Of a stretch of DNA of 64,000 bases, positions 1-64,000 are shown in pieces. Numbering within the stretch: the stretch's first letter is position 1; each line of letters opens with the position of its first letter. The stretch covers positions 1 through 64,000 of the forward strand of contig NZ_SKOG01000145.1 in the NCBI RefSeq assembly GCF_007120195.1. Reading direction: 5' to 3'. This DNA comes from Aquisalimonas sp. GTDB lineage: Bacteria > Pseudomonadota > Gammaproteobacteria > Nitrococcales > Aquisalimonadaceae. Under the pieces are notes generated by a model. The model had not been told where the DNA came from and did not search any database. It was given only the letters and a program-made list of their open reading frames with translations. The position numbers were made by a program, and so were the translations under genes.

Positions 1-2
1 CC

Positions 3-269
3 TGGCCATTGCACCCGCGCTGGCACGTGCTCGGGGGATGGCGCTTTTCCATGCTCGAGGATCGAACACTGGAGAGCTTTGGCGGTCTACAATATCGCGA
101 TTGTTGCTGGAGTGTTAGGGTGCTGGGGCGGTATTTTCGGGAGGAGCCGAACGTCGACGCAGAGCGCTCCATCATGGTGCAGTTCGAACTGCGCGGCCTG
201 GGTTCGCTGGGAGACGACATCCAGGGCTTTCTTGAGGACTCCATCTTCGGATATGGCAGGGGGAGGTAA
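3..269 (+). CDS. lptD: LPS-assembly protein LptD, C-terminal fragment (5' partial)
   Basis: The reading frame is open at the left edge, so this is the tail of a larger outer-membrane gene. The peptide has the LptD C-terminal signature: a GGLQYRDCCW segment with the paired cysteines used in the LptD disulfides, then FELRGLGSLG and a terminal LEDSIFGYG. LptD forms the outer-membrane beta-barrel that inserts lipopolysaccharide with LptE. It lies directly upstream of surA, the usual gammaproteobacterial order, and SurA is the chaperone that helps LptD fold. The stop is six bases before the surA start, so the two are probably co-transcribed. Only about 88 residues are visible. Confidence 0.88.
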   Translation, partial: WPLHPRWHVLGGWRFSMLEDRTLESFGGLQYRDCCWSVRVLGRYFREEPNVDAERSIMVQFELRGLGSLGDDIQGFLEDSIFGYGRGR

Positions 270-274
270 CGGCG

Positions 275-1591
275 TTGAATGACAGGCAAGGCGCGCTTCG
301 GCCAACGGGGCTGGGGCTGATTGTCATGCTGCTCACGGCGGTGCTCCTGACCGGCGCGCCACCTGCGGCCGCACAGACGCTCGAGCGCATCGTCGCCGTG
401 GTGAACGAGGACGTGATTCTGGAATCGGAGCTGCGGGCTGAAGTGGCGAACGTAGAACAGCGCATGCGGGCACAAAACCGCCAACCGCCACCCCAGGACG
501 CGCTGGTGAATCAGGTTATGGAACAGCTGATCATGGAGCGGCTGCAGCTCGCTCACGCAAACCGCATGGGCATTTCGGTGGACGACAACACGTTGAATGC
601 GGCCATGCAGCGGATTGCCCAGCAGAACAACATGACGCTGCTTCAATTCCGCCAGGCTGTGGCCCAGGAGGGCATCGACTTCTCCCGTTTTCGCGAAGAT
701 TTGCGGACCGACATCAAACTGCAGCGCCTGCATCAGCAGCAGGTGCAGCGCCAGATCGACGTCACGTCGCGGGACATCGAGGAGTTCCTGGAAAGCCGTG
801 TGGGACGCGAAGACGATACCGAATTCCGCGTCGCCCACATTCTGATCAGCCTGCCCGAGGCTGCCGCGCCGGAGGAGGCCGAGGCGGCGCAAGAGCGCGC
901 GGAGGCGATTGTAAGCCGCTTGCGCGACGGCGAGGACGACTTCGCCAGGGTGGCCGCCGAAGTCTCCGATGCCCAGGATGCACTGGAAGGAGGCGACTTG
1001 GGTTGGCGCCAGGCCGGCGAGCTCCCCAGCATGTTTCAGGACGAGGTCATGAGCCTTAGGAGCGGCGAGATCGCGGGCCCGATCCGCAGTTCCAGCGGTG
1101 TCCATATCGTGAAGCTGGTGGATACCCGTGCGGCCGACCAGGAGATCGTTGAGCAGACCCGCGCCCGGCATATCCTCATACAGCCCAGCGAAGTCGTCAG
1201 CCGGCAAGACGCGCGCACGCGTCTTGAGAATCTGCGCGAGCGTATCGACCAGGGTGAGTCCTTCGGTGATCTGGCGCGCGCCCACTCCGATGATCGCGGC
1301 ACGGCCTCTCAGGGTGGGGAGCTGGACTGGATCAACCCCGGGCAGCTGGTCCCCGAGTTCGAGGAGGTCATGGACAGTCTGGAGCCCGGCGAGATCAGCG
1401 AACCCTTCGAAACGCAATTCGGCTGGCACGTCGTGCAGGTCGAAGAGCGCCGCGAGCACGACGGTACTGCAGAGCGGCGACGAGCCCGGGCCGCCCAGCA
1501 GATCCGGGAACGCAAGAGCGAAGAAACCCTGGAGAGCTGGCTGCGGCAGCTGCGCGACGACGCCTATGTGGAAGTTCGTCTTGGTAACTGA
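275..1591 (+). CDS. surA: Periplasmic peptidyl-prolyl isomerase/chaperone SurA
   Basis: 438 aa, close to the family length. A signal peptide spans about residues 1-33 (hydrophobic GLIVMLLTAVLLTG, cleavage near PAAA/Q). The N-terminal chaperone domain begins TLERIVAVVNEDVILESEL. Two parvulin (PpiC) domains follow at about 182-282 (FRVAHILIS) and 296-395 (RARHILIQ). SurA escorts unfolded outer-membrane proteins, including LptD encoded just upstream, through the periplasm. The TTG start at 275 is chosen because a GGGAGG ribosome site lies 8 bases upstream; an internal ATG at residue 18 would cut the signal peptide. The next gene, pdxA, follows after six bases. Confidence 0.95.
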   Translation: MNDRQGALRPTGLGLIVMLLTAVLLTGAPPAAAQTLERIVAVVNEDVILESELRAEVANVEQRMRAQNRQPPPQDALVNQVMEQLIMERLQLAHANRMGISVDDNTLNAAMQRIAQQNNMTLLQFRQAVAQEGIDFSRFREDLRTDIKLQRLHQQQVQRQIDVTSRDIEEFLESRVGREDDTEFRVAHILISLPEAAAPEEAEAAQERAEAIVSRLRDGEDDFARVAAEVSDAQDALEGGDLGWRQAGELPSMFQDEVMSLRSGEIAGPIRSSSGVHIVKLVDTRAADQEIVEQTRARHILIQPSEVVSRQDARTRLENLRERIDQGESFGDLARAHSDDRGTASQGGELDWINPGQLVPEFEEVMDSLEPGEISEPFETQFGWHVVQVEERREHDGTAERRRARAAQQIRERKSEETLESWLRQLRDDAYVEVRLGN

Positions 1592-1597
1592 CCTCTG

Positions 1598-2611
1598 ATG
1601 ACCCGACAAGCCGTGATCGCATTGACTGTGGGCGAGCCTGCCGGCATCGGTCCGGATCTGGTGGTGATGTTAGCCGCCCGGGGTGGGTTATCCGACGTGG
1701 TCGCCGTCGGCGATCCGGACGTGCTGGCCTGCCGGGCTCGACAGCTCGGCATCGGTCACGTGCGGATTCGCACCCTGGCGACACCTGGGGAGGTCGGCGC
1801 GCCGGGAGCGCTCAATGTCCTGCCGGTCCCAGTTGCGAACCCGGTGTGTCCGGGGACCCTCGATTCGGCGAACGGACCGGCGGTGGTGGACATGCTCCGC
1901 CTGGCCGCAGAGGGGGTCTGGCAAGGCCAGTACGACGCGCTCGTCACTGCGCCAGTCCAGAAAAGCGTCCTCAACGACGCCGGAATCGCCTTCTCAGGCC
2001 ATACCGAATTCCTTGCTGCCCTCACGGGCGCACCCATGCCGGTGATGATGCTGGCGACGCCGGCGCTGCGCGTCGCCCTGGTTACAACGCATCTCCCATT
2101 ACGCGACGTGGCCGATGCCATCACCGTGGACCGTCTGACCCAGGTCACCACAATCCTGGCGCGTGATCTGCGCCGGACCTTCGGTCTCGCGCAGCCACGC
2201 ATTCTGGTCTGCGGTCTCAACCCCCATGCGGGGGAGCACGGGCACTTGGGACGTGAGGAAATCGAGATCATCACCCCCGTGCTGGACGCCCTGCGCAACC
2301 AGGGACTGGACCTGAGGGGCCCGCTGCCGGCGGACACACTGTTCACCCCAGACAACCTCGCGCGGGCCGACGCCGTGCTCGCCATGTATCACGACCAGGG
2401 GCTGCCCGTGCTCAAGCACGCGGGTTTCGGCGAGGCGGTCAACGTCACGCTGGGACTCCCCATCATCCGCACCTCCGTCGACCACGGCACAGCGCTGCCG
2501 CTCGCCGGAACCGGCACCGCGCGCACAGGAAGCCTGCAAGCAGCCGTGCGTATGGCCCGTGAGCTGGTCGAGCGGGCCCGGCACGACAAGGCCATCGAGG
2601 CATCGTCATGA
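1598..2611 (+). CDS. pdxA: 4-hydroxythreonine-4-phosphate dehydrogenase
   Basis: 337 aa. Catalyses NAD-dependent oxidation of 4-phosphohydroxy-L-threonine in the DXP-dependent pyridoxal-phosphate pathway. Family motifs are visible: TVGEPAGIGPDLV at the N-terminus, a metal-binding HTEF, GLNPHAGEHGHLG, and the C-terminal HDQGLPVLK. The gene sits in the conserved surA-pdxA-rsmA order and overlaps rsmA by an ATGA junction, so translation is probably coupled. The epd gene near 42 kb encodes an earlier enzyme of the same pathway. Confidence 0.95.
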   Translation: MTRQAVIALTVGEPAGIGPDLVVMLAARGGLSDVVAVGDPDVLACRARQLGIGHVRIRTLATPGEVGAPGALNVLPVPVANPVCPGTLDSANGPAVVDMLRLAAEGVWQGQYDALVTAPVQKSVLNDAGIAFSGHTEFLAALTGAPMPVMMLATPALRVALVTTHLPLRDVADAITVDRLTQVTTILARDLRRTFGLAQPRILVCGLNPHAGEHGHLGREEIEIITPVLDALRNQGLDLRGPLPADTLFTPDNLARADAVLAMYHDQGLPVLKHAGFGEAVNVTLGLPIIRTSVDHGTALPLAGTGTARTGSLQAAVRMARELVERARHDKAIEASS

Positions 2612-3438
2612 CCAGCACACACCGGCCCCGCAAGCGGTTCGGGCAGAATTTTCTGCACGACCGCGGCACTATCGGGCGCGTTATCGGCGCGATTGCGCCG
2701 ATGCCAGACGACCCGCTCGTGGAGATTGGACCAGGCCGCGGCGCGCTCACGGTCCCGCTCTTGCAGGCCTGCGGACGCGTGGAAGCGATCGAAATGGATC
2801 GGGACCTGCTCGACGGCTTGCGGGAGGTGTGTGCGCCGCACGGCGACATTGTGCTCCACCAGGGGGACGCCCTCACGTTCGACGTGGCCCAATGCCACCA
2901 GGGCGCCGGGTTGAGGCTCGTTGGCAACCTGCCTTACAACATCTCCACGCCGCTGATCTTTCGCCTGCTGGAGCAGGCCGAGCTCATCCGTGACATGCAC
3001 TTTATGCTACAACGTGAGGTCGTCGACCGCATGATCGCGCCACCCGGGAGCCGGACATACGGCCGCCTGTCGGTCATGACGCAGTACCACTGCCAGGTCA
3101 AGCGGCTGTTCACGGTCGCCCCGGGTGCGTTTCACCCCGTACCGGCTGTGGAGTCCGCTATCGTGCGGCTCACACCCCATGCCCCCGGCCTCACCAGCCC
3201 CGAGGAAGCGGTGCAGTTGGCTCGCGTGGTTACGGAGGCCTTTGGCCAGCGCCGCAAGACCCTGCGCAAGACCCTCCGTGAGCTTGTGCCGCCCTCGGCA
3301 TTTCCGGCTTGCGGCATCGACCCCGGTGCACGGCCGGAGCAACTCAGCCTTGCGGCATTCCGCTGCCTCGCGGCGGCACTCCGCGATGCGGACAGCCCAG
3401 AGCATTACACTGGTGCATGGAACCGTGACGGGAGATAA
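2608..3438 (+). CDS. rsmA: 16S rRNA (A1518/A1519-N6) dimethyltransferase
   Basis: 276 aa, KsgA/RsmA family. It dimethylates two adjacent adenines in 16S rRNA helix 45 during late 30S assembly. The KRFGQNFLHD signature is near the N-terminus, the AdoMet-binding loop is VEIGPGRGALT, and the catalytic NLPYNIST motif is near residue 106. The ATG overlaps the pdxA stop (ATGA). In E. coli the next genes are apaG and apaH; here usp and tal intervene. Confidence 0.96.
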   Translation: MTSTHRPRKRFGQNFLHDRGTIGRVIGAIAPMPDDPLVEIGPGRGALTVPLLQACGRVEAIEMDRDLLDGLREVCAPHGDIVLHQGDALTFDVAQCHQGAGLRLVGNLPYNISTPLIFRLLEQAELIRDMHFMLQREVVDRMIAPPGSRTYGRLSVMTQYHCQVKRLFTVAPGAFHPVPAVESAIVRLTPHAPGLTSPEEAVQLARVVTEAFGQRRKTLRKTLRELVPPSAFPACGIDPGARPEQLSLAAFRCLAAALRDADSPEHYTGAWNRDGR

Positions 3439-3440
3439 CG

Positions 3441-3881
3441 GTGACGCCGTACAACACCATTCTCCTGGCTGTTGATTTTTCGGCGGACGCAAGTCTCATC
3501 GCCGCACGCGCGCGCGCGCTCGCCCACGCCAGCGAGGCGACGCTGCACCTGGTGCACGTCGTCGAAACCGTTCCCATCGATGTCGCGGGAGAATTCCTCG
3601 GGTCGCCGCAGAGCGACCTCCACGAGGAAATGATGGCAACGGCACGGGAGCGCCTGCGCACGTACACGCACAGCGAGCAACTCGGCCATGCGCAGCAGCA
3701 CGTGGCCGCCGGTTACACCAAACAGGCGATTCTCGAGCACGCGGAGGCGATCGGCGCCGATCTCATCGTTGTCGGCAGCCACGGCCGCCATGGCCTGGCA
3801 CTATTGCTCGGGTCCACCGCCAACGCCGTGCTGCATGGCGCCCCGTGCGATGTTCTCGCGGTGCGGCTCAACAACCCGTGA
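3441..3881 (+). CDS. Universal stress protein, UspA family
   Basis: 146 aa single Usp domain. The N-terminus YNTILLAVDFSADA and the C-terminal loop VGSHGRHGLALLLGST, followed by NAVLHGAPCDVLAVR, are typical. The loop has the GxxG and GS ends of the nucleotide-binding motif with one fewer spacer residue than the classic G-2X-G-9X-G form, so ATP binding is not certain. The GTG start at 3441 has GGGAG six bases upstream and lies three bases after the rsmA stop, so it is probably the last gene of the surA operon. Its substrate or partner cannot be deduced. Confidence 0.88.
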   Translation: MTPYNTILLAVDFSADASLIAARARALAHASEATLHLVHVVETVPIDVAGEFLGSPQSDLHEEMMATARERLRTYTHSEQLGHAQQHVAAGYTKQAILEHAEAIGADLIVVGSHGRHGLALLLGSTANAVLHGAPCDVLAVRLNNP

Positions 3882-3941
3882 TCCGCACCCCGACGCTTCC
3901 ACCCGAACGAACAGCGGATCGGCCCGCGGGAGACGACCCGA

Positions 3942-3975
3942 GGGCGCCTGCTGTTACCGAAACAGGCACCCCCAG
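3942..3975 (+). terminator. Candidate stem-loop after the surA-usp operon
   Basis: GGGCGCCTG pairs with CAGGCACCC across a 12-base loop with one mismatch. It lies 60 bases after the usp stop. The following sequence is only moderately T-rich (ATTGATTGTTT further on), so this is a weak intrinsic terminator at best. A second short GCCG/CGGC stem followed by TTTTT occurs at about 4032-4047 and could act instead. Confidence 0.3.
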
Positions 3976-4042
3976 GGTGGCTCATTGATTGTTTGACGCA
4001 TTCGGATTTCGAGTTTTGCGACTTGGCGCCGAGTCCCGGCTC

Positions 4043-4071
4043 TTTTTGGAGGGCGCGCAAACCGTTAGACT
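4043..4071 (+). promoter_or_regulatory. Weak candidate sigma70 promoter for tal
   Basis: TAGACT at 4066-4071 resembles a -10 box. The only upstream -35 candidate is the T-rich TTTTTGGA stretch at 4043-4050, a poor match. The usp-tal gap of 267 bases contains no convincing gene, so tal probably has its own promoter here, but the assignment is tentative. Confidence 0.22.
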
Positions 4072-4148
4072 AGCGGATGCGGGAATGGCCGGACTTCAAT
4101 TCCGGGAACCCAATCGCGACACTGATCCATTGAGGCAACAGCGTCCCC

Positions 4149-5252
4149 ATGAGCACGAATTCGCTGAAACAGATTGGCCAGCTCGGGCAGAGCGTGTGGT
4201 ACGACAACATCCACCGTGACATGCTCGACGCAGGCGAACTCGCACGGATGGTCATGGAAGACGATCTGCGGGGCGTGACGTCCAATCCGACTATCTTCGA
4301 CAAGGCCATCTCCCGCGGTGACACCTACGATGCGGCCATAGCCCGGGCGCTCCAGGAGGAGCCATCGCTGTCGGCGGGGGAGCTCTTCAATCATTTGGCC
4401 GTGGCTGACATCCGCGACGCTGCGGATGTCCTACGCCCGGTATACGACCGCACGCAAGGCGTCGACGGCATGGTGAGCATCGAGGTCTCGCCAGCGCTCG
4501 CCCGTGACACCGACGCAACCATTGCGGAGGCGCGGCGGCTGTGGGCCTGGATCGATCGCCCGAATGTCATGGTCAAGGTACCCGCCACCAAACAAGGCGT
4601 GCCGGCGATCGAGACGCTGATTGCCCTCGGCATCAACGTCAACGTAACACTGCTGTTCTCAGTGCAACGCTACCTCGAGGTGGTGGATGCCTACCTGGCG
4701 GGGCTGCAGCAGCGCGCACGGCGCGGCGAGCGTGTGTCCCACGTGCGCTCGGTGGCGAGCTTCTTCGTCAGCCGCGTGGATAGCGCCATCGACCCGCAAC
4801 TCGACGACAGCCTGGCCGAGCTGCGCGGCACCGCCGCCATTGCCAACGCACAGCGCGCCTACGCGCATTTTGAAGACATCTTCGATGGCAGGCGTTTCGC
4901 CGACCTGCGCGACCTGGGTGCGCGAGAACAACGCCTGCTATGGGCCAGCACCGGAACCAAAAACCCCGACTACAGCGATGTCCTCTACGTGGAGGCGTTG
5001 ATCGGCGACCGCACGGTCAACACCCTGCCGCCGGCGACCTACGAGGCGTACAAGGACCACGGTGAGCCGCGGGCACGCATTCACGAAGGGATCGATCAGG
5101 CACCCCATATCCTCAAGCGCCTGGAGTCGGCTGGCATCGATATGGCTGCCGTGACGGCGCAGCTGGAGCGCGACGGCGTGCAGTCCTTCCTGGACTCATA
5201 CAACAACCTGCTCCGGAGCCTGGAGGAAAAGGCCAGATCCCTGGCGGCCTGA
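4149..5252 (+). CDS. tal: Transaldolase
   Basis: 367 aa, the longer bacterial transaldolase subtype. It transfers a dihydroxyacetone unit between sugar phosphates in the non-oxidative pentose phosphate pathway. The Schiff-base lysine is in VMVKVPATKQGVPAIE at about residue 143. The substrate loop GINVNVTLLFSVQRYLEV and the phosphate-binding SVASFFVSRVD are also recognisable. The ATG at 4149 matches the family start, though no strong ribosome site is visible (GAGG lies 13 bases upstream). It sits between rsmA-usp and apaG, where most relatives have no gene. Its partner transketolase is encoded at 42.7-44.7 kb. Confidence 0.93.
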   Translation: MSTNSLKQIGQLGQSVWYDNIHRDMLDAGELARMVMEDDLRGVTSNPTIFDKAISRGDTYDAAIARALQEEPSLSAGELFNHLAVADIRDAADVLRPVYDRTQGVDGMVSIEVSPALARDTDATIAEARRLWAWIDRPNVMVKVPATKQGVPAIETLIALGINVNVTLLFSVQRYLEVVDAYLAGLQQRARRGERVSHVRSVASFFVSRVDSAIDPQLDDSLAELRGTAAIANAQRAYAHFEDIFDGRRFADLRDLGAREQRLLWASTGTKNPDYSDVLYVEALIGDRTVNTLPPATYEAYKDHGEPRARIHEGIDQAPHILKRLESAGIDMAAVTAQLERDGVQSFLDSYNNLLRSLEEKARSLAA

Positions 5253-5261
5253 ACCCGGCGG

Positions 5262-5666
5262 ATGAGCTCAATGATGGCGGAAATGACACAACACCAACGC
5301 TATAACATTGAAGTGGATGTGGAACCGGCTTACATGGATGACGAATCCGAGCCGGACGAGGAACGCTTCGTCTTCAGCTACACCGTCACCATTCGCAACA
5401 TGGGCGATGTCTCCGCGCGCCTGATCAGCCGGCACTGGATCATTACGGATGCCAATGGTGACGAGCGGGAAGTCCACGGCGAGGGCGTGGTGGGCGAGCA
5501 ACCGCATCTGGAGCCGGGCAAGGGCTTTCGTTACACCAGTGGCGCCATGCTGGAGACACCGATCGGCAGTATGCACGGGACTTACGAACTGCTCGCGGAC
5601 GACGGCGTGACGTTCACGGCGGAAATCCCGCCGTTTACGCTTGCCGGCCCGCGCACGCTGCACTAG
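5262..5666 (+). CDS. apaG: ApaG domain protein
   Basis: 134 aa, one ApaG (FN3-like) domain. The YTVTIRNMG strand, HWIITDANG, EVHGEGVVGEQPHLEPG and FRYTSGAMLETPIGSMHGTY match the family closely. ApaG is linked to Co2+/Mg2+ homeostasis in Salmonella, but its biochemical role remains unclear. Four in-frame ATGs occur in the first eight codons; the first (5262) follows a CGGCGG stretch and is used here, with 5283 the main alternative. It lies nine bases after tal and just upstream of apaH, so an operon is likely. Confidence 0.9.
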   Translation: MSSMMAEMTQHQRYNIEVDVEPAYMDDESEPDEERFVFSYTVTIRNMGDVSARLISRHWIITDANGDEREVHGEGVVGEQPHLEPGKGFRYTSGAMLETPIGSMHGTYELLADDGVTFTAEIPPFTLAGPRTLH

Positions 5667-5680
5667 GGCCTGTTTGCGAC

Positions 5681-6523
5681 GTGGCCGTATACTGCATTGG
5701 AGACATCCAGGGCTGCAACTCCGAGCTACAGCGACTGCTCGCCCAGTTGCGCTTCAACCCGCTGGAAGACGTCATCTGGTTCGTGGGTGACATCGTCAAC
5801 CGCGGCCCGGAGTCACTCGACGCGCTGCGCTACGTCAAGTCCCTGGGCGATAGCGCCATCACCATCCTTGGCAACCACGATATCCACCTGCTTGCCGCGT
5901 GGCGCGGCCATGCCCAGCTCAAGCCGGCCGACACGCTGCAGGAGATTCTGGACGCCCCGGACGCAGATGAACTGCTGCACTGGCTTCGGTACCGGCCACT
6001 GCTGCACGAGGACCGCGAGCTCGGCTATGCCATGCTGCATGCCGGTCTGTACCCGCGCTGGACGCTGTCCGAGGCGAGGCCTCTTGCCCGGGAAGCGGAA
6101 ACCATCCTGCGGGCCCCGGAAGCGGAGTTCGACGCCTTCATGGCCAATCTCTACGGGGATCACCCCAATCGCTGGTCTCCGGAGCTCACCGGCTGGGACC
6201 GGCTGCGCTTTATCGTCAATGCCTTGACGCGCATGCGCTACTGCGATGCCGAAGGCCGCTTGCTCATGGATTACAGGGGCTCACCGGAAACCCGCCCACA
6301 CGGGCACGTGCCCTGGTTCCAGGTTCCCGGGCGCAAACCTGTGGGTGAGCCGCTGATCGTCGTCTGCGGCCACTGGTCCACACTGGGGTTCGCCGAAGGC
6401 GAGGGTTTCGTGGCCATTGACACGGGTTGCCTGTGGGGCGGCTGCCTAACCGCGCTGCGGCTCGATGGCAGCCGCGAACGAACCGCCTTCAAGTGCCCCG
6501 GCGCTTTGAAGCCCGGCGGTTGA
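5681..6523 (+). CDS. apaH: Symmetrical bis(5'-nucleosyl)-tetraphosphatase
   Basis: 280 aa, calcineurin-like metallophosphatase that hydrolyses Ap4A to two ADP and can also act on Np4-capped RNA. Metal-binding motifs occur in order: GDIQGC (about 7-12), GDIVNRGPESLD and GNHDIHLLA, with further histidines in MLHAGLYP and CGHWSTLG. The GTG start at 5681 gives the expected N-terminus MAVYCIGDIQG. It follows apaG by 14 bases, the conserved pairing, and converges on ampD. Confidence 0.95.
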   Translation: MAVYCIGDIQGCNSELQRLLAQLRFNPLEDVIWFVGDIVNRGPESLDALRYVKSLGDSAITILGNHDIHLLAAWRGHAQLKPADTLQEILDAPDADELLHWLRYRPLLHEDRELGYAMLHAGLYPRWTLSEARPLAREAETILRAPEAEFDAFMANLYGDHPNRWSPELTGWDRLRFIVNALTRMRYCDAEGRLLMDYRGSPETRPHGHVPWFQVPGRKPVGEPLIVVCGHWSTLGFAEGEGFVAIDTGCLWGGCLTALRLDGSRERTAFKCPGALKPGG

Positions 6524-6541
6524 CCGGGACCTCGGCAGCGA

Positions 6542-7123
6542 TCATCTCACCACGGCCGGACCTGCAGGGAGGCCTTGTCGCAGCCGCTCCCAGTCGAATG
6601 CCGGGCCGGGATCGGTCTTGCGCCCCGGCGCGATGTCACTGTGCGCCACGATGCGTTCCTGGGTGATGGCGGGAAACGCGGCCATGAGCCCCCGGCATAG
6701 CGGGCCGAGGACGTCGAACTGGGCATCGCTGTAGGGCGTCTCATCGGTTCCCTCCAGCTCAATGCCTAGGGAGTAGTCGTTGCAGGCGGGACGAGCGTGC
6801 CAGCTGGAGTGCCCGGCGTGCCAGGCACGCCGGTGAACAGGCACGTACTGGATCAGGGCGCCGTCGCGGCGCAGAAACAGATGGGCACTGACACGCATGC
6901 TGGCAATCCCCGCATAGAAAGGGTGGGCCGCGGGATCCAGACAGTTCGTGAACAGCGCGTGCACACCGCCGCCCCCGAACTCGCCCGGAGGCAGACTAAT
7001 GCCGTGGAGGACAAGCAGATCGGGGACCACCCCCGCCGGCCGAGCGTCCTGATTCGGTGAGTGGGCCTGCAGTGCCCCGACCACCAGGCCTGTTTCGCGG
7101 TTTACCACCAGTCGATTCGGCAT
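6542..7123 (-). CDS. ampD: 1,6-anhydro-N-acetylmuramyl-L-alanine amidase
   Basis: 193 aa from the preferred start. AmpD is a cytoplasmic zinc amidase that strips peptide from anhydro-muropeptides during cell-wall recycling. Zinc ligands fit H40 (LLVLHGISLP), H of VAHSDIAPGRK (about 160) and D of TDPGPAFDW (about 170). The ORF track starts 16 codons further upstream, but the ATG at 7123 has GGGGGAG seven bases before it and begins MPNRLVVNRETG as in relatives. It is divergent from the thioredoxin-fold gene, with 93 bases between the starts. Confidence 0.94.
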   Translation of the reverse strand: MPNRLVVNRETGLVVGALQAHSPNQDARPAGVVPDLLVLHGISLPPGEFGGGGVHALFTNCLDPAAHPFYAGIASMRVSAHLFLRRDGALIQYVPVHRRAWHAGHSSWHARPACNDYSLGIELEGTDETPYSDAQFDVLGPLCRGLMAAFPAITQERIVAHSDIAPGRKTDPGPAFDWERLRQGLPAGPAVVR

Positions 7124-7216
7124 GCAGCCACTCCCCCGCTCCGCCGCCCTGTGAAATGTTACCATCCCCATCGAGACCGGCCGCTATGGGAGCGTTGCAC
7201 CGCCGGCGGAGGATTC

Positions 7217-9250
7217 ATGAGAAGCAGCCAACGCAACCGTCTCGCCGGGGCAACCAGCCCCTACCTCCAGCAGCACGCGAACAACCCCGTGGAGTGGTAT
7301 CCATGGTGTGACGAGGCGCTGGAGCGCGCGCGCCGGGAAGATCGGCCGATTCTCCTGTCCATTGGCTATGCGGCGTGCCACTGGTGCCATGTCATGGCCC
7401 ATGAGTCCTTCGAAGACCCCGAGGTGGCTGCGGTGATGAACCGCCTGTTCGTGAACATCAAGGTGGACCGGGAGCAACGCCCGGACCTGGACCGCATCTA
7501 CCAGATTGCCCATCAACTCCTGACCCGTCGCGGCGGCGGCTGGCCGCTGACGATGTTCCTGACTCCGGACGATCAGGTGCCGTTCTTCGGCGGCACCTAT
7601 TTCCCGCGGCAGCCGCGCCACGGCCTGCCGGGGTTTGCCGATCTGCTGGAGCGCGTCGCCGCACTCTACCGTGACCGGCGCGACGCGCTGCGCGAGCAGA
7701 ATGCCGAAGTGCTCGCTGCGTTCCAGAAGATTAACGCCGCACCAGGCTGTGCCGACACCGAACTGGACGCGCATCCGCTCACCGAGGCACGCGAAGCGCT
7801 GGCCGCCGAGTTTGATGCCGACCACGGCGGCTTCGGTCAGGCGCCGAAGTTCCCGCAACCGAGCCTCTTGGACCGGCTGCTCAGGGACTACGCGGCGCAG
7901 CCGTCCGAGCGCCGGCAATCGCTGCACATGGCCTGCACCACGCTGCGCCGAATGGCCTTGGGCGGGATCAACGATCAGATCGGTGGCGGCTTCGCGCGCT
8001 ATTCCGTTGACGACTACTGGATGATCCCGCATTTCGAGAAAATGCTCTGTGATAACGGCCTGTTGCTGGCGCTGTATACCGACGCCTGGCAGGCCACCGG
8101 CGATCACCTGTTTGCGCGCACGGCCCAGGAGACAGCGGCATGGGCCCTGCGGGAGATGCGCGCCCCCGAGGGGGGGTTCTACAGCGCCCTGGACGCCGAC
8201 TCCGAAGGCGAGGAGGGCCGCTTTTACGTGTGGACGCGCGAGCAGGTGCGCGGGCTGCTCACGCCCGAGGAGTATGCCATGGTCGCGGCACGCTTTGGAC
8301 TGAACGATCCCCCGAACTTCGAGGGCCGTTGGCACTTCCACGTGCACGCCTCCATCTCCGAGTTGGCCAAAGAACTGCGCCAGCCCCAGCAGGTGATCCG
8401 CGAGCGGCTGGACAGTGCCCGGCACAAGCTCTATCGGTCCCGCGCGAAGCGCGTGTGGCCGCTACGCGATGAGAAAGTGCTGACGAGCTGGAACGCCCTG
8501 ATGCTCCGCGGGCTGGCCCGTGCCGGCCGACTGCTGGAGCGCGATGAGTACTCCCGCGCAGCCGCGGACGGCCTCGGCTTTATCCGCGTCGCGCTGTGGC
8601 GGGATGACCGCCTGCTGGCCAGTTGGCGCGACGGCACGGCAGAGCTGCCCGCCTACCTGGACGACCACGCCTTCCTGCTGGACGCCGTAATCGAGCTGCT
8701 CCAGTGCCGCTGGGAGGAAGACACCGCGGCGTTCGGCCACAGCCTGGCGCAACGCTTGCTCGACGGGTTCGAGGACCGCGAGCACGGCGGCTTTTTCTTC
8801 ACCGCCGACGATCACGAAGCGCTGATCACGCGCAGCCGCCCGCTCACTGACGATGCCCTACCCGCCGGCAATGGCATCGCCGCGCGCGCGTTGCTCCAGT
8901 TCGGCCACTTGACCGGCCACCCCGAGTACATCACCGCCGGCGAGCGCGCCGTTCGCGGTGCCTGGCCGGCCATCAGCCGGCTACCCCACGCCCACGCAAC
9001 CCTGCTCAGTGGCCTGGAGGCCGTGCTGCAGCCGCCGCGCATTATCGTTCTGCAGGGCGACGCTGACACCTGTCGCCGCTGGCAACAGGATCTCGAGCGG
9101 TCCTATGCCCCGAACCGGCTGATCGTCTGCGACCCGGGCGATCCGGGAACAGCGGTGACGGCGCAACTGTGTGAAGGATCGGTCTGCCAGGCGCCCATCA
9201 CATCACTGGAGAGCCTCCGTGAGCGCCTGCACGGCCCGGAGGCGTACTAG
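7217..9250 (+). CDS. Thioredoxin-domain protein, YyaL/spermatogenesis-associated 20 family
   Basis: 677 aa from the ATG at 7217, which has GGAGG four bases upstream; the longer ORF-track start lacks support. An N-terminal thioredoxin-like domain (about 1-165) opens NRLAGATSPYLQQHANNPVEW and carries a CHWC motif at residues 54-57 (GYAACHWCHVMAHESF). The rest resembles the six-hairpin glycosidase-like fold of this family (PKFPQPS, DQIGGGFARYSVD, PHFEKMLCDNG, SALDADSEGEEG). The family is widespread but its substrate is unknown. It is monocistronic and converges on purD. Confidence 0.88.
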   Translation: MRSSQRNRLAGATSPYLQQHANNPVEWYPWCDEALERARREDRPILLSIGYAACHWCHVMAHESFEDPEVAAVMNRLFVNIKVDREQRPDLDRIYQIAHQLLTRRGGGWPLTMFLTPDDQVPFFGGTYFPRQPRHGLPGFADLLERVAALYRDRRDALREQNAEVLAAFQKINAAPGCADTELDAHPLTEAREALAAEFDADHGGFGQAPKFPQPSLLDRLLRDYAAQPSERRQSLHMACTTLRRMALGGINDQIGGGFARYSVDDYWMIPHFEKMLCDNGLLLALYTDAWQATGDHLFARTAQETAAWALREMRAPEGGFYSALDADSEGEEGRFYVWTREQVRGLLTPEEYAMVAARFGLNDPPNFEGRWHFHVHASISELAKELRQPQQVIRERLDSARHKLYRSRAKRVWPLRDEKVLTSWNALMLRGLARAGRLLERDEYSRAAADGLGFIRVALWRDDRLLASWRDGTAELPAYLDDHAFLLDAVIELLQCRWEEDTAAFGHSLAQRLLDGFEDREHGGFFFTADDHEALITRSRPLTDDALPAGNGIAARALLQFGHLTGHPEYITAGERAVRGAWPAISRLPHAHATLLSGLEAVLQPPRIIVLQGDADTCRRWQQDLERSYAPNRLIVCDPGDPGTAVTAQLCEGSVCQAPITSLESLRERLHGPEAY

Positions 9251-9294
9251 CTTCCGTTCACTCAGGTTCCCTTTGTTGGCGAATGCCTGAGGCG

Positions 9295-10590
9295 TTAAGG
9301 CGAGCTGCCATCGCGATCGATGGCGCGATGGCCGATGTCGCGCCGATAATAAACGCCGTCCCAGTGGATGGCTTCCGCCAGCCTATAGGCGTGGGCCTGA
9401 GCATCCTGCACAGTCGCTCCGAGCGCACAGGCAGACAACACCCGGCCACCGCTGGTCACGATGTTGCCGGCGGCGTCGCGGGCTGTACCGGCGTGGAACA
9501 CCTTGGCACGGGGCGATTCCCGCTCCGGCAACCCCTGAATTAAATCACCTTTGCGATAGCGACCTGGGTATCCGCCGGCCGCAAGCACGACGGCCAGGCT
9601 CGCCTCGGGCGTCCACTCCGGCGTTACGGTGTGCAGCCGGCCATCAATGGCCGCATCGCAGAGCTCCGTGAAGTCCGAGCGGAGCCGCATCAGCAGCGGC
9701 TGGGCTTCCGGGTCGCCCAGGCGGCAGTTGAACTCCAGCACCCTGGGCACGCCGTCGGGCGTAATCATCAGCCCGGCGTAGAGGAAGCCCGTGTAGGCAT
9801 GGCCCTCCCGGGCCATGCCTCGAACCGCCGGTTCTATGATCTCCCGCATGACCCGCTGGTGCACCGCCGGAGTAATCACCGGCGCCGGCGAATAGGCGCC
9901 CATACCACCGGTGTTCGGACCGACATCGCCGTCATCCCGCGCCTTGTGGTCCTGTGACGTAGCCAGGGGCAGCACGTGCTCACCGTCCACCAACACGATG
10001 AAGCTCGCCTCCTCGCCCTCCAGAAAGTCCTCCACCACCACGCGCGCGCCGGCATCACCGAAGGCGTTCGCGTCCAGCATGCGCTCCGCCGCCGCGAGGG
10101 CGGCATCAATGGTATGCGCCACCACGACCCCCTTGCCGGCGGCCAGGCCGTCCGCTTTTACCACCAAGGGCGCATCACGCTCGGCGATGTAGTGATGCGC
10201 CTGCGTGGAATCGGTGAAGGTGGCAAACTGCGCCGTGGGGATATCGTGGTGGCGAAGGAATTCCTTGGCGAACGACTTGGACCCCTCCAGCTGGGCCGCC
10301 GCCGTAGTGGGGCCAAGGCACCGCAGCCCGGCATCGCGGAACGCATCCACCACACCCGCAACCAGCGGCGCCTCCGGCCCGACCACCGCCAGATCCACGG
10401 CGTAGTCCCGGGCCAACGCCACGAGTGCCGGCACATCCTCGGCGCCCACCTGGACGTTGGTGCATTTCGGCTCCAAGGCCGTACCCGCGTTCCCGGGTGC
10501 GACGTACACCCGCTCCACACGCTCCGAACGGGCCGCCGCCCAGGCCAAGGCATGTTCACGACCGCCACCGCCGATAATGAGTATGTTCAT
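9295..10590 (-). CDS. purD: Phosphoribosylamine-glycine ligase
   Basis: 431 aa ATP-grasp enzyme forming glycinamide ribonucleotide, the second step of purine synthesis. The N-terminus MNILIIGGGGREHALAW and the motifs GPEAPLVAGVVDAFRD, KADGLAAGKGVVVA, HKARDDGDVGPNTGGMGAYSP and EFNCRLGDPEAQ are diagnostic. It lies 47 bases downstream of purH on the same strand, the usual purH-purD operon. Between its end and the convergent upstream gene is only a weak CTCAGG/CCTGAG inverted repeat. Confidence 0.96.
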   Translation of the reverse strand: MNILIIGGGGREHALAWAAARSERVERVYVAPGNAGTALEPKCTNVQVGAEDVPALVALARDYAVDLAVVGPEAPLVAGVVDAFRDAGLRCLGPTTAAAQLEGSKSFAKEFLRHHDIPTAQFATFTDSTQAHHYIAERDAPLVVKADGLAAGKGVVVAHTIDAALAAAERMLDANAFGDAGARVVVEDFLEGEEASFIVLVDGEHVLPLATSQDHKARDDGDVGPNTGGMGAYSPAPVITPAVHQRVMREIIEPAVRGMAREGHAYTGFLYAGLMITPDGVPRVLEFNCRLGDPEAQPLLMRLRSDFTELCDAAIDGRLHTVTPEWTPEASLAVVLAAGGYPGRYRKGDLIQGLPERESPRAKVFHAGTARDAAGNIVTSGGRVLSACALGATVQDAQAHAYRLAEAIHWDGVYYRRDIGHRAIDRDGSSP

Positions 10591-10637
10591 AGAGCGCCTG
10601 CGTCTACTTGCTCGATGGGTTCCGTACGCTTCGGCGG

Positions 10638-12224
10638 TCAGTGCCGAAAATGACGCATGCCGGTGAACACCATGGCCAGGCCATGCTCATCCGCCGCCGC
10701 AATGACCTCATCATCGCGCACGGAGCCGCCAGGCTGGATGACCGCGCGGATACCCGCCTCCGCCGCCTGATCGATGCCGTCGCGGAAGGGGAAGAAGGCG
10801 TCCGAGGCCATGACCGCGCCACGCACCTCGAGCCCGGCATCCACGGCCTTGTCACGCGCCAAGCGTGCGCTCCAGACGCGCGACATCTGCCCGGCACCAA
10901 TACCGATGGTCTGTCCATCGCGGCCGTAGACAATCGCGTTGGACTTGACGAACCGCACCACCTCCCAGACGAAGCGCAGGTCGCGCAATGTATGGGCGTC
11001 GGGCCCCACCTGGCTCACCACCTGCAACTGCGCATCGGCTACGCGGGCACTATCACTATCTTGCACCAGCAGCCCGCCCGTGACGCGCTTGAAGTCCTGC
11101 TGCCCTTGGCGTTGCGCCGGCCACTGGGCGCAGCACAGCAGGCGCACATTCTTGCGTGCGGCGACGATTCCGGGCACATCATCGGCGACCCCCGGGGCGA
11201 TGATCACCTCCACAAACTGGCGTTCGACGACCAGCCGGGCGGTGTCAGCATCGAGGGGCCGATTGAAGGCAATAATACCGCCGAAAGCGGATGTCGGATC
11301 GCAGGCGAAGGCGCGCCCGTAGGCGGTGCGCACATCCGTCGCCTCGGCGACCCCACAGGGGTTGGCATGCTTGACGATCACGCAGGCGGGCTGCTGAAAG
11401 CGCTTAACACACTCCAGCGCCGCGTCCGTGTCGGCGACGTTGTTGAAAGACAGCGCCTTGCCCTGGAGCTGACGCGCCGTGGCAACGCAGGGTTCAGCGG
11501 GCAGCTGCTCCCGGTAGAAGGCAGCGCGCTGGTGCGGGTTCTCGCCGTAGCGCATCTCCTGCGCCCGCAGGAACCGCAGGTTGAGCGTGGCAGGGTAAGC
11601 CTCCGGCGCCGGCTCCCGGTTCAACCGGGCCAGATAGGCGGCGATGGCGCCGTCGTACCCGGCCGTATGCTCGAAGGCCTTGACGGCGAGCTCGAAGCGC
11701 AGCGCAAAGGTCAGGCCGTCGTCGCGAGCCAGCTCCTCCAGCACCCGGTCATAGTCCCCCGGGTCCGTCACCACGGCGACGCCGTCATGGTTCTTGGCCG
11801 CTGCGCGGACCATGGCCGGTCCGCCGATATCGATGCTCTCCACGGCGTCGGCGAGGCTGCAGTCCGGCTGCGCCACGGTCTGCTCGAAGGGATACAGATT
11901 CACCACCAACAGGTCGATGGCAGCGATGCCGTGCTCGGTCATAACGGCGTCATCCGTCTCGCGGCGACCGAGTAGCCCCCCGTGGATCTTGGGATGCAGC
12001 GTCTTGACCCGGCCGGCCATGATCTCAGGGAAAGCGGTGACGTCCGCGACGTCCCGCACGGCCAGCCCGGCCTCCCGCAGGGCGCGGGCCGTGCCGCCCG
12101 TCGAGATGAGATCCACGCCGCGGCGAACCAGGGCACGGGCGAAATCGACAATGGCGGTCTTGTCGGAGACGCTGATCAGGGCGCGGCGGACGGGGCGCAG
12201 ACGGGGAGAAGCACTCATTCCCAA
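10638..12224 (-). CDS. purH: Bifunctional AICAR transformylase/IMP cyclohydrolase
   Basis: 528 aa. The N-terminal IMP cyclohydrolase domain begins [21 protein letters not shown]. The C-terminal transformylase includes [36 protein letters not shown] and the terminal [11 protein letters not shown]...[13 protein letters not shown]. It performs the last two purine steps and uses 10-formyl-THF. Start is ambiguous: TTG at 12224 has GAGGA five bases upstream, whereas ATG at 12218, two codons later, gives [12 protein letters not shown]. Fis is encoded 62 bases upstream. Confidence 0.95.
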
Positions 12225-12286
12225 CGGAGTCCTCGCGGGTTGAACAGCACGGGGGTTGCAGTATAGCCGATCCGCAGGCGTCGGAA

Positions 12287-12589
12287 TCAGGTGCTGATGT
12301 CGTAGTGCAGAAGCTTCTTACGCAGGGTGCCGCGGTTCAAACCGAGCAGCCGCGCAGCGCGCGTTTGATTGCCGTGGCAGTATTCGAGAACGGCCCGCAG
12401 CAGCGGTGGCTCCACTTCCGCGAGCACGAGATTGTGCAGATCGCTGCATTCATGCCCATCAAGCTGGAAGAGATAATCCCGTACCGCGCCATCCACACAT
12501 GCCTGGATGGGCCCGACGCCGAGTTCCTCGTCGGCTTGCGCGTCGCCCTGCTGGAATCGACTGAGCTGCTCGTTCATTCCATCCATCAC
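12287..12589 (-). CDS. fis: DNA-binding protein Fis
   Basis: Up to 100 aa. The C-terminal helix-turn-helix is nearly canonical: [32 protein letters not shown]. Fis is a nucleoid protein that bends DNA and adjusts rRNA and other promoters. GTG (12589), ATG (12586) and ATG (12577, MNEQLSRF) are possible starts; AAGGTG lies nine bases before the last, which is therefore the best supported. The order prmA-DUF3426-fis-purH-purD is conserved in gammaproteobacteria, but the dusB gene normally just before fis is absent. Confidence 0.93.
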
Positions 12590-12694
12590 CTTGGATCACA
12601 CTCTCGGCTCGTGAGCCTAACGGGGGTCCGCATCATACCCCAAAGGCCTGCCCCGAGAAATGGCCGGCCACCCTCCGGGGCATGCGGTCCAACA

Positions 12695-13699
12695 TCAGCG
12701 CAGGTCGAACACGTACTGGTGTGCACCACTGCCCGGGTCTTCGAGCACCACTCGAACGCGCACCGCCACCCCTGGTACCATTCCGCGATGCCACCGATCG
12801 CGTTGCTCTGAATCCCCGAGGTAGTCCTCAGGATGGTACCAGCCTTCCCCGGCGACCTCCCGGCCATCATCCAGAAGCGTCAGCCCAAGCAACGGATAAG
12901 GTTGGCGGAAATCCGCTGCGTTGACCAGTGAGGCCGTGGCCACCAGCGCGCCCTCAATCTCCGCATGGGCGCTGACCTGCCCGTGCAGCAGCCGCAGCTG
13001 ACCCACGTCCCGCATGAGGGGCAGTTGGCAGCCGGCCACCGTGCAGAGTGTGTCCACCCAGGGCCGCCAGCGTGGATCCATGGCCAGATCCTCGCGTTTG
13101 ATGTAGGCCGCCTGCACAGCCAACGTGACCAGCAGCGCAACAATGCCCGCCAGCCAGAGCGGGTACCACCAGAGGCGACGCGGCGAGGCCGCAACCGGGG
13201 CGGCTTCGATCTCCTGGCGGTACAGCTCCTGCCAGTCCTCGGCGAGCCGGGCAGCGGTGTGCGCCGGCGCCTCCATAGGGTCATCGGCGGCCACAGCAGG
13301 GGCCGGCACGTCCGGCGTCTGGCCTGACGAGATGCGCGACGTGTCATCGGTACCGGGCGTGGCAGCCACACCGCGGCGGTGCGCATCGGCGTCACGCTCC
13401 TGCGGCCGGGGGGTTGAAGGCTGCGGGGGAGGCGCGCCGCGAGGGCGCCCGGGGACCACAGGTACCGGACCGGAGGTCCAGTCAATCTGCCGCTGCGGCC
13501 GGCGTTCGCGTGTCGCTGCCGGCTGCGGCAACCCGTCTTTCCCCGGCTCGGACCCCGGCTCGGAGGGGCCTGCTACCAGCCGGTCGCGGGCATCGAAGCG
13601 TTGTCGACAATGCCGGCAGCGCACCTGCGCGCTGGCCCCGGTGACCGCATCGTCCTCGATCCGGAACACCGTGGCGCACGATGGGCACTGCGTATACAT
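12695..13699 (-). CDS. Zinc-ribbon and DUF3426 domain membrane protein
   Basis: 334 aa. It begins with an MJ0042-type zinc ribbon, MYTQCPSCATVFRI...VRCRHCRQRFDA, containing two CxxC pairs. A long low-complexity Pro/Ala/Asp-rich linker follows to about residue 170. A single membrane helix, LWWYPLWLAGIVALLVTLAVQAAYI, comes next, then a periplasmic DUF3426 domain (DPRWRPWVDTLCTVAGCQLPLMRD). The function is unknown. AGGA lies eight bases before the ATG. It is 39 bases downstream of prmA and probably in the same transcript. Confidence 0.88.
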   Translation of the reverse strand: MYTQCPSCATVFRIEDDAVTGASAQVRCRHCRQRFDARDRLVAGPSEPGSEPGKDGLPQPAATRERRPQRQIDWTSGPVPVVPGRPRGAPPPQPSTPRPQERDADAHRRGVAATPGTDDTSRISSGQTPDVPAPAVAADDPMEAPAHTAARLAEDWQELYRQEIEAAPVAASPRRLWWYPLWLAGIVALLVTLAVQAAYIKREDLAMDPRWRPWVDTLCTVAGCQLPLMRDVGQLRLLHGQVSAHAEIEGALVATASLVNAADFRQPYPLLGLTLLDDGREVAGEGWYHPEDYLGDSEQRDRWHRGMVPGVAVRVRVVLEDPGSGAHQYVFDLR

Positions 13700-13738
13700 A
13701 CTAGTGTCCTGTAACCGCCCCGCTCGACCCGCGCCCGG

Positions 13739-14629
13739 CTACATTGCCCCGCTTCGCCGCACGCCCGGCAGTAATGTCCAGCCGTCCTTGAACCGAGGCC
13801 TGTCGAAGTCCACATGGTCGGCGTATGCGGCGGTGACGGCACCCGTCTGCTGTTCGAGAATACCGGACAGCGCCACCCGGCCACCGGGTCGTATGAGGGC
13901 CGTCAGGCGCGGCGCGAGTTCTATGAGCGTGCCCGAGAGGATGTTCGCCACCAGGACCTCCGCCACCGGCAGAGCAGGCTCCTCGGCACCGTGCAGAAAC
14001 AGACGCGCCGAAACACCATTGCGCTGCGCGTTGTCGCGACTGGCCAACAGGGCCTGGCGATCGTTATCCACGCCATGGGCTTGCGCAGCGCCCAGGAGGA
14101 GTGCCCCGATGGCGAGGATGCCCGAGCCGCAACCGTAATCGAGCACGCGCGCACCCTCAAGCTGCTGGCGATCGAGCCAACTGAGGCATAGGGACGTGGT
14201 GGGATGGCTCCCGGTGCCGAAGGCCAGCCCGGGATCCAGCCGGATGGTGATGGCTTTAGGGTCGGGGGGCGAATGGGTGCTGGGGCAGACCCACAGCCGC
14301 TTGCCAAAGCGCATGGGCTCGAAGGCATCCATCCAGGCACGTTCCCAGTCCTGATCCGGAATTGTCTCTTCGCGCCAGTCCCTGATGATACCGTCGCCGA
14401 GGGTCTCTTCGAGCCGGGAGCGAATATGCGAGACGTTGGCGTCACCGTCGAATAATGCCATCACCACCACGGTATCCCAGAGGGGATTAGTGCCGAGATC
14501 GGGCTCCAGGATGGGCTCGCCGCCCGGATCCTGCAAGGTCACCGCATACGCACCCTGGTTGAGGAGCACGGGTTCGACGAAGGCACAGGCCTGCGCGGGC
14601 AGCGTGCACCGAATCTGGCGATGTTGCAT
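13739..14629 (-). CDS. prmA: Ribosomal protein L11 methyltransferase
   Basis: 296 aa from the ATG at 14629, which has AGGA seven bases upstream. The ORF-track start 54 codons earlier adds an unrelated Arg/Gly-rich segment and overlaps the neighbouring gene. PrmA trimethylates several amines of L11. The AdoMet motifs are LAFGTGSHPTTSLCLSWLD and VLDYGCGSGILAIGALLLGA, with LVANILSGTLIELAP after. The N-terminal L11-recognition domain contains DIR-type acidic strands. It lies eight bases after the small orphan gene. Confidence 0.94.
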   Translation of the reverse strand: MQHRQIRCTLPAQACAFVEPVLLNQGAYAVTLQDPGGEPILEPDLGTNPLWDTVVVMALFDGDANVSHIRSRLEETLGDGIIRDWREETIPDQDWERAWMDAFEPMRFGKRLWVCPSTHSPPDPKAITIRLDPGLAFGTGSHPTTSLCLSWLDRQQLEGARVLDYGCGSGILAIGALLLGAAQAHGVDNDRQALLASRDNAQRNGVSARLFLHGAEEPALPVAEVLVANILSGTLIELAPRLTALIRPGGRVALSGILEQQTGAVTAAYADHVDFDRPRFKDGWTLLPGVRRSGAM

Positions 14630-14637
14630 GGACCGTC

Positions 14638-14970
14638 CTATTCGCCGCGTGCCACCAGATCCGCCGCCTGGGCGCGGGTAAAGAATTCGCCCTCGCGCTC
14701 GAAACCCGCCTCGAGTGAGGCCTTGACGCAGGTCACGTGGCCGCTGCTCCCACGCTCTGTCACGACCTCCGCCGGAAGCCCGTCGAGGCAATGAAACGGG
14801 CAGGGCGAACCCTTGGCGTTCAGCGAAGGATAGATCTCCCCCGTTTCGCCGTCCTTGAATGCAGGACGAAACCCCAGGCCGCGGTTGTTCTCGCTCACGC
14901 CGCCGGTGGCTCGATACGCCCGGTTTTCCTCTTCAAGACGCCGCTTGCCCATGACCTCTGCTGTTGCCAT
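14638..14970 (-). CDS. Small conserved orphan protein (paralogue of the protein at 34.7 kb)
   Basis: 110 aa from the ATG at 14970, which has CGGAG eight bases upstream. I cannot name the family. It shares a clear core with the protein at 34704-35144: GVSxNNRxxGFRxAFxD, then a xHxLDGLPxxxVxER segment, VxxVKASxxAGFxRxGxFxTRxxAA. No signal peptide or membrane helix is visible, and the protein is polar. A strong sigma70 promoter lies 84-91 bases upstream, so it is not merely part of ppa. It runs into prmA with eight bases between, so it may be the first gene of the prmA operon. Confidence 0.8.
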   Translation of the reverse strand: MATAEVMGKRRLEEENRAYRATGGVSENNRGLGFRPAFKDGETGEIYPSLNAKGSPCPFHCLDGLPAEVVTERGSSGHVTCVKASLEAGFEREGEFFTRAQAADLVARGE

Positions 14971-15060
14971 GAAGCCAACTCCGCCTACCGAATTGTGGGG
15001 CCGTGAGTCCATTTGAAGCCTTTAATCACCATCAATATGTTGCACTGCACGATGGCGCCA

Positions 15061-15088
15061 ATTATAGGCTTGCTATTGCTCATGTCCA
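15061..15088 (-). promoter_or_regulatory. Sigma70 promoter for the small orphan gene and prmA operon
   Basis: On the minus strand TGGACA (15088-15083; 5 of 6 matches to TTGACA) is followed, after a 16-base spacer, by a perfect TATAAT (15066-15061). Transcription should begin near 15054, giving a leader of about 84 bases before the ATG at 14970. This is the best sigma70 promoter I find in the window. Confidence 0.68.
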
Positions 15089-15204
15089 CCCCCTGCGAAA
15101 CTTTGTTCGCAGAACCTTCACCTCCCATGGCACCACAGCCGGCGACACAATGCACCCCCTCGATGGGGTCAATCACGCTCACTCGTGACCGCGGCCACAA
15201 ATCG

Positions 15205-15233
15205 CAAACGGGCCCGTGGGCCGCGCACGGCCC
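15205..15233 (-). terminator. Candidate terminator after ppa
   Basis: On the minus strand GGGCCG-TGCG-CGGCCC overlaps the ppa stop and is followed by the palindrome ACGGGCCCGT and TTTGCGATTTG. The T-tract is broken, so termination efficiency is uncertain. The separate promoter at 15061-15088 agrees with a transcript boundary here. Confidence 0.35.
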
Positions 15234-15769
15234 TACCCGGCCTTGCTGTTGTGGCGCTCCACGGCGTCACGCAGCTCCTGGCGGGCCGCTTCGGCGCCCT
15301 TCCAGCCCTCAATCTTCACCCACTTGCCTTTCTCCAGGTCCTTGTAGTGCTCGAAGAAGTGCGCAATCTGATCCAGCACCAGCGGTGGCAGATCGGAGGG
15401 CTCCTTCACGTGGTCGTACAGCGGCGTGAGCTTGCTCACGGGCACAGCGATAATTTTCGCATCCTCGCCTGCCTCGTCGCTCATCTCCAGCACGCCCACC
15501 GGGCGAGCGCTGATCACCGAGCCCGGGATCAGGCCGAACGGTGCAATCACGAGCACGTCGGCGGGGTCACCGTCGCCACATAGCGTGTGCGGCACGTAGC
15601 CATAATTGCACGGATAGTGCATGGCCGTGTACATGAACCGGTCGACGAGCAGCGCGCCGCTGTCCTTGTCCACCTCGTACTTGACTGGATCAGCGTTCTG
15701 CGGAATTTCGATGATCACGTTGATGTCGTCCGGGACGGACTTGCCAGCGGGGATATTGTCAACATTCAT
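15233..15769 (-). CDS. ppa: Inorganic pyrophosphatase (family I)
   Basis: 178 aa, bacterial hexameric type. It hydrolyses PPi to two phosphates. The metal-binding signature DGDPADVLV is intact, preceded by the conserved [14 protein letters not shown], and the C-terminal region contains [15 protein letters not shown] lies eight bases before the ATG. It is 83 bases downstream of the PPi-dependent phosphofructokinase on the same strand, which is striking because one enzyme spends PPi and the other destroys it. Confidence 0.96.
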
Positions 15770-15852
15770 AAGCGATTCCCTGTTGCGTCGTTGTCTCTAA
15801 GATGTGGACTGACGGCATGACCGTGGCAATTAACGAGTATTGTACAAAAAAC

Positions 15853-17115
15853 TCAGATGTCGAATGGTGTCCCCAGCCGTTTGGGCACGGACACATTCTT
15901 AAGCGTAACGTATTCAGGCAGACCGTCCCGGTATGGCGGGTAGTCCTCGCCCTGGATGAGCGGCTGCAGGTAACGGCGCCCAGCCTCGGTAATGCCAAAG
16001 CCGTCCTGGCGGATGTAGGAGGCGGGCATCTTGCGTTCGACGTTGGCCACCTCGCTCAATGGCACCTCACCGATGTCCCACTGGTACGGGTGATCGGCCA
16101 TGCGCACGATGGTGGGCATCACTGCATTGCGTCCGGCCAGCGCCATTTCCACGGCAGCGCGCCCGACGGCATAGGCCTGATCCACGTCCGTCTTGGAGGC
16201 AATATGGCGCGCCGCGCGCTGCAGGTAATCGGCGACGGCGCAGTGATGCTTGTAGCCGAGGGCATCTGTGCACATCCGCGCGATGACCGGGCCAACTCCA
16301 CCCAGTTGGGTGTGGCCAAAGGCATCCTGGCTGCCGGCGTCGGAAATGAACCGCCCCTGCTCGTCCCGCAGCCCCTCCGAGACGACCACCACGCAATAAC
16401 CAAAGCGCTCCACGCTATTCTTGACCGTGGCCAGGAAGGCATCGCGATCAAAAGGCACCTCGGGCAGGAGAATCACATGGGGCGGATCCCCCGGCTCCTG
16501 GGCGGCCAGCCCGGCAGCGGCCGCGATCCAGCCGGCATGGCGCCCCATAACCTCAAGCACGAAGAGCTTCGTCGAGGATTCCGCCATGGAGCGCACGTCC
16601 AGCCCAGCCTCACGGGTCGAGACGGCCACATACTTGGCGGCAGAACCGAACCCGGGGCAACAATCGGTGCCGGCCAGGTCGTTGTCCACCGTTTTGGGAA
16701 TACCCAGGCAGGTGATCGGATACCCCATGTGCTCGCCGAGCTGTGAGACCTTGAGCGCAGTGTCCTGAGAGTCCCCGCCGCCGTTATAGAAGAAGTAGCC
16801 GATGTCGTGGGCCGCGAACACCTCGATCAGGCGCTCGTATTCCAGCCGGTTTTCCTCCAGGCCCTTCAGCCTGTACCGGCAGGATCCGAATGCGCCGGCG
16901 GGTGTGTACCGAAGCGCGGCAATGGCTTCGACGGATTCCTGACCGGTGTCGATCATGTCTTCCCTAAGGGCACCCATGATCCCGTAGCGGCCCGCGTATA
17001 GGTGACCGATCTGGTCCGGATGCTGACGTGCGGCTTCGATCACGCCGCAGGCACTGGCATTCACAACGGATGTGACGCCACCGGACTGGGCGTACAAGGC
17101 ATTCCTTGGAGGCAT
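15853..17115 (-). CDS. pfp: Pyrophosphate-dependent 6-phosphofructokinase
   Basis: 420 aa, longer than the 320-aa E. coli PfkA. Nucleotide/PPi-site motifs are YNGGGDSQDTALK (about 110) and GIPKTVDNDLAGTD (about 140). The lysine in PKTVDND replaces the glycine of ATP-dependent PfkA (PGTIDND) and is the established marker of PPi use. The sugar-phosphate motif MGRHAGWIAA is present. It interconverts fructose-6-P and fructose-1,6-bisP reversibly at the expense of PPi. GAGG precedes the ATG by nine bases. The 292-base gap upstream contains no recognisable gene. Confidence 0.9.
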   Translation of the reverse strand: MPPRNALYAQSGGVTSVVNASACGVIEAARQHPDQIGHLYAGRYGIMGALREDMIDTGQESVEAIAALRYTPAGAFGSCRYRLKGLEENRLEYERLIEVFAAHDIGYFFYNGGGDSQDTALKVSQLGEHMGYPITCLGIPKTVDNDLAGTDCCPGFGSAAKYVAVSTREAGLDVRSMAESSTKLFVLEVMGRHAGWIAAAAGLAAQEPGDPPHVILLPEVPFDRDAFLATVKNSVERFGYCVVVVSEGLRDEQGRFISDAGSQDAFGHTQLGGVGPVIARMCTDALGYKHHCAVADYLQRAARHIASKTDVDQAYAVGRAAVEMALAGRNAVMPTIVRMADHPYQWDIGEVPLSEVANVERKMPASYIRQDGFGITEAGRRYLQPLIQGEDYPPYRDGLPEYVTLKNVSVPKRLGTPFDI

Positions 17116-17407
17116 AGGCTGGCCCTCGCTGGCTTAAACTGAGCGAACTCTCCCTGGGCGCCACAACAAGCTCAGGCATCCCACGTACGACCTTAGCATG
17201 GCAGCGTCGCGAGCATGAGTGGTAGCCCCGCAGACACTGGAAGCGCCGCAAGGATAGCTCAAACCGCAGCCTTGTCGAAATCCGGCCGGTCAAGCCATTA
17301 GCGGCTACGCTCTTGAGCAAAGGCCGGCACGATTCCGGGACACCGCCCGCGAACACTGCAGACGGCCCGTGAGAAGGTCGCCGAAAAGACGTCAACCGGG
17401 AACCGCA

Positions 17408-17890
17408 ATGATGCAACTTGTCCACACCCTGATCCGTATTTGTCTGTTTCAGGAAGGACCGCAGGCCCTTCCCGCTGCCGCTGGCCTGTTGGCGGCGCTG
17501 GTCGCGCTGGGCTGGACCGCCAGTGTGCTGCTGCTCGACCAACTGGTCCCGGAAGGCATGGTGGCGGTGGAGGTCACCCTGGCGACGGGCTTCGCCCTGC
17601 TGTTCACGTGGCTGGCGCTAAGCCTGCGTGGCGGCACAGCGCGGTTTGTACAAACGGCGTCCGCGCTGTTTGGCACCGACCTGGTGGTGCTCCTGCCGGC
17701 GGCACCGCTGTTGCTCGCGACCGCCGATGGTGATTCGCCGGCCCTCCAGTTGGCGCTGCTGATTCTGTGGCTGTGGAGCATCGCCATCAAGGGGCATATC
17801 TTCCGCCATGCGCTGAACCTGCCCTTGGCCGGAGGTGTGCTGGTGGCGGTTGTCTATACCATGCTGTCACTGCTGGTCACCGGCCGCTGA
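17408..17890 (+). CDS. Small polytopic membrane protein of unknown function
   Basis: 160 aa from the ATG at 17408 (GGGA about seven bases upstream). Four or five hydrophobic segments are visible: ALPAAAGLLAALVALGWTASVLLL, VEVTLATGFALLFTWLALSL, LVVLLPAAPLLLA, LQLALLILWLWSIAIKGHIF and LPLAGGVLVAVVYTMLSLLV. The arrangement recalls Yip1-like integral membrane proteins, but I do not recognise the family. It is encoded just upstream of mpl on the same strand. A short GCCCGC-CCTT-GCGGGC hairpin without a T-tract immediately follows its stop. Confidence 0.75.
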   Translation: MMQLVHTLIRICLFQEGPQALPAAAGLLAALVALGWTASVLLLDQLVPEGMVAVEVTLATGFALLFTWLALSLRGGTARFVQTASALFGTDLVVLLPAAPLLLATADGDSPALQLALLILWLWSIAIKGHIFRHALNLPLAGGVLVAVVYTMLSLLVTGR

Positions 17891-18037
17891 GCCCGCCCTT
17901 GCGGGCGCTCTACCCAAGGCATGACAGCTCCGGTAGCCTCTAACACGGGCGGCGACGAGCTATTTTTGCCGGCGCGCCACAGGCACCTCATGACGCCCAG
18001 GCTTGATGCACCCAATGCCACGGAGGCACGCTCCCCG

Positions 18038-19411
18038 ATGCACGTACACATTCTGGGCATTTGCGGCACGTTCATGGGCAGCCTGGCGCTGCTCGCGCGG
18101 GAGGCCGGGCATCACGTGAGCGGTTCCGACCGGGGCGTCTACCCTCCCATGAGCGACCTGCTGGCCACCCAGGGCATTGCCGTTGAGGCAGACGATGATC
18201 CGGGACAGCTGGAGCCGGCGCCGGATTGTGTCATCATCGGCAACGTCCTCTCCCGCGGCCATCCTCTGGTTGAGTCCGTGCTGGACCGCCGCATTGCGTA
18301 TACCTCTGGACCGCAGTGGCTTGCCGACCACCTACTGCGGGGCCGCTGGGTCCTGGCCATTAGCGGCACCCACGGCAAGACCACCACGGCCGGAATCCTG
18401 GCCTGGCTGCTGGAAAACGCGGGGCTGGAGCCTGGGTTTCTCATCGGGGGCGTCCCCGGGAATTTCGATGTCTCCGCACGGCTGGGCGGCGGCCCGTTTT
18501 TTGTCGTCGAAGCGGATGAATACGATAGCGCCTTTTTCGATAAGCGCTCCAAATTCGTCCACTTCCGGCCACAGACACTGGTGATCAACAATCTGGAGTT
18601 CGACCACGCGGACATCTTCCCCGATCTCGCAGCCATCCAGCGCCAGTTCCACCACCTGGTGCGCACCGTCCCGCCGAGTGGCCGCATCATCGCCCCGGTG
18701 CAGCATCCCGGCGTGCGCCCCGTGCTGGATATGGGCTGCTGGAGTGAGCTGGAAGCATTGGATGACCCCGCCGGCTGGCACCTGCAAGCCGCGGATGGCG
18801 GCTACGCGGTAGCCCAAGGGGAAGTCCTCCACGCCCCGATGCGGTGGTCACTTCACGGCCGCCACAACGCATCCAACGCCCTGGCCGCGCTGCTCGCCGC
18901 GCGTCACGCGGGGGTACCGCTCGATCAGGGGCTGAAATCGCTGGCCGGGTTTCGGGGCTTGCGCCGACGCCAGGAGCTGCGCGGGGAGGTCAACGGCATC
19001 CAGGTGCTGGATGATTTCGCCCACCACCCGACAGCCATTCGCGCCACGCTGGAGGCGCTTAAGCCGGCTCGGCCGGGCCGCTTGCTCGCCGTGCTGGAAC
19101 CGCGGTCGAACACCATGCGCCTGGGCACCCAGCGGCGCGCTATTCCGACGGCCATGGCAGCGGCGGACGCCGCCTTTTTGTTTCAGCCGCCGGGGATCGA
19201 CTGGTCGGTCAGCGAGCTGCTCGACGCCATGCCGATGCCCACAGCCTGGGCCACGGAGCTGGATACCCTGGTGATGCACATCGTCGACGCGGCGCGACCG
19301 GGCGATACCATCGTCGTCATGAGCAACGGCAGCTTTGGCGGCATCCACAACAAGCTCCTGGATGCCCTGGCCGCGTATCACCAATTGCCAGTGGAGCACT
19401 GCGGATCATGA
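18038..19411 (+). CDS. mpl: UDP-N-acetylmuramate:L-Ala-gamma-D-Glu-meso-DAP ligase
   Basis: 457 aa Mur-ligase family enzyme that reattaches recycled tripeptide to UDP-MurNAc. The ORF begins earlier, but the ATG at 18038 gives the family N-terminus [22 protein letters not shown] and has GGAGG 11 bases upstream. The ATP-binding loop is [19 protein letters not shown] (about 108-126), with [18 protein letters not shown] and [16 protein letters not shown] downstream. It complements AmpD, encoded at 6.5 kb, in peptidoglycan recycling. It overlaps ubiX by four bases. Confidence 0.94.
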
Positions 19412-20037
19412 GGCTGCGCGAGCACGGCGTAACCCTGGCGTTCACCGGCGCATCCGGTGCGCAGTACGGCTTCCGGTTGCTGGCCTGCCTGCTGGCCGCG
19501 GATCGGCCGGTGCAACTGCTCATCTCGGATCCGGCCCGCGTGGTCATCGGCACGGAAACCAACGAACAGCTCCCGGGCCGCAACCGTGACGCCGAACGCC
19601 TGCTCACGCAGCGCTACGGCGCCCACGATGGACAACTGCGCGTGCTCGGGCAAAACGAGTGGACCGCCGCCTGCGCCTCCGGTTCCGGCGCACCGCGGCG
19701 CATGGTCATCTGCCCCTGCACCACGGGCACGCTGGCAGCCCTGGCCGCCGGCACCAGCAACAATCTCATCGAACGCTCGGCAGATGTCGTCCTCAAGGAA
19801 CGCGGCGACCTGATCCTCGCTCCACGGGAGATGCCGTTCTCCACCATCCACCTGGAGAATATGCTGCGGCTGAGCCGCGCCGGGGCCACGATCATGCCGC
19901 CAAACCCTGGTTTTTACCATCAGCCCCAGCGCATCGAGGATCTCGTGGATTTTGTCGTCGCCCGCATCCTCGACCACTTGCATATCTCCCAGGATCTCAT
20001 GCCACGCTGGGGCGAGGCACGGGGACCCACGCAGTGA
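19408..20037 (+). CDS. ubiX: Flavin prenyltransferase UbiX
   Basis: 209 aa. It makes prenylated FMN, the cofactor of UbiD-type decarboxylases, so it serves ubiquinone synthesis. The flavoprotein fold begins [22 protein letters not shown]. Conserved elements are [32 protein letters not shown] and [39 protein letters not shown]-like stretches. It overlaps mpl (ATGA) at its start and the LON-domain gene (GTGA) at its end, so the three are probably coupled. Confidence 0.95.
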
Positions 20038-20639
20038 CGCTGCAGCAGCCGGTGGTCCGGGACGCGGTGCCCATATTTCCCCTCAGAACGGTGTTGTTCC
20101 CCGGTGGCCCGCTGCCGCTGCGCATCTTCGAGGCGCGCTACGTGGACATGGTCAGCCGCTGCCTGCGTCAGGACACCACCTTCGGCGTGTGCCTGATTCG
20201 TGAGGGGAGCGAAGTGGGAGAAGCGGCCACGCCGCATCTGCTGGGCACGCTGGCGCACATCGTGGACTGGGAGCAGGGGCAGGACGGGCTGCTGGGTATT
20301 CTCGCCCTGGGCACCGAGCGATTTCGCATCAGCCGCACCTGGCTGGCACCTGACCGGCTGCGCCTGGCGGAGGTCCATGTGGCGCCGTCAGCGGCAACCG
20401 CGCCGCTACCCCCGCAACCCGAGGACATCACCATGCTCCTGGAGCGCATCATGGCCATGAGCGAGCTGGGCTACGATCACTGTACCCGCAACGATCAGGA
20501 CGCCGAGTGGCTCAGCGGGCGCCTGGCGGAGGCTATGCCGATCACACTGGGACGCAAACAGCAGCTCCTGGCCATGGACAACCCCATGGACCGTCTGCTT
20601 GCGCTGCGAGCGTTGCTCCCGCAGCTCTGCCTGCCGTGA
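20034..20639 (+). CDS. LON substrate-binding domain protein (peptidase S16 N-domain only)
   Basis: 201 aa from the GTG at 20034, which overlaps the ubiX stop. The LON N-domain signature is intact: [33 protein letters not shown]. No ATPase or protease domain follows, so this is the stand-alone family of unknown role. The C-terminal half is helical ([20 protein letters not shown]). The ORF-track start lies far upstream inside ubiX and is not real. The gene converges on hemL with nine bases between stops. Confidence 0.88.
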
Positions 20640-20648
20640 ACCGCGGAA

Positions 20649-21935
20649 TCACCCCCGCAGCTGCTGAAACACCTTCGCCGCCATATCCAGCGTCAGCTCA
20701 ATGACACCGTCGTCATGGGCGGTGGAGACGAAGCTCGCCTCGAACGCCGCCGGCGCCATATACACCCCGTACTCCAGCATGCCATGAAAGAAGCGCCCGT
20801 AACGCGCCGTGTCGCTGTCCACCACCTGCTGATAGGTCCGCACCGGGCCATCCTCCGTAAAGAACAGGCCCAGCATGCTGCCCATCTGGTTGACCTGGAG
20901 CGCAATCCCGGTCTGCCCTGCCCGTTCCCGCAACCCCTCGGCCAGGGTACGCGTGCTGGTTTCCAACGCCTCGAAGGTGCCCGGCCGCGAGAGCACTTCC
21001 AGGGTCTTCAGCCCCGCCGCCATGGCCACGGGATTCCCCGATAGCGTGCCGGCCTGATAGACCGGGCCCAGGGGGGACAACTGTTCCATGATCTCCCGGC
21101 GCCCACCGAACGCCCCGACGGGCATGCCGCCGCCGACAACCTTGCCGAGACAGGTCAGATCGGGCGTCACGCCGTACCGGGTCTGGGCGCCGCCCAGATG
21201 CACACGGAACCCGGACATGACCTCGTCGAAAATCAGGACGCTACCGTTGCGGGTGCAGTGCGCTCGAATGCCCTCAAGGAATTCCGCCTCCGCCGGTACC
21301 AGATTCATGTTGCCGGCAACGGGCTCCAGGATGACGGCCGCGATGCCGTCACCGTATGCCTGAAATGCCGCCTTCACGGAGTCCAGATCATTGTAAGTGA
21401 GCGTGATGGTGTCGGCGACCACCGCCGCCGGCACACCGGGCGAGGTGGGGTTGCCCAGGGTCAGCGCCCCGGAGCCGGCTTTCACCAGCAGTGCGTCCAC
21501 GTGGCCATGGTAGTTGCCCTGGAACTTGATCACCTTGTCACGGCCGGTATAGCCGCGCGCCAGGCGCAGGGCACTCATCGTCGCTTCCGTGCCGGAGCTG
21601 ACCATGCGCAGCATCTCCATGGACGGGACATGGGCCTTGATCTGCTGCGCCATGCGCGTCTCGGCCTCGGTCGGCGCACCGAAACTCAAGCCGTGCGCCG
21701 CGGCCTGCTGCACGGCCTCTACCACTTCCGGATGCGCATGCCCGAGGATCATGGGCCCCCAGGAGCCGACATAGTCGATGTAGCGCTGGTAGTCTTCGTC
21801 GTAGAGGTAAGGGCCCTGGGCGCGTCGCATGAATACCGGCGTGCCCCCGACACCGCGGAAGGCGCGCACCGGCGAGTTCACCCCCCCGGGAATGTGCTGG
21901 CTAGCGGCCGCAAACAGGGTCTCGGAGTGTTTCAT
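20649..21935 (-). CDS. hemL: Glutamate-1-semialdehyde 2,1-aminomutase
   Basis: 428 aa class-III PLP aminotransferase fold. It converts glutamate-1-semialdehyde to 5-aminolevulinate in C5 heme synthesis. PLP lysine is in [17 protein letters not shown] (about residue 264). Other markers are [45 protein letters not shown] and [21 protein letters not shown] lies nine bases upstream of the ATG. It follows thiE on the same strand with a 120-base gap. Confidence 0.96.
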
Positions 21936-22055
21936 GGGCTTGTCTTCCTCCCGCGCTGCAGCATTAAACGGCGAATCATCGGACCCAGGTCAGCCGGCCC
22001 GCTTGCCAAGGGCAGGCGCCCCCGGGAGGTCAGTGTATCAGGCATCGGATCGGGC

Positions 22056-22694
22056 CTACGGTTCCCGCTGGTACAACGCCGCAATCCGGCAAGCCGCAAT
22101 CTGGGGATCCGCGGCGGCGAAGACACCGCTGATCACCGCCAGGGCATCGACCCCCAGCGTCACCAGCGGCGCCGCATTGTCCGGCGAAATGCCTCCGATG
22201 GCCACCACCGGCTGGGTATAACGGGAGACCGCCGTCGCCAACGCCTCCCAGCTCACGGGCGGCGCATGTGGTTTCGTGGGCGACGGGTACACGCGACCGA
22301 ATGCGAGGTAGTCGGCGCCGGCGGCCGCCAGTCGATCGGCCCGCTCCAGCGAGCCGTTACAGGAGACGCCGAGGAGCACCCCCCGCCCGAGTCGGGCGCG
22401 CGCGGCCGCGAGCGGGGCATCACCCGCTCCGAGGTGCACCGCCCCCGCCCCGATGTCAGCGGCCAGCGCCACGTCGTCGTTGACGACGAACAGCACATCG
22501 TAATCCCGGCACAACGCTTGCAACGCCGCCGCCTCTCGAGCGCGGAGGGCGAGGTCCCCACCCTTGTCGCGATATTGCAAGACGGCCGCACCACCACGGA
22601 GCACCGATTCCACACGGGCCAACAGATGATCGGGCGGCTGCAGCCTGGCGTCGGTGATCGCGTACAGCCCCCGGATGGCGCTCGCCTCTGCCAT
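22056..22694 (-). CDS. thiE: Thiamine-phosphate synthase
   Basis: 212 aa TIM-barrel enzyme joining HMP-PP and the thiazole phosphate. Motifs: GLYAITDA, AVLQYRDKGG, VVNDDVALAADIGAGAVHLG, GVSCNGSLERADRLAAAGADYLAFG, and the phosphate-binding VVAIGGISPDNA. GAGGTG is about five bases before the ATG. The gene is divergent from rubredoxin with about 100 bases between. No TPP riboswitch is visible upstream. Confidence 0.93.
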   Translation of the reverse strand: MAEASAIRGLYAITDARLQPPDHLLARVESVLRGGAAVLQYRDKGGDLALRAREAAALQALCRDYDVLFVVNDDVALAADIGAGAVHLGAGDAPLAAARARLGRGVLLGVSCNGSLERADRLAAAGADYLAFGRVYPSPTKPHAPPVSWEALATAVSRYTQPVVAIGGISPDNAAPLVTLGVDALAVISGVFAAADPQIAACRIAALYQREP

Positions 22695-22731
22695 GGTTCA
22701 CCTCGCGCAGTGCCCTGCACCTCGCCCGGGA

Positions 22732-22760
22732 TTGGAGCAAGATGCCGGACCGGGTAGAGT
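22732..22760 (+). promoter_or_regulatory. Candidate sigma70 promoter for rubredoxin
   Basis: TTGGAG (22732-22737) and TAGAGT (22755-22760) are separated by 17 bases. The matches to consensus are 3/6 and 4/6. The predicted start near 22767 leaves a leader of about 28 bases before the rubredoxin ATG. Confidence 0.4.
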
Positions 22761-22794
22761 ATGCGCCCCTCACCCAAGCATCAGGGCGACAGCA

Positions 22795-22965
22795 ATGGAA
22801 TACAAGTCTTACATGTGCGTGGTCTGTGGCTGGATCTACGAAGAAGAAGACGGCCTGCCCGAGGAGGGCATTGCAGCAGGCACGCGCTGGGAAGACATCC
22901 CCGAGAGCTTCACCTGCCCCGAGTGCGGTGCGGGCAAGGAAGACTTCGAGATGATCGAGATCTGA
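22795..22965 (+). CDS. Rubredoxin
   Basis: 56 aa from the ATG at 22795; the longer ORF-track start adds an unrelated N-terminus. The four iron ligands are C8 and C11 (MCVVCGW) and C41 and C44 (FTCPECG). The aromatic core residues WIYEEEDG and F51 are as in the family. It is a small one-electron carrier; its partner is not encoded nearby. It is very acidic. It converges on the coiled-coil membrane gene. Confidence 0.96.
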   Translation: MEYKSYMCVVCGWIYEEEDGLPEEGIAAGTRWEDIPESFTCPECGAGKEDFEMIEI

Positions 22966-23007
22966 CGCAACCCCAGACGAGCCTGGTCGGGGCACCGTTG
23001 AAGACCG

Positions 23008-24198
23008 TTAAGACATGACTCCGAGATACCAGGCGCTGCCAGCGCCGAGCGCGCCCAACACGGTCAGGAGTGCAGCAACCGCCGGCCAGTGGCTTCGCCG
23101 GCGCACCACCGCTTGTCGCGACCTCCTCTCCTGAACCCGCGGCTGACGGGGCACTGGTGCGCTCGCACCCGTCGAGCCCAAGCGCGCCTGCTGCAACTCA
23201 GCCTCAGCAACCACAGCCGGTTTTGGCCGCGACGCGGCCACGTGGCGGCGGTGCTCCTCGGCTTGTCGCCGATCCTCTGCTTCCACCTGCTGCTGCAAGC
23301 GCTCGAGTTTGTGCCGATCCAGCGAGGTATCGGCCTGAATCAGGCGGAACTCATCGGCGAGATCCGCATCGAAGGCAAACGGACTCCCGGCCCACGCATC
23401 GGCCTCGGCCGTGTTGCCACTCTCCGCAGCAGATGACGCCTGCGCGCCACTGAGCACCGCATTGGCTTCGCTGAGGTCCACCTGGACCGGGTTGCTGGTG
23501 CCGCCCGAGTGCCCAGTCCGGCCACGGCTGAAGGCAGGCCTGTTCGGGACCTGCGGCTCGGCCTGCATCGTGACGAGTTTTTCGGCGAGACTCACTGCGC
23601 GCTTATGGGCCTGCTGGCGCCCGCGCTCGGAGAGGTTCAGGGCTTTCTTCAGGGCCGTCACTTCCCCCAGCAACGCCGCCTGTCGATCCTCTTCGCCCGC
23701 CCCTTCCAGGCTCTGCATACTCCCCAGGGTCTCCTCCAGCTGCCTGGAGCGCTCCTGCTCCTGCGCCAGGCCACGCCGCGCCTCCGACAGCTCGGCTTCC
23801 ATGGCTGCGAGTTCCTCTTCGGCGCTCTGCCAGGCATCTCTGGCGGCGATCCGCGTCTGGGCCACCTGCTCCTCGGCATTCAGACGGGCCGAAGCCTCCA
23901 GTAGCTGATACTGCCGATCGAGCTCCTCGTGCCGTCGTCGCAGGCGTTCGGCCTGCTCCCGCACCTGGCGCAATTCGCTCTGGGTTCGCGCAAGCTCATC
24001 CTCCACTTCACGGCGACGGGCAACCTCCTGGGCATGAACCCGGAGCTGCTCACCCTGCACACGCTGCCGAGTCGTTTCCGTCTGGGCCCGATAGTAGGCA
24101 ACCTCCTCCTCCAGGCGTTGCTGCACGGCAGCCAGCTCCCGCTTCAGCCGCTCGACTTCAACTCCGGCGTCCTGACGCCGCGCTTCCCTTGCGCACAT
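23008..24198 (-). CDS. Coiled-coil protein with a C-terminal membrane anchor, unknown function
   Basis: 396 aa. GGAGG lies four bases before the ATG. From about residue 10 to 200 it is almost pure coiled coil (ELAAVQQRLEEEVAYYRAQ, then repeated Arg/Glu/Gln heptads). The middle (about 215-290) is Ser/Ala/Pro-rich and probably disordered. After a basic stretch (RQPRVQERRSRQAVVRRRSHW) a single helix WPAVAALLTVLGALGAGSAWYLGVMS ends the protein, so it looks tail-anchored with the coiled coil in the cytoplasm. I recognise no family. A structural or polar-organising role is only a guess. Confidence 0.75.
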   Translation of the reverse strand: MCAREARRQDAGVEVERLKRELAAVQQRLEEEVAYYRAQTETTRQRVQGEQLRVHAQEVARRREVEDELARTQSELRQVREQAERLRRRHEELDRQYQLLEASARLNAEEQVAQTRIAARDAWQSAEEELAAMEAELSEARRGLAQEQERSRQLEETLGSMQSLEGAGEEDRQAALLGEVTALKKALNLSERGRQQAHKRAVSLAEKLVTMQAEPQVPNRPAFSRGRTGHSGGTSNPVQVDLSEANAVLSGAQASSAAESGNTAEADAWAGSPFAFDADLADEFRLIQADTSLDRHKLERLQQQVEAEDRRQAEEHRRHVAASRPKPAVVAEAELQQARLGSTGASAPVPRQPRVQERRSRQAVVRRRSHWPAVAALLTVLGALGAGSAWYLGVMS

Positions 24199-24298
24199 AC
24201 GCCCTCCATTCGCCCGCGCGCGCCCACCCTGCTACCGGGCCGGCATCCACCAACCACCCAACGGGCGGCTGGGTGTTACACCCCACCAATTGCCGCCG

Positions 24299-25120
24299 TC
24301 AATACCCCGCCACGCCGAGGTCCAGCCCGGCGGGCACCTCGTTCAGTCGCTCAACGCCGGTTTGTACGCTGCCATCAGGACTTAGCACCAGCCAACGGTA
24401 TCCAGGCGGGCGTGGATCGATACGGAAGTCATCGCTTTGCGGCTGAAACTGAACACAGGTACTCGGGCTCGCCAGCAATCTGACGCTGCCCCGCCAGCTG
24501 TCAAACTCCTGGTGCACATGCCCCCAGATCAGCGCGCGCACCGGAGTGTGCCGGTCCAAGACCTCGAACAAGGCATCGGCATTATCGAGCCCGATCCGGT
24601 CGATCCAGCCACAGCCCACGGGCAACGGCTGGTGGTGCAGACACACCACCGCGTGCCGGTCCGGGTACGCAGCGAGGCATCTGTCCAGGCGCACAAGCCG
24701 CTCGGCGGACAGATGGCCGCCGGTGGTCCCCGGCACCGTGGAATCCAGCATGAGGAACAGCCAGTCCCCGGCAATGAAATGATCGCGGCGCTGCACCGGG
24801 CCGTTGCGGAATACGCGCGCCAGTCGCTCGGCATCGTCATGATTGCCGGGAATCACCAACCCCGGCACACCCAGCCCATCGAATTGCCGCTTCGCCTCCC
24901 GGTAGGCGGCATCCGTTTCCGTGGCACCGTCGTGAACCAGATCGCCAGTGAGCAATAGCAGGTCAGTACACGCGGCGCGCTGACGCACAGCATCGATGAC
25001 GGCGCGGCATGTCGCCTCCGTATCCACACCGGCCAACCGCCCGCTATCCCCATACAGGTGGGTGTCTGTGATTTGCAGAACCCGCAAGGGCCGACCCCGC
25101 GGCAAGTCCGTGGACTCCAT
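24299..25120 (-). CDS. cpdA: 3',5'-cyclic-nucleotide phosphodiesterase CpdA (Icc family)
   Basis: 273 aa class-III metallophosphoesterase. Metal ligands appear in order: ITDTHLYGD, LLTGDLVHDG, IPGNHDDAERLAR, CLHHQPLPVG and LIWGHVHQEF. These match Icc/CpdA enzymes that hydrolyse cAMP, which would tune a CRP-type regulator. The ATG at 25120 gives the expected spacing to the first motif. It is divergent from the O-methyltransferase (148-base gap). Confidence 0.9.
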   Translation of the reverse strand: MESTDLPRGRPLRVLQITDTHLYGDSGRLAGVDTEATCRAVIDAVRQRAACTDLLLLTGDLVHDGATETDAAYREAKRQFDGLGVPGLVIPGNHDDAERLARVFRNGPVQRRDHFIAGDWLFLMLDSTVPGTTGGHLSAERLVRLDRCLAAYPDRHAVVCLHHQPLPVGCGWIDRIGLDNADALFEVLDRHTPVRALIWGHVHQEFDSWRGSVRLLASPSTCVQFQPQSDDFRIDPRPPGYRWLVLSPDGSVQTGVERLNEVPAGLDLGVAGY

Positions 25121-25268
25121 ACTGGAATTCGCTCTTGGATGCTGCCATGCGCTGAGATTGCTATCATGCTAGCTTCGCGCTGTTTCGGCTAGTTTTCTGC
25201 CGCAGCCGTCACATATCGCCTTCCCGGGCCAGACCGCGTGCGCCATTACCAGCGCCAAGTACCGTCAC

Positions 25269-25934
25269 ATGACCGAACAAACATTACAGCTGGATTCAAC
25301 GCTCCATGACTACCTGCTCTCAATCGTGCCGGCTGAGACCCAGGTCGAGCAACGGTTGTGCGCACGCACGGCTCAATACGAGGCGCCGCAGATGCGCATT
25401 GGCCTGGAGCAGGCACGCTTCATGCGCGTTCTGGCGCGTGCCATGGGTGTGCGCCGCGCGCTTGAGGTAGGCACCTTTACCGGCTATTCGGCACTGGCGG
25501 TTGCCCAGGCATTACCACCGGACGGACGGCTTATCACGCTGGACAAGGATCCGCACAGCACAGCCGACGCCCGCCGATTCTGGCAGGAGGCCGGCGTTGC
25601 CGATCGCATCGAGCTGCGGCTCGAAGACGCAGCCGACGGACTCAGGGCCTTGTTGGAAGAATACGGAACGGGAACGTTCGATTTCGCATTTCTCGACGCG
25701 GACAAGGAAAACTACACCGTCTATTATGAGCTTGCTCTGGAGCTGATTCGCCCGGGCGGCCTGATCGCCGTGGACAATGTCCTCTGGTCAGGCGCGGTGG
25801 CGGACCCCAACGACGACCGGCCCAGCACCCAGGCCCTGCGGCGTTTCAATCAACGCCTGGCGGAGGATCCACGGGTCGATGTCAGTGTGGTACCCATCGG
25901 CGATGGCGTCACACTGGCGGCCAAGCTCCCCTGA
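25269..25934 (+). CDS. Class I SAM-dependent O-methyltransferase (caffeoyl-CoA type)
   Basis: 221 aa. The AdoMet motif is ALEVGTFTGYSALAVAQALP, followed by LITLDKDP, FAFLDADKENYTVYYELALELIRPGGLIAVDNVLWSGAV. The metal-binding Asp and Asn residues of the catechol/caffeoyl-CoA family are in LDADKENY and VDNVLW. The natural substrate of the bacterial members is generally unknown. No strong ribosome site precedes the ATG. It is followed on the same strand by the Sel1 lipoprotein gene. Confidence 0.88.
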   Translation: MTEQTLQLDSTLHDYLLSIVPAETQVEQRLCARTAQYEAPQMRIGLEQARFMRVLARAMGVRRALEVGTFTGYSALAVAQALPPDGRLITLDKDPHSTADARRFWQEAGVADRIELRLEDAADGLRALLEEYGTGTFDFAFLDADKENYTVYYELALELIRPGGLIAVDNVLWSGAVADPNDDRPSTQALRRFNQRLAEDPRVDVSVVPIGDGVTLAAKLP

Positions 25935-25993
25935 CGCGCCTATGCGACGCTCGATGCCCCAGGCAGGATACAACTCAACGGGAGATGACACGG

Positions 25994-26455
25994 ATGCAAA
26001 AGCTGTTCATGGCGCTTATGGCCGCCATGCTCCTCACCGCGTGCGCCGGAACGGGTGCGCCTGGCGATTCCGAGCGATTCAAACAGGGCCGAGACGCCTA
26101 CCTGAGCGGTGATTACGGTGAGGCCTTCGAACGCCTGATCACAGAAGCCGACGCCGGCAACCCCGACGCCCAATACACGATCGGCTACATGTACTACGAG
26201 GGCCTGGGCGTCAGCCGTGACGAAGAGCGGGCGCTGAGCTGGATCCGCCGGGCTGCGGATAACGGCAGCCGCAAGGCGCTCGACGCCTTGGGGGAACTCG
26301 CGAGCATGGGCGGCAACCGACCGGGCTCCAGGACTGAACCGGCCGAGGCACCCCCCGAGGGCAAGCAACCACTGCCTTCCGACCCGGTGCCAGATGCAAC
26401 CGAGGAGGAGATCCGCGATGAGCTACCCCGGGAATTGACCGACGACGAGACCTAA
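25994..26455 (+). CDS. Sel1-repeat lipoprotein
   Basis: 153 aa from the ATG at 25994, chosen because GGGAG lies nine bases upstream, whereas the ORF-track ATG at 25985 abuts it. The N-terminus MQKLFMALMAAMLLTAC is a lipoprotein signal with lipobox LTAC. One clear Sel1-like repeat pair covers about 30-95 (GDYGEAFERLITEADAGNPDAQYTIGYMYYEGLGV, then ERALSWIRRAADNGSRKALDALG). The tail is acidic and proline-rich. Such proteins act as periplasmic or outer-membrane scaffolds; the partner here is unknown. Confidence 0.82.
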   Translation: MQKLFMALMAAMLLTACAGTGAPGDSERFKQGRDAYLSGDYGEAFERLITEADAGNPDAQYTIGYMYYEGLGVSRDEERALSWIRRAADNGSRKALDALGELASMGGNRPGSRTEPAEAPPEGKQPLPSDPVPDATEEEIRDELPRELTDDET

Positions 26456-26508
26456 GCCCATTGCCTGACCGCGCGGGATCGTCCCCGTTGCCTTGCGAAA
26501 ACGCCGAC

Positions 26509-27843
26509 CTACTCCCCGAGCCGCAGTGCCTTGATAAAAACCTGGGACCGGCGTTTCAGATTATACAGTGACTGTCGCTCCACCGGGAGATCCTGCAGCC
26601 GGGCAGGCTCGAATCCCCGCTCCCTGAACCAATGGGCAGTGCGCGTCGTCAGCACGAACAGGTGCTCCAGACCCCGCGTGCGGGCCTCCCGCTCCACATG
26701 GCGCAATAGCGTATCGCCCCGGTTGCCTCCTCGGTACTCGGGGTGGATGACGAAACATTCCAGCTCGGCCATGCCGGCGCTGCGATGGGGGGACAGCGCC
26801 GCGGTGGCGATAATCATGCCGTCACGTTCCACCACCAGGTAGTCACCAATGCGCGTCTCCAGTTCTTCCCGGGAGCGACGCACCAGCACCCCTTCGCGCT
26901 CCAGCGGCTCGATCAACCGCAGAATCCCCCCCACATCGTCCGCGGTGGCGGGTCGCAGCGATTCAAACGGATCACCGGCGACCAGCGTGCCGACGCCGTC
27001 GCGGGTAAACAGCTCCAGCAGCAGCCCGCCGTCGCGCTCGCGATTAACCAGATGTACGCGTTGCACGCCCTGGCGACACGCACGCACCGCCGCATCCAAA
27101 AGGCGCAGCCGTGCGGTACCGTCGCATTGCCTCCGCAAGGCCTCCAGGTGCCATCCGGCCTCTTGGAGGTCCAACTCGCGGATCAACTCGCCGGCCTCGT
27201 CGAGCAGCACGTCGCCGTCGGTGAGATAAAGCAGCTTGTCCGCCGCGAGCGCGGTGGCCGAACACAACGCCACGTCCTCGGCGACCAGATTGAACACCTC
27301 CCCCGTGGGGGAGCACCCCAGGGGCAGGACGAGCACGATATTACCGGCGGCGAGGCGCTCGCGAATGGCAGTGGTGTCTATGCGGCGGACTTCACCCGTG
27401 TGCTGGTAGTCGACGCCGTCGCGCACGCCGAGTGGTTTGGCCGTGACGAAATTTCCGGAGGCGACGCGCAAGCGGAACCCAGCCATGGGCGAATTGGCCA
27501 GGCCCATGGACAGCAGTGCCTCGATTTCTACCCGCAGGGCGCCCACGGCTTCCTTGACCGCCTCGAGCGCCGCGGCGTCGGTAATGCGGTAGTCACCGTG
27601 GTAGCGCAGCTCCACGTTTCGCAGCCGCAGGCGTTCCTCAATCTGAGGCCGGGCACCCGGCACCAGCACCACGCGAACGCCGAGGCTGTTGAGCAGGGCG
27701 ATATCCTGCAGGAGCGCCGCCGCCCGCTCGCCTCGCAAGGCACCGCCGCCGACACTGACCACCATTGTGCGTCCGCGGTGGGCGTTGATGTACGGCGAGC
27801 TGCGCCGGAACCACTGGACGAAGGCAGCAGTGTCACGCGCCAT
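26509..27843 (-). CDS. argA: N-acetylglutamate synthase
   Basis: 444 aa, the classical two-domain ArgA. The N-terminal amino-acid-kinase-like domain (about 1-290) includes AHRGRTMVVSVGGGALRG and is the arginine-binding regulatory part. The C-terminal GNAT domain carries LECFVIHPEYRGGNRGDTLLRHVEREARTRGLEHLFVLTTRT. It commits glutamate to arginine synthesis. GGAGG lies eight bases upstream of the ATG, within the end of argE, and the genes overlap by 11 bases. Confidence 0.95.
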   Translation of the reverse strand: MARDTAAFVQWFRRSSPYINAHRGRTMVVSVGGGALRGERAAALLQDIALLNSLGVRVVLVPGARPQIEERLRLRNVELRYHGDYRITDAAALEAVKEAVGALRVEIEALLSMGLANSPMAGFRLRVASGNFVTAKPLGVRDGVDYQHTGEVRRIDTTAIRERLAAGNIVLVLPLGCSPTGEVFNLVAEDVALCSATALAADKLLYLTDGDVLLDEAGELIRELDLQEAGWHLEALRRQCDGTARLRLLDAAVRACRQGVQRVHLVNRERDGGLLLELFTRDGVGTLVAGDPFESLRPATADDVGGILRLIEPLEREGVLVRRSREELETRIGDYLVVERDGMIIATAALSPHRSAGMAELECFVIHPEYRGGNRGDTLLRHVEREARTRGLEHLFVLTTRTAHWFRERGFEPARLQDLPVERQSLYNLKRRSQVFIKALRLGE

Positions 27844-29011
27844 GCGCCTGGCCTCCGCCAGCGACGCAAAAGCGGCGAATCAGCTGGCGCAGCAATTCCA
27901 CCGTCGGCTGCAGCCGGTCCACGTCAAGATACTCATTCGGCTGGTGCGCCTGATCGATATCTCCTGGCCCGAGTACCACCACATCCATACCCAACTCGCT
28001 GAAATACGGCCCTTCGGTCCCGAACGCCACGGCCCGTGACCGCGCGCCGGTCATCTCCTCGGCGGCCTGTACGATGGCCGCGTCAACCGGCGTTTCCATG
28101 GGGGGCAGTCCCGGGAACAGCGATTCCATCTCCACATCCAGCCCGGTTTCCCCGAGGACGCGGGGCAGGCGTTGCGCCAGGATGCCCCGCAGCTCCTCTA
28201 GACTCATGCCGGGCAAGGGTCGGATGTCGATATGCAGCTCGCAGTGCGCACAGATCCGGTTCGGATTGTCGCCACCGTGGATATAGCCCAGATTGAGCGT
28301 GGGCACGGGCACCTGGAAGCGCTTGTCGACGTTGCGCGACTGCAGCTGCTGACGCCAGGCCAGCACGTCGTTCAGCACCCGGTGCATCCCCTCCAGCGCG
28401 CTATTGCCAAGGGCCGGGTCACTGGAATGCCCGGAATGCCCCCGCACCCGGATCGCCTCCATCATCATGCCCTTGTGCAGATGGACCGGCTGCAAACCGG
28501 TCGGCTCACCGATCACGGCGTGACGGCCCAGGCGACGCTCGGCATCCACCAACGCCTTGGCGCCGGTCATACCACTCTCCTCGTCAGCGGTTGCCAGCAC
28601 CACCAGGGGTTGCTGCAAATCCTCCGGGCGCAGGTCCCGCACCGCCTCTACGATCAAGCCCAGGAAGGACTTCATATCCGCCGTGCCCAACCCGTAAAGC
28701 CGCCCAGCACGCGCGGTCAGTAAGAAAGGGTCCGTCTGCCAGCCTGTCTCGTCGTAGGGCACCGTGTCGGTGTGACCGGCAAGCACCAGACCGCCCTCAC
28801 CGCGGCCCAGAGTGGCGATGAGATTCGCCTTTGTCTGCTCGCCCGGCACGGGCTGGATCTCAACACCGAACCCGAGACCATCCAGCCATTCCGCGAGGCG
28901 ATCAACCACCGCCCGATTCCCCTGGTCCAGCATCGGGTTGACGCTGCTCACCGATGGCAAGGCGATGAGCTCCTCGAGCATCTGCATGAGCCTGGGCGGC
29001 TGTTGTGACAT
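27833..29011 (-). CDS. argE: Acetylornithine deacetylase
   Basis: 392 aa M20-family zinc hydrolase releasing ornithine from N-acetylornithine. Metal and catalytic motifs: LAGHTDTVPYDE, TADMKSFLGL, ATADEESGMTGAK, GEPTGLQPVHLHKG, and the C-terminal histidine region. GGGAGA lies eight bases before the ATG. argE-argA is a two-gene operon, as in Pseudomonas relatives. Use of ArgE implies the linear acetyl cycle, although ArgJ could be elsewhere. Confidence 0.93.
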   Translation of the reverse strand: MSQQPPRLMQMLEELIALPSVSSVNPMLDQGNRAVVDRLAEWLDGLGFGVEIQPVPGEQTKANLIATLGRGEGGLVLAGHTDTVPYDETGWQTDPFLLTARAGRLYGLGTADMKSFLGLIVEAVRDLRPEDLQQPLVVLATADEESGMTGAKALVDAERRLGRHAVIGEPTGLQPVHLHKGMMMEAIRVRGHSGHSSDPALGNSALEGMHRVLNDVLAWRQQLQSRNVDKRFQVPVPTLNLGYIHGGDNPNRICAHCELHIDIRPLPGMSLEELRGILAQRLPRVLGETGLDVEMESLFPGLPPMETPVDAAIVQAAEEMTGARSRAVAFGTEGPYFSELGMDVVVLGPGDIDQAHQPNEYLDVDRLQPTVELLRQLIRRFCVAGGGQAHGA

Positions 29012-29210
29012 GGGCGAATCTCCCGTTCTATTGCCCGATCTGGAGCGGCGCCAGAGCTAGCGACGCCGGACCTCCCCACCCCGGAAGGACGAGCGGCCTG
29101 GCACCAATGTTCAGGGCGTCGGCTTCAAGGATGGATTCTGGATAAACGCACGCCGGGGGGCAAACCGGTGAATACGGACGATCCGCGGCCCGATGCCGTC
29201 TAGCGTCCCG

Positions 29211-29879
29211 CTAGAGTCGACCGCTGCTCCAGCTGGATCGTCGACGCCAGCGCAGTCGCGGCAGGATCAGACCGGCGAAGATCCCCGCCGCCAGCACCGA
29301 CGCGCCGGCCACGAACCAGCGTTGGTCGTCGCGCTCGCGCAAGCGCTCACGCTCGTGCTCGAGATCCTGAATCGTGCGCTGCAAATCGATGACCTGCTTT
29401 TTAAGGTCCTCATTTTCCTGGTAGAGATCCAGACCCTGTTCGGCCTGCTCGATCCGCTGCTCAAGGGTCTCGCGCTCAGCCACGGAGGTGGCAAGTCGGC
29501 CCTCCAGCTCGTCGACGCGCTCACGGGCCTCGGCGAGACTTGTCTCCAGTTCCCGATTGTCGCTCTGGACATTCTCCAGCGCGCTCTCAGCGCGACTGAG
29601 CCGGGCACGGGCACTGGGCTGATCCGAGAGCAGGCGTGTCAACACCCAGCCCTCAAGTCCATTGTCCAACCGGACTTGGGTCCAGCCCGAGTCCTCACCC
29701 AGTACCTCCACGGGCGTGCCTGCGGGAACCATGCGCTGTATACGATACTGGTTACCCGGACCGCTACGCAGATCCAGGGCCAGCTCGTCGCTGATGTACC
29801 GCTCTTGAGCCATGGCGCCACCGCAGAGCAGCCAAACCATCAGAGCGACAATGGCGCAACATTTCGCAGCAACAGACAC
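29211..29879 (-). CDS. SH3b-domain coiled-coil membrane protein (YgiM/TIGR04211 type)
   Basis: 222 aa from the GTG at 29879, which has GGAG eight bases upstream; the ORF-track start 19 codons earlier would place a polar segment before the signal peptide. The signal sequence CCAIVALMVWLLCGGAMA is followed by QERYISDELALDLRSGPGNQYRIQRMVPAGTPVEVL, a bacterial SH3 domain. A coiled coil spans about 85-185 and a C-terminal helix (WFVAGASVLAAGIFAGLILP) anchors it, leaving a basic tail in the cytoplasm. The function is unknown; the family is common in gammaproteobacteria. Confidence 0.85.
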   Translation of the reverse strand: MSVAAKCCAIVALMVWLLCGGAMAQERYISDELALDLRSGPGNQYRIQRMVPAGTPVEVLGEDSGWTQVRLDNGLEGWVLTRLLSDQPSARARLSRAESALENVQSDNRELETSLAEARERVDELEGRLATSVAERETLEQRIEQAEQGLDLYQENEDLKKQVIDLQRTIQDLEHERERLRERDDQRWFVAGASVLAAGIFAGLILPRLRWRRRSSWSSGRL

Positions 29880-30100
29880 GAACCAGTCTCCAGTCAGGGG
29901 CAGGTCATTGCGGGCCGAGAATTTTAGCGCCAGCACCCGGATTCACAAGGGGCGCGGGCACACTGCGGAACCCATGGCGGATGTCAGCATAGCAGCATAC
30001 GCCGGCACCCCCCAGGCCCTCCGACCAGCAAGGCCCTAAGGCGTACCCGCTTGCTGTGCTGTTAGACTCTCGAGCCTGACCAGCCAGGGGGAAGCGGCCC

Positions 30101-31312
30101 ATGACCCAGACACCTTCACCCTTGTTCATGAAACGCGGCGAGGAGCGTCGCCTCCGGGCGGGGCATCTCTGGGTGTTCAGCAACGAGATCGACCGTGCAC
30201 GCTCCCCGCTCAAGGCGTTCACGCCAGGCGACCAAGTCATCCTGCGCGACCACAGCGGCCGCGCACTGGGAAGCGCCTACGTCAACCCGAACTCGCTGCT
30301 GTGCGCGCGCCTGATCAGCCGTGATGCCGAGCGGAACCTGGACACGTCATTGCTGGTGCACCGCCTCAACATGGCCCTGGCGCTGCGCGAGCGGCATTTC
30401 CCCACACCCCATTACCGCCTGGTGCACGGCGACGGCGACGGGCTCTCGGGACTGGCGATCGACCGTTACGGCGACACCTGCGTGGTCCAGCCCAATACCG
30501 CCGGCATGGACCGGGCCCAGGAGGCGATCGTGGACGCCCTGCAACGGGTGGTTCGTCCGGCACATATCCTGATCCGCGGCGACAGCCCCGTGCGCGGCCT
30601 GGAAGGCCTTGATCCCCGCGTGGAATGGGTGGGCGGCAACGGCCCCGATGAGTTGGACATCGTCGAGAACGACCTTGCCTTCCAGGTACCCGCCACCTCC
30701 GGGCAGAAAACCGGCTGGTACTTCGACCACCGGGCCAACCGCGCCCGTCTTGCCCCCCACGTCGCCGGGGGGCGCGTACTGGACGTATTCAGCTACGCCG
30801 GCGCCTGGGGCCTGCAGGCCCTGGCCGCTGGCGCGCGGCAACTGACCGCCGTTGACAGCGCCTCCCAGGCCCTGGACGCGCTGGCGACCAACGCCAAGCG
30901 CAACGGACTGGCCGAGCAGGTAACCGCCATCGAAGGCGATGCCTTCGAAGCGCTCCGCGCCCTGCGGCAGGAAGGCGAACGCTTCAACACCGTCATCCTG
31001 GACCCGCCGGCCTTCGTCAAGCGCAAAAAAGACCTAAAGGCCGGGCTGGCGGGCTATCGGCGCCTCAATCAGCTCGCCCTACAGGTCCTGGAGAAAGACG
31101 GCACCCTGATCACCGCCTCCTGCTCCGCCCACGTGGAGGAGAGCGCCTTGCTCAAAGAAGTTCTCGCCGCGTCCCGCCACGTCGACCGTTCTCTGCAGCT
31201 CGTCGAGCGCGGCGGCCAAGCGCCCGACCACCCGGAACATCCAGCCATTCCGGAGACTCGATACCTGAAAGCCTTTTTCATGCGCGTGGCCCCGGCATGG
31301 AGTACGCCGTAG
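30101..31312 (+). CDS. rlmI: 23S rRNA (C1962-C5)-methyltransferase
   Basis: 403 aa. An N-terminal PUA domain (LFMKRGEERRLRAGHLWVFSNEIDRARSPLKAFTPGD) is followed by an EEHEY-like domain and the AdoMet domain (VLDVFSYAGAWGLQALAAGA, VILDPPAFVKRKKDLKAGLAGYRRLNQ, SCSAHVEE). GGGGGAAG lies about eight bases upstream of the ATG. The catalytic cysteine is probably that of TASCSAH. It precedes lgt by 96 bases on the same strand. Confidence 0.93.
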   Translation: MTQTPSPLFMKRGEERRLRAGHLWVFSNEIDRARSPLKAFTPGDQVILRDHSGRALGSAYVNPNSLLCARLISRDAERNLDTSLLVHRLNMALALRERHFPTPHYRLVHGDGDGLSGLAIDRYGDTCVVQPNTAGMDRAQEAIVDALQRVVRPAHILIRGDSPVRGLEGLDPRVEWVGGNGPDELDIVENDLAFQVPATSGQKTGWYFDHRANRARLAPHVAGGRVLDVFSYAGAWGLQALAAGARQLTAVDSASQALDALATNAKRNGLAEQVTAIEGDAFEALRALRQEGERFNTVILDPPAFVKRKKDLKAGLAGYRRLNQLALQVLEKDGTLITASCSAHVEESALLKEVLAASRHVDRSLQLVERGGQAPDHPEHPAIPETRYLKAFFMRVAPAWSTP

Positions 31313-31408
31313 TCTTGCTAACAGCACACGCTCCCCCATTGGACACACGGCCCACGGCCCTCGATGAGGACGTGCGGAGTTCCGATTGCATAGGTACCAT
31401 CGCAAATC

Positions 31409-32200
31409 ATGTTGACCTATCCTGACATTGACCCGGTCGCCATCAATCTGGGCCCCATCGCCATCCACTGGTACGGGCTTATGTACCTGGTGGGCTTTCT
31501 CGGCGCCTGGCTCCTCGGCCGCTGGCGCGCACGCCGCGACGACAGCCCCATCCGCCCCGAACACATGGAAGACCTGCTCGTATTCGGCGCCCTCGGCGCC
31601 ATCCTCGGCGGGCGCATCGGTTACGTCGTATTTTATGACCCCAACCTGCTCGCCACCGACCCGCTGGCGCTGATCCGCATCTGGGAAGGCGGCATGAGCT
31701 TCCATGGCGGGCTGCTGGGCGTGCTGGCTGCGCTGTGGCTATACAGCTGGCGCCGGGGCTGCGGTTTTCTGCGCCTCGCCGACTTCACGGCACCGCTGGT
31801 CCCGATTGGCCTGGGCGCAGGACGGATCGGCAACTTCATCAACGGCGAACTGTGGGGACGCACAAGCGACCTGCCCTGGGCCATGGTCTATCCACCCATG
31901 GGGCCGGATCCGCGCCACCCTTCACAGCTCTACCAGTTCTTGCTCGAGGGGGTGGTTCTGTTCATCGCGCTGTGGCTGTTCTCACGCAAGCCCAGGCCTA
32001 CCATGGCTGTCTCGTCCCTGTTCCTGATCCTCTACGGGTCATTCCGCTTCATCGTCGAATTCGTGCGCCTGCCCGATGAACAGATCGGCTACCTCGCCTT
32101 CGGCTGGCTTACCATGGGGCATGTGCTCTCGATTCCCATGATTATCCTTGGTGGTGTTCTTTTCTACCTTGCCTATCGCGGGCGTCGGTCGACCCGCTAA
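31409..32200 (+). CDS. lgt: Prolipoprotein diacylglyceryl transferase
   Basis: 263 aa inner-membrane enzyme with about seven hydrophobic helices. It transfers diacylglycerol to the lipobox cysteine of prolipoproteins, for example the Sel1 lipoprotein encoded nearby. The Lgt signature [16 protein letters not shown] is intact, and [16 protein letters not shown] is typical near the N-terminus. It is followed by thyA, the conserved lgt-thyA order. Confidence 0.96.
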
Positions 32201-32329
32201 GGGGGAGGGGACATTGCAGCACACTCGCCCGGAGTCACGCGCGGCCACCGCGATATCGGCGTGCGCAGGAACAACCGCATCGGGGCTGGCGCACCGTGCG
32301 TGTCGCCTTGCGAGCTGGAGGGCGAGGCC

Positions 32330-33169
32330 ATGAGGGCCTACTTGGACTTGTTACGGGATGTGCTGGATAACGGCTCCGACCGCGGCGATCGGACCGGTGT
32401 CGGCACACGGTCGGTATTCGGCCGGCAGGTGAGATTCGACTTATCGCGTGGATTTCCCCTCCTGACGACCAAGAAGGTTCACATCAGGTCGGTCATTTAC
32501 GAACTGCTTTGGTTTCTGCGCGGCGATACCAATACCGGGTACCTGAATGCCCACGGCGTGAGTATCTGGGATGAATGGGCAACCAAGGACGGAGACCTCG
32601 GTCCAGTGTACGGCAAGCAATGGCGTTCCTGGGGCGGTCCAAACGGCGAAACCATCGACCAGATTAGCGAAGTCATTCATTTGATCGCCACTGACCCTAC
32701 GTCGAGACGCCTGCTTGTCGGCAGCTGGAATCCCGCTGAACTCCCCCTCGACGGCCTCGCCCCCCAGGACAACGTCCGCCACGGTCGGATGGCCCTTGCG
32801 CCCTGTCACTGCTTGTTCCAGTTTTATGTGGACAACGGCAGGCTGAGCTGCCAGCTCTATCAACGCAGCGCGGACCTGTTCCTGGGGGTGCCTTTCAATA
32901 TTGCGAGTTATGCCCTTCTAACGCACATGATTGCCCAGCAGTGCAATCTCGAACTCGGAGAGTTTATCCACACGTTCGGCGACCTGCATCTCTACAGGAA
33001 CCATCTAACCGATGATATCGTCTACGAGCAGCTTCGTCGCGAACCGCGCCCGCCACCGCGCTTGACGATCAAGCGCAAACCCGTGTCGATATTTGACTAC
33101 GCATTCGAGGATTTCGCGTTTCACGGGTACGATCCGCATCCGGCCATCAAGGCTCCTATCGCCGTGTGA
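32330..33169 (+). CDS. thyA: Thymidylate synthase
   Basis: 279 aa from the ATG at 32330, which has GGAGG eight bases upstream; the ORF-track start adds 23 unrelated residues. It methylates dUMP with methylene-THF, producing DHF. The active-site cysteine lies in [12 protein letters not shown], with [12 protein letters not shown] at the N-terminus and the dUMP-binding [26 protein letters not shown] would be recycled by FolA, encoded 3 kb downstream. Confidence 0.97.
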
Positions 33170-33600
33170 CTGACCGGAAGACCGGGGCAGCGTCACCGCC
33201 TCAACACCACCGCTGTGCGGGGTTGGATTGGATCGGGCGCCGGTGCCATGCTGTCCCGCCAGCGTAGCCTCTTGCGTCCGCGCCCGCCCGAATCCGGCCA
33301 GGATGACGAAGAGCTGCCGGTGCCGCCCGTCGGATCCGGCCACGGCTGGCATACTATCCGTCCAAAACGGATGGTCGCATCAGTATTAGGTAATACCCGC
33401 ATCAATGTAGGGGAACACTCGTATCAATATGGGGGGATCCCGAATAATGAAACATGGTAGCATCGACGGATACAGGCTGGCGGACACTGCTCCCCTTGGC
33501 TTACGGGTGTCGTTCTGATCATCGCGGTGACTGGGCCGCCGGCTTGCGCGGGCAACGGACCGCCCTGGCCCGCAACTCGGCAATCTTGGCGGATGGGACC
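33170..33600. other. Intergenic region thyA to GGDEF gene
   Basis: 431 bases without a convincing gene. The first 185 bases hold nothing I can name. From 33356 onward it becomes a dense regulatory-looking stretch: an ATCCGT-CCAAA-ACGGAT inverted repeat (33356-33372), then three tandem 22-bp repeats (33376-33441). The GGDEF ORF can be extended upstream to an ATG at 33454, but that start has no close ribosome site. Confidence 0.6.
33376..33441. repeat. Three tandem 22-bp imperfect repeats upstream of the GGDEF gene
   Basis: Three copies begin at 33376, 33398 and 33420, exactly 22 bases apart. They share CGYATCA followed by a purine/T-rich core and a G-run (CGCATCAATGTAGGGG, CGTATCAATATGGGGG). 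The first copy contains the perfect palindrome GTATTA-GG-TAATAC. A period of about two helical turns puts every copy on the same face of the DNA, as in cooperative regulator sites. They lie 160-225 bases upstream of the preferred GGDEF start. Confidence 0.65.
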
Positions 33601-34707
33601 ATGCCGGATAAGCAACGCCCTCTCGACCCGCAACGGCTGTTGGTACTCCGGGCACTGCTCGTATTCACGGTTTTCGGCTGCCTGTTTTTCGCCATACTGA
33701 ACCTCTCGCGTGGCGTCTACCCGCTCGCTGCCATCGAGCTCGTCATCGCCGGCTTTTCGGCCTGGCTCTACTACTGGATCGAGCGCACGCCCGTTCCCCA
33801 GCGGTGGCTGATGATCTATCTGGTGCTGTTTTTCGGCACAATAATGGTCGCGATCGGTACCCCCAGCGGAACAGCGACCATCTTTGTCTGGGTGTTCCTG
33901 ATTCCGCTCATTGCTCACCTGCTGCTCGGGCGCGCGCGCGGTCTGGCGGTGTCGGTGGTGTTCCTGGCCCTGGCGGCGACCCTCTACTTCTATCGCATGC
34001 ACGGCCACAGTGAACTGATGGAGGTGATCGCGATCGCCAACGTGGTCATCTGCGCGTTCGTCATCACGGGCTTGTCGTACGCCTATGAAGCGGGGCGGGA
34101 GCAAACCGAGCGCCGCCTCCAGGAGTTGGCCTCCACCGACGCGTTGACCGGGTTGCCGAACCGCGGGGCGCTGGAGCCGATCCTGCGGCACAAACAGGCG
34201 GAAGCCCTGCGGGATGCGTCGGAGTTTGCCGTGTTGTCCATGGATCTCGACTATTTTAAGGCAATCAATGATGACTATGGTCATCAGGTGGGGGATCGCA
34301 CCCTGGTGGTATTCGCGGAGCTACTCAGGCAGCGGCTTCGAGCCAGTGATGTGCCGTGCCGCTGGGGTGGCGAGGAGTTCCAGGTGCTGCTCAGTGGCAC
34401 CGGGCGCGCGGGCGCGGCACGCATCGCCGAAGACATCCGCAATGCCCTCGCCACGACTGAGATCACGGCCGAAGACCACTGTTTTCGCATGACCATCAGC
34501 GTTGGCGTTGCCGTCTACCCAGAGGATGCCAGCGACACGCCGGAGTTGCTGCTCGTCGCGGATCGACGGCTTTATCAGGCAAAGACACAAGGCCGCAACC
34601 GGGTCGTCGACGGCAGCGCTGATGGACAGGCCAGGTACGTGCGCATGGGTGAGCCCCCTGGTGTCGATGCTCAGCGATCCCGCAAAAAAACCCTCAGGGC
34701 CCACTAA
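33601..34707 (+). CDS. Membrane-bound diguanylate cyclase (GGDEF)
   Basis: 368 aa from the ATG at 33601. About five membrane helices lie at 12-165 (LVLRALLVFTVFGCLFFAIL through VVICAFVITGLSYAY). The GGDEF domain starts STDALTGLPNRGALEPIL. The active loop is RWGGEEF (about 255-261), a competent variant, and RASD sits five residues before it as a product-inhibition I-site. It should make c-di-GMP from two GTP. No periplasmic sensor domain is recognisable; the membrane part may be the sensor. Its stop overlaps the stop of the convergent small gene. A longer start at 33454 cannot be excluded. Confidence 0.88.
   Translation: MPDKQRPLDPQRLLVLRALLVFTVFGCLFFAILNLSRGVYPLAAIELVIAGFSAWLYYWIERTPVPQRWLMIYLVLFFGTIMVAIGTPSGTATIFVWVFLIPLIAHLLLGRARGLAVSVVFLALAATLYFYRMHGHSELMEVIAIANVVICAFVITGLSYAYEAGREQTERRLQELASTDALTGLPNRGALEPILRHKQAEALRDASEFAVLSMDLDYFKAINDDYGHQVGDRTLVVFAELLRQRLRASDVPCRWGGEEFQVLLSGTGRAGAARIAEDIRNALATTEITAEDHCFRMTISVGVAVYPEDASDTPELLLVADRRLYQAKTQGRNRVVDGSADGQARYVRMGEPPGVDAQRSRKKTLRAH
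34670..34699 (-). terminator. Weak candidate terminator for the small gene at 34.7 kb
   Basis: On the minus strand, just after the small gene's stop and inside the 3' end of the GGDEF gene, CCC-TGA-GGG is followed by seven T residues. The stem is only three or four base pairs, so the T-run is the stronger part of the evidence. Confidence 0.3.
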
Positions 34708-35144
34708 CCCTTCAATACGTACGGCCAGTCATCAGCCGCCTGGGCGGCCTCTTCACGGGTATAGAATCGGCCCCGGCGGACGAATCCCGCGACAACTGAC
34801 GCCTTCACGGAAACCACTTTCCCCGTGTCGGAACGTTCCAGGACCCAGTCCTCGGGCAAGCCGTCAAGCAGGTGCATCGGTGCCGGCAAACCGTCCCTGT
34901 CGCGCGCGAGCGCCACGACACCCGAGGCCTCGTCCCGGAAGGCAGCCCGGAATCCCTGTTCCCGGTTATTTCCGCTAACGCCACAGCTGCCCATGTACTT
35001 GATGTTGTCCTGGATCAGTTGGTCTCCATCCAGCGGGCGAATCGCGGGCTGCGCGTTCTCGGAAGTGTCACATTGTTTTACATGCTGGCTGCCACCCGCA
35101 CCCAGCGACGTGCTCATGCGCGGTTCTTTCATCGACAGGCCCAT
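34704..35144 (-). CDS. Small conserved orphan protein with sigma54-like promoter
   Basis: 146 aa from the ATG at 35144, preceded by GGGAGGAGG at six bases; the ORF-track GTG lies upstream of that site. The last 90 residues match the orphan at 14638-14970: GVSGNNREQGFRAAFRD, then APMHLLDGLPEDWVLER and VVSVKASVVAGFVRRGRFYTREEAA. The first 60 residues are an unrelated polar extension. No signal peptide or membrane segment is visible. The function is unknown. It is divergent from another small gene (35394), and a sigma54-type element lies at the correct distance upstream. Confidence 0.78.
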   Translation of the reverse strand: MGLSMKEPRMSTSLGAGGSQHVKQCDTSENAQPAIRPLDGDQLIQDNIKYMGSCGVSGNNREQGFRAAFRDEASGVVALARDRDGLPAPMHLLDGLPEDWVLERSDTGKVVSVKASVVAGFVRRGRFYTREEAAQAADDWPYVLKG

Positions 35145-35194
35145 GGCAGGCCTCCTCCCACTCACACCGGTAATGCGCCCATGCTGAATATGAA

Positions 35195-35210
35195 AGCATC
35201 ACTCATGCCA
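35195..35210 (-). promoter_or_regulatory. Sigma54-like promoter for the small orphan gene
   Basis: On the minus strand TGGCATGAGTGATGCT matches the RpoN consensus TGGCACG-N4-TTGCW at all but two defined positions, with GG and GC correctly spaced for -24/-12. The start would be near 35184, leaving about 40 bases to the ATG, with GGGAGGAGG inside. It faces a near-identical element at 35341-35356. Confidence 0.58.
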
Positions 35211-35230
35211 CATGCGTGAGCTCTCAAACC

Positions 35231-35283
35231 GCGCGCAGCCCCTTCGCGCACGCCCCGTCAACAGCGATCGGGCGGTCTGCCCG
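35231..35283. promoter_or_regulatory. Candidate activator sites between the two sigma54-like promoters
   Basis: Two inverted repeats lie roughly midway: GCGCG-N9-CGCGC (35231-35249) and CGGGC-GGTCT-GCCCG (35269-35283). Sigma54 promoters need an upstream enhancer-binding protein, and these are the only symmetrical candidates in the 130-base interval. Neither resembles the NtrC consensus. The role is inferred from position only. Confidence 0.28.
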
Positions 35284-35340
35284 GCGCAACGGACCCGAGG
35301 CGGGGGGACGGCAACTGCGGTGACGCGACCCACGACTAAG

Positions 35341-35356
35341 TGGCACATATGATGCT
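35341..35356 (+). promoter_or_regulatory. Sigma54-like promoter for the small gene at 35.4 kb
   Basis: TGGCACATATGATGCT has the TGGCAC -24 box and a TGCT -12 box with the invariant GG and GC ten bases apart; two other consensus positions differ. The start would fall near 35367, 27 bases before the ATG, leaving room for the AGGTGG ribosome site. The element is almost the mirror copy of the one at 35195-35210 (shared TGGCA-N4-TGATGCTT). Confidence 0.6.
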
Positions 35357-35393
35357 TGTTTTTGTATGTCGCGACTTCATAGGTGGCTTCGTT

Positions 35394-35702
35394 ATGGACA
35401 AGACGCAGGACACGATCAAATTGCACGGAGGCGGTCCGAATATGCCGGAGGCCAGGGTTCAGCAATCAGCGTTCGATTTTTTGACGCTCACACTCGAAGT
35501 GAACCGGCACTGTATGGACGCTTGGTTCCAGGTGCTTCTATGGCCCTGGGGGTTGCAATGGACGCAACCCGCCGTCCCCGGGGAAAGCGATAATGTTATC
35601 AGACCGACCTTTGGTCGCCCCCAGTTCTGGCGACGACCGGGAGTGGCACCGGTGATCCCCTTTCGCTCCAAAACGAATCCGCGTCAAAGCGGTAGGCCTT
35701 AA
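35394..35702 (+). CDS. Small protein of unknown function, sigma54-like promoter, own terminator
   Basis: 102 aa from the ATG at 35394, with AGGTGG seven bases upstream. I recognise no family. The N-terminus is polar (MDKTQDTIKLHGGG). Residues about 24-53 form a tryptophan-rich hydrophobic or amphipathic segment (FDFLTLTLEVNRHCMDAWFQ, then VLLWPWGLQW). The C-terminus is basic and Pro/Arg-rich. It could bind a membrane or granule surface, but that is speculation. It has a sigma54-like promoter and an intrinsic terminator at 35839-35864, so it should be a monocistronic mRNA of about 500 bases. Confidence 0.7.
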   Translation: MDKTQDTIKLHGGGPNMPEARVQQSAFDFLTLTLEVNRHCMDAWFQVLLWPWGLQWTQPAVPGESDNVIRPTFGRPQFWRRPGVAPVIPFRSKTNPRQSGRP

Positions 35703-36167
35703 GGGGCCTCGCACCGATCCCTGGCGCCGGCATGCTCAAGCCCCCTCGCTGCGTCAGGGTGTCGGGTGTCCATTGCAGTGCCGCGATGGCGCCGCCCCTC
35801 ATCACCTGCAACATGTGTGTCGGCGTGCTTTACACCGCAAGGGGTGCCTAGGGCATCCCTTTTTCATGAGGCTTGACGTCAGCGTGGTCGAATGGACCAC
35901 ACCACCACAAGCGCAATCGCTAATGGCTTGGCAAGCGCCGTGAGGATTCGCGAATGGGTGTGGATCCTCCTGTCGGCATGACTCAGGCCTTCGGTTGAAC
36001 TCGAACATCGGCGCATGCCCGAATAGGCTGACAAAGTGATAGGCTACGTGACGTATTGCGAAAGCCGCGGAAGAGCTGCGAGCGGCGGAAGGGTTGTTTG
36101 TGTCTAGTCAATGGCCGTTCGCCGAGGCCGCGGGTTGAGGCGTCGCCGTGGTTGAGCCGTGGTTCGT
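35703..36167. other. Intergenic region upstream of folA
   Basis: 465 bases with no convincing ORF on either strand. The first 136 bases would be a 3' untranslated region ending in the terminator at 35839-35864. Beyond it I note a GTGGTC-GAATG-GACCAC inverted repeat (35884-35900) and no clear -10/-35 pair for folA. Confidence 0.55.
35839..35864 (+). terminator. Intrinsic terminator of the small gene at 35.4 kb
   Basis: GGGGTGCC-TAG-GGCATCCC forms an eight-pair stem with one G-U pair. It is flanked by AA on the left and followed by TTTTT on the right. It is the clearest intrinsic terminator in the window. Confidence 0.72.
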
Positions 36168-36650
36168 ATGATTTCCATGATTGCCGCACTCACGCCGGGT
36201 TACGTCATCGGCCAGGGGAACGATCTGCCCTGGCGCATCCCCGATGATCTGCGTCACTTCAAACGCTCGACCCTCTGCAAACCGGTCATCATGGGTCGCC
36301 GTAACTATCGAGCCATCGGCCGGCCGTTACCGCACCGGCAGAACATCGTCATGAGCCGTCAGCCCGATTTCCAGGCCCCCGGCTGCCAAGTGGTTGGCGA
36401 CGCGCAAGCGGCGCTGGAGGCCACCGCAGAGGCACCCGAGATCATGATCATCGGCGGAGCCGAGATCTACCGCGTGTTTCTGCCGCGGGCGGACCGCCTG
36501 TATCTCACTTGGGTGGCCACCGAGCTTGTCGGCGACACCTGGTTTCCGAAGTTCGACCCCGAACTGTGGACCGTCACCGCCGAGCACTGGCAACCTGCCG
36601 GGGAGGGCACCCCCTACCCTCTGCATTTTCAGACGCTGGACCGCCGATAG
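36168..36650 (+). CDS. folA: Dihydrofolate reductase
   Basis: 160 aa from the ATG at 36168 (MISMIAALTPGYVIGQGNDLPWRIPDDLRHF). NADPH-dependent reduction of DHF to THF. The catalytic acidic residue lies in PDDLRHFK, with KPVIMGRRNYRAIGRPLP and IMIIGGAEIYRVFLPRADRLYLTWV downstream. In Pseudomonas-type genomes folA directly follows thyA; here about 3 kb separate them. No strong ribosome site is visible, and ATG 36177 is an alternative. Confidence 0.95.
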   Translation: MISMIAALTPGYVIGQGNDLPWRIPDDLRHFKRSTLCKPVIMGRRNYRAIGRPLPHRQNIVMSRQPDFQAPGCQVVGDAQAALEATAEAPEIMIIGGAEIYRVFLPRADRLYLTWVATELVGDTWFPKFDPELWTVTAEHWQPAGEGTPYPLHFQTLDRR

Positions 36651-36704
36651 GGGCGCGCGCACCGGGACACCATCGGCGGCGGGTGCACAAGCAGAATAAA
36701 GTGA

Positions 36705-36721
36705 TACAATAGCTGTACAAT
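36705..36721 (+). promoter_or_regulatory. Promoter region of the MerR-phr operon with two TACAAT boxes
   Basis: Two TACAAT hexamers at 36705-36710 and 36716-36721 lie 11 bases apart, one helical turn. The second overlaps a TGTACA palindrome (36714-36719). Either could be a -10 box, but neither has a recognisable -35 at 16-18 bases. That would fit a promoter needing an activator or alternative sigma factor, or a regulator operator over the -10 region. Confidence 0.4.
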
Positions 36722-36763
36722 CGGCGTGGCGATTCACCGCGGCGGCCCACAGGAGTGAGCGCA

Positions 36764-37660
36764 TTGAGTAAAGGGCTTTACCCGATACGAACCATTTCAT
36801 CCATGACGGGGGTGAATCCGGTGACGCTGAGGGCCTGGGAGCGCCGCTACGGACTGATCCGCCCGGAGCGAACACCAAAAGGGCATCGTCTCTACACAGA
36901 GCGCGACATTGACCGCATCAAACAGATCCTTGTCCTCCTCGACCGCGGTATCCCCATCAGTCAGGCCCGCCAGGTGCTTGACGCGCACGAGCCCACCACC
37001 CCGGAACCCCACACCGGCGCAGGCACCACAGAGGCGGACGAGGATGTCTGGAGCGGGTTTTTGACACACATGCGCACGGCGGCAAGCGTCTACGATGACC
37101 AGACGCTCGACGAGGTGCTCGACGAGGCGCTGTCGTTATTCCCGGCGATCCAGGTGCAGCGGCGCCTCCTGGCGCCCCTTCACCGACGCCTCGCCGCTGC
37201 CGAGAGCGCGGACGACCGCGCCGTGCATGCATTCTTACTCGGGTGGCTGCGCACTGTGCTGTCCACCCGCTTACACCACCGCAGCCGCCGGGCCACGGGT
37301 CCGCGTTTGCTCATCGCCAGCCAGGACACCCCGGGGGACGACATTCCCTTGCTGCTGCTGGCGCTGGAAGCCATTGAACGCGGCTACCGCACGCTGCTGC
37401 TCGCCGGGAGCGTATCCGGCGAGGCGCTGAGCGCGGCGGCCCGTGACAGCGGCCCCGAGGGGTTGCTGCTGTGGAGCGAACAGCACGCGCCGCCTGGCGG
37501 GGTCTCTGCACCCGCGGTGCCGGAGGGGTTACCGGTATTCCTGGCCGGCGCCGCCGCGCAGTGGCGCCTGAACGCCACCAACACCACGGCCCTGGAAGGG
37601 GACACCGCGCAAATGCTCGATGGTGTCGACGCCCGCTATCGCGGCTGTCATACCGTATGA
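36764..37660 (+). CDS. MerR-family regulator of the LitR/CarH type
   Basis: 298 aa from the TTG at 36764, which has AGGAG eight bases upstream; the ORF-track GTG at 36755 overlaps that site. The N-terminal MerR helix-turn-helix is clear: YPIRTISSMTGVNPVTLRAWERRYGLIRPERTPKGHRLY. Residues about 95-180 resemble the helical cap of B12-sensing LitR/CarH regulators, and the rest resembles a cobalamin-binding Rossmann domain. The DxHxxG cobalamin-ligand motif is absent, and the Wx9EH cap motif reads W-x9-HH. It overlaps the photolyase gene by four bases, the usual partner of light-sensing LitR proteins. Confidence 0.82.
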   Translation: MSKGLYPIRTISSMTGVNPVTLRAWERRYGLIRPERTPKGHRLYTERDIDRIKQILVLLDRGIPISQARQVLDAHEPTTPEPHTGAGTTEADEDVWSGFLTHMRTAASVYDDQTLDEVLDEALSLFPAIQVQRRLLAPLHRRLAAAESADDRAVHAFLLGWLRTVLSTRLHHRSRRATGPRLLIASQDTPGDDIPLLLLALEAIERGYRTLLLAGSVSGEALSAAARDSGPEGLLLWSEQHAPPGGVSAPAVPEGLPVFLAGAAAQWRLNATNTTALEGDTAQMLDGVDARYRGCHTV

Positions 37661-39081
37661 CACCGGTGGTGGTGTGGTTTCGCCGCGACCTGCGCCTCGC
37701 AGACAATCCAGCGCTGTGCGCCGCTGCCCAGGCAGGGCCTGTCCTTCCCGTCTACATTCACGCGCCGGAAGAGGAGCAACCCTGGCCCCCCGGCGGCGCC
37801 AGCCGCTGGTGGCTGCACCACAGCCTGATTGCCTTGGAGCGAAGCCTGGCTGAATACGCTCTGCCACTGATTACCCTGCGCGCCCCATGCAGCCTGGACG
37901 CCCTGCGGCGCGTCATCCGTGACACGGGCGCCCAACAGGTCGTCTGGAACCGGCTCTACGACCCGGCCATCACCGCGCGGGACAGCGCCATCAAAGAGAG
38001 CCTCCACAGTGAGGGGATCAATGCGAACAGCTACAACGGCGCTCTGTTATGCGAGCCTTGGGAGGTGGGCAAGGTTAGCGGCGGTCACTACAAGACTTAC
38101 ACCCCGTTCTGGCGCACGCTGCGCCGGCTGGTGAATCCCGCAAAGCCCCTGCGCGTGCCCGAGGTGCAACGGCCGGATAGCATCCCGGAACATGTCACCG
38201 TCGCCGATCTGGCGCTGCTGCCCCGCATCCCCTGGGACCGCGGTTTTCATCCCGTATGGTCACCCGGCGAGGCCGGTGCCCTGCAGCGCTTGAGCACCTT
38301 TCTGGCGGACCGCTTGCGTGGCTACGGCAATAACCGTGAGCTGCCTGCAGTTGCCGGCACGTCCGGTTTGTCGCCGCACTTGCATCACGGCGAGATCAGC
38401 CCGCGCCAAATCTGGACGGCAACGCAATCAGCCGCTGCGGCCGGCGAAGGCGATGACGCCGAGACCTATTTGAGCGAACTCGCCTGGCGCGAATTCGGCC
38501 ATCACCTGCTGTTCCATTATCCGGACATGCCGCACGACCCCATCGATACGCGCTTTCGGGCATTCCCCTGGAGCGCACACGCCGAAGAGGCCCTGGTGGC
38601 CTGGCGCGCGGGCCGCACTGGCATCCCCATTGTGGATGCCGGCATGCGCGAGCTCTGGACCACCGGCTGGATGCACAACCGCCTGCGTATGGTCGTGGGC
38701 TCGCTGCTTACCAAGAACCTGCGCGTTCCTTGGCAGCTGGGCGAGGCCTGGTTCTGGGATACCCTGGTGGACGCCGATCTCGCCAACAACAGCATGGGCT
38801 GGCAATGGATCCAAGGCTGTGGCGCCGACGCCGCGCCCTACTTCCGCATCTTCAACCCCGTGCGCCAGGGCCAACGCTTTGACCCCGACGGCGCCTACGT
38901 GCGCCGGTGGCTGCCCGAGCTCGCACACCTGCCGGCGCGGCACATCCACGCGCCTTGGCAGGCGCCGCCGGGCGTCCTCCACCAGGCGGGCGTACGCCTT
39001 GGTCGCACCTACCCCCGGCCCACTGTGGACCTGGCGGCGTCGCGAAAGGAGGCGCTGGAGGCATATCGCGCCATCCGGTGA
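37657..39081 (+). CDS. phr: Deoxyribodipyrimidine photolyase (CPD class I)
   Basis: 474 aa from the ATG at 37657, which overlaps the regulator's stop. The antenna domain begins [22 protein letters not shown]. The FAD domain includes [71 protein letters not shown] and the electron-transfer tryptophans in [25 protein letters not shown]. It repairs cyclobutane pyrimidine dimers with blue light. Coupling to a LitR-like regulator suggests light-induced expression. Confidence 0.95.
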
Positions 39082-39157
39082 CCTACGGCAACCTTGGCGG
39101 ACCCCACGGCGGTTCCGGTATGATTTGCAAGCAGTCGCCCCTGAGTGGACCCCTGCC

Positions 39158-40054
39158 ATGACGCAGCCGCCCGCGAGGCTCTACGAGACCACACTGCAGA
39201 GCCTGCCCATGGTCCGGCGGGGCAAAGTGCGCGACATCTACGCCGTCGGCGACGATCACCTGCTGATCGTCGCCACCGACCGGCTGTCGGCCTTCGACGT
39301 CGTGCTGCCGGACCCGGTGCCCGGCAAAGGCGCTGTGCTGACGCGGGTCTCCAGTTTCTGGTTCCGCCGGCTCCGCTCCATAATTCCGAACCATATGGCG
39401 GCCGTTCCCCTGGCGGACGCGGTGCCGGACCGGGCAGACCGAGACCAGGTGGAGGGCCGCGCCGTGGTCGTGCGCCGGTTACGCCCGCTGCCGGTGGAGG
39501 CCATCGTGCGCGGCTACCTCAGCGGCTCGGGCTGGAAGGACTACCAGCGCAGTGGCGTGGTGTGCGGGATCCGCCTGCCCGATGGGCTGCGGCAGGCCGA
39601 ACAACTGCCCGAACCCATTTACACGCCCTCGACCAAGGCCGCCGTGGGCGACCACGATGAAAACGTCGCCTTCGACGTCACGGTGGAGGCCCTAGGTCAG
39701 CCGCTGGCCGAGCGGCTGCGTGCGGTATCTCTGCAGCTCTACCGTGAGGCGGCCGCCTACGCCGCCTCCCGCGGCATCATTATCGCCGATACCAAGTTCG
39801 AGTTCGGCCTGGATGAGAACGATCAAGCGACGCTCATCGACGAGGCCCTGACCCCGGACTCCTCGCGATTCTGGCCGGCGAGCGAGTACCGTGTCGGCAC
39901 CTCGCCCCCCAGTTTCGACAAGCAGTTCGTGCGGGATTACCTGGAGACGCTCGATTGGGACAAGACCGCGCCCGGCCCGCGGTTGCCGGAGGAAATTATC
40001 CGCAAGACAGCGGCCAAGTACCGGGAGGCGCAACGGTTGTTGGTGGGGGAATAG
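39158..40054 (+). CDS. purC: SAICAR synthase
   Basis: 298 aa from the ATG at 39158; upstream ORF sequence overlaps phr out of frame. It adds aspartate to CAIR in purine synthesis. Motifs: [47 protein letters not shown], and [14 protein letters not shown] with [14 protein letters not shown]. This is the longer, yeast-like PurC form. It converges on pgk across a 378-base gap holding a large inverted-repeat element. Confidence 0.95.
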
Positions 40055-40138
40055 CGGGCGCCACGGACGTCGCAGCACCGTCAGCGCGATCAGTTTGGCG
40101 GCGGATCATGCCCGGATCATATGCACGAATCATGGAGG

Positions 40139-40336
40139 GGTCGTTCGGTAGCGGGGGTGTCCGGGGTGGGCTCCGGCGCTTCGCCTTTTTCCGTCCCTCC
40201 GGCCTGGCCGGCTTACAGCACATCCCTGTGCTGGGCGCCGGTGGCCGCATCCCTGCGACCACCCTTCGGGCCGGACGGCCTGCGGGCCGGAGCTCCGCGA
40301 GTCGCCCACCCCGGACACCCCCGCTACCGAACGACC
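40139..40336. repeat. 198-bp element with perfect 33-bp terminal inverted repeats
   Basis: The left arm (40139-40171) begins GGTCGTTCGGTAGCGG and the right arm (40304-40336) is its exact 33-base reverse complement. The 132-base interior has its own perfect hairpin CAGCACA-TCCC-TGTGCTG (40216-40233) flanked by GGCCGGC/GCCGG. It encodes nothing. It resembles a MITE or another non-autonomous palindromic element; no transposase or clear target duplication is visible. As RNA it could fold into a long hairpin ending transcripts from both sides. Confidence 0.8.
40175..40190 (+). terminator. Candidate terminator for purC inside the inverted-repeat element
   Basis: GGCG-CTT-CGCC followed by TTTTT lies just inside the left arm of the 198-bp element, about 120 bases after the purC stop. 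The stem is short but fully GC and has a proper T-tract. Confidence 0.4.
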
Positions 40337-40432
40337 GGCTTTGATGGACATGGTGCCTTCGTTCAAATGGTGGTACGGCCACGTAGACATCCTGATCCGC
40401 TGCCAAACCGATCGCGGCGACAGCACCCAGCA

Positions 40433-41614
40433 TCACACGGCGGCCCGTTCCTCGAGAATCGCCACCGCCGGCAGCACTTTACCTTCCAGGAACTCCAGAA
40501 ACGCCCCGCCCCCGGTGGAGATGTAGGAGATCCGGTCAGCAACGCCGTACCGCGCCACGGCGGCCAGGGTGTCGCCACCGCCGGCGATGGAGAAGGCGTC
40601 GCTCGCGGCGATGGCCTCGCTCACGGCACGGGTGCCGCCGCCGAACTGCTCGAACTCAAACATGCCGAGGGGGCCGTTCCAGACGACGGTGCCGGCCTGC
40701 CGCAGCAGGGTCGCATAGTGAGCCGCGGTCTGCGGGCCGATATCGAGGATCAGGTCGTCATCGTCCACCTGATCGACGCCCTTGGTGGTGGCCTCGGCGT
40801 CCTCGGCGCAAGTCTTGGCAGTGACCACGTCCGTGGGTACCGGAATCTCGCCACCCCGGGCGCGGGCAGCGTCCATCAGGCGCTTCGCCTCGTCCACCAA
40901 GGCCGCCTCGTACAGGGAGTTGCCGACGGGGTGCCCGGCGGCGGCGATAAAGGTGTTGGCGATGCCGCCACCGACGATGAGCTGATCCACCACGCCGGAG
41001 AGGGATCGCAGCACCGTGAGCTTGGTGGAGACCTTGGAGCCGCCGACGATGGCGATCATGGGACGCTCCGGGGCCTCCAGGGCCTTGCCCAGGGCATCCA
41101 GCTCCGCGACCAGCAGCGGGCCGGCGCAGGCCACCGGAGCGTACCGCGCGACGCCGTGGGTCGAGGCCTGGGCGCGGTGGGCCGTGCCGAAGGCGTCCAT
41201 GACAAAGACGTCGCACAGGGCGGCCATGCGCTGCGCCAGGGCATCGTCATTGGCCTTCTCGCCGGTGATAAAGCGCACGTTCTCGCACAACACCAACTCA
41301 CCGTTCTCCAGGGCAACGCCGTCGAGCCAGTCCGTGGCCAGCCGCACGGGCTGGCCCAGCAGCGCACCCAGACGCTCCGCCACGGGTGCCAGCGAAGCCG
41401 CGGGATCCGGCACCCCCTCCTTGGGCCGACCGAGATGGCTCATGAGCATCACCCGCGCGCCGGCGTCGAGGGCATGGCGGATCGTCGTCAGGCAGGCGCG
41501 CAAGCGCGTGTCGTCGCTGACGCGCCCGCCAGCGTCGACGGGCACGTTGAGGTCTTGTCGAATCAGGACGCGCTTGCCGGCCAGATCGAGGTCGGTCATG
41601 CGGAGCACGGGCAT
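40433..41614 (-). CDS. pgk: Phosphoglycerate kinase
   Basis: 393 aa. It transfers phosphate between 1,3-bisphosphoglycerate and ADP. Motifs: [15 protein letters not shown] (RVDxNVP region), [43 protein letters not shown], and the nucleotide-binding [18 protein letters not shown] precedes the ATG by about eight bases. It is the last gene of tkt-epd-pgk, the order known from Pseudomonas. Confidence 0.96.
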
Positions 41615-41694
41615 CGGTCATTTCCTTCCAGGTTGCGGTAACACAGGCCAAAGTTCGCCGGGCCAAAGCGCGAAGCGCTGGCGCCTGGCCGGAC

Positions 41695-42711
41695 TCAGCA
41701 CGCCATGCACCAGCGTTCCGCCACGTCGAGCATGCGGTTGGCGAACCCCCATTCATTATCAAACCAGAGCATCAGGTGGGCGAGATCGCCACTGACCCGC
41801 GTCTGCGTTCCGTCGACGATGCCGGAGCGCGGATCGTGGTTAAAATCACACGAGGCATGGGGTTGCTCGCTGTAACCCAGAACGCCTGCGAGCGAGCCCT
41901 CCGCGGCGTCATGGAACAGCGCGTTGAGCGCCTGCACATCGCCTCGGGCGCGCAGCTGCAGGCTCACATCCATGGCCGAGACATTGAGGGTGGGCACGCG
42001 CAGGTGCTGGGCATGAATGCGCCCGGCCATCTCCGGCATGAACCGCTCGATCCCGCGGGCGAGCCCGGTGGAGACGGGCACGATGGAACCCAGTGCCGAG
42101 CGGGTGCGCCGCAGGTCCCGGGCGTGGTAGCCGTCCACCAGCGGCTGGTCGTTCATCACCGAATGCACGGTGGTGACGCTTGCCGCCTCAACGCCGAAGT
42201 GATCCTGCATCACACGCAGCACTGGCAGCAGGCAGTTAGTGCTGCACGAGGCGTTGGAGACCAGCCGCTGCCCTGGGCCCAGGGCAGCGCCGTTCACGCC
42301 CAGGACCACCGTGAGATCCACGTCCAAGGCATCGCGCATGGGATGGGCGATCAACAGCCGCGGTGCGCCGGCGCCCAGGTGGCGCTCTGCCTCCACCCGC
42401 TCATCAAAACTGCCCGAGCACTCCAGGACCAGATCCACCCGGTGCGCCGACCAGTTCGCCCCCTCCGCGTCCCGGGCATGGCTGACGCTGATGCGGTCAC
42501 CGTCGACCAGCAGATCGCGCCCATCCACGCTCACGGCACCCGGGAACGGGCCGTGGGTTGAGTCGTAGCGGGTGAGATAGGCGATGCTCTCCAGGTCGGC
42601 GGGCTCATTGATCGCCACGATGGCCATGCGGTCCCTGCGCGCACCTTCGTGCAGCGCCCGGAGGATGCAGCGCCCGATCCGGCCGTAGCCGTTGATCGCC
42701 AGGCGCAGCAC
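41695..42711 (-). CDS. epd: D-erythrose-4-phosphate dehydrogenase (GAPDH family)
   Basis: 338 aa. It oxidises erythrose-4-P to 4-phosphoerythronate, the first PLP-pathway step. The fold is GAPDH-like (AINGYGRIGR, catalytic cysteine in SNASCSTNCLLP). HSVMNDQPLVDGYHARDLRRTRSALGSIVP and the C-terminal VDGTQTRVSGD...WGFANRMLD match Epd better than GapA. Serine replaces the usual threonine after the catalytic Cys. The GTG start has GGGGAG five bases upstream, within the end of tkt. Neighbouring tkt supplies its substrate; it could also act as a glycolytic GAPDH, since no other GAPDH is in view. Confidence 0.87.
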   Translation of the reverse strand: MLRLAINGYGRIGRCILRALHEGARRDRMAIVAINEPADLESIAYLTRYDSTHGPFPGAVSVDGRDLLVDGDRISVSHARDAEGANWSAHRVDLVLECSGSFDERVEAERHLGAGAPRLLIAHPMRDALDVDLTVVLGVNGAALGPGQRLVSNASCSTNCLLPVLRVMQDHFGVEAASVTTVHSVMNDQPLVDGYHARDLRRTRSALGSIVPVSTGLARGIERFMPEMAGRIHAQHLRVPTLNVSAMDVSLQLRARGDVQALNALFHDAAEGSLAGVLGYSEQPHASCDFNHDPRSGIVDGTQTRVSGDLAHLMLWFDNEWGFANRMLDVAERWCMAC

Positions 42712-42712
42712 A

Positions 42713-44713
42713 TCAACTCCCCAGTACGGTGCGCGCCTGGGCGAGGACGTTCTCGGTGGTAAAGCCGTAGTACGCGAACAGATCGCCCGCCGGCGCGGAC
42801 TCGCCGAAACCGGTCATGCCCACGACGCGACCCTGGGGGCCGACAAACCGGTACCAGTATTCAGCGGCAGCGGCCTCAACGGCAACGCGTCGGGTGCAGG
42901 CCTGAGGCATAACGGCCTCCCGGTACTCCGCGTCCTGCGCCTCGAACACATCCACCGCCGGCATGGAGACAACCCGCGCGGGCACACCGTCGGCGCGCAG
43001 CTGGTCCCAGGCCTCCACGGCCAGAGCCACTTCCGCCCCGGTGGCGATCAGCAGCAACTCCGGCGTGGCGTCACAGTCCCGCAGAATGTAACCCCCACGC
43101 CGGATGGCCTCCAGCTGCCCGCTGGTGCGCTCCTGGTGAGGAAGGCCCTGGCGGCTCAATACGAGCGCCGTCGGGCCCTCCTTTCGCTCCAGGGCGGCAC
43201 GCCAGGCGACCACCGTCTCAACCGCGTCGCAGGGCCGCCAAAGACTCAGGTTGGGAATCATCCGCAGCGCGGGGAGGTGTTCTATGGGCTGATGCGTGGG
43301 TCCATCCTCGCCCAAGCCTATGGAATCATGGGTGTAGACGAGCACATTGCGCTGTCCCATCAGCGCTGCCATACGTACCGCATTGCGGGCATAATCCGAG
43401 AAAACCAGGAAGGTGCCTCCGTAGGGAATAAACCCGCCGTGGAGCGCCAGCCCGCTCTGGATGGCCGTCATGGCAAATTCCCGCACACCGTAGAAGACGT
43501 AGTTGCCATCGCCGTCGCGCGCCGTCACAGGGGTACACCCGGACCACTTGGTATTGTTGGAGCCGGTCAGGTCAGCGGAGCCGCCAATGAGTTCCGGCAG
43601 GTACGGGCCGAACCCCTCCAGGGCCTGTTGCGAGGCCTTGCGGCTGGCCACGGTTTCGCCGGCGTCGGCCGCCTTGCGCAGGAGCTCGTCGGCATGTTCT
43701 CCGAACGTGCGCGGCAGCTTACCCCTCATTCGGCGTTCGAACTCCGCCGCCAGTTCGGGGTGGGCGCGGCGGTAATCCGCCAGCACCTGCCGCCAGGCGT
43801 CCTCGGCGGCCACTCCCGCCTCGCGGGCATCCCACCCCCGGTAGATCGCCTCGGGGACCTCAAACGGCGCATGCTCCCACTTGAGAAACTCACGAGTCGC
43901 CTGAATCTCGTCATCCCCCAGCGGTGCACCGTGGACGCTGTGACTACCGCAGGCATTGGGCGCGCCGAAACCAATCACGGTCTTGCAACAGACCAGGGAG
44001 GGTGTATCCGTGACTTCGCGGGCCGCGCGGATGGCGGTATCGATGGCCTGACTGTCGTGGCCGTCCACATCCGCGATGACATGCCAGCCGTAGGCGCGAA
44101 AACGCCCGGGCGTATCGTCCGTGAACCAGCCCTCGACCTTGCCGTCGATGGAGATGCCATTGTCGTCGTAGAAGACCACCAGCTTACCCAGGCCCAGGGT
44201 TCCCGCCAGGGAGCAGGCCTCGTGGGAAATTCCTTCCATCAGGCAGCCATCTCCGGCGAAACAGTAAGTAAAATGATCAATCAACGTGTGCCCAGGGCGG
44301 TTAAACTGCGCCGCGAGCACCTTCTCCGCCAGCGCCATGCCCACGGCATTGGCGAGCCCCTGTCCGAGCGGGCCGGTGGTCGTCTCCACACCCGGGGTAT
44401 AGCCGTACTCCGGATGTCCGGGTGTGCGTGAGTGGAGTTGCCGGAACTGTCGCAGGTCATCCAGCCCCAGTTCGTAACCGCTCAGATGCAGCAGACTGTA
44501 CAGCAGCATGGAACCATGACCATTGGAGAGCACGAACCGGTCGCGATTCCACCAGCCCGGATTGGCGGGATTATGGCGCAGATAATCGTTCCACAGAACC
44601 TCAGCGATGTCCGCCATACCCATCGGCGCGCCGGGGTGGCCCGATTTCGCCCGCTGGACAGCATCCATGCTCAGGGCGCGGATGGCATTGGCAAGTTCGC
44701 GACGAGAGGGCAT
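42713..44713 (-). CDS. tkt: Transketolase
   Basis: 666 aa from the ATG at 44713 (GGAG ten bases upstream); the ORF-track start adds 67 unrelated residues. ThDP-dependent two-carbon transfer in the pentose phosphate pathway. Motifs: [24 protein letters not shown], the ThDP-binding [13 protein letters not shown], and the C-terminal [17 protein letters not shown]. One base separates its stop from the epd start. A possible promoter lies in the 668-base gap upstream but I cannot place it. Confidence 0.96.
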
Positions 44714-45381
44714 CGGTGATGGTCTCCGGGTAGCAAGTAGGGACGGCAGCAGCTGTGGCGGCCGCCGGGCGCTCTGAAAGCCGTGAATTGTCCCGAAATT
44801 TGATGGCTCCGGCAAGGCGGCCCCGGGCCCGCCGACCGGCCGCCGGATGGAGTGAAATCTCCATGGCGGATTGGCGTCGCAGGGGCAAAGAAGGTTGAAA
44901 TCCTCGCAGAACACGATACGTTAGGGGGAAGCAAATGACGCGGAGCAGCACGTAAAGATAGAGATGTCGCAAGCCTTTCGCCCCGCACTGGCGCTCGTCA
45001 TAGCACCTGACGTCCCGTGCGTGGGCTCAACGCACCGCATTGGCAAGGCAATGGCGTTGCGTGCCTTCGGGCCGCCGGAGTCGGATAACCTGCATCCCCA
45101 GGTGTTCTCATCCTTCTCTGCGGCCAACTAACCAAGAGTTCTTGTAGTGCGGTTGGCTTCTAGCATGAAGCACCGTGAAATGTCCGCAGACTGCACACCG
45201 CCAGCGCAGTCTGTGCCACGTGCTGTGCAGCTGCTGCAAGGCGAGTCTGCAGGTTGGAGGATGACGAGATGTGCTCCAAACGCTCCGGACCGAGGGCTGG
45301 CTACGGGCGCCAAGATCATCGGGACGGCCGGGCTCGGGCGTGCTGCGCGTACTTTATCCCTGGACGGTGGGAGGTAACACC
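44714..45381. other. Divergent intergenic region between tkt and the betaine operon
   Basis: 668 bases, the longest gene-free stretch in the window. The short ORFs here (for example 45147-45377 +, 44921-45127 -) lack ribosome sites or recognisable protein character. Symmetrical elements: ATGGAG-TGAAAT-CTCCAT in the tkt leader (44847-44864) and a bulged hairpin ACGCA-CCG-CATTG...CAATG-GCGT-TGCGT (45030-45062). A TTCTTG-N16-TAGCAT pair at about 45140-45167 is a weak promoter candidate for gsmt, which would give a leader of over 200 bases. I find no match to glycine or SAM riboswitch consensus. Confidence 0.55.
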
Positions 45382-46191
45382 ATGGTTTCAACAGCAACAG
45401 ATCAGTCTTTCGGCCCGAGGCCGGAGGAGTGTCGTGACACAGACCATTACGTTGAAGAGTACAATTACGGCTTCGTCGACAAATGGGATGACCTGATCGA
45501 CTGGGACAGCCGCGCCGAGAGCGAGGGCGACTTTTTCATCCAGATGCTCAAGGAGCGGGGCGTCAAGCGCGTCCTCGACGTCGCCACCGGCACCGGCTTC
45601 CACTCCGTGCGCCTGATCGAGGCGGGCTTTGACGTGGTCAGTGCCGACGGCAGCGCGGAAATGCTGGCCAAAGCCTTCGAGAACGGTCGCCGCCGCGGGC
45701 ACATCCTGCGGACCGTACAGTCCGACTGGCGCCGTCTCAACCGGGATGTCCACGGCCGTTATGACGCCGTCATCTGCCTCGGCAACTCCTTCACCCACCT
45801 GTTTAGCGAGAACGACCGCCGCAAGTCGCTGGCGGAGTTCTACTCCGCACTCAACCACGACGGCGTATTGATCCTGGACCAGCGCAACTACGACTCGATC
45901 CTGGATCACGGCTACTCGAGCAAGCACACCTACTATTATTGCGGCAATGATATCTCGGTCTACCCCGAGTACGTCGATCCGGGGCTGACCCGTTTCCGCT
46001 ATGCCTTCCCGGACGAGTCCGTGTTCCATCTGAATATGTTTCCGCTGCGCAAGGCGTACACCCGCCGTCTCATGCGCGAAGTCGGGTTCCAGGATGTGCA
46101 GACCTACGGCGACTTCAAGGAAACCTACCGCGACAGCGAACCGGATTTCTTCATTCACTTCGCCGACAAGAGCTATACGGAGAACGCCTAA
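45382..46191 (+). CDS. gsmt: Glycine/sarcosine N-methyltransferase
   Basis: 269 aa from the ATG at 45382, with GGGAGG seven bases upstream. It methylates glycine to sarcosine and sarcosine to dimethylglycine with AdoMet, the first part of de novo betaine synthesis in extreme halophiles. AdoMet motif I is RVLDVATGTGFHSVRL (about 63-78), then VSADGSAEMLAKAFENGRR and YDAVICLGNSFTHLF. DQRNYDSILDHG and YCGNDISVYPEY are characteristic of the family. The stop overlaps the next start (TAATG). It is cytoplasmic. Confidence 0.93.
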   Translation: MVSTATDQSFGPRPEECRDTDHYVEEYNYGFVDKWDDLIDWDSRAESEGDFFIQMLKERGVKRVLDVATGTGFHSVRLIEAGFDVVSADGSAEMLAKAFENGRRRGHILRTVQSDWRRLNRDVHGRYDAVICLGNSFTHLFSENDRRKSLAEFYSALNHDGVLILDQRNYDSILDHGYSSKHTYYYCGNDISVYPEYVDPGLTRFRYAFPDESVFHLNMFPLRKAYTRRLMREVGFQDVQTYGDFKETYRDSEPDFFIHFADKSYTENA

Positions 46192-47030
46192 TGAGTACCC
46201 AGAGCTATACCGGTGCCGTCGCCACGGCCCGGGAGTACTACAACAGCAACGATGCCGACCGCTTCTATCACAATGTCTGGGGCGGCGAGGACATCCACAT
46301 CGGCCTGTACGAGGACGACCAAGAACCCATCGCTGACGCCAGCCGGCGCACGGTGGCCCACATGGCCGATCTGCTGGGCGAGTTGGGGCCGGATCATCGC
46401 GTGCTGGACCTGGGTGCCGGCTACGGCGGTTCCGCCCGCTACCTGGCCACCACCTTCGGCTGCCCAGTGGTGGCGCTCAATCTCTCGGAAGTGGAAAATG
46501 AGCGCGACCGGGAGATGAACAAGGCGGTCGGCTTGGATCACCTGATCGAGGTGCTCGATGCCAGCTTCGAGGACGTCCCATATGCGGACGGTCACTTTGA
46601 CGTGGTGTGGTCGCAGGACTCCTTTCTGCACAGCGGCGACCGTGAAAAGGTCGTCCAGGAGGCGGCACGCGTGCTGAAACCAGGCGGCGTGCTGATCTTC
46701 ACCGATCCGATGCAAACAGACGACTGCCCGCAGGGTGTGCTGCAGCCCATTCTTGATCGCATCCACCTGGAGACCCTTGGCTCACCGGCCTTCTACCGCG
46801 AGACGGCGAAGAAGTACGGGCTGGTGGAAATCGGTTTCGAGGATCACTCGCACCAGCTACCGCGACACTACGGGCGCGTGCTGCAGGAAACCAAGGCCCG
46901 CGAACCCAGCCTCGAGGGTCTGATCTCCGCGGAGTATATTGAGCGAATGAAGACCGGACTGCAGCATTGGGTCAACGGTGGCAACAACGGTTACCTGGCA
47001 TGGGGCATCTTCCGTTTCCGCAAGGCGTAA
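46191..47030 (+). CDS. sdmt: Sarcosine/dimethylglycine N-methyltransferase
   Basis: 279 aa, the length of characterised SDMTs. It completes betaine synthesis by methylating sarcosine and dimethylglycine. The N-terminus includes AREYYNSNDADRFYHNVWGGEDIHIGLYEDD; AdoMet motif I is RVLDLGAGYGGSARYLATTFG (about 70-90), followed by LNLSEVENERDREMNKAVGL and VVWSQDSFLHSGDREKV. One-base overlap with gsmt implies coupled translation. A GC-rich hairpin follows. Confidence 0.94.
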   Translation: MSTQSYTGAVATAREYYNSNDADRFYHNVWGGEDIHIGLYEDDQEPIADASRRTVAHMADLLGELGPDHRVLDLGAGYGGSARYLATTFGCPVVALNLSEVENERDREMNKAVGLDHLIEVLDASFEDVPYADGHFDVVWSQDSFLHSGDREKVVQEAARVLKPGGVLIFTDPMQTDDCPQGVLQPILDRIHLETLGSPAFYRETAKKYGLVEIGFEDHSHQLPRHYGRVLQETKAREPSLEGLISAEYIERMKTGLQHWVNGGNNGYLAWGIFRFRKA

Positions 47031-47038
47031 TGCCGCGG

Positions 47039-47080
47039 GGCGCGCCGGTGTTCCGGTGCCGGCGCGCCATGCTGGTTGTT
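47039..47080 (+). terminator. GC-rich hairpin between sdmt and metK
   Basis: GGCGCGCCGG and CCGGCGCGCC pair perfectly over ten bases around a ten-base loop, and ATGCTGGTTGTTTG follows. It may be a partial terminator or an mRNA-processing boundary that sets gsmt-sdmt levels apart from metK. The T-tract is imperfect. Confidence 0.45.
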
Positions 47081-47112
47081 TGTAACGGATCACTCACAAG
47101 AGAGGAGCGACA

Positions 47113-48273
47113 ATGAGCAAGTCCTTCATGTTTACCTCGGAATCCGTCTCCGCCGGCCATCCGGACAAGATGGCGGACCAGATATCCGACGCCATCCTGG
47201 ATGCCATCCTGGAACAGGACCCCCGCGCCAAGGTGGCCTGCGAGACGCTGACCACGACCGGCATGGTGATTCTCGCCGGGGAGCTGAAAACCTCGGCCAA
47301 TGTGCCTTACGAGGACATCACCCGCGCGACCGTCAAGCGCATCGGCTACACGTCCTCGGACATGGGCTTCGACGCCGAAACCTGCGCCTTTATTAATGCG
47401 CTGGGCAAACAGTCCCCGGACATCAACCAGGGCGTTGAGCGCAAGCTCCCCGAGGAGCAGGGTGCCGGCGACCAGGGCATTATGTTTGGCTACGCCTGCG
47501 ACGAGACCGACGTCTACATGCCTGCGGCCATCAACTATGCCCATCGCCTTGTGGAGCGGCAGGCCAAAGTGATGAGCAACGGCGCGCTTCCGTGGCTGCG
47601 CCCGGACGCCAAGAGCCAGGTGACCCTGCGCTACGAAGACGGCAAGGCCGTGGGGGTGGAGGCCGTGGTGCTCTCCACCCAGCACTCACCGGAGGTCAGC
47701 GATAACGAGATCCACGAGGGGGTTATCGAGGAAATCATCCGGCCGGTGCTGCCGAGCCAGTGGCTCAGCAAGCACACCCAGTATTTCATCAACCCGACCG
47801 GGCGCTTCGTCACCGGCGGGCCGTTGGGTGACTGCGGGCTGACCGGGCGCAAGATCATCGTCGACACCTACGGCGGCATGTCGCGCCACGGCGGCGGCTG
47901 CTTCTCCGGCAAGGACCCCTCCAAGGTGGACCGGTCCGCCGCCTACGCCGCACGTTACGTCGCCAAAAACATTGTCGCCGCGGGCCTGGCCGCGAAGTGC
48001 GAGATCCAGCTGTCCTACGCCATCGGCGTGGCCGAGCCCACCTCTGTCATGGTCGAGACCTTCGGCACCGCGAAGGTGGATGAGAGCCGCATCGAGCAGA
48101 TCGTGCGCGATCAGTTCGACCTGCGTCCCTACGGCATCGTCAACATGCTGGACCTGCTGCGCCCGATCTACTCCAAGACTGCGGCCTATGGTCATTTCGG
48201 CCGCGAGGAAGAGGAGTTCACCTGGGAGCGCACCGACCGTGCCGCTGCACTGCGGGATGCCGCCGGCCTCTGA
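47113..48273 (+). CDS. metK: S-adenosylmethionine synthetase
   Basis: 386 aa. It forms AdoMet from methionine and ATP, the methyl donor for the two upstream enzymes. Motifs: [38 protein letters not shown] and the P-loop-like [33 protein letters not shown] lies five bases before the ATG. Three AdoMet are spent per betaine, so a dedicated copy here makes metabolic sense; I cannot tell whether it is the only one. Confidence 0.97.
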
Positions 48274-48403
48274 GCCGCGGCATTTCGAGCGCTCGCGGCT
48301 GCTGTGATGCACTGCCACAAGCGGGCACGCGAAGCTGTTAGTATCAACGTGTGGGGGCTTTGGGACCCCACCATGGACTGACCGGCTGCGCAAGCGGCCG
48401 ACG

Positions 48404-48482
48404 ATCCGGCTGAGGAGCGTTGCAACAGGCCCATGGTCTGCCAGGCTCAGCCGGATCCCAATTCACATCAACGGCGCTCAGC
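48404..48482 (+). promoter_or_regulatory. S-adenosylhomocysteine (SAH) riboswitch
   Basis: ATCCGGCTGAG (48404-48414) pairs perfectly with CTCAGCCGGAT (48446-48456) as P1. The conserved GAGGAGCGTTGCAAC follows P1's 5' strand, P2 is CAGGCC-CAT-GGTCTG, and CCAGGCTCAG precedes the P1 3' strand. Downstream AACGGCGCTC pairs back with GAGCG as the pseudoknot P4. This matches the SAH riboswitch consensus that precedes ahcY genes. It lies about 20 bases before the ahcY start. The class is known to switch expression on when SAH builds up. Confidence 0.92.
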
Positions 48483-48501
48483 GAAATCGGAGTCAGCACC
48501 A

Positions 48502-49908
48502 ATGAATGCCGTCGTAGAGAGTCAGAACGACTACATCGTGCGTGACATCGGCCTCGCTGAATGGGGCCGCAAGGAAATCGAGATTGCCGAGACCGAGATG
48601 CCCGGCCTGATGTCGGTGCGCGAGGAATTCCGTGCCAAGCAACCCCTGAAGGGCGTGCGTATTGCCGGGTCGCTGCACATGACCATCCAGACCGCCGTGC
48701 TCATCGAGGCCCTCGTGGAACTGGGCGCGGACGTTCGCTGGGCCTCGTGCAACATCTACTCCACCCAGGACCACGCCGCCGCCGCCATCGCCAAGCGCGG
48801 CGTGCCGGTGTTCGCCTACAAAGGCGAGACCCTGGACGAGTACTGGGAGTACATCCACCGCATCTTCGACTTCGACCAGGGCGCGAACTCCATCCTCGAT
48901 GATGGTGGCGACGCCACAACCCTGCTGACGGTCGGGGCCAAGGCCGAACAGGACCCCTCCTTCCTGGACCATCCGGGGAGCGAGGAGGAAAAGGCCCTGT
49001 TCACCAGTATCAAGGCGCGGCTTGAGACCAATCACGGCTGGTACAGCAAGCAGCTGAGCCAGATCCAGGGTGTCACCGAGGAGACCACCACTGGCGTTGC
49101 CAAACTGCTGCGCATGGAGCGGGCCAACGCGCTGCCGTTTCCGGCCATCAACGTCAACGACTCGGTCACCAAATCCAAATTCGACAACCTGTACGGTTGC
49201 CGCGAGTCGCTGGTGGACGGCATCAAGCGCGCCACCGACGTGATGATCGCGGGCAAGATTGCCGTGGTGTGCGGCTACGGTGACGTCGGCAAGGGCTCTG
49301 CGCAGAGCCTCAAGGCCATGGGTGCCACAGTCTGGGTCACCGAGATCGACCCGATTTGCGCCCTGCAGGCCATGATGGCTGGCCTCCAGGTCGTCACAAT
49401 GGACGACGTCGCCGACAAGGCCGACATCTTTGTCACCGCCACCGGCAACTACCACGTGATCACCCACGAACACATGCTACGGATGAAGCACAACGCCATC
49501 GTTTGCAACATCGGTCACTTCGACAACGAAATCGACGTAGCGAGCTTGCGCAACTACGAGTGGGACAACATCAAGCCGCAGGTCGATCACATCACCTTGC
49601 CGAGCGGCCACAAGATCCTGCTGCTGGCCGAGGGCCGCCTGATCAATCTCGGCTGTGCCACGGGCCACCCCAGCTTCGTAATGTCCAATTCGTTTACCAA
49701 CCAGGTGCTCGCACAGATCGAGCTGGCGCAGAATCGCGACAGCTACGAACATAAGGTCTACGTGCTGCCCAAGCACCTGGACGAGAAGGTGGCAGAGCTG
49801 CACCTGAAGAAGCTCGGTGCCAAACTGACGCAACTGTCCAAGGAGCAGGCCGAGTACCTTGATCTGGACGTGAATGGCCCGTTCAAGCCGGACACCTACC
49901 GGTACTGA
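48502..49908 (+). CDS. ahcY: S-adenosylhomocysteine hydrolase
   Basis: 468 aa from the ATG at 48502, with CGGAG nine bases upstream; the ORF-track start runs back through the riboswitch. It splits SAH, the product inhibitor of methyltransferases, into adenosine and homocysteine. Motifs: [38 protein letters not shown], the NAD-binding [30 protein letters not shown], and the C-terminal [11 protein letters not shown]. It has its own SAH riboswitch and serves the betaine pathway encoded upstream. Confidence 0.97.
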
Positions 49909-49943
49909 GCGAGCGCCTTTCGGTCCTTCGGCCCACCCGGCGC

Positions 49944-50010
49944 GGCGCTGGTGACAGCGCCCGGGACGGGTGGCGCGCCGGTGCGCGAACAACCCGCCCG
50001 CGCACCGGCG
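49944..50010 (+). repeat. Two GC-rich hairpins between ahcY and metF
   Basis: The first is GGCGCTG-GTGA-CAGCGCC (49944-49961). The second is a perfect 12-bp inverted repeat, CGCCGGTGCGCG and CGCGCACCGGCG, around an 11-base loop (49976-50010), ending 25 bases before the metF ATG. Neither has a T-tract. They may slow ribosomes or polymerase, stabilise upstream mRNA, or hold a regulator site for metF. Confidence 0.6.
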
Positions 50011-50035
50011 GTACTCGCGATACGGGGGTGATGAT

Positions 50036-50914
50036 ATGGAATCCCAGAAGAAACACTCACCGGTCTACAGTTTCGAGTTCTTTCCGCCCAAAAATGAGGA
50101 GGGCGAGGAGCGGCTGCGCCGGACCCGCGAGCGCCTCACCGCACTGGGGCCGCGGCTGTTTTCCGTCACGTTTGGCGCAGGCGGATCCACGCGCGAGCGT
50201 ACGTTCGAGACGGTTTTGACCATTCAGAGGCGCTCCGGCATTGATGTGGCGCCGCATCTGTCGTGCATTGACGCCACACCTGCGAGCATCCGTGAACTGC
50301 TGCAGCGCTACCGCGACAACGGCGTTCGGAATATCGTCGCCCTGCGTGGCGACATGCCCTCCGGCACCGGCGGTGGCCCCGGCCACTTCAAGTATGCCAA
50401 CGAGCTCGTGGAGTTCATCCGCCAGGAGCACGGCGACTACTTTCACATTGAAGTGGGCTGCTATCCGGAGATTCACCCGGACGCGAAGGACGCCTTTGCC
50501 GATCTCGAGAACTTCCGACGCAAGGTCAATGCAGGCGCCGACAGTGCGATGACCCAGTATTTCTATGCGCCTGAAGCCTACTTCCGGTTTGTCGACAGCT
50601 GCGAGAAGATGGGCGTCGACATCCCGATTGTTCCGGGCATCATGCCGATCGTCAATTTCAAGCAGCTGGCGCGTTTTTCCGACGCCTGCGGTGCCGACAT
50701 TCCGCGCTGGCTGCGCAAGCGGCTGGAAGCGTTCGACGACGACGACAAGGCGTCCATGCAGGCCTTCGGTATCGATGTTGTCACCCAGCTATGCTCGGAC
50801 CTCCTCGAGGCCGGCGCCCCGGGGCTGCACTTCTATACCCTCAATCAGGCCAAGGCCAGTGAAGCCATTTGGCATAATCTCGGCCTCACCCGGCGAATGG
50901 CCAAGGCCGATTGA
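50036..50914 (+). CDS. metF: 5,10-methylenetetrahydrofolate reductase
   Basis: 292 aa from the ATG at 50036 (GGGGGTGAT upstream). A flavoprotein reducing methylene-THF to methyl-THF, the methyl source for remaking methionine from the homocysteine released by AhcY. Motifs: YSFEFFPPKNEEGEERL, FSVTFGAGGSTRERT, HLSCIDAT, NIVALRGDMPSG and the C-terminal PGLHFYTLNQAKAS. Methionine synthase itself is not in the window. Confidence 0.96.
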   Translation: MESQKKHSPVYSFEFFPPKNEEGEERLRRTRERLTALGPRLFSVTFGAGGSTRERTFETVLTIQRRSGIDVAPHLSCIDATPASIRELLQRYRDNGVRNIVALRGDMPSGTGGGPGHFKYANELVEFIRQEHGDYFHIEVGCYPEIHPDAKDAFADLENFRRKVNAGADSAMTQYFYAPEAYFRFVDSCEKMGVDIPIVPGIMPIVNFKQLARFSDACGADIPRWLRKRLEAFDDDDKASMQAFGIDVVTQLCSDLLEAGAPGLHFYTLNQAKASEAIWHNLGLTRRMAKAD

Positions 50915-50948
50915 TCCGGCCCTGTCGGGGCGCTAAGGTGCCAGACGC

Positions 50949-50981
50949 GTTTTCGGGGGACGGCCCAATGCCCCCGAAAAC
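50949..50981. repeat. Perfect 11-bp inverted repeat between metF and bioA
   Basis: GTTTTCGGGGG and CCCCCGAAAAC flank an 11-base spacer. The A/T ends and GC centre resemble a bidirectional terminator stem, but no T-run follows on the + strand. It lies 35 bases after the metF stop and could mark the end of the methyl-cycle transcript. Confidence 0.5.
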
Positions 50982-51029
50982 CTCATCACGTTCAGCACCG
51001 TGGCGAAGCACGAAGCCGGAGTTGCCGTC

Positions 51030-52379
51030 ATGAACAATCGCGACATCATCGCCCGCGACCTCAATGCCGTCTGGCACCCCTGCACACAGATGAAGGACCA
51101 CGAATGGTTGCCGCTGGTGCCCATCAAGCGGGGCCAAGGGGTGTGGCTGGAGGACTTCGACGGCAATCGCTACATCGACGCCATCAGCTCCTGGTGGGTC
51201 AACCTGTTCGGCCACGCCAATCCACGGATTAATCAGGCCCTCAAGCAACAGCTCGACGAGCTGGAGCACGTCATCCTGGCCGGTTTTTCCCACAAGCCCG
51301 TGGTGGACCTCTCAGAGCGCCTGGTCGACATCACGCCCGCGCCGTTGAGCCGCTGCTTCTACACCGACAACGGCTCCAGTGCCGTCGAAGTGGCTTTGAA
51401 GATGAGCTACCACTACTGGAAGAATTGCGGCGATGCGGGCAAAACCAAATTCATCACGCTGAGCCAGAGCTATCACGGCGAGACCCTGGGCACACTGGGG
51501 GTCGGTGATGTCGCCCTTTACAAGGAGACCTACAAGCCGTTGCTGATGGAGGCCATTACGGTGCCGTCGCCGGACTGCTTCCATCGGGCGGACGGCGAGA
51601 GCTGGGAAAGCCATACCCGCCGAATGTTCGAGCTGATGGAGACGGCCCTTGAGGCCCACGCCCATGAGGCGGCGGCGGTTATCGTCGAGCCGCTGCTTCA
51701 ATGCGCCACCGGCATGCGTATGTACCACCCCGCGTATCTGGAGTTGCTCCGCGAGGCCTGTGATCGCCACGGCGTGCACCTGATTGCCGATGAGATCGCC
51801 ACGGGGTTCGGGCGCACGGGCACGATGTTCGCCTGTGAACAGGCCGCGATTTGCCCGGACTTCCTGCTGCTTTCCAAGGGACTCACCGCCGGCTACCTGC
51901 CGCTCGCCGTGGTGATGACGAATGACACCGTCTACCAGGCATTCTACGATGATTTCGCGACGCTGCGCGCGTTTATGCACTCGCATAGCTACACCGGCAA
52001 CCCCCTGGCCTGCCGCGCCGCGCTGGCAACCCTGGACATCTTCAAACAGGACCAAGTCATCGCGCGCAATCGCAGCCTGGCGGAGTACATGCGCCAGGCC
52101 GTGTCGCACCTGGAGAGCCACCCGCATGTGGGCGAGATCCGCCAGCACGGCATGGTGCTGGCCATAGAGATGGTGAAGGACAAGGCGAGCCGCGAACCAT
52201 TCCCCTGGCAGGAGCGGCGCGGGCTGCGTGTCTACCAGCACGCGTTGACCCGCGAGGCGTTGCTGCGACCGCTCGGCAATGTGGTCTATCTCATGCCGCC
52301 TTACGTCATCCACGAGGCGCAGATTGACCATCTGGCCACGGTCGCCAGCGAGGGTATCGAGCTGGCGACCCGAGATTGA
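51030..52379 (+). CDS. bioA: Adenosylmethionine-8-amino-7-oxononanoate aminotransferase
   Basis: 449 aa from the ATG at 51030, with GGAG eight bases upstream; the GTG at 51000 is less likely. Biotin-pathway PLP aminotransferase that, unusually, uses AdoMet as amino donor. Motifs: VWHPCTQMKDHEWLPLVPI (substrate-pocket start), SSWWVNLFGHANPRIN, LSQSYHGETLGTLGVGD, ADEIATGFGRTGTMFACE and the PLP lysine in LLSKGLTAGYLPL (about 284). It lies next to rsmE, as in Pseudomonas. Other bio genes are not in the window. Confidence 0.93.
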   Translation: MNNRDIIARDLNAVWHPCTQMKDHEWLPLVPIKRGQGVWLEDFDGNRYIDAISSWWVNLFGHANPRINQALKQQLDELEHVILAGFSHKPVVDLSERLVDITPAPLSRCFYTDNGSSAVEVALKMSYHYWKNCGDAGKTKFITLSQSYHGETLGTLGVGDVALYKETYKPLLMEAITVPSPDCFHRADGESWESHTRRMFELMETALEAHAHEAAAVIVEPLLQCATGMRMYHPAYLELLREACDRHGVHLIADEIATGFGRTGTMFACEQAAICPDFLLLSKGLTAGYLPLAVVMTNDTVYQAFYDDFATLRAFMHSHSYTGNPLACRAALATLDIFKQDQVIARNRSLAEYMRQAVSHLESHPHVGEIRQHGMVLAIEMVKDKASREPFPWQERRGLRVYQHALTREALLRPLGNVVYLMPPYVIHEAQIDHLATVASEGIELATRD

Positions 52380-52441
52380 AACGGGTCGTCGTGCTGGTGC
52401 TGCTCAACCGCGCCTGGGCGCCGCGCGCCGGCTTCGGCCCG

Positions 52442-53173
52442 TCACGCCAGATCCCCCCATAGCGTTTGTAACGCGGCGAGGACAGCGACACCGGCGGTCT
52501 CGGTGCGCAGCACGCGCGGGCCGAGACGCACGGGCTCGAACCCGTTCTCCCTGGCGCCGGAGGCCTCCCGCTCGTTGAGCCCACCTTCCGGGCCGATCAG
52601 CAATGTGCAGCCCGCCTCCCCGGGGGGTGGCAGATCACTGACCCGGCAGCCCCCCTGCGGATTCAGAAACAGCCGCACCCCGCCGGGGAATTCGGCCCAT
52701 CGCGAGGACAGGGGGCGGGCATCGTCCAGGGCCGGAAGGAGATTCCGGCCGCACTGCTCGCAGGCACTGATGACGATACTGCGCCAATGATCAACCTTTT
52801 TTTGCAGGCGGGCGGGTTCGGTGTTGATGACACTGCGGGCCGTGATCACGGGGATGATCCGGCTGACCCCCAGTTCCACCGCCTTCTGAATGGTCCAGTC
52901 CATGCGCTCGCCCTTGCTGATGCCTTGGATCAGCACGGTGTGCAGCGGCGATTCCACGCCGCCGTCGCGGGCCCCCGTCAGGAGGATTGCCACGCGCCGC
53001 CGCTCCACGGCAATGACCTGGGCATCATGACTGCCACCCCGACCGTCAAAGGCGACCAGGGGGTGGCCGGCGCGCAGCCGCAGTACCCGGAGATGGTTGG
53101 CTGCCGCCCCTTCCAGAGTCAGTTCCACTCCTTCCGCGAGCGGCCCCGGCACGTGGATCCGCGGGATTCGCAT
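52442..53173 (-). CDS. rsmE: 16S rRNA (U1498-N3)-methyltransferase
   Basis: 243 aa SPOUT-family enzyme. The N-terminal PUA-like domain begins MRIPRIHVPGPLAEG. The knot region contains QKAVELGVSRIIPVITARSVIN, LLIGPEGGLNEREASGA and LGPRVLRTETAGVAVLAALQ. It converges on bioA with 62 bases between. Upstream, toward chpC, lies a hairpin with a T6 run. Confidence 0.94.
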   Translation of the reverse strand: MRIPRIHVPGPLAEGVELTLEGAAANHLRVLRLRAGHPLVAFDGRGGSHDAQVIAVERRRVAILLTGARDGGVESPLHTVLIQGISKGERMDWTIQKAVELGVSRIIPVITARSVINTEPARLQKKVDHWRSIVISACEQCGRNLLPALDDARPLSSRWAEFPGGVRLFLNPQGGCRVSDLPPPGEAGCTLLIGPEGGLNEREASGARENGFEPVRLGPRVLRTETAGVAVLAALQTLWGDLA

Positions 53174-53186
53174 GGCGTAACCCTAA

Positions 53187-53215
53187 CAGGATGCTGAAAA
53201 AAGGCCATCCTGGCG
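53187..53215 (-). terminator. Candidate terminator between chpC and rsmE
   Basis: On the minus strand GCCA-GGA-TGGC-C is followed by TTTTTT. An alternative seven-base-pair stem, CAGGATG and CATCCTG, encloses the T-run. The two structures are mutually exclusive. The position between the chpC stop and the rsmE start fits termination of the Chp transcript, possibly with read-through. Confidence 0.42.
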
Positions 53216-53256
53216 CTGTTCCAGCTCGCTGCGCCACGGCACATGTCCGCGAATTG

Positions 53257-53763
53257 CTAGTAGGCCTGCTCAAACGGATTCTCAGCGGGCTGCCAGTCGA
53301 ACAAGGCGCGGTGGGTCTGGGCCTCGATGTAATCCAGATCGGGGATCAGCGCCGGCTCGCCCTCGGCCAACACCGCCTGCCGCACGACCGGACCCTGACC
53401 TTCCGCTTCCTCCACCGGCTCCAGAGCCCGCCGATGGACATTCACCAGCCGCGGAATGCTGCGGGTGCGAACGGCGACGTACGGCATACCGGCGCGTCCG
53501 CCCACGGCCTTGAGCACCACGGTCCGGGCCCGTGAACCGGCATCCGCGACGGGCAGGCCATTCAGGGCCTCGAGGGCAACGCAGGGCAAGTGCTGCCCCC
53601 GCCACGGCACGAGTCCAAGCAGCCAGTGCGGCTGTTCGGCGTCCCTTGAGCCCTTGGGGGTGGTGTAGTCCACCACCTCCGCAACGATCGTCTCGGGGAG
53701 CAGCAGGTTGCTGTCTTCCAGGGGCAGCAGCAGACTGCGCATCGAGTCATCTGTGTCCGGCAT
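53257..53763 (-). CDS. chpC: CheW-like adaptor ChpC
   Basis: 168 aa from the ATG at 53763; ATG 53778 is an alternative, and the long ORF-track start is spurious. One CheW domain: SLLLPLEDSNLLLPETIVAEVVDYTTP, HWLLGLVPWRGQHLPCVALEALNG, ARTVVLKAV and a C-terminal IPDLDYIEAQTHRALF. It probably links a chemoreceptor to the ChpA kinase. Its position after chpB matches the P. aeruginosa chpABC order. The stop is 83 bases before rsmE. Confidence 0.86.
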   Translation of the reverse strand: MPDTDDSMRSLLLPLEDSNLLLPETIVAEVVDYTTPKGSRDAEQPHWLLGLVPWRGQHLPCVALEALNGLPVADAGSRARTVVLKAVGGRAGMPYVAVRTRSIPRLVNVHRRALEPVEEAEGQGPVVRQAVLAEGEPALIPDLDYIEAQTHRALFDWQPAENPFEQAY

Positions 53764-53819
53764 CGATCCGTCTCTCATACTCTTAGGCCCGTCGTGCGCG
53801 CGGACACGCGCAGACGCAA

Positions 53820-54806
53820 TCAGGCCTGTTGCTGTTCCGGGTGCGTGGAGTGCAGCAGCGCCCGGGCCAATTCCTCGGGGTTGCCGCGCCAAGCGACCAC
53901 TCCGGTTGCGGCAGCGCGATTCGGCATGCTGCTGATGGCACAGCTGGCCGCGTCCTGCGCCCAAACCGTGCCGCCCGCTGCAGCCACGGCCTGCGCCCCC
54001 TCGGTACCATCGTCTCCCATGCCGCTGAAAACGATAGCGCCCGCGCTCGGACCATAGACCCGGGCGACCTCTCGCATGACCCCATCGATGCTGGGGCTGC
54101 AACGCCGGCCAGGTGCTGGTTCAGCCCGGAGCTCGACCCGCTTCATGTCCGAGAGGTACAGGGCATGGTTCACCGGCATCACGTAGACCCTTCCGAGGTG
54201 CAGATCCACGCCCTCAGACAGGGGCTCGACATGTAACCGGGTGGCGCGGTCGAGCTGGGCGGCCAATAGATCGACGAAACCGACACCGATGTGCTGAACC
54301 ACAATGAGCGTGGCCTCCGGCACTACCGGAAAGGCGCCAAGAAAGCGCTTCACCGCCTGGGGACCGCCGACGGACGAGCCCAGCACCCACAAACGGGGGC
54401 CAGCCGCCATTTCCGGTACCGGTGTCTCGAGGGCAATGGCATCGCCGGTCGCGGCGGGCGCGACCATGCCCAAAATTTTTCCAGCAAGCCGGCGAATCCA
54501 GACATGCTGGTGATGCGCCGGGGCCTCCTCGTGGAAGAGGACGGGGGGAAGGTCCTCGCCATCCAGCAATGTATTGAGCGCATCCAGATCCCGATCTCCC
54601 GCAGTACGCATGTCCACGACAAGGGCCTGAAGGTCCGCTCGGGACAAACCCGCCAGGACGTTCGCGAGATCCGTTTCCAGGGCGACCTCGAGCCCGTGCT
54701 GCGCCAGCCCCTCCCGTAGCACGGCGCGCATGGCCACATCCGCGCCGACGAGCCCGACCCGTACCGCACCCCACCCGGGCCTTGCCAATGTATCAGTGGC
54801 CCCCAT
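53820..54806 (-). CDS. chpB: CheB-like methylesterase ChpB
   Basis: 328 aa. The C-terminal CheB esterase domain (about 135-325) has the catalytic Ser in LGSSVGGPQAVKRFL, His in VVQHIGVGFVDLL and Asp in SGMGDDGTEGAQAV. The N-terminal 110 residues look like a receiver fold (VRVGLVGADVAMRAVLREGL, ALVVDM) but lack the acidic pair and lysine, so it is probably a pseudo-receiver. It removes methyl groups from the PilJ receptor, opposing PilK. It overlaps chpA by 14 bases. Confidence 0.9.
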   Translation of the reverse strand: MGATDTLARPGWGAVRVGLVGADVAMRAVLREGLAQHGLEVALETDLANVLAGLSRADLQALVVDMRTAGDRDLDALNTLLDGEDLPPVLFHEEAPAHHQHVWIRRLAGKILGMVAPAATGDAIALETPVPEMAAGPRLWVLGSSVGGPQAVKRFLGAFPVVPEATLIVVQHIGVGFVDLLAAQLDRATRLHVEPLSEGVDLHLGRVYVMPVNHALYLSDMKRVELRAEPAPGRRCSPSIDGVMREVARVYGPSAGAIVFSGMGDDGTEGAQAVAAAGGTVWAQDAASCAISSMPNRAAATGVVAWRGNPEELARALLHSTHPEQQQA

Positions 54807-57800
54807 GGCGTGTTGTCAGCAACTCCTCCAGATTTCCGAGAAGATCCGACTCCTGGTAAGGTTTGCCCAGATACCGGTCGACGCCGAGATTGAGCGCGCG
54901 TTGGCGGTGCTTCTCGCCGGTGCGTGACGTAATCATCACAATCGGCACATCGCGCAGCCGGGCGTCATTGCGCATGTGCATGACCAGCTCGTAACCGTCC
55001 ATACGCGGCATTTCGATATCCAGCAACATGGCATCCGGGACCGTGTCCTGCAACTTGGCCACGGCATCCACCCCGTCGCTGGCCGTTACGACCTCCATGT
55101 GATTGCGCTCCAGCAACCGCGCCGCCACTTTGCGCATGGTGATGGAATCATCGACCACCATGACGAGTGGCTCCGCAGCCACGTCGAGCGCAGGCAGGCT
55201 TTCCGTACCGACATCCTCCAGGGCGTCGTCTGCAAGACCAGCCACCGCACCCTGGCGCATGAGAGCGCTCATCTCAAGAATGAGCACGACGCGACCGTCG
55301 GCGAGAATCGTCGCGCCGTAAATGCCGGGCACGGTGCTAATCTGCGGGCCGACCGACTTGACAACAATCTCGCGAGATCCGATCAGCTCATCGACATGCA
55401 TGGCCAGCCGGTAATCGCCACTGTGGAGCAGGACGAGGGGGACGTGATCGTCGTGCCCGGCCAGGCTGGGTTCGCCGTCGCCGAGCATCAGCGACAGTGC
55501 TGTCACCTGGTAGTCGTGACCCAAGTAGTGATACTTGGCCTCCTCGCCCTGGGAAAGATAGGTCCGCATCTGGTCACGGGGCACCCGCACCACACCGCTT
55601 ATGCTAGTCAGCGGGATGGCGTAGGTCTGCTCGCCGGTGGCACAAAGCAGTGCCTGGTTCATCGCGAGCGTAAACGGCAGGCGGACGATAAACCGTGTAC
55701 CTTTGCCGCGCTCGGATTCGATCTCGAGGGTTCCGCCAAGCTGCTTGATTTCCGCGTTCACCACGTCCATGCCGACCCCACGGCCGGCTACCTGCGTCAC
55801 TTCCCGGGCCGTACTGAAGCCTTGTTCCAGGACGAACTGCATCACTTCGCGATCCGTGAGCTCGCCGGCCTCCCGCAGCAAGCCGCGCTCATGCGCCTTG
55901 CGCCGGATAGCTTCCAGGTTCATGCCGGCGCCGTCGTCGGCCACCCAAAGCACCACTTCGGCTCCTTCCCGGTCCAAGGTCAAGGTGATCTGACCGGCCT
56001 CGGGCTTGCCGGCCGCCTGTCGCTCTTCAGGGGACTCGATCCCATGGGCAACGGCGTTGCGCAGCATGTGCTCGAGCGGCGCCACCACCCGATCCAGCAC
56101 GCTACGGTCCATCTCCCCTTGCGCCCCCTGGACCCGGATCTCGGCCTTGCGGCCCAGCTCGCCGGCAGTCTGGCGAACGATCCGCCGCAGCCGCGGCACC
56201 AGGCTGGCAAAGGGCACCATGCGGGTTCGCATGAGGCCGTCCTGGAGTTCGGTATTCACTCGGGATTGCTGCAGCAGCAGGGTTTCCGACTCGCGCGAGA
56301 GCTGGTCCAGCAGGGATTCAATGCTGGACAGGTCGTTGACCGATTCCCCCAGGCGCCGCGAAAGCTCCTGCATGCGCGTAAAACGATCGAGCTCCAGGGG
56401 ATCGAACCCTTCCTCCTGATCCTGACCGCCCGCCGCCGCCGACGCAACATCACCGGCGAGCTCCCGGTCGTAGCGGTAGGGGATCCGGGCTTCGGTTTCG
56501 ATCTCCAGGGTCCGCAGCTGCTCACGCAGCCGTTCGACGGTTTGATTGAGCTCACCCAGATTGAAACGGAACGCCCCCACCTGCCGCTCCAGTCGCGCAC
56601 GGTAGATGCTGACCTCACCGGCATAGCTCACCAGGCTATCGAGCAGGTCCGCACGCACGCGGATCTGCTCCTCCCGGGCGGTGCGGTTACCATCATCCTT
56701 GGACTGGACGGGTCGCTGCGCCGGCTCGATAACCGGCGTCCCCACGGCGCCGGTGTCGGCAACAGTCACGGCCCGATCAGCCCGGTCCTCCTCACCCGCC
56801 GGTTGCATCTGCTCGAGCTGGGTCAGAAGATCCGTGGCTTCCCCCAGGGGAATCCCGCTTGCGGCTTGCTCGCGCAGCCAGTGCAGACGATCATGGCTGC
56901 GGTCCAAGAGATCAAACAGCCGCGCGTCGGCGACGTGCTGGCCATCGCGAAACCGCACCAGCAACGACTCCAACGCGTGGCTCAGATTGGCCATCGGCCG
57001 ATACCCGGCCATCCGGGCACCACCTTTCAGGGTGTGCAACGCGCGCTCCAGATCCTGGACGAGACCCCGATCATCGGGCGTTTCCATCCATGCATGCTGG
57101 ACGGATTCGATGCCCTGCAGAATCTCGCTCGCTTCCTCCAGGAACAGGTCCATGAGTTCGCGTTCGCCTTCATCCTCGGGCGCTGTCGGCTCGCCGTCAT
57201 GGCAGCCGCTGGCGCCACGCAGCCGGTCGATGCGGCCGATAATGGCTTGCGCATCATCGCCTTCACCCGGCTCGCGAGCGGCATTGGTCAAACGCACCAG
57301 CTCATCGAAGGCATCGCGCAGGACCGTGAAGAACTCGTCGTCACCGGCAACACGCCCGCCCTCGAGATCGTTCACCAGGCTTTCCACGGCATGACAAAGG
57401 CCGGCGATCGCGTCGAAGCGCGCTAATCGGGCGCCGCCCTTGAGGGTATGCAGCGAGCGCTGGAGCTCCGACAATGATCCTTCGTGCTCGGGGTCATCCT
57501 CCCAGCGGGTCAGGGTGTCGTCGAGAAAGGCGAGGATGTCGCCCGCCTCTTCCAGGAACAACGCCACCAGATCCTGGTCAACGTCGTCCTGCGGCGACTC
57601 GTCGCCATCGGCCCATGATGCCTCTGGGCGCGGCTCGGGGCCGGTTGCCGCCAGCACGCGCGCTTCCTCAGCCGTGGCGCTGGAAGCAGCCAGTGAGGCA
57701 AGCTCGCGGCGCAGCTCGCTGGAATCGGGCGGAGTGTCGCCCTGGCCCAGCGATACCACCATCTGCTCGAGCAGCTCCGCGCCCTGGGCCATGAGGCGGC

Positions 57801-60714
57801 GTTCGTGCTCGTCCAGCCCCCGGCCTTCACCGCAGCGCGTGGTGGCATGGAGTTCCAGATCGCGCGCCAATGTCGCCACGGATTGCACATTCGCCATGCG
57901 CGCACTGCCGCTTAGGGTGTGCAGTGCGCGCAGAAAGTCCTCGCAGATCGGGACGTCCACGTGGCCATCACCGGCCGCAATGAAATCGCGGACCACGCGC
58001 AGGTGGCTCGCCGTTTCATTGCGAAAGATGTCATAAAGGGCAGCATCCATGCCCTGAGTGCCGGCGAACGCCGTATCCTGTTCGCACGCGCTACCGGCCT
58101 CCACGCCGCCCTCGTCCCCGCCCTGCTCGCCGACGAACTCGGCCTCCGCCGGCCCCGGCGCAGGGATGGGCACTTCAGTCGGCAGCGCGTCGTCCGGCGT
58201 TGCCAACCCGGGTGCCGATTCGGCCTCCACCTCCACGGCCTCTGCGGCGCCCTGCGCCTTGGCAGGCTCGCCGGTGCTGTCATCCGCTGCAAACGCTGCG
58301 AGCGATTCCGGCTCCGGGTCACCGTCCGCCAGGCGCACCGCCTCGCGCATCAGCGCCCGGACGTCCGCGGTCGGCGCCTGGCCGCTCTGGAGTTCCTTGA
58401 CCAGCTGGAGTACCGCGTCCTGCACATGATCGATCAACGAGAACACCTGCGGCCCGCTGGTCACGTAGCCGTCGATGATGCGGTTGAGCAGACGCTCCAC
58501 CGACCAGGCAAGCTCACCAAGCAACAGGGTACCGGCCAGCCGCCCGCTGCCCTTGAGGGTATGAAACGTGCGCCGGAGGGTCATCAGGGCGTCCGGCTGC
58601 CCCGTATCGGCGCGCCAGCGCGGGCAGCTCTCCCGGATCGACTCCACGCACTCGTAAACTTCTTCCAGGAAGATCTCAAGGATCTCCGGGTCCAGTTCCG
58701 CGGCTGTCACCGCGACATCGAAATCAACGCCGCCGCTCGATCCCGTCCATTCCGCCGGTGCTGGCGATGCGGCGATGTCGGTCCCGGCAGCCGGAGGAGG
58801 CACAATGCGTTGCGCGGGTTCAGCTGCCGCATCCGGTAGCGGCCCCGGTGTAGGCGCTTCGGTCACGGCCTCGCCCGCTGACCACTCGTCCCAATCCGGA
58901 GCCACCGTCGCGGCAGCGACCGCTCCCTCGGTCCCGGTTGCCAGCCCCGCTGCAACGGCGACCGGCTCCACCTCTCCCGAGGCCATGGATGTATCATCGC
59001 TGAGAGTGGCGCTCGCGTAGCCGAGCACACGGACACTCTCCTCGGCCACATCCAGGATGCGCTCACGCCCGCTACGATTTTCCAGCACGGCCTCGAGGTA
59101 GTACTCCAGGCTGGTGATGGCATCCGCCAGGCTGTCGAGGCGGTCCTCGGGCGGTAATTCCCCGGCCTCGATGATTTCCTCGCGGATGCAACGCCCGGCC
59201 GCGTTGAGCAACCCTCCCGCACGCACGAGGTCGAGCATCTCCAGGACACCCTGGAGTCGCCGCAGCAGCGGCTCCAGGTCGGCCGGTTGCGCTTCGCCAC
59301 GGCCTTCCGTCACCGCCACAAGGGCTGCTTTGATGGCGCCGAAATCAGACACGGCCTCGCGGATGGCGGTGAGATACACACCGCGGTAGTCGAGCTCGAC
59401 GAAATCCCTGTCCTGCAGTACGACCGGATCGCCGCCCATGTCCTTGTCAGATGCCTCGATGACCTCCGGAGCCCCGCCACGGTCGACTAAACCGTCCAGC
59501 GCTGACTCGACGTACAGCAGCGCCCGGGCGAAGTCCATGAGTTCCTGTTCGACGCCGGCCTGGCCCTCGGCAAGGCGCTCCACCAGTGGCACCTGCTCAC
59601 GTATCACGCACCGAGGCACAGCTAAACCGAGCATCCCGAGGGTGTCGGCGATACGCTTGAGCATGTCGTCCATGCCGCTCAGGCGGTCAGGTTCGGACTG
59701 ATTGCCGCGGACGTACAGGTCCAGCGCATCCTTGATGGTGGTGAGGTCCTCGCCCAGAGCGTCCGCGACACTTTGCAGGATGTCGGAGCCTGGTTGATAG
59801 CCGCCGATGTTTTCCGCATTGGCAGCCTGCGGCGTGTCGCCCAGGTCACCGCCAAGCGAGAACCGCCGCTGAATCTCGCCCAGTCGGCCAGTGCACACAC
59901 CGAGCTGCTCGATGTGGTCGAGCATGTTCTTGAACAGAGCCCGCGACGGCTCTTCCACGAGGGCGGATCCGCCGTGGTCGATCACCTGTCTGAGGTGCCG
60001 ATCCACTTGGCCAAGCAGGCTCTTCACAGCGGGGGTTGTCTCGAGTTCCTCAAGACGCAAGCCATCGACGAGACCGGCGGCAACCCACCAGAGTTCACCG
60101 CTGCCATCGTCGCCGGACGCGGCCTCGAGCTGCTCGAGAACGGTTTGCATGCGCTCGAGGCTGCGCTCCATCGACTCGCCGCGCAGGTAGGCCAGCAGTG
60201 CACGCTGATAGGCAGGGCGGTGCTGGCGCGCCACCCCGGCAATCGAGCCGGCACCCGGACGCTCGTGCCTGGGAGCACCCGGCCGTGCCCCCAGGTCCGG
60301 GGCCAAGAGGACGCCTTGTGTCAGCGGGCATGCACCGCGGAGGACGCGCAGATCATTGAGTAGCGGCAACACCAGTGCGGCGCTGTCACGCTGGCCACGC
60401 TGAACACGCTCCAGATAGTCAGCGACAGACAGGATACCCCGCATGAGAGTCTCTTCAGCATCTCCCGTCTGGGCGAGATCGCCGTTGATCAGGCCCTCCA
60501 AGACCCGCTCCATTTCCTGCACAAGCCGAGACAGCCCGTAGAGTTCCAGCATTTGCAGCGTGCCGTAAACCTGGTGCAGGTACGTGGCACAAAAGCGCAG
60601 CCGCGTGCGGTCGCTGGAGTCCTCGGCGTAGTCTTCCAGTGCTTGCCCCGCCTGCTGGAGGGTGGCCTCCAACTCCTTGCGAACCCAGCCCAGTGTACTC
60701 GTGTCCTGATTCAT
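54793..60714 (-). CDS. chpA: Hybrid chemotaxis histidine kinase ChpA (multi-Hpt CheA)
   Basis: 1973 aa, the hub of the Pil-Chp system controlling type IV pilus motility. Four Hpt motifs with histidine: FHTLKGSGR (about 717), LHTLSGSAR (about 931), LHTLKGGAR (about 1088) and LHTLKGGAR (about 1226). The 650 residues before them look like degenerate Hpt-type helical bundles. Then come a dimerisation region, the HATPase (LEHMLRNAVAHGIESP near 1555; VADDGAGMN; GRGVGMDVV), a CheW domain (about 1685-1830) and a C-terminal receiver (VMVVDDSITMRK, Asp in LLDIEMPRMDGYE near 1900, Lys in YLGKPY). The second Hpt has Ser where Lys is usual. Confidence 0.94.
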   Translation of the reverse strand: MNQDTSTLGWVRKELEATLQQAGQALEDYAEDSSDRTRLRFCATYLHQVYGTLQMLELYGLSRLVQEMERVLEGLINGDLAQTGDAEETLMRGILSVADYLERVQRGQRDSAALVLPLLNDLRVLRGACPLTQGVLLAPDLGARPGAPRHERPGAGSIAGVARQHRPAYQRALLAYLRGESMERSLERMQTVLEQLEAASGDDGSGELWWVAAGLVDGLRLEELETTPAVKSLLGQVDRHLRQVIDHGGSALVEEPSRALFKNMLDHIEQLGVCTGRLGEIQRRFSLGGDLGDTPQAANAENIGGYQPGSDILQSVADALGEDLTTIKDALDLYVRGNQSEPDRLSGMDDMLKRIADTLGMLGLAVPRCVIREQVPLVERLAEGQAGVEQELMDFARALLYVESALDGLVDRGGAPEVIEASDKDMGGDPVVLQDRDFVELDYRGVYLTAIREAVSDFGAIKAALVAVTEGRGEAQPADLEPLLRRLQGVLEMLDLVRAGGLLNAAGRCIREEIIEAGELPPEDRLDSLADAITSLEYYLEAVLENRSGRERILDVAEESVRVLGYASATLSDDTSMASGEVEPVAVAAGLATGTEGAVAAATVAPDWDEWSAGEAVTEAPTPGPLPDAAAEPAQRIVPPPAAGTDIAASPAPAEWTGSSGGVDFDVAVTAAELDPEILEIFLEEVYECVESIRESCPRWRADTGQPDALMTLRRTFHTLKGSGRLAGTLLLGELAWSVERLLNRIIDGYVTSGPQVFSLIDHVQDAVLQLVKELQSGQAPTADVRALMREAVRLADGDPEPESLAAFAADDSTGEPAKAQGAAEAVEVEAESAPGLATPDDALPTEVPIPAPGPAEAEFVGEQGGDEGGVEAGSACEQDTAFAGTQGMDAALYDIFRNETASHLRVVRDFIAAGDGHVDVPICEDFLRALHTLSGSARMANVQSVATLARDLELHATTRCGEGRGLDEHERRLMAQGAELLEQMVVSLGQGDTPPDSSELRRELASLAASSATAEEARVLAATGPEPRPEASWADGDESPQDDVDQDLVALFLEEAGDILAFLDDTLTRWEDDPEHEGSLSELQRSLHTLKGGARLARFDAIAGLCHAVESLVNDLEGGRVAGDDEFFTVLRDAFDELVRLTNAAREPGEGDDAQAIIGRIDRLRGASGCHDGEPTAPEDEGERELMDLFLEEASEILQGIESVQHAWMETPDDRGLVQDLERALHTLKGGARMAGYRPMANLSHALESLLVRFRDGQHVADARLFDLLDRSHDRLHWLREQAASGIPLGEATDLLTQLEQMQPAGEEDRADRAVTVADTGAVGTPVIEPAQRPVQSKDDGNRTAREEQIRVRADLLDSLVSYAGEVSIYRARLERQVGAFRFNLGELNQTVERLREQLRTLEIETEARIPYRYDRELAGDVASAAAGGQDQEEGFDPLELDRFTRMQELSRRLGESVNDLSSIESLLDQLSRESETLLLQQSRVNTELQDGLMRTRMVPFASLVPRLRRIVRQTAGELGRKAEIRVQGAQGEMDRSVLDRVVAPLEHMLRNAVAHGIESPEERQAAGKPEAGQITLTLDREGAEVVLWVADDGAGMNLEAIRRKAHERGLLREAGELTDREVMQFVLEQGFSTAREVTQVAGRGVGMDVVNAEIKQLGGTLEIESERGKGTRFIVRLPFTLAMNQALLCATGEQTYAIPLTSISGVVRVPRDQMRTYLSQGEEAKYHYLGHDYQVTALSLMLGDGEPSLAGHDDHVPLVLLHSGDYRLAMHVDELIGSREIVVKSVGPQISTVPGIYGATILADGRVVLILEMSALMRQGAVAGLADDALEDVGTESLPALDVAAEPLVMVVDDSITMRKVAARLLERNHMEVVTASDGVDAVAKLQDTVPDAMLLDIEMPRMDGYELVMHMRNDARLRDVPIVMITSRTGEKHRQRALNLGVDRYLGKPYQESDLLGNLEELLTTRHGGH

Positions 60715-60881
60715 AAGTTCGCGTTACCTCCGAGGCCCTCTGCGTCGCCAGAGCAAGGCGCAATGACGACGGCGTAGCTTGGCTGCGCGTGGAGGCGCAA
60801 CGCAGCACCGGCGAAACGGGGGGCTACCCCGCACGAGCTCGTCAATCGGCACGCTCGCGTCATTGTCGCTGTAGCCGCGAT

Positions 60882-61766
60882 TCACGGCGTGCGCCGCCGG
60901 AATGCCAGCACTTGACCGGCGTCCGGGGCACGCTCGATTCCCTCCGGACACTCACGCACGAATTCACCGGCGCCAAGGAGCAGGATGCCTCCCGGGTGCA
61001 AATGGCCGGCGAGCCCCTCCACGATGGCCTGCCGCCGCGCGCGATCAAAATAGATCAACAGGTTCTGACAAAAAATCACGTCCACCTGACGGCTACTTGC
61101 CGGAAGGACGTCCAGCACATTCATGTGCGCGAAACACACCCGCCGGCGCAGTGCGGGTGCAATACGGAAACGCTCCCCGTCCGGCAGCACCTCGCAGTAG
61201 GCCAGGCGCTTCGTCTCCGGAATGTCACGCAACCGTCGAATCGGGTACTCGCCCTGACGCGCGACACCGAGGGCATGCAGACTGATATCCGTTCCCGTTA
61301 CACCAAAATGCGGGGGCCGCTCCTGGCGCTTGAGCGCATCCGTGATGGCCATGGCAAGGGTGTAGACCTCTTCTCCGGTGGAACACCCCACGCTCCACAC
61401 ATTGAGCTCGCGGGCGTTATCACGGGCCAGCGCCGGCAACACTTGGTCAACCAGGTACCCCACGGCCTTCGGATCACGGAAAAACCGGGTTTCATGCACA
61501 GTCAGTCGATCGACTAACGCGGCCCATTCCAGATTGCCGGCCACACCGGAGATGACATGCTGGTAATAGGATTCATAGTCCTCGAAACCGACCTCCCGCA
61601 TGCGCAGGCCCACATTGGTAACCAGAAACGATTTCCGTTCGGCGGGCATGGTCATCCCCGTGCGCCGCTCCACCAGTGCGATCCAGCGGCCGAACTCTTC
61701 ATCGTCCATGGCTGGCAGGCCAGAGGTGCGGTGGGAACCAAAAGCAGCCGCAGTCACGCGTGTCAC
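60882..61766 (-). CDS. pilK: CheR-type chemoreceptor methyltransferase PilK
   Basis: 294 aa. It methylates glutamates of the PilJ receptor with AdoMet. CheR motifs: ERKSFLVTNVGLRMREVGFEDYESYYQHV, LTVHETRFFRDPKAV, LNVWSVGCSTGEEVYTLAMA and VIFCQNLLIYFDRARRQAIVEGLAGHLHPGGILLLGAGE. The GTG start at 61766 overlaps the pilJ stop (GTGA), suggesting translational coupling. The gap to chpA is 167 bases with no gene. Confidence 0.92.
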   Translation of the reverse strand: MTRVTAAAFGSHRTSGLPAMDDEEFGRWIALVERRTGMTMPAERKSFLVTNVGLRMREVGFEDYESYYQHVISGVAGNLEWAALVDRLTVHETRFFRDPKAVGYLVDQVLPALARDNARELNVWSVGCSTGEEVYTLAMAITDALKRQERPPHFGVTGTDISLHALGVARQGEYPIRRLRDIPETKRLAYCEVLPDGERFRIAPALRRRVCFAHMNVLDVLPASSRQVDVIFCQNLLIYFDRARRQAIVEGLAGHLHPGGILLLGAGEFVRECPEGIERAPDAGQVLAFRRRTP

Positions 61767-63826
61767 CCTCGGGACGCGGGAAGCTTGAAGCCGGCGACCG
61801 ATTCGCGCAGCTCATTGGCCAGATCGGCCAGGTTCCCAATGGAGGTGGCTGTTTCGTTGGTACCGGCCGATGTTTGCGAGGTGATCTCCTGAATCACGTT
61901 CATGGTGTCGGAGATGTTTGCCGCCGCCTGGGCCTGCTGGCGCGCGGCGTCCGAGATATTCTGGATCAGCGCGGCCAGCTGCTGGGACGTGGACTCGATC
62001 TCCCGCAAGGCCTCGCCGGCCTCCTCTGCCTGATGCGCACCACGGACCACCCCAGTTGTGGACTGCTCCATGGAGATAACGGCCTCGTTGGTATCGGTCT
62101 GGATGGTCCTGACCAAGGCCTCGATCTGCTTGGTGGCATTGCCCGAGCGTTCGGCGAGACGCTGCACCTCATCGGCCACCACCGCGAAGCCGCGCCCTGC
62201 CTCACCAGCCATGGCGGCCTGGATGGAGGCATTGAGCGCGAGGATGTTGGTCTGGTCGGCGATATCGTTGATCAGCTCCACGATATTGCCGATCTCTTGC
62301 GACGACTCACCCAGACGTTTGATGCGCTTGGAGGTTTCCTGAATCTGCTCACGAATGGAATCCATACCGTTAATGGTTCGCCGCACGGTCTCCCCACCAC
62401 GGGCGGCAAGGTCCACCGAGCGCTGGGCGACATCCGCGGACTCTTCCGAGTTCTTGGATACCTGATCGATGGACACGGCCATGTCGTTAATTGCGGCCGA
62501 GGCCGCCGTAATCTGATGCGCCTGGTGGTCGGACGCCTCCGCCAGGTGCATGGCGGTGGCCTGGGTCTCCTGCGCGGCCGAGGACACCTGCACCGAGGTG
62601 TCGTTAATCGTGGTCACCAGGTTACGCAAGGCGTCGATGGAGTCATTGAAGGCGTCACCGATGGCGCCGGTGAACGCCTCGTCCACCGAGGCCTGCACGG
62701 TGAGGTCGCCTTCGGACAGCCCCTGGATCTCGTCGAGCAGATCGAGGATCGCCTGTTGATTTTGCTTCGACTGCTCATCAGCCCGGCGTTTCTCTTCTTC
62801 CGAAGCCTCCAGTTCCCGGCGCACATGGACTCGGGTGATGAATCCACGGGTTGCAAGCAAGACCAGCGCCAGGCCACCGAAGCCAAAACCGTACCATTCC
62901 TGCAGCGCCCGCTCTCCCGGGAGGTTGCGATAAACCCCGAGGAGGTGCTCCGTGGTAGCCTCGAGGCGGTCGGAGTTTGCGAAGATCCGCCCCGACGCCT
63001 CGTGCACCTCGGAGAGGCCGGGGGAGCCGGCAAGGATCGTGTTGATCTCCTGCTCCAGGCCGCTGAACAGACTATCGATTTCCTGCACGGACTGGAGCAC
63101 ACCCTGCTGCCTGACGCCCGCAACCGGCAGGTCACCCTCGCCGAGCAGAGAATCCAGAACCCCACGCATGGCATCCGTGCTGCTCTTCAGGCCCTCGGCG
63201 GCGTTGACGTTACCGGGACCGCCACGCACCATCTCACTGGCATAACGCCCGATGCGCTCGCCGTGAAGCATGAGCTGGCCGACGTAGAATCCCTGGGAGG
63301 AGAGGGCATCCGCCTCGGCGAGTTCGCCGGCCGCGCTACCGGCGAGCTCCTGGATCTGGGGCACAGTCCCGTAGAGGCGATCGGCCAGGTCACTCACCAT
63401 CAGGATCATCTCGCGTCGATCGAGGATGGCATCGACGTCCCGTTCGACGAGTTCCCAAGGGCGCATCACCATCGCCAGTGCGGAGGACGCCTCCCCGCTC
63501 GCTGCCTCCGTCGGCAGTAGACCGCGCGCCGGGTTCCCGTCCCTGAGCAGCGTCATGTGCCCCTGGAGTTCCCCGCGGGCCTCCTCCAGCAGCGAGAAGG
63601 CGTCGGTATTGCCATTGGTCGCTGCCGAGGCGTTCTTCGCCAGCTTCTGCGACAGCATACGGACGGTTTCGGCCCCCTCGATGTACTCCACGTCGAAGCG
63701 GGCATGGTAGGCCGCATAGGCAAAGCTCACGACCATGAGCACGATCGCGACGATAATGAGCCCGCTCAGAACGGTAACGGTCTTGCCGACCCCCGCTGCG
63801 GGCGCGGAATTCTGCGCACCTTTCAT
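61763..63826 (-). CDS. pilJ: Twitching-motility methyl-accepting chemotaxis protein PilJ
   Basis: 687 aa from the ATG at 63826, with GAGGGACAGGA just upstream; the ORF-track start adds 49 unrelated residues. TM1 is VTVLSGLIIVAIVLMVVSFAYAAY (about 16-40); a periplasmic PilJ-type helical domain follows (EGAETVRMLSQKLAKNASAATNGN). TM2 is FGFGGLALVLLATRGFITRV near 330. The cytoplasmic part has a HAMP-like region and an MCP domain with AGEAGRGFAVVADEVQRLAERSGNATKQIEALV. It should signal to ChpA. The pilI gene normally upstream would begin beyond the right edge; I cannot identify its end in the last 170 bases. Confidence 0.93.
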   Translation of the reverse strand: MKGAQNSAPAAGVGKTVTVLSGLIIVAIVLMVVSFAYAAYHARFDVEYIEGAETVRMLSQKLAKNASAATNGNTDAFSLLEEARGELQGHMTLLRDGNPARGLLPTEAASGEASSALAMVMRPWELVERDVDAILDRREMILMVSDLADRLYGTVPQIQELAGSAAGELAEADALSSQGFYVGQLMLHGERIGRYASEMVRGGPGNVNAAEGLKSSTDAMRGVLDSLLGEGDLPVAGVRQQGVLQSVQEIDSLFSGLEQEINTILAGSPGLSEVHEASGRIFANSDRLEATTEHLLGVYRNLPGERALQEWYGFGFGGLALVLLATRGFITRVHVRRELEASEEEKRRADEQSKQNQQAILDLLDEIQGLSEGDLTVQASVDEAFTGAIGDAFNDSIDALRNLVTTINDTSVQVSSAAQETQATAMHLAEASDHQAHQITAASAAINDMAVSIDQVSKNSEESADVAQRSVDLAARGGETVRRTINGMDSIREQIQETSKRIKRLGESSQEIGNIVELINDIADQTNILALNASIQAAMAGEAGRGFAVVADEVQRLAERSGNATKQIEALVRTIQTDTNEAVISMEQSTTGVVRGAHQAEEAGEALREIESTSQQLAALIQNISDAARQQAQAAANISDTMNVIQEITSQTSAGTNETATSIGNLADLANELRESVAGFKLPASRG

Positions 63827-64000
63827 GGATCCTGTCCCTCCAAAGAAATCCTGCTTCCCAAACCGGGCAACGCCATGTTCCCGTGCTGGTGCTACGGGGC
63901 TCCAAACGCCATAGCTGGAACGCCCCAACCTGCATGCGCCTTGGCCGAGCCGATCACCGACCGGTCGCCGCATTCCACGATGCAGTGCAAACCGCCTCCG

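Follow-up and report, generated by a model that had tools for sequence, protein, structure and literature searches.

A divergent pair of sigma-54-type promoters in Aquisalimonas sp., probably carried by a displaced fragment of a double-glycine peptide export system

The window analysed here, a 64,000-nucleotide stretch of an Aquisalimonas sp. contig, contains two small divergent genes, P0001 on the left and P0002 on the right, separated by a 249-bp intergene in which two elements of the -24/-12 type are found (Table 1). The elements face outward, each towards one of the small genes, with 130 bp between them; both carry GG at -24 and GC at -12, and the 10 bp between the pairs correspond to the sigma-54 spacing. 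The predicted transcript starts, at about 35185 (left) and 35367 (right), fall some 40 and 27 nt 5' of the respective ATG start codons (35144 and 35394). The original prediction, made from the letters of this stretch, was accurate on the positions, outward orientation, gap and GG/GC spacing of the pair, and on starts lying 27 to 40 bases before the genes. It had also given both genes a good ribosome site, which holds for the left one (strong, GGGAGGAGG) and not for the right one (weak, AGGTGG).

Table 1. Features of the window discussed in the text
Feature	Coordinates	Strand	Description
Second member of the P0001 family	14641..14970	-	Belongs to a clade without sigma-54 element
MASE6-GGDEF diguanylate cyclase	33454..34707	+	Pfam 1e-37 and 4e-46; convergent neighbour within the thyA-folA interruption
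P0001, left gene	34704..35144	-	146 aa; conserved unnamed domain (GGVSxxN..GFRPAF..LDGLP..FYTREQAA) and N-terminal extension
Sigma-54-type -24/-12 promoter element of P0001	35194..35210	-	TGGCATGAGTGATGCTT; 66 bp to ATG
Probable remnant of a double-glycine peptide gene (3' half)	35241..35300	-	PRVRCAGQTARSLLTGRARR; leader and GG lost
Sigma-54-type -24/-12 promoter element of P0002	35341..35357	+	TGGCACATATGATGCTT; 53 bp to ATG
P0002, right gene	35394..35702	+	102 aa, rich in Trp; a single paralog (36%), in its own genome (contig C113)

Such a pair is rare. Across the 4.05 Mb of the genome, the motif TGGCAYN4GATGCTT is matched exactly by the window pair and nowhere else, and the looser TGGCAYN6TGC is matched three times in the 64 kb of the window, two of the matches being again this pair. 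Scoring with an RpoN weight matrix, proposed earlier as a check, gave 14.5 and 13.6 for the two elements with a generic matrix based on the general sigma-54 consensus, and a score of at least 13.6 was reached at four other positions of about 128,000. When the 249-bp intergene was shuffled 20,000 times with dinucleotides preserved, a site at least matching the weaker of the two window elements appeared 190 times on the plus strand and 110 times on the minus strand, and never as both outward sites together, in line with the earlier judgement that the pair is unlikely to arise by chance.

Neither gene gave a useful match in Pfam, NCBIfam or PDB sequence searches, and by eye neither has a signal peptide or a PEP-CTERM motif. 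The family of P0001 is not the orphan it had been taken for: a member was found in 41 of 59 relatives. The close orthologs are 61% (G011) and 58 to 60% (G042, G040 and G036) identical to the window copy. The AlphaFold model of P0001, built from six sequences, had a mean pLDDT of 46, too poor for a fold search. The N-terminal extension is leader-like in the orthologs, but without GG, and degenerate in the window copy: leader recognition gave an E value of 8e-5 for the G011 ortholog, weak values of 0.01 to 0.06 for the others and nothing for P0001 itself, the best of 377 background values being 0.2. The domain of P0001 retains all invariant residues and has a dN/dS of about 0.1, indicating purifying selection, so that P0001 is not simply debris. 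As for P0002, no relative was found in genome contigs or in plasmid and viral collections, apart from its paralog in the same genome; a weak match in G005, which sits within a longer reading frame, was judged to be due to chance.

That paralog belongs to a diverged duplicate of the whole divergent module, on contig C113 of the same genome. There, TGGCATAGCTCATGCCT lies 66 bp 5' of a leader-bearing gene starting MGVSIHELGKSQALDEGALQRV, GGGCATGGTCTGTGCCT lies about 54 bp 5' of the P0002 paralog, and an intact double-glycine peptide ORF stands between the two divergent elements. The spacing from element to ATG is thus preserved in both arms and in both copies; the heptamer GATGCTT, common to the two window elements, is not retained. 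The leader-bearing gene of C113 (L075:8345-8782) resembles P0001 over about the first 25 residues only and seems to be disrupted, and the contig ends shortly past the P0002 paralog.

The P0001 orthologs of other genera each have one element, oriented as a promoter and 57 to 66 bp 5' of the start; it scores 15.8 in G011, 13.0 in G042 and 11.7 in G040, and an element before an ortholog in a metagenome-assembled genome (L126) scores 17.6. The GG-N10-GC core is retained and the spacer variable. Conservation of the elements in relatives had been suggested as a check, and it is found in the duplicate, in three of the four close orthologs and in L126; the G036 ortholog (L011) has lost the C at -12. 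Of 52 P0001 family members, 15 have an element scoring 10 bits or more on the sense strand and two on the antisense strand, and one of the latter two is the divergent partner within the window. On a tree of these 52 members, the promoter label requires 5 changes as compared with 13.2 in shuffles, none of 500 being as low. The label marks the P0001 clade and two further clades, one of L029, L051 and L065, the other of L031, L034, L063, L067 and L069; the short members, which are common and include the second one in the window, are mostly devoid of it. The hosts of the marked clades other than that of P0001 (L051 being on contig C261 of the Aquisalimonas genome) include some with and some without the exporter described below. 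Since the same element recurs in duplicate and orthologs, with its distance from the ATG almost unchanged, and follows clades on the tree, the two window elements are very probably sigma-54 promoters.

The neighbourhood of the P0001 orthologs points to a larger system. Two proteins encoded nearby are a sigma-54 activator of 430 aa, in which the sigma-54-contact motif GAFTGA is present, and an ABC exporter of 1017 aa that combines a C39 peptidase with two cyclic-nucleotide-binding domains; directly upstream of the orthologs lies a short ORF for a peptide with a double-glycine leader (for example MARIQLTDLDESRELDHRAMREIRGG), itself lacking a sigma-54 element. Orthologs, peptide, activator and exporter co-occur in exactly four of the 59 relatives, G011, G036, G040 and G042. 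RpoN is near-universal, so that a phylogenetic-profile link between it and the P0001 family is uninformative. In the exporter cluster of G011 (L071, contig C156), genes are also found for an autotransporter beta-domain protein, a caspase-like Sel1 protein, and VWA, PpiC-type (weak TIGR04500) and FHA-domain proteins.

A scan of named genomes returned 281 relatives of the exporter, of which the best 80 (L122-L201) were analysed; these come mostly from Burkholderiales (Cupriavidus, Paraburkholderia, Caballeronia, Noviherbaspirillum), along with Gammaproteobacteria. In these best 80 of 281 loci, the exporter is accompanied by the sigma-54 activator in 79 cases. Of the double-glycine ORFs, 91 were found there, and for 68 of them a sigma-54 element lies at most 220 bp upstream, against two in the antisense control. 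The mature parts of several of these ORFs contain repeats, such as NFYEINNSFYADQMINQFQ or QVAVINNTVVG. The simplest reading of the gene content is that the loci encode a sigma-54-controlled peptide export system; no description of the combination of activator and exporter was found in the literature searched. With a matrix trained on these exporter clusters, whose training minimum is 17.6, the plus element of the window scores 8.3 and the minus element falls below the top 12, so the window elements are atypical for the exporter-cluster regulon.

The Aquisalimonas genome encodes a single RpoN and, clearly recognisable, nine enhancer-binding proteins. Parts of the export system are missing. The C39-peptidase ABC exporter is absent from the assembly (best own matches 33%, over the ABC part only), as is any exporter-type C39 protein, the sole C39 match being a lipoprotein-like protein. 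Also absent from the assembly is the dedicated activator, the best own activator reaching 43% over the AAA part only. At the window locus there is no intact peptide with a double-glycine leader; the intact ORF is at C113, and the intergene probably holds a remnant of such a gene. Translated, this stretch of 20 residues aligns with the C-terminal end of the intact peptide of C113 with 46 BLOSUM62 points, equalled by 5 of 3000 shuffles, and it lies 51 nt from the element, compared with 53 nt at C113 and 51 nt in G011. The call was based on the protein-level test and on position because a gapped DNA alignment of the window intergene with the peptide gene was not better than shuffles. The two palindromes pointed out earlier, GCGCG-N9-CGCGC and CGGGC-N5-GCCCG, do exist in the intergene and are missing from the C113 duplicate; a comparison of both arms, the duplicate and relatives gave no shared dyad that could be an upstream activator site.

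The block itself is out of place. Some 3 kb (window 33170-36158), comprising the MASE6-GGDEF gene, P0001 and P0002, split the lgt-thyA-folA synteny, which four relatives have unbroken, thyA and folA being adjacent in G001, G003, G004 and G011; no clean repeats were found at the interruption as footprints of a transposition. The diguanylate cyclase, which the original prediction had placed next to the pair, is indeed a neighbour, merely a convergent one.

Several described systems resemble parts of this arrangement. With sigma-54 -24/-12 promoters served by AAA+ enhancer-binding proteins, the window shares the GG/GC core, the spacing, the intergenic position and the presence of RpoN and enhancer-binding proteins in the genome; it differs in that the cognate activator is absent. 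Among the themes of the sigma-54 survey by Francke et al. (2011, PMC3162934), double-glycine peptides or bacteriocins were not found. The nearest described exporter is HetC of the cyanobacterium Nostoc (PMC10986499), which has cyclic-nucleotide-binding, C39 peptidase, membrane and ATPase domains in common with the exporter of the P0001 orthologs. The latter, however, is proteobacterial, has two cyclic-nucleotide-binding domains and is paired with a sigma-54 activator, and hetC, unlike these exporter loci, is without nearby double-glycine substrates (PMC10986499); the window genome has no exporter of the HetC type.

Double-glycine bacteriocin and microcin secretion (colicin V/CvaB, NHLP exporters) shares the LxIxDLxxxxELDxxAMxxxRGG leader and the C39 ABC exporter, whereas the system of the P0001 orthologs appears to be sigma-54-controlled. 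Against the NCBIfam models of bacteriocin exporters, the exporter scores below the curated cut-offs, and none of the mature peptides was matched to a known bacteriocin. Finally, the PEP-CTERM/PrsR regulon also has sigma-54 promoters before small exported proteins, and a PEP-CTERM-like gene of this genome carries such an element. P0001 and P0002 show no such motif by eye, as mentioned, and among eight own activators tested, which include NtrC, GlrR-like, PrpR and AtoC-like proteins, none reaches the PrsR cut-off (TIGR02915, 502.6), the best having 390.5 bits. The PEP-CTERM-like gene (L093, contig C99) and that of a 50-aa acidic lipoprotein (L100, contig C195) have strong sigma-54-like elements 60 and 71 bp 5', respectively.

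With neither exporter nor dedicated activator, only a remnant of the peptide gene, and a position between thyA and folA, the pair is a displaced, partly decayed and orphan offshoot of a larger system, not a complete member of it. In the ancestral arrangement, a dedicated AAA+ enhancer-binding protein would activate the sigma-54 promoters of double-glycine peptides and of a P0001-type protein, and the C39-peptidase ABC exporter with its cyclic-nucleotide-binding domains would cleave and export the peptides. Of this arrangement, the window lineage would have kept a fragment, now between thyA and folA, consisting of P0001 with its promoter, the peptide-gene remnant, and P0002 with the divergent promoter. 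Given the remnant at matching distance and the block within thyA-folA, the tight divergent pair most likely results from the loss of most of the peptide gene, either while the fragment was moving or afterwards. P0001 and P0002 would then most likely be driven from the window promoters by RpoN and some enhancer-binding protein, which, as exporter and dedicated activator are missing, must be another resident one if the promoters are active. We hold with good confidence that the window elements are sigma-54 promoters of a displaced locus fragment derived from the activator, exporter and double-glycine peptide system. The original prediction of an undescribed RpoN-controlled two-gene module therefore stands for the sigma-54 promoters, which the paralogous module and the orthologs support, and has to be amended in that the pair derives from a larger system.

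Alternatively, as already raised with the original prediction, the elements might be inverted operators for some unknown regulator. It would act on sigma-70 promoters, and the -24/-12 resemblance would be incidental. Two near-identical inverted copies sharing GATGCTT would be expected of such operators, and the weak fit to the cluster-trained matrix goes in the same direction. Yet the orthologs have the element singly, in promoter orientation and position, and this disfavours the operator reading; moreover, it is the GG-N10-GC core that is retained while the spacer varies, the same core is found beside a sigma-54 activator at many related loci, and GATGCTT is lost in the duplicate. We regard operators as very improbable.

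Two further possibilities accept the promoters and concern their present state. The module could be a silent relic, its promoters no longer activated and its genes drifting, as the reduction of the peptide gene to a remnant, the degenerate leader of P0001 and the absence of an activator ortholog would suggest; but the low dN/dS of the P0001 domain, with every invariant residue kept, and the intact start codons and element spacings on both sides make this unlikely. Or the promoters may now form an independent RpoN regulon under a resident activator (NtrC, GlrR-like, PrpR or AtoC-like), the link to the exporter being historical. This is compatible with the displaced-fragment explanation, whose present state it specifies, and is consistent with the absence of exporter and dedicated activator, with the continuing selection on P0001 and with the sigma-54-linked clade of L029, L051 and L065 in genomes without the exporter. 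The search for a shared activator-binding site, however, gave none, and we give this possibility an even chance.

Secretion of double-glycine peptides in Gram-negative bacteria is known mostly from toxins, and to our knowledge its regulation has been little explored. The parent system is widespread and apparently undescribed, and only scattered pieces of it are left in the Aquisalimonas genome. On balance, the loci compared here slightly favour a secretion regulon that is widespread in beta- and gammaproteobacteria and as yet unnamed. In it, a HetC-like exporter together with its dedicated sigma-54 activator would control and export peptides with double-glycine leaders, and the P0001 family would be a recurrent sigma-54-controlled accessory, able to spread and persist without the exporter, as in the window. 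As the activator stands beside the exporter in nearly all of the best 80 of 281 loci, and elements precede most candidate substrates, there is a direct route to listing and testing the substrates and to finding the inducing signal. The window offers an example of how parts of such a regulon may be duplicated, moved and retained once the exporter has gone.
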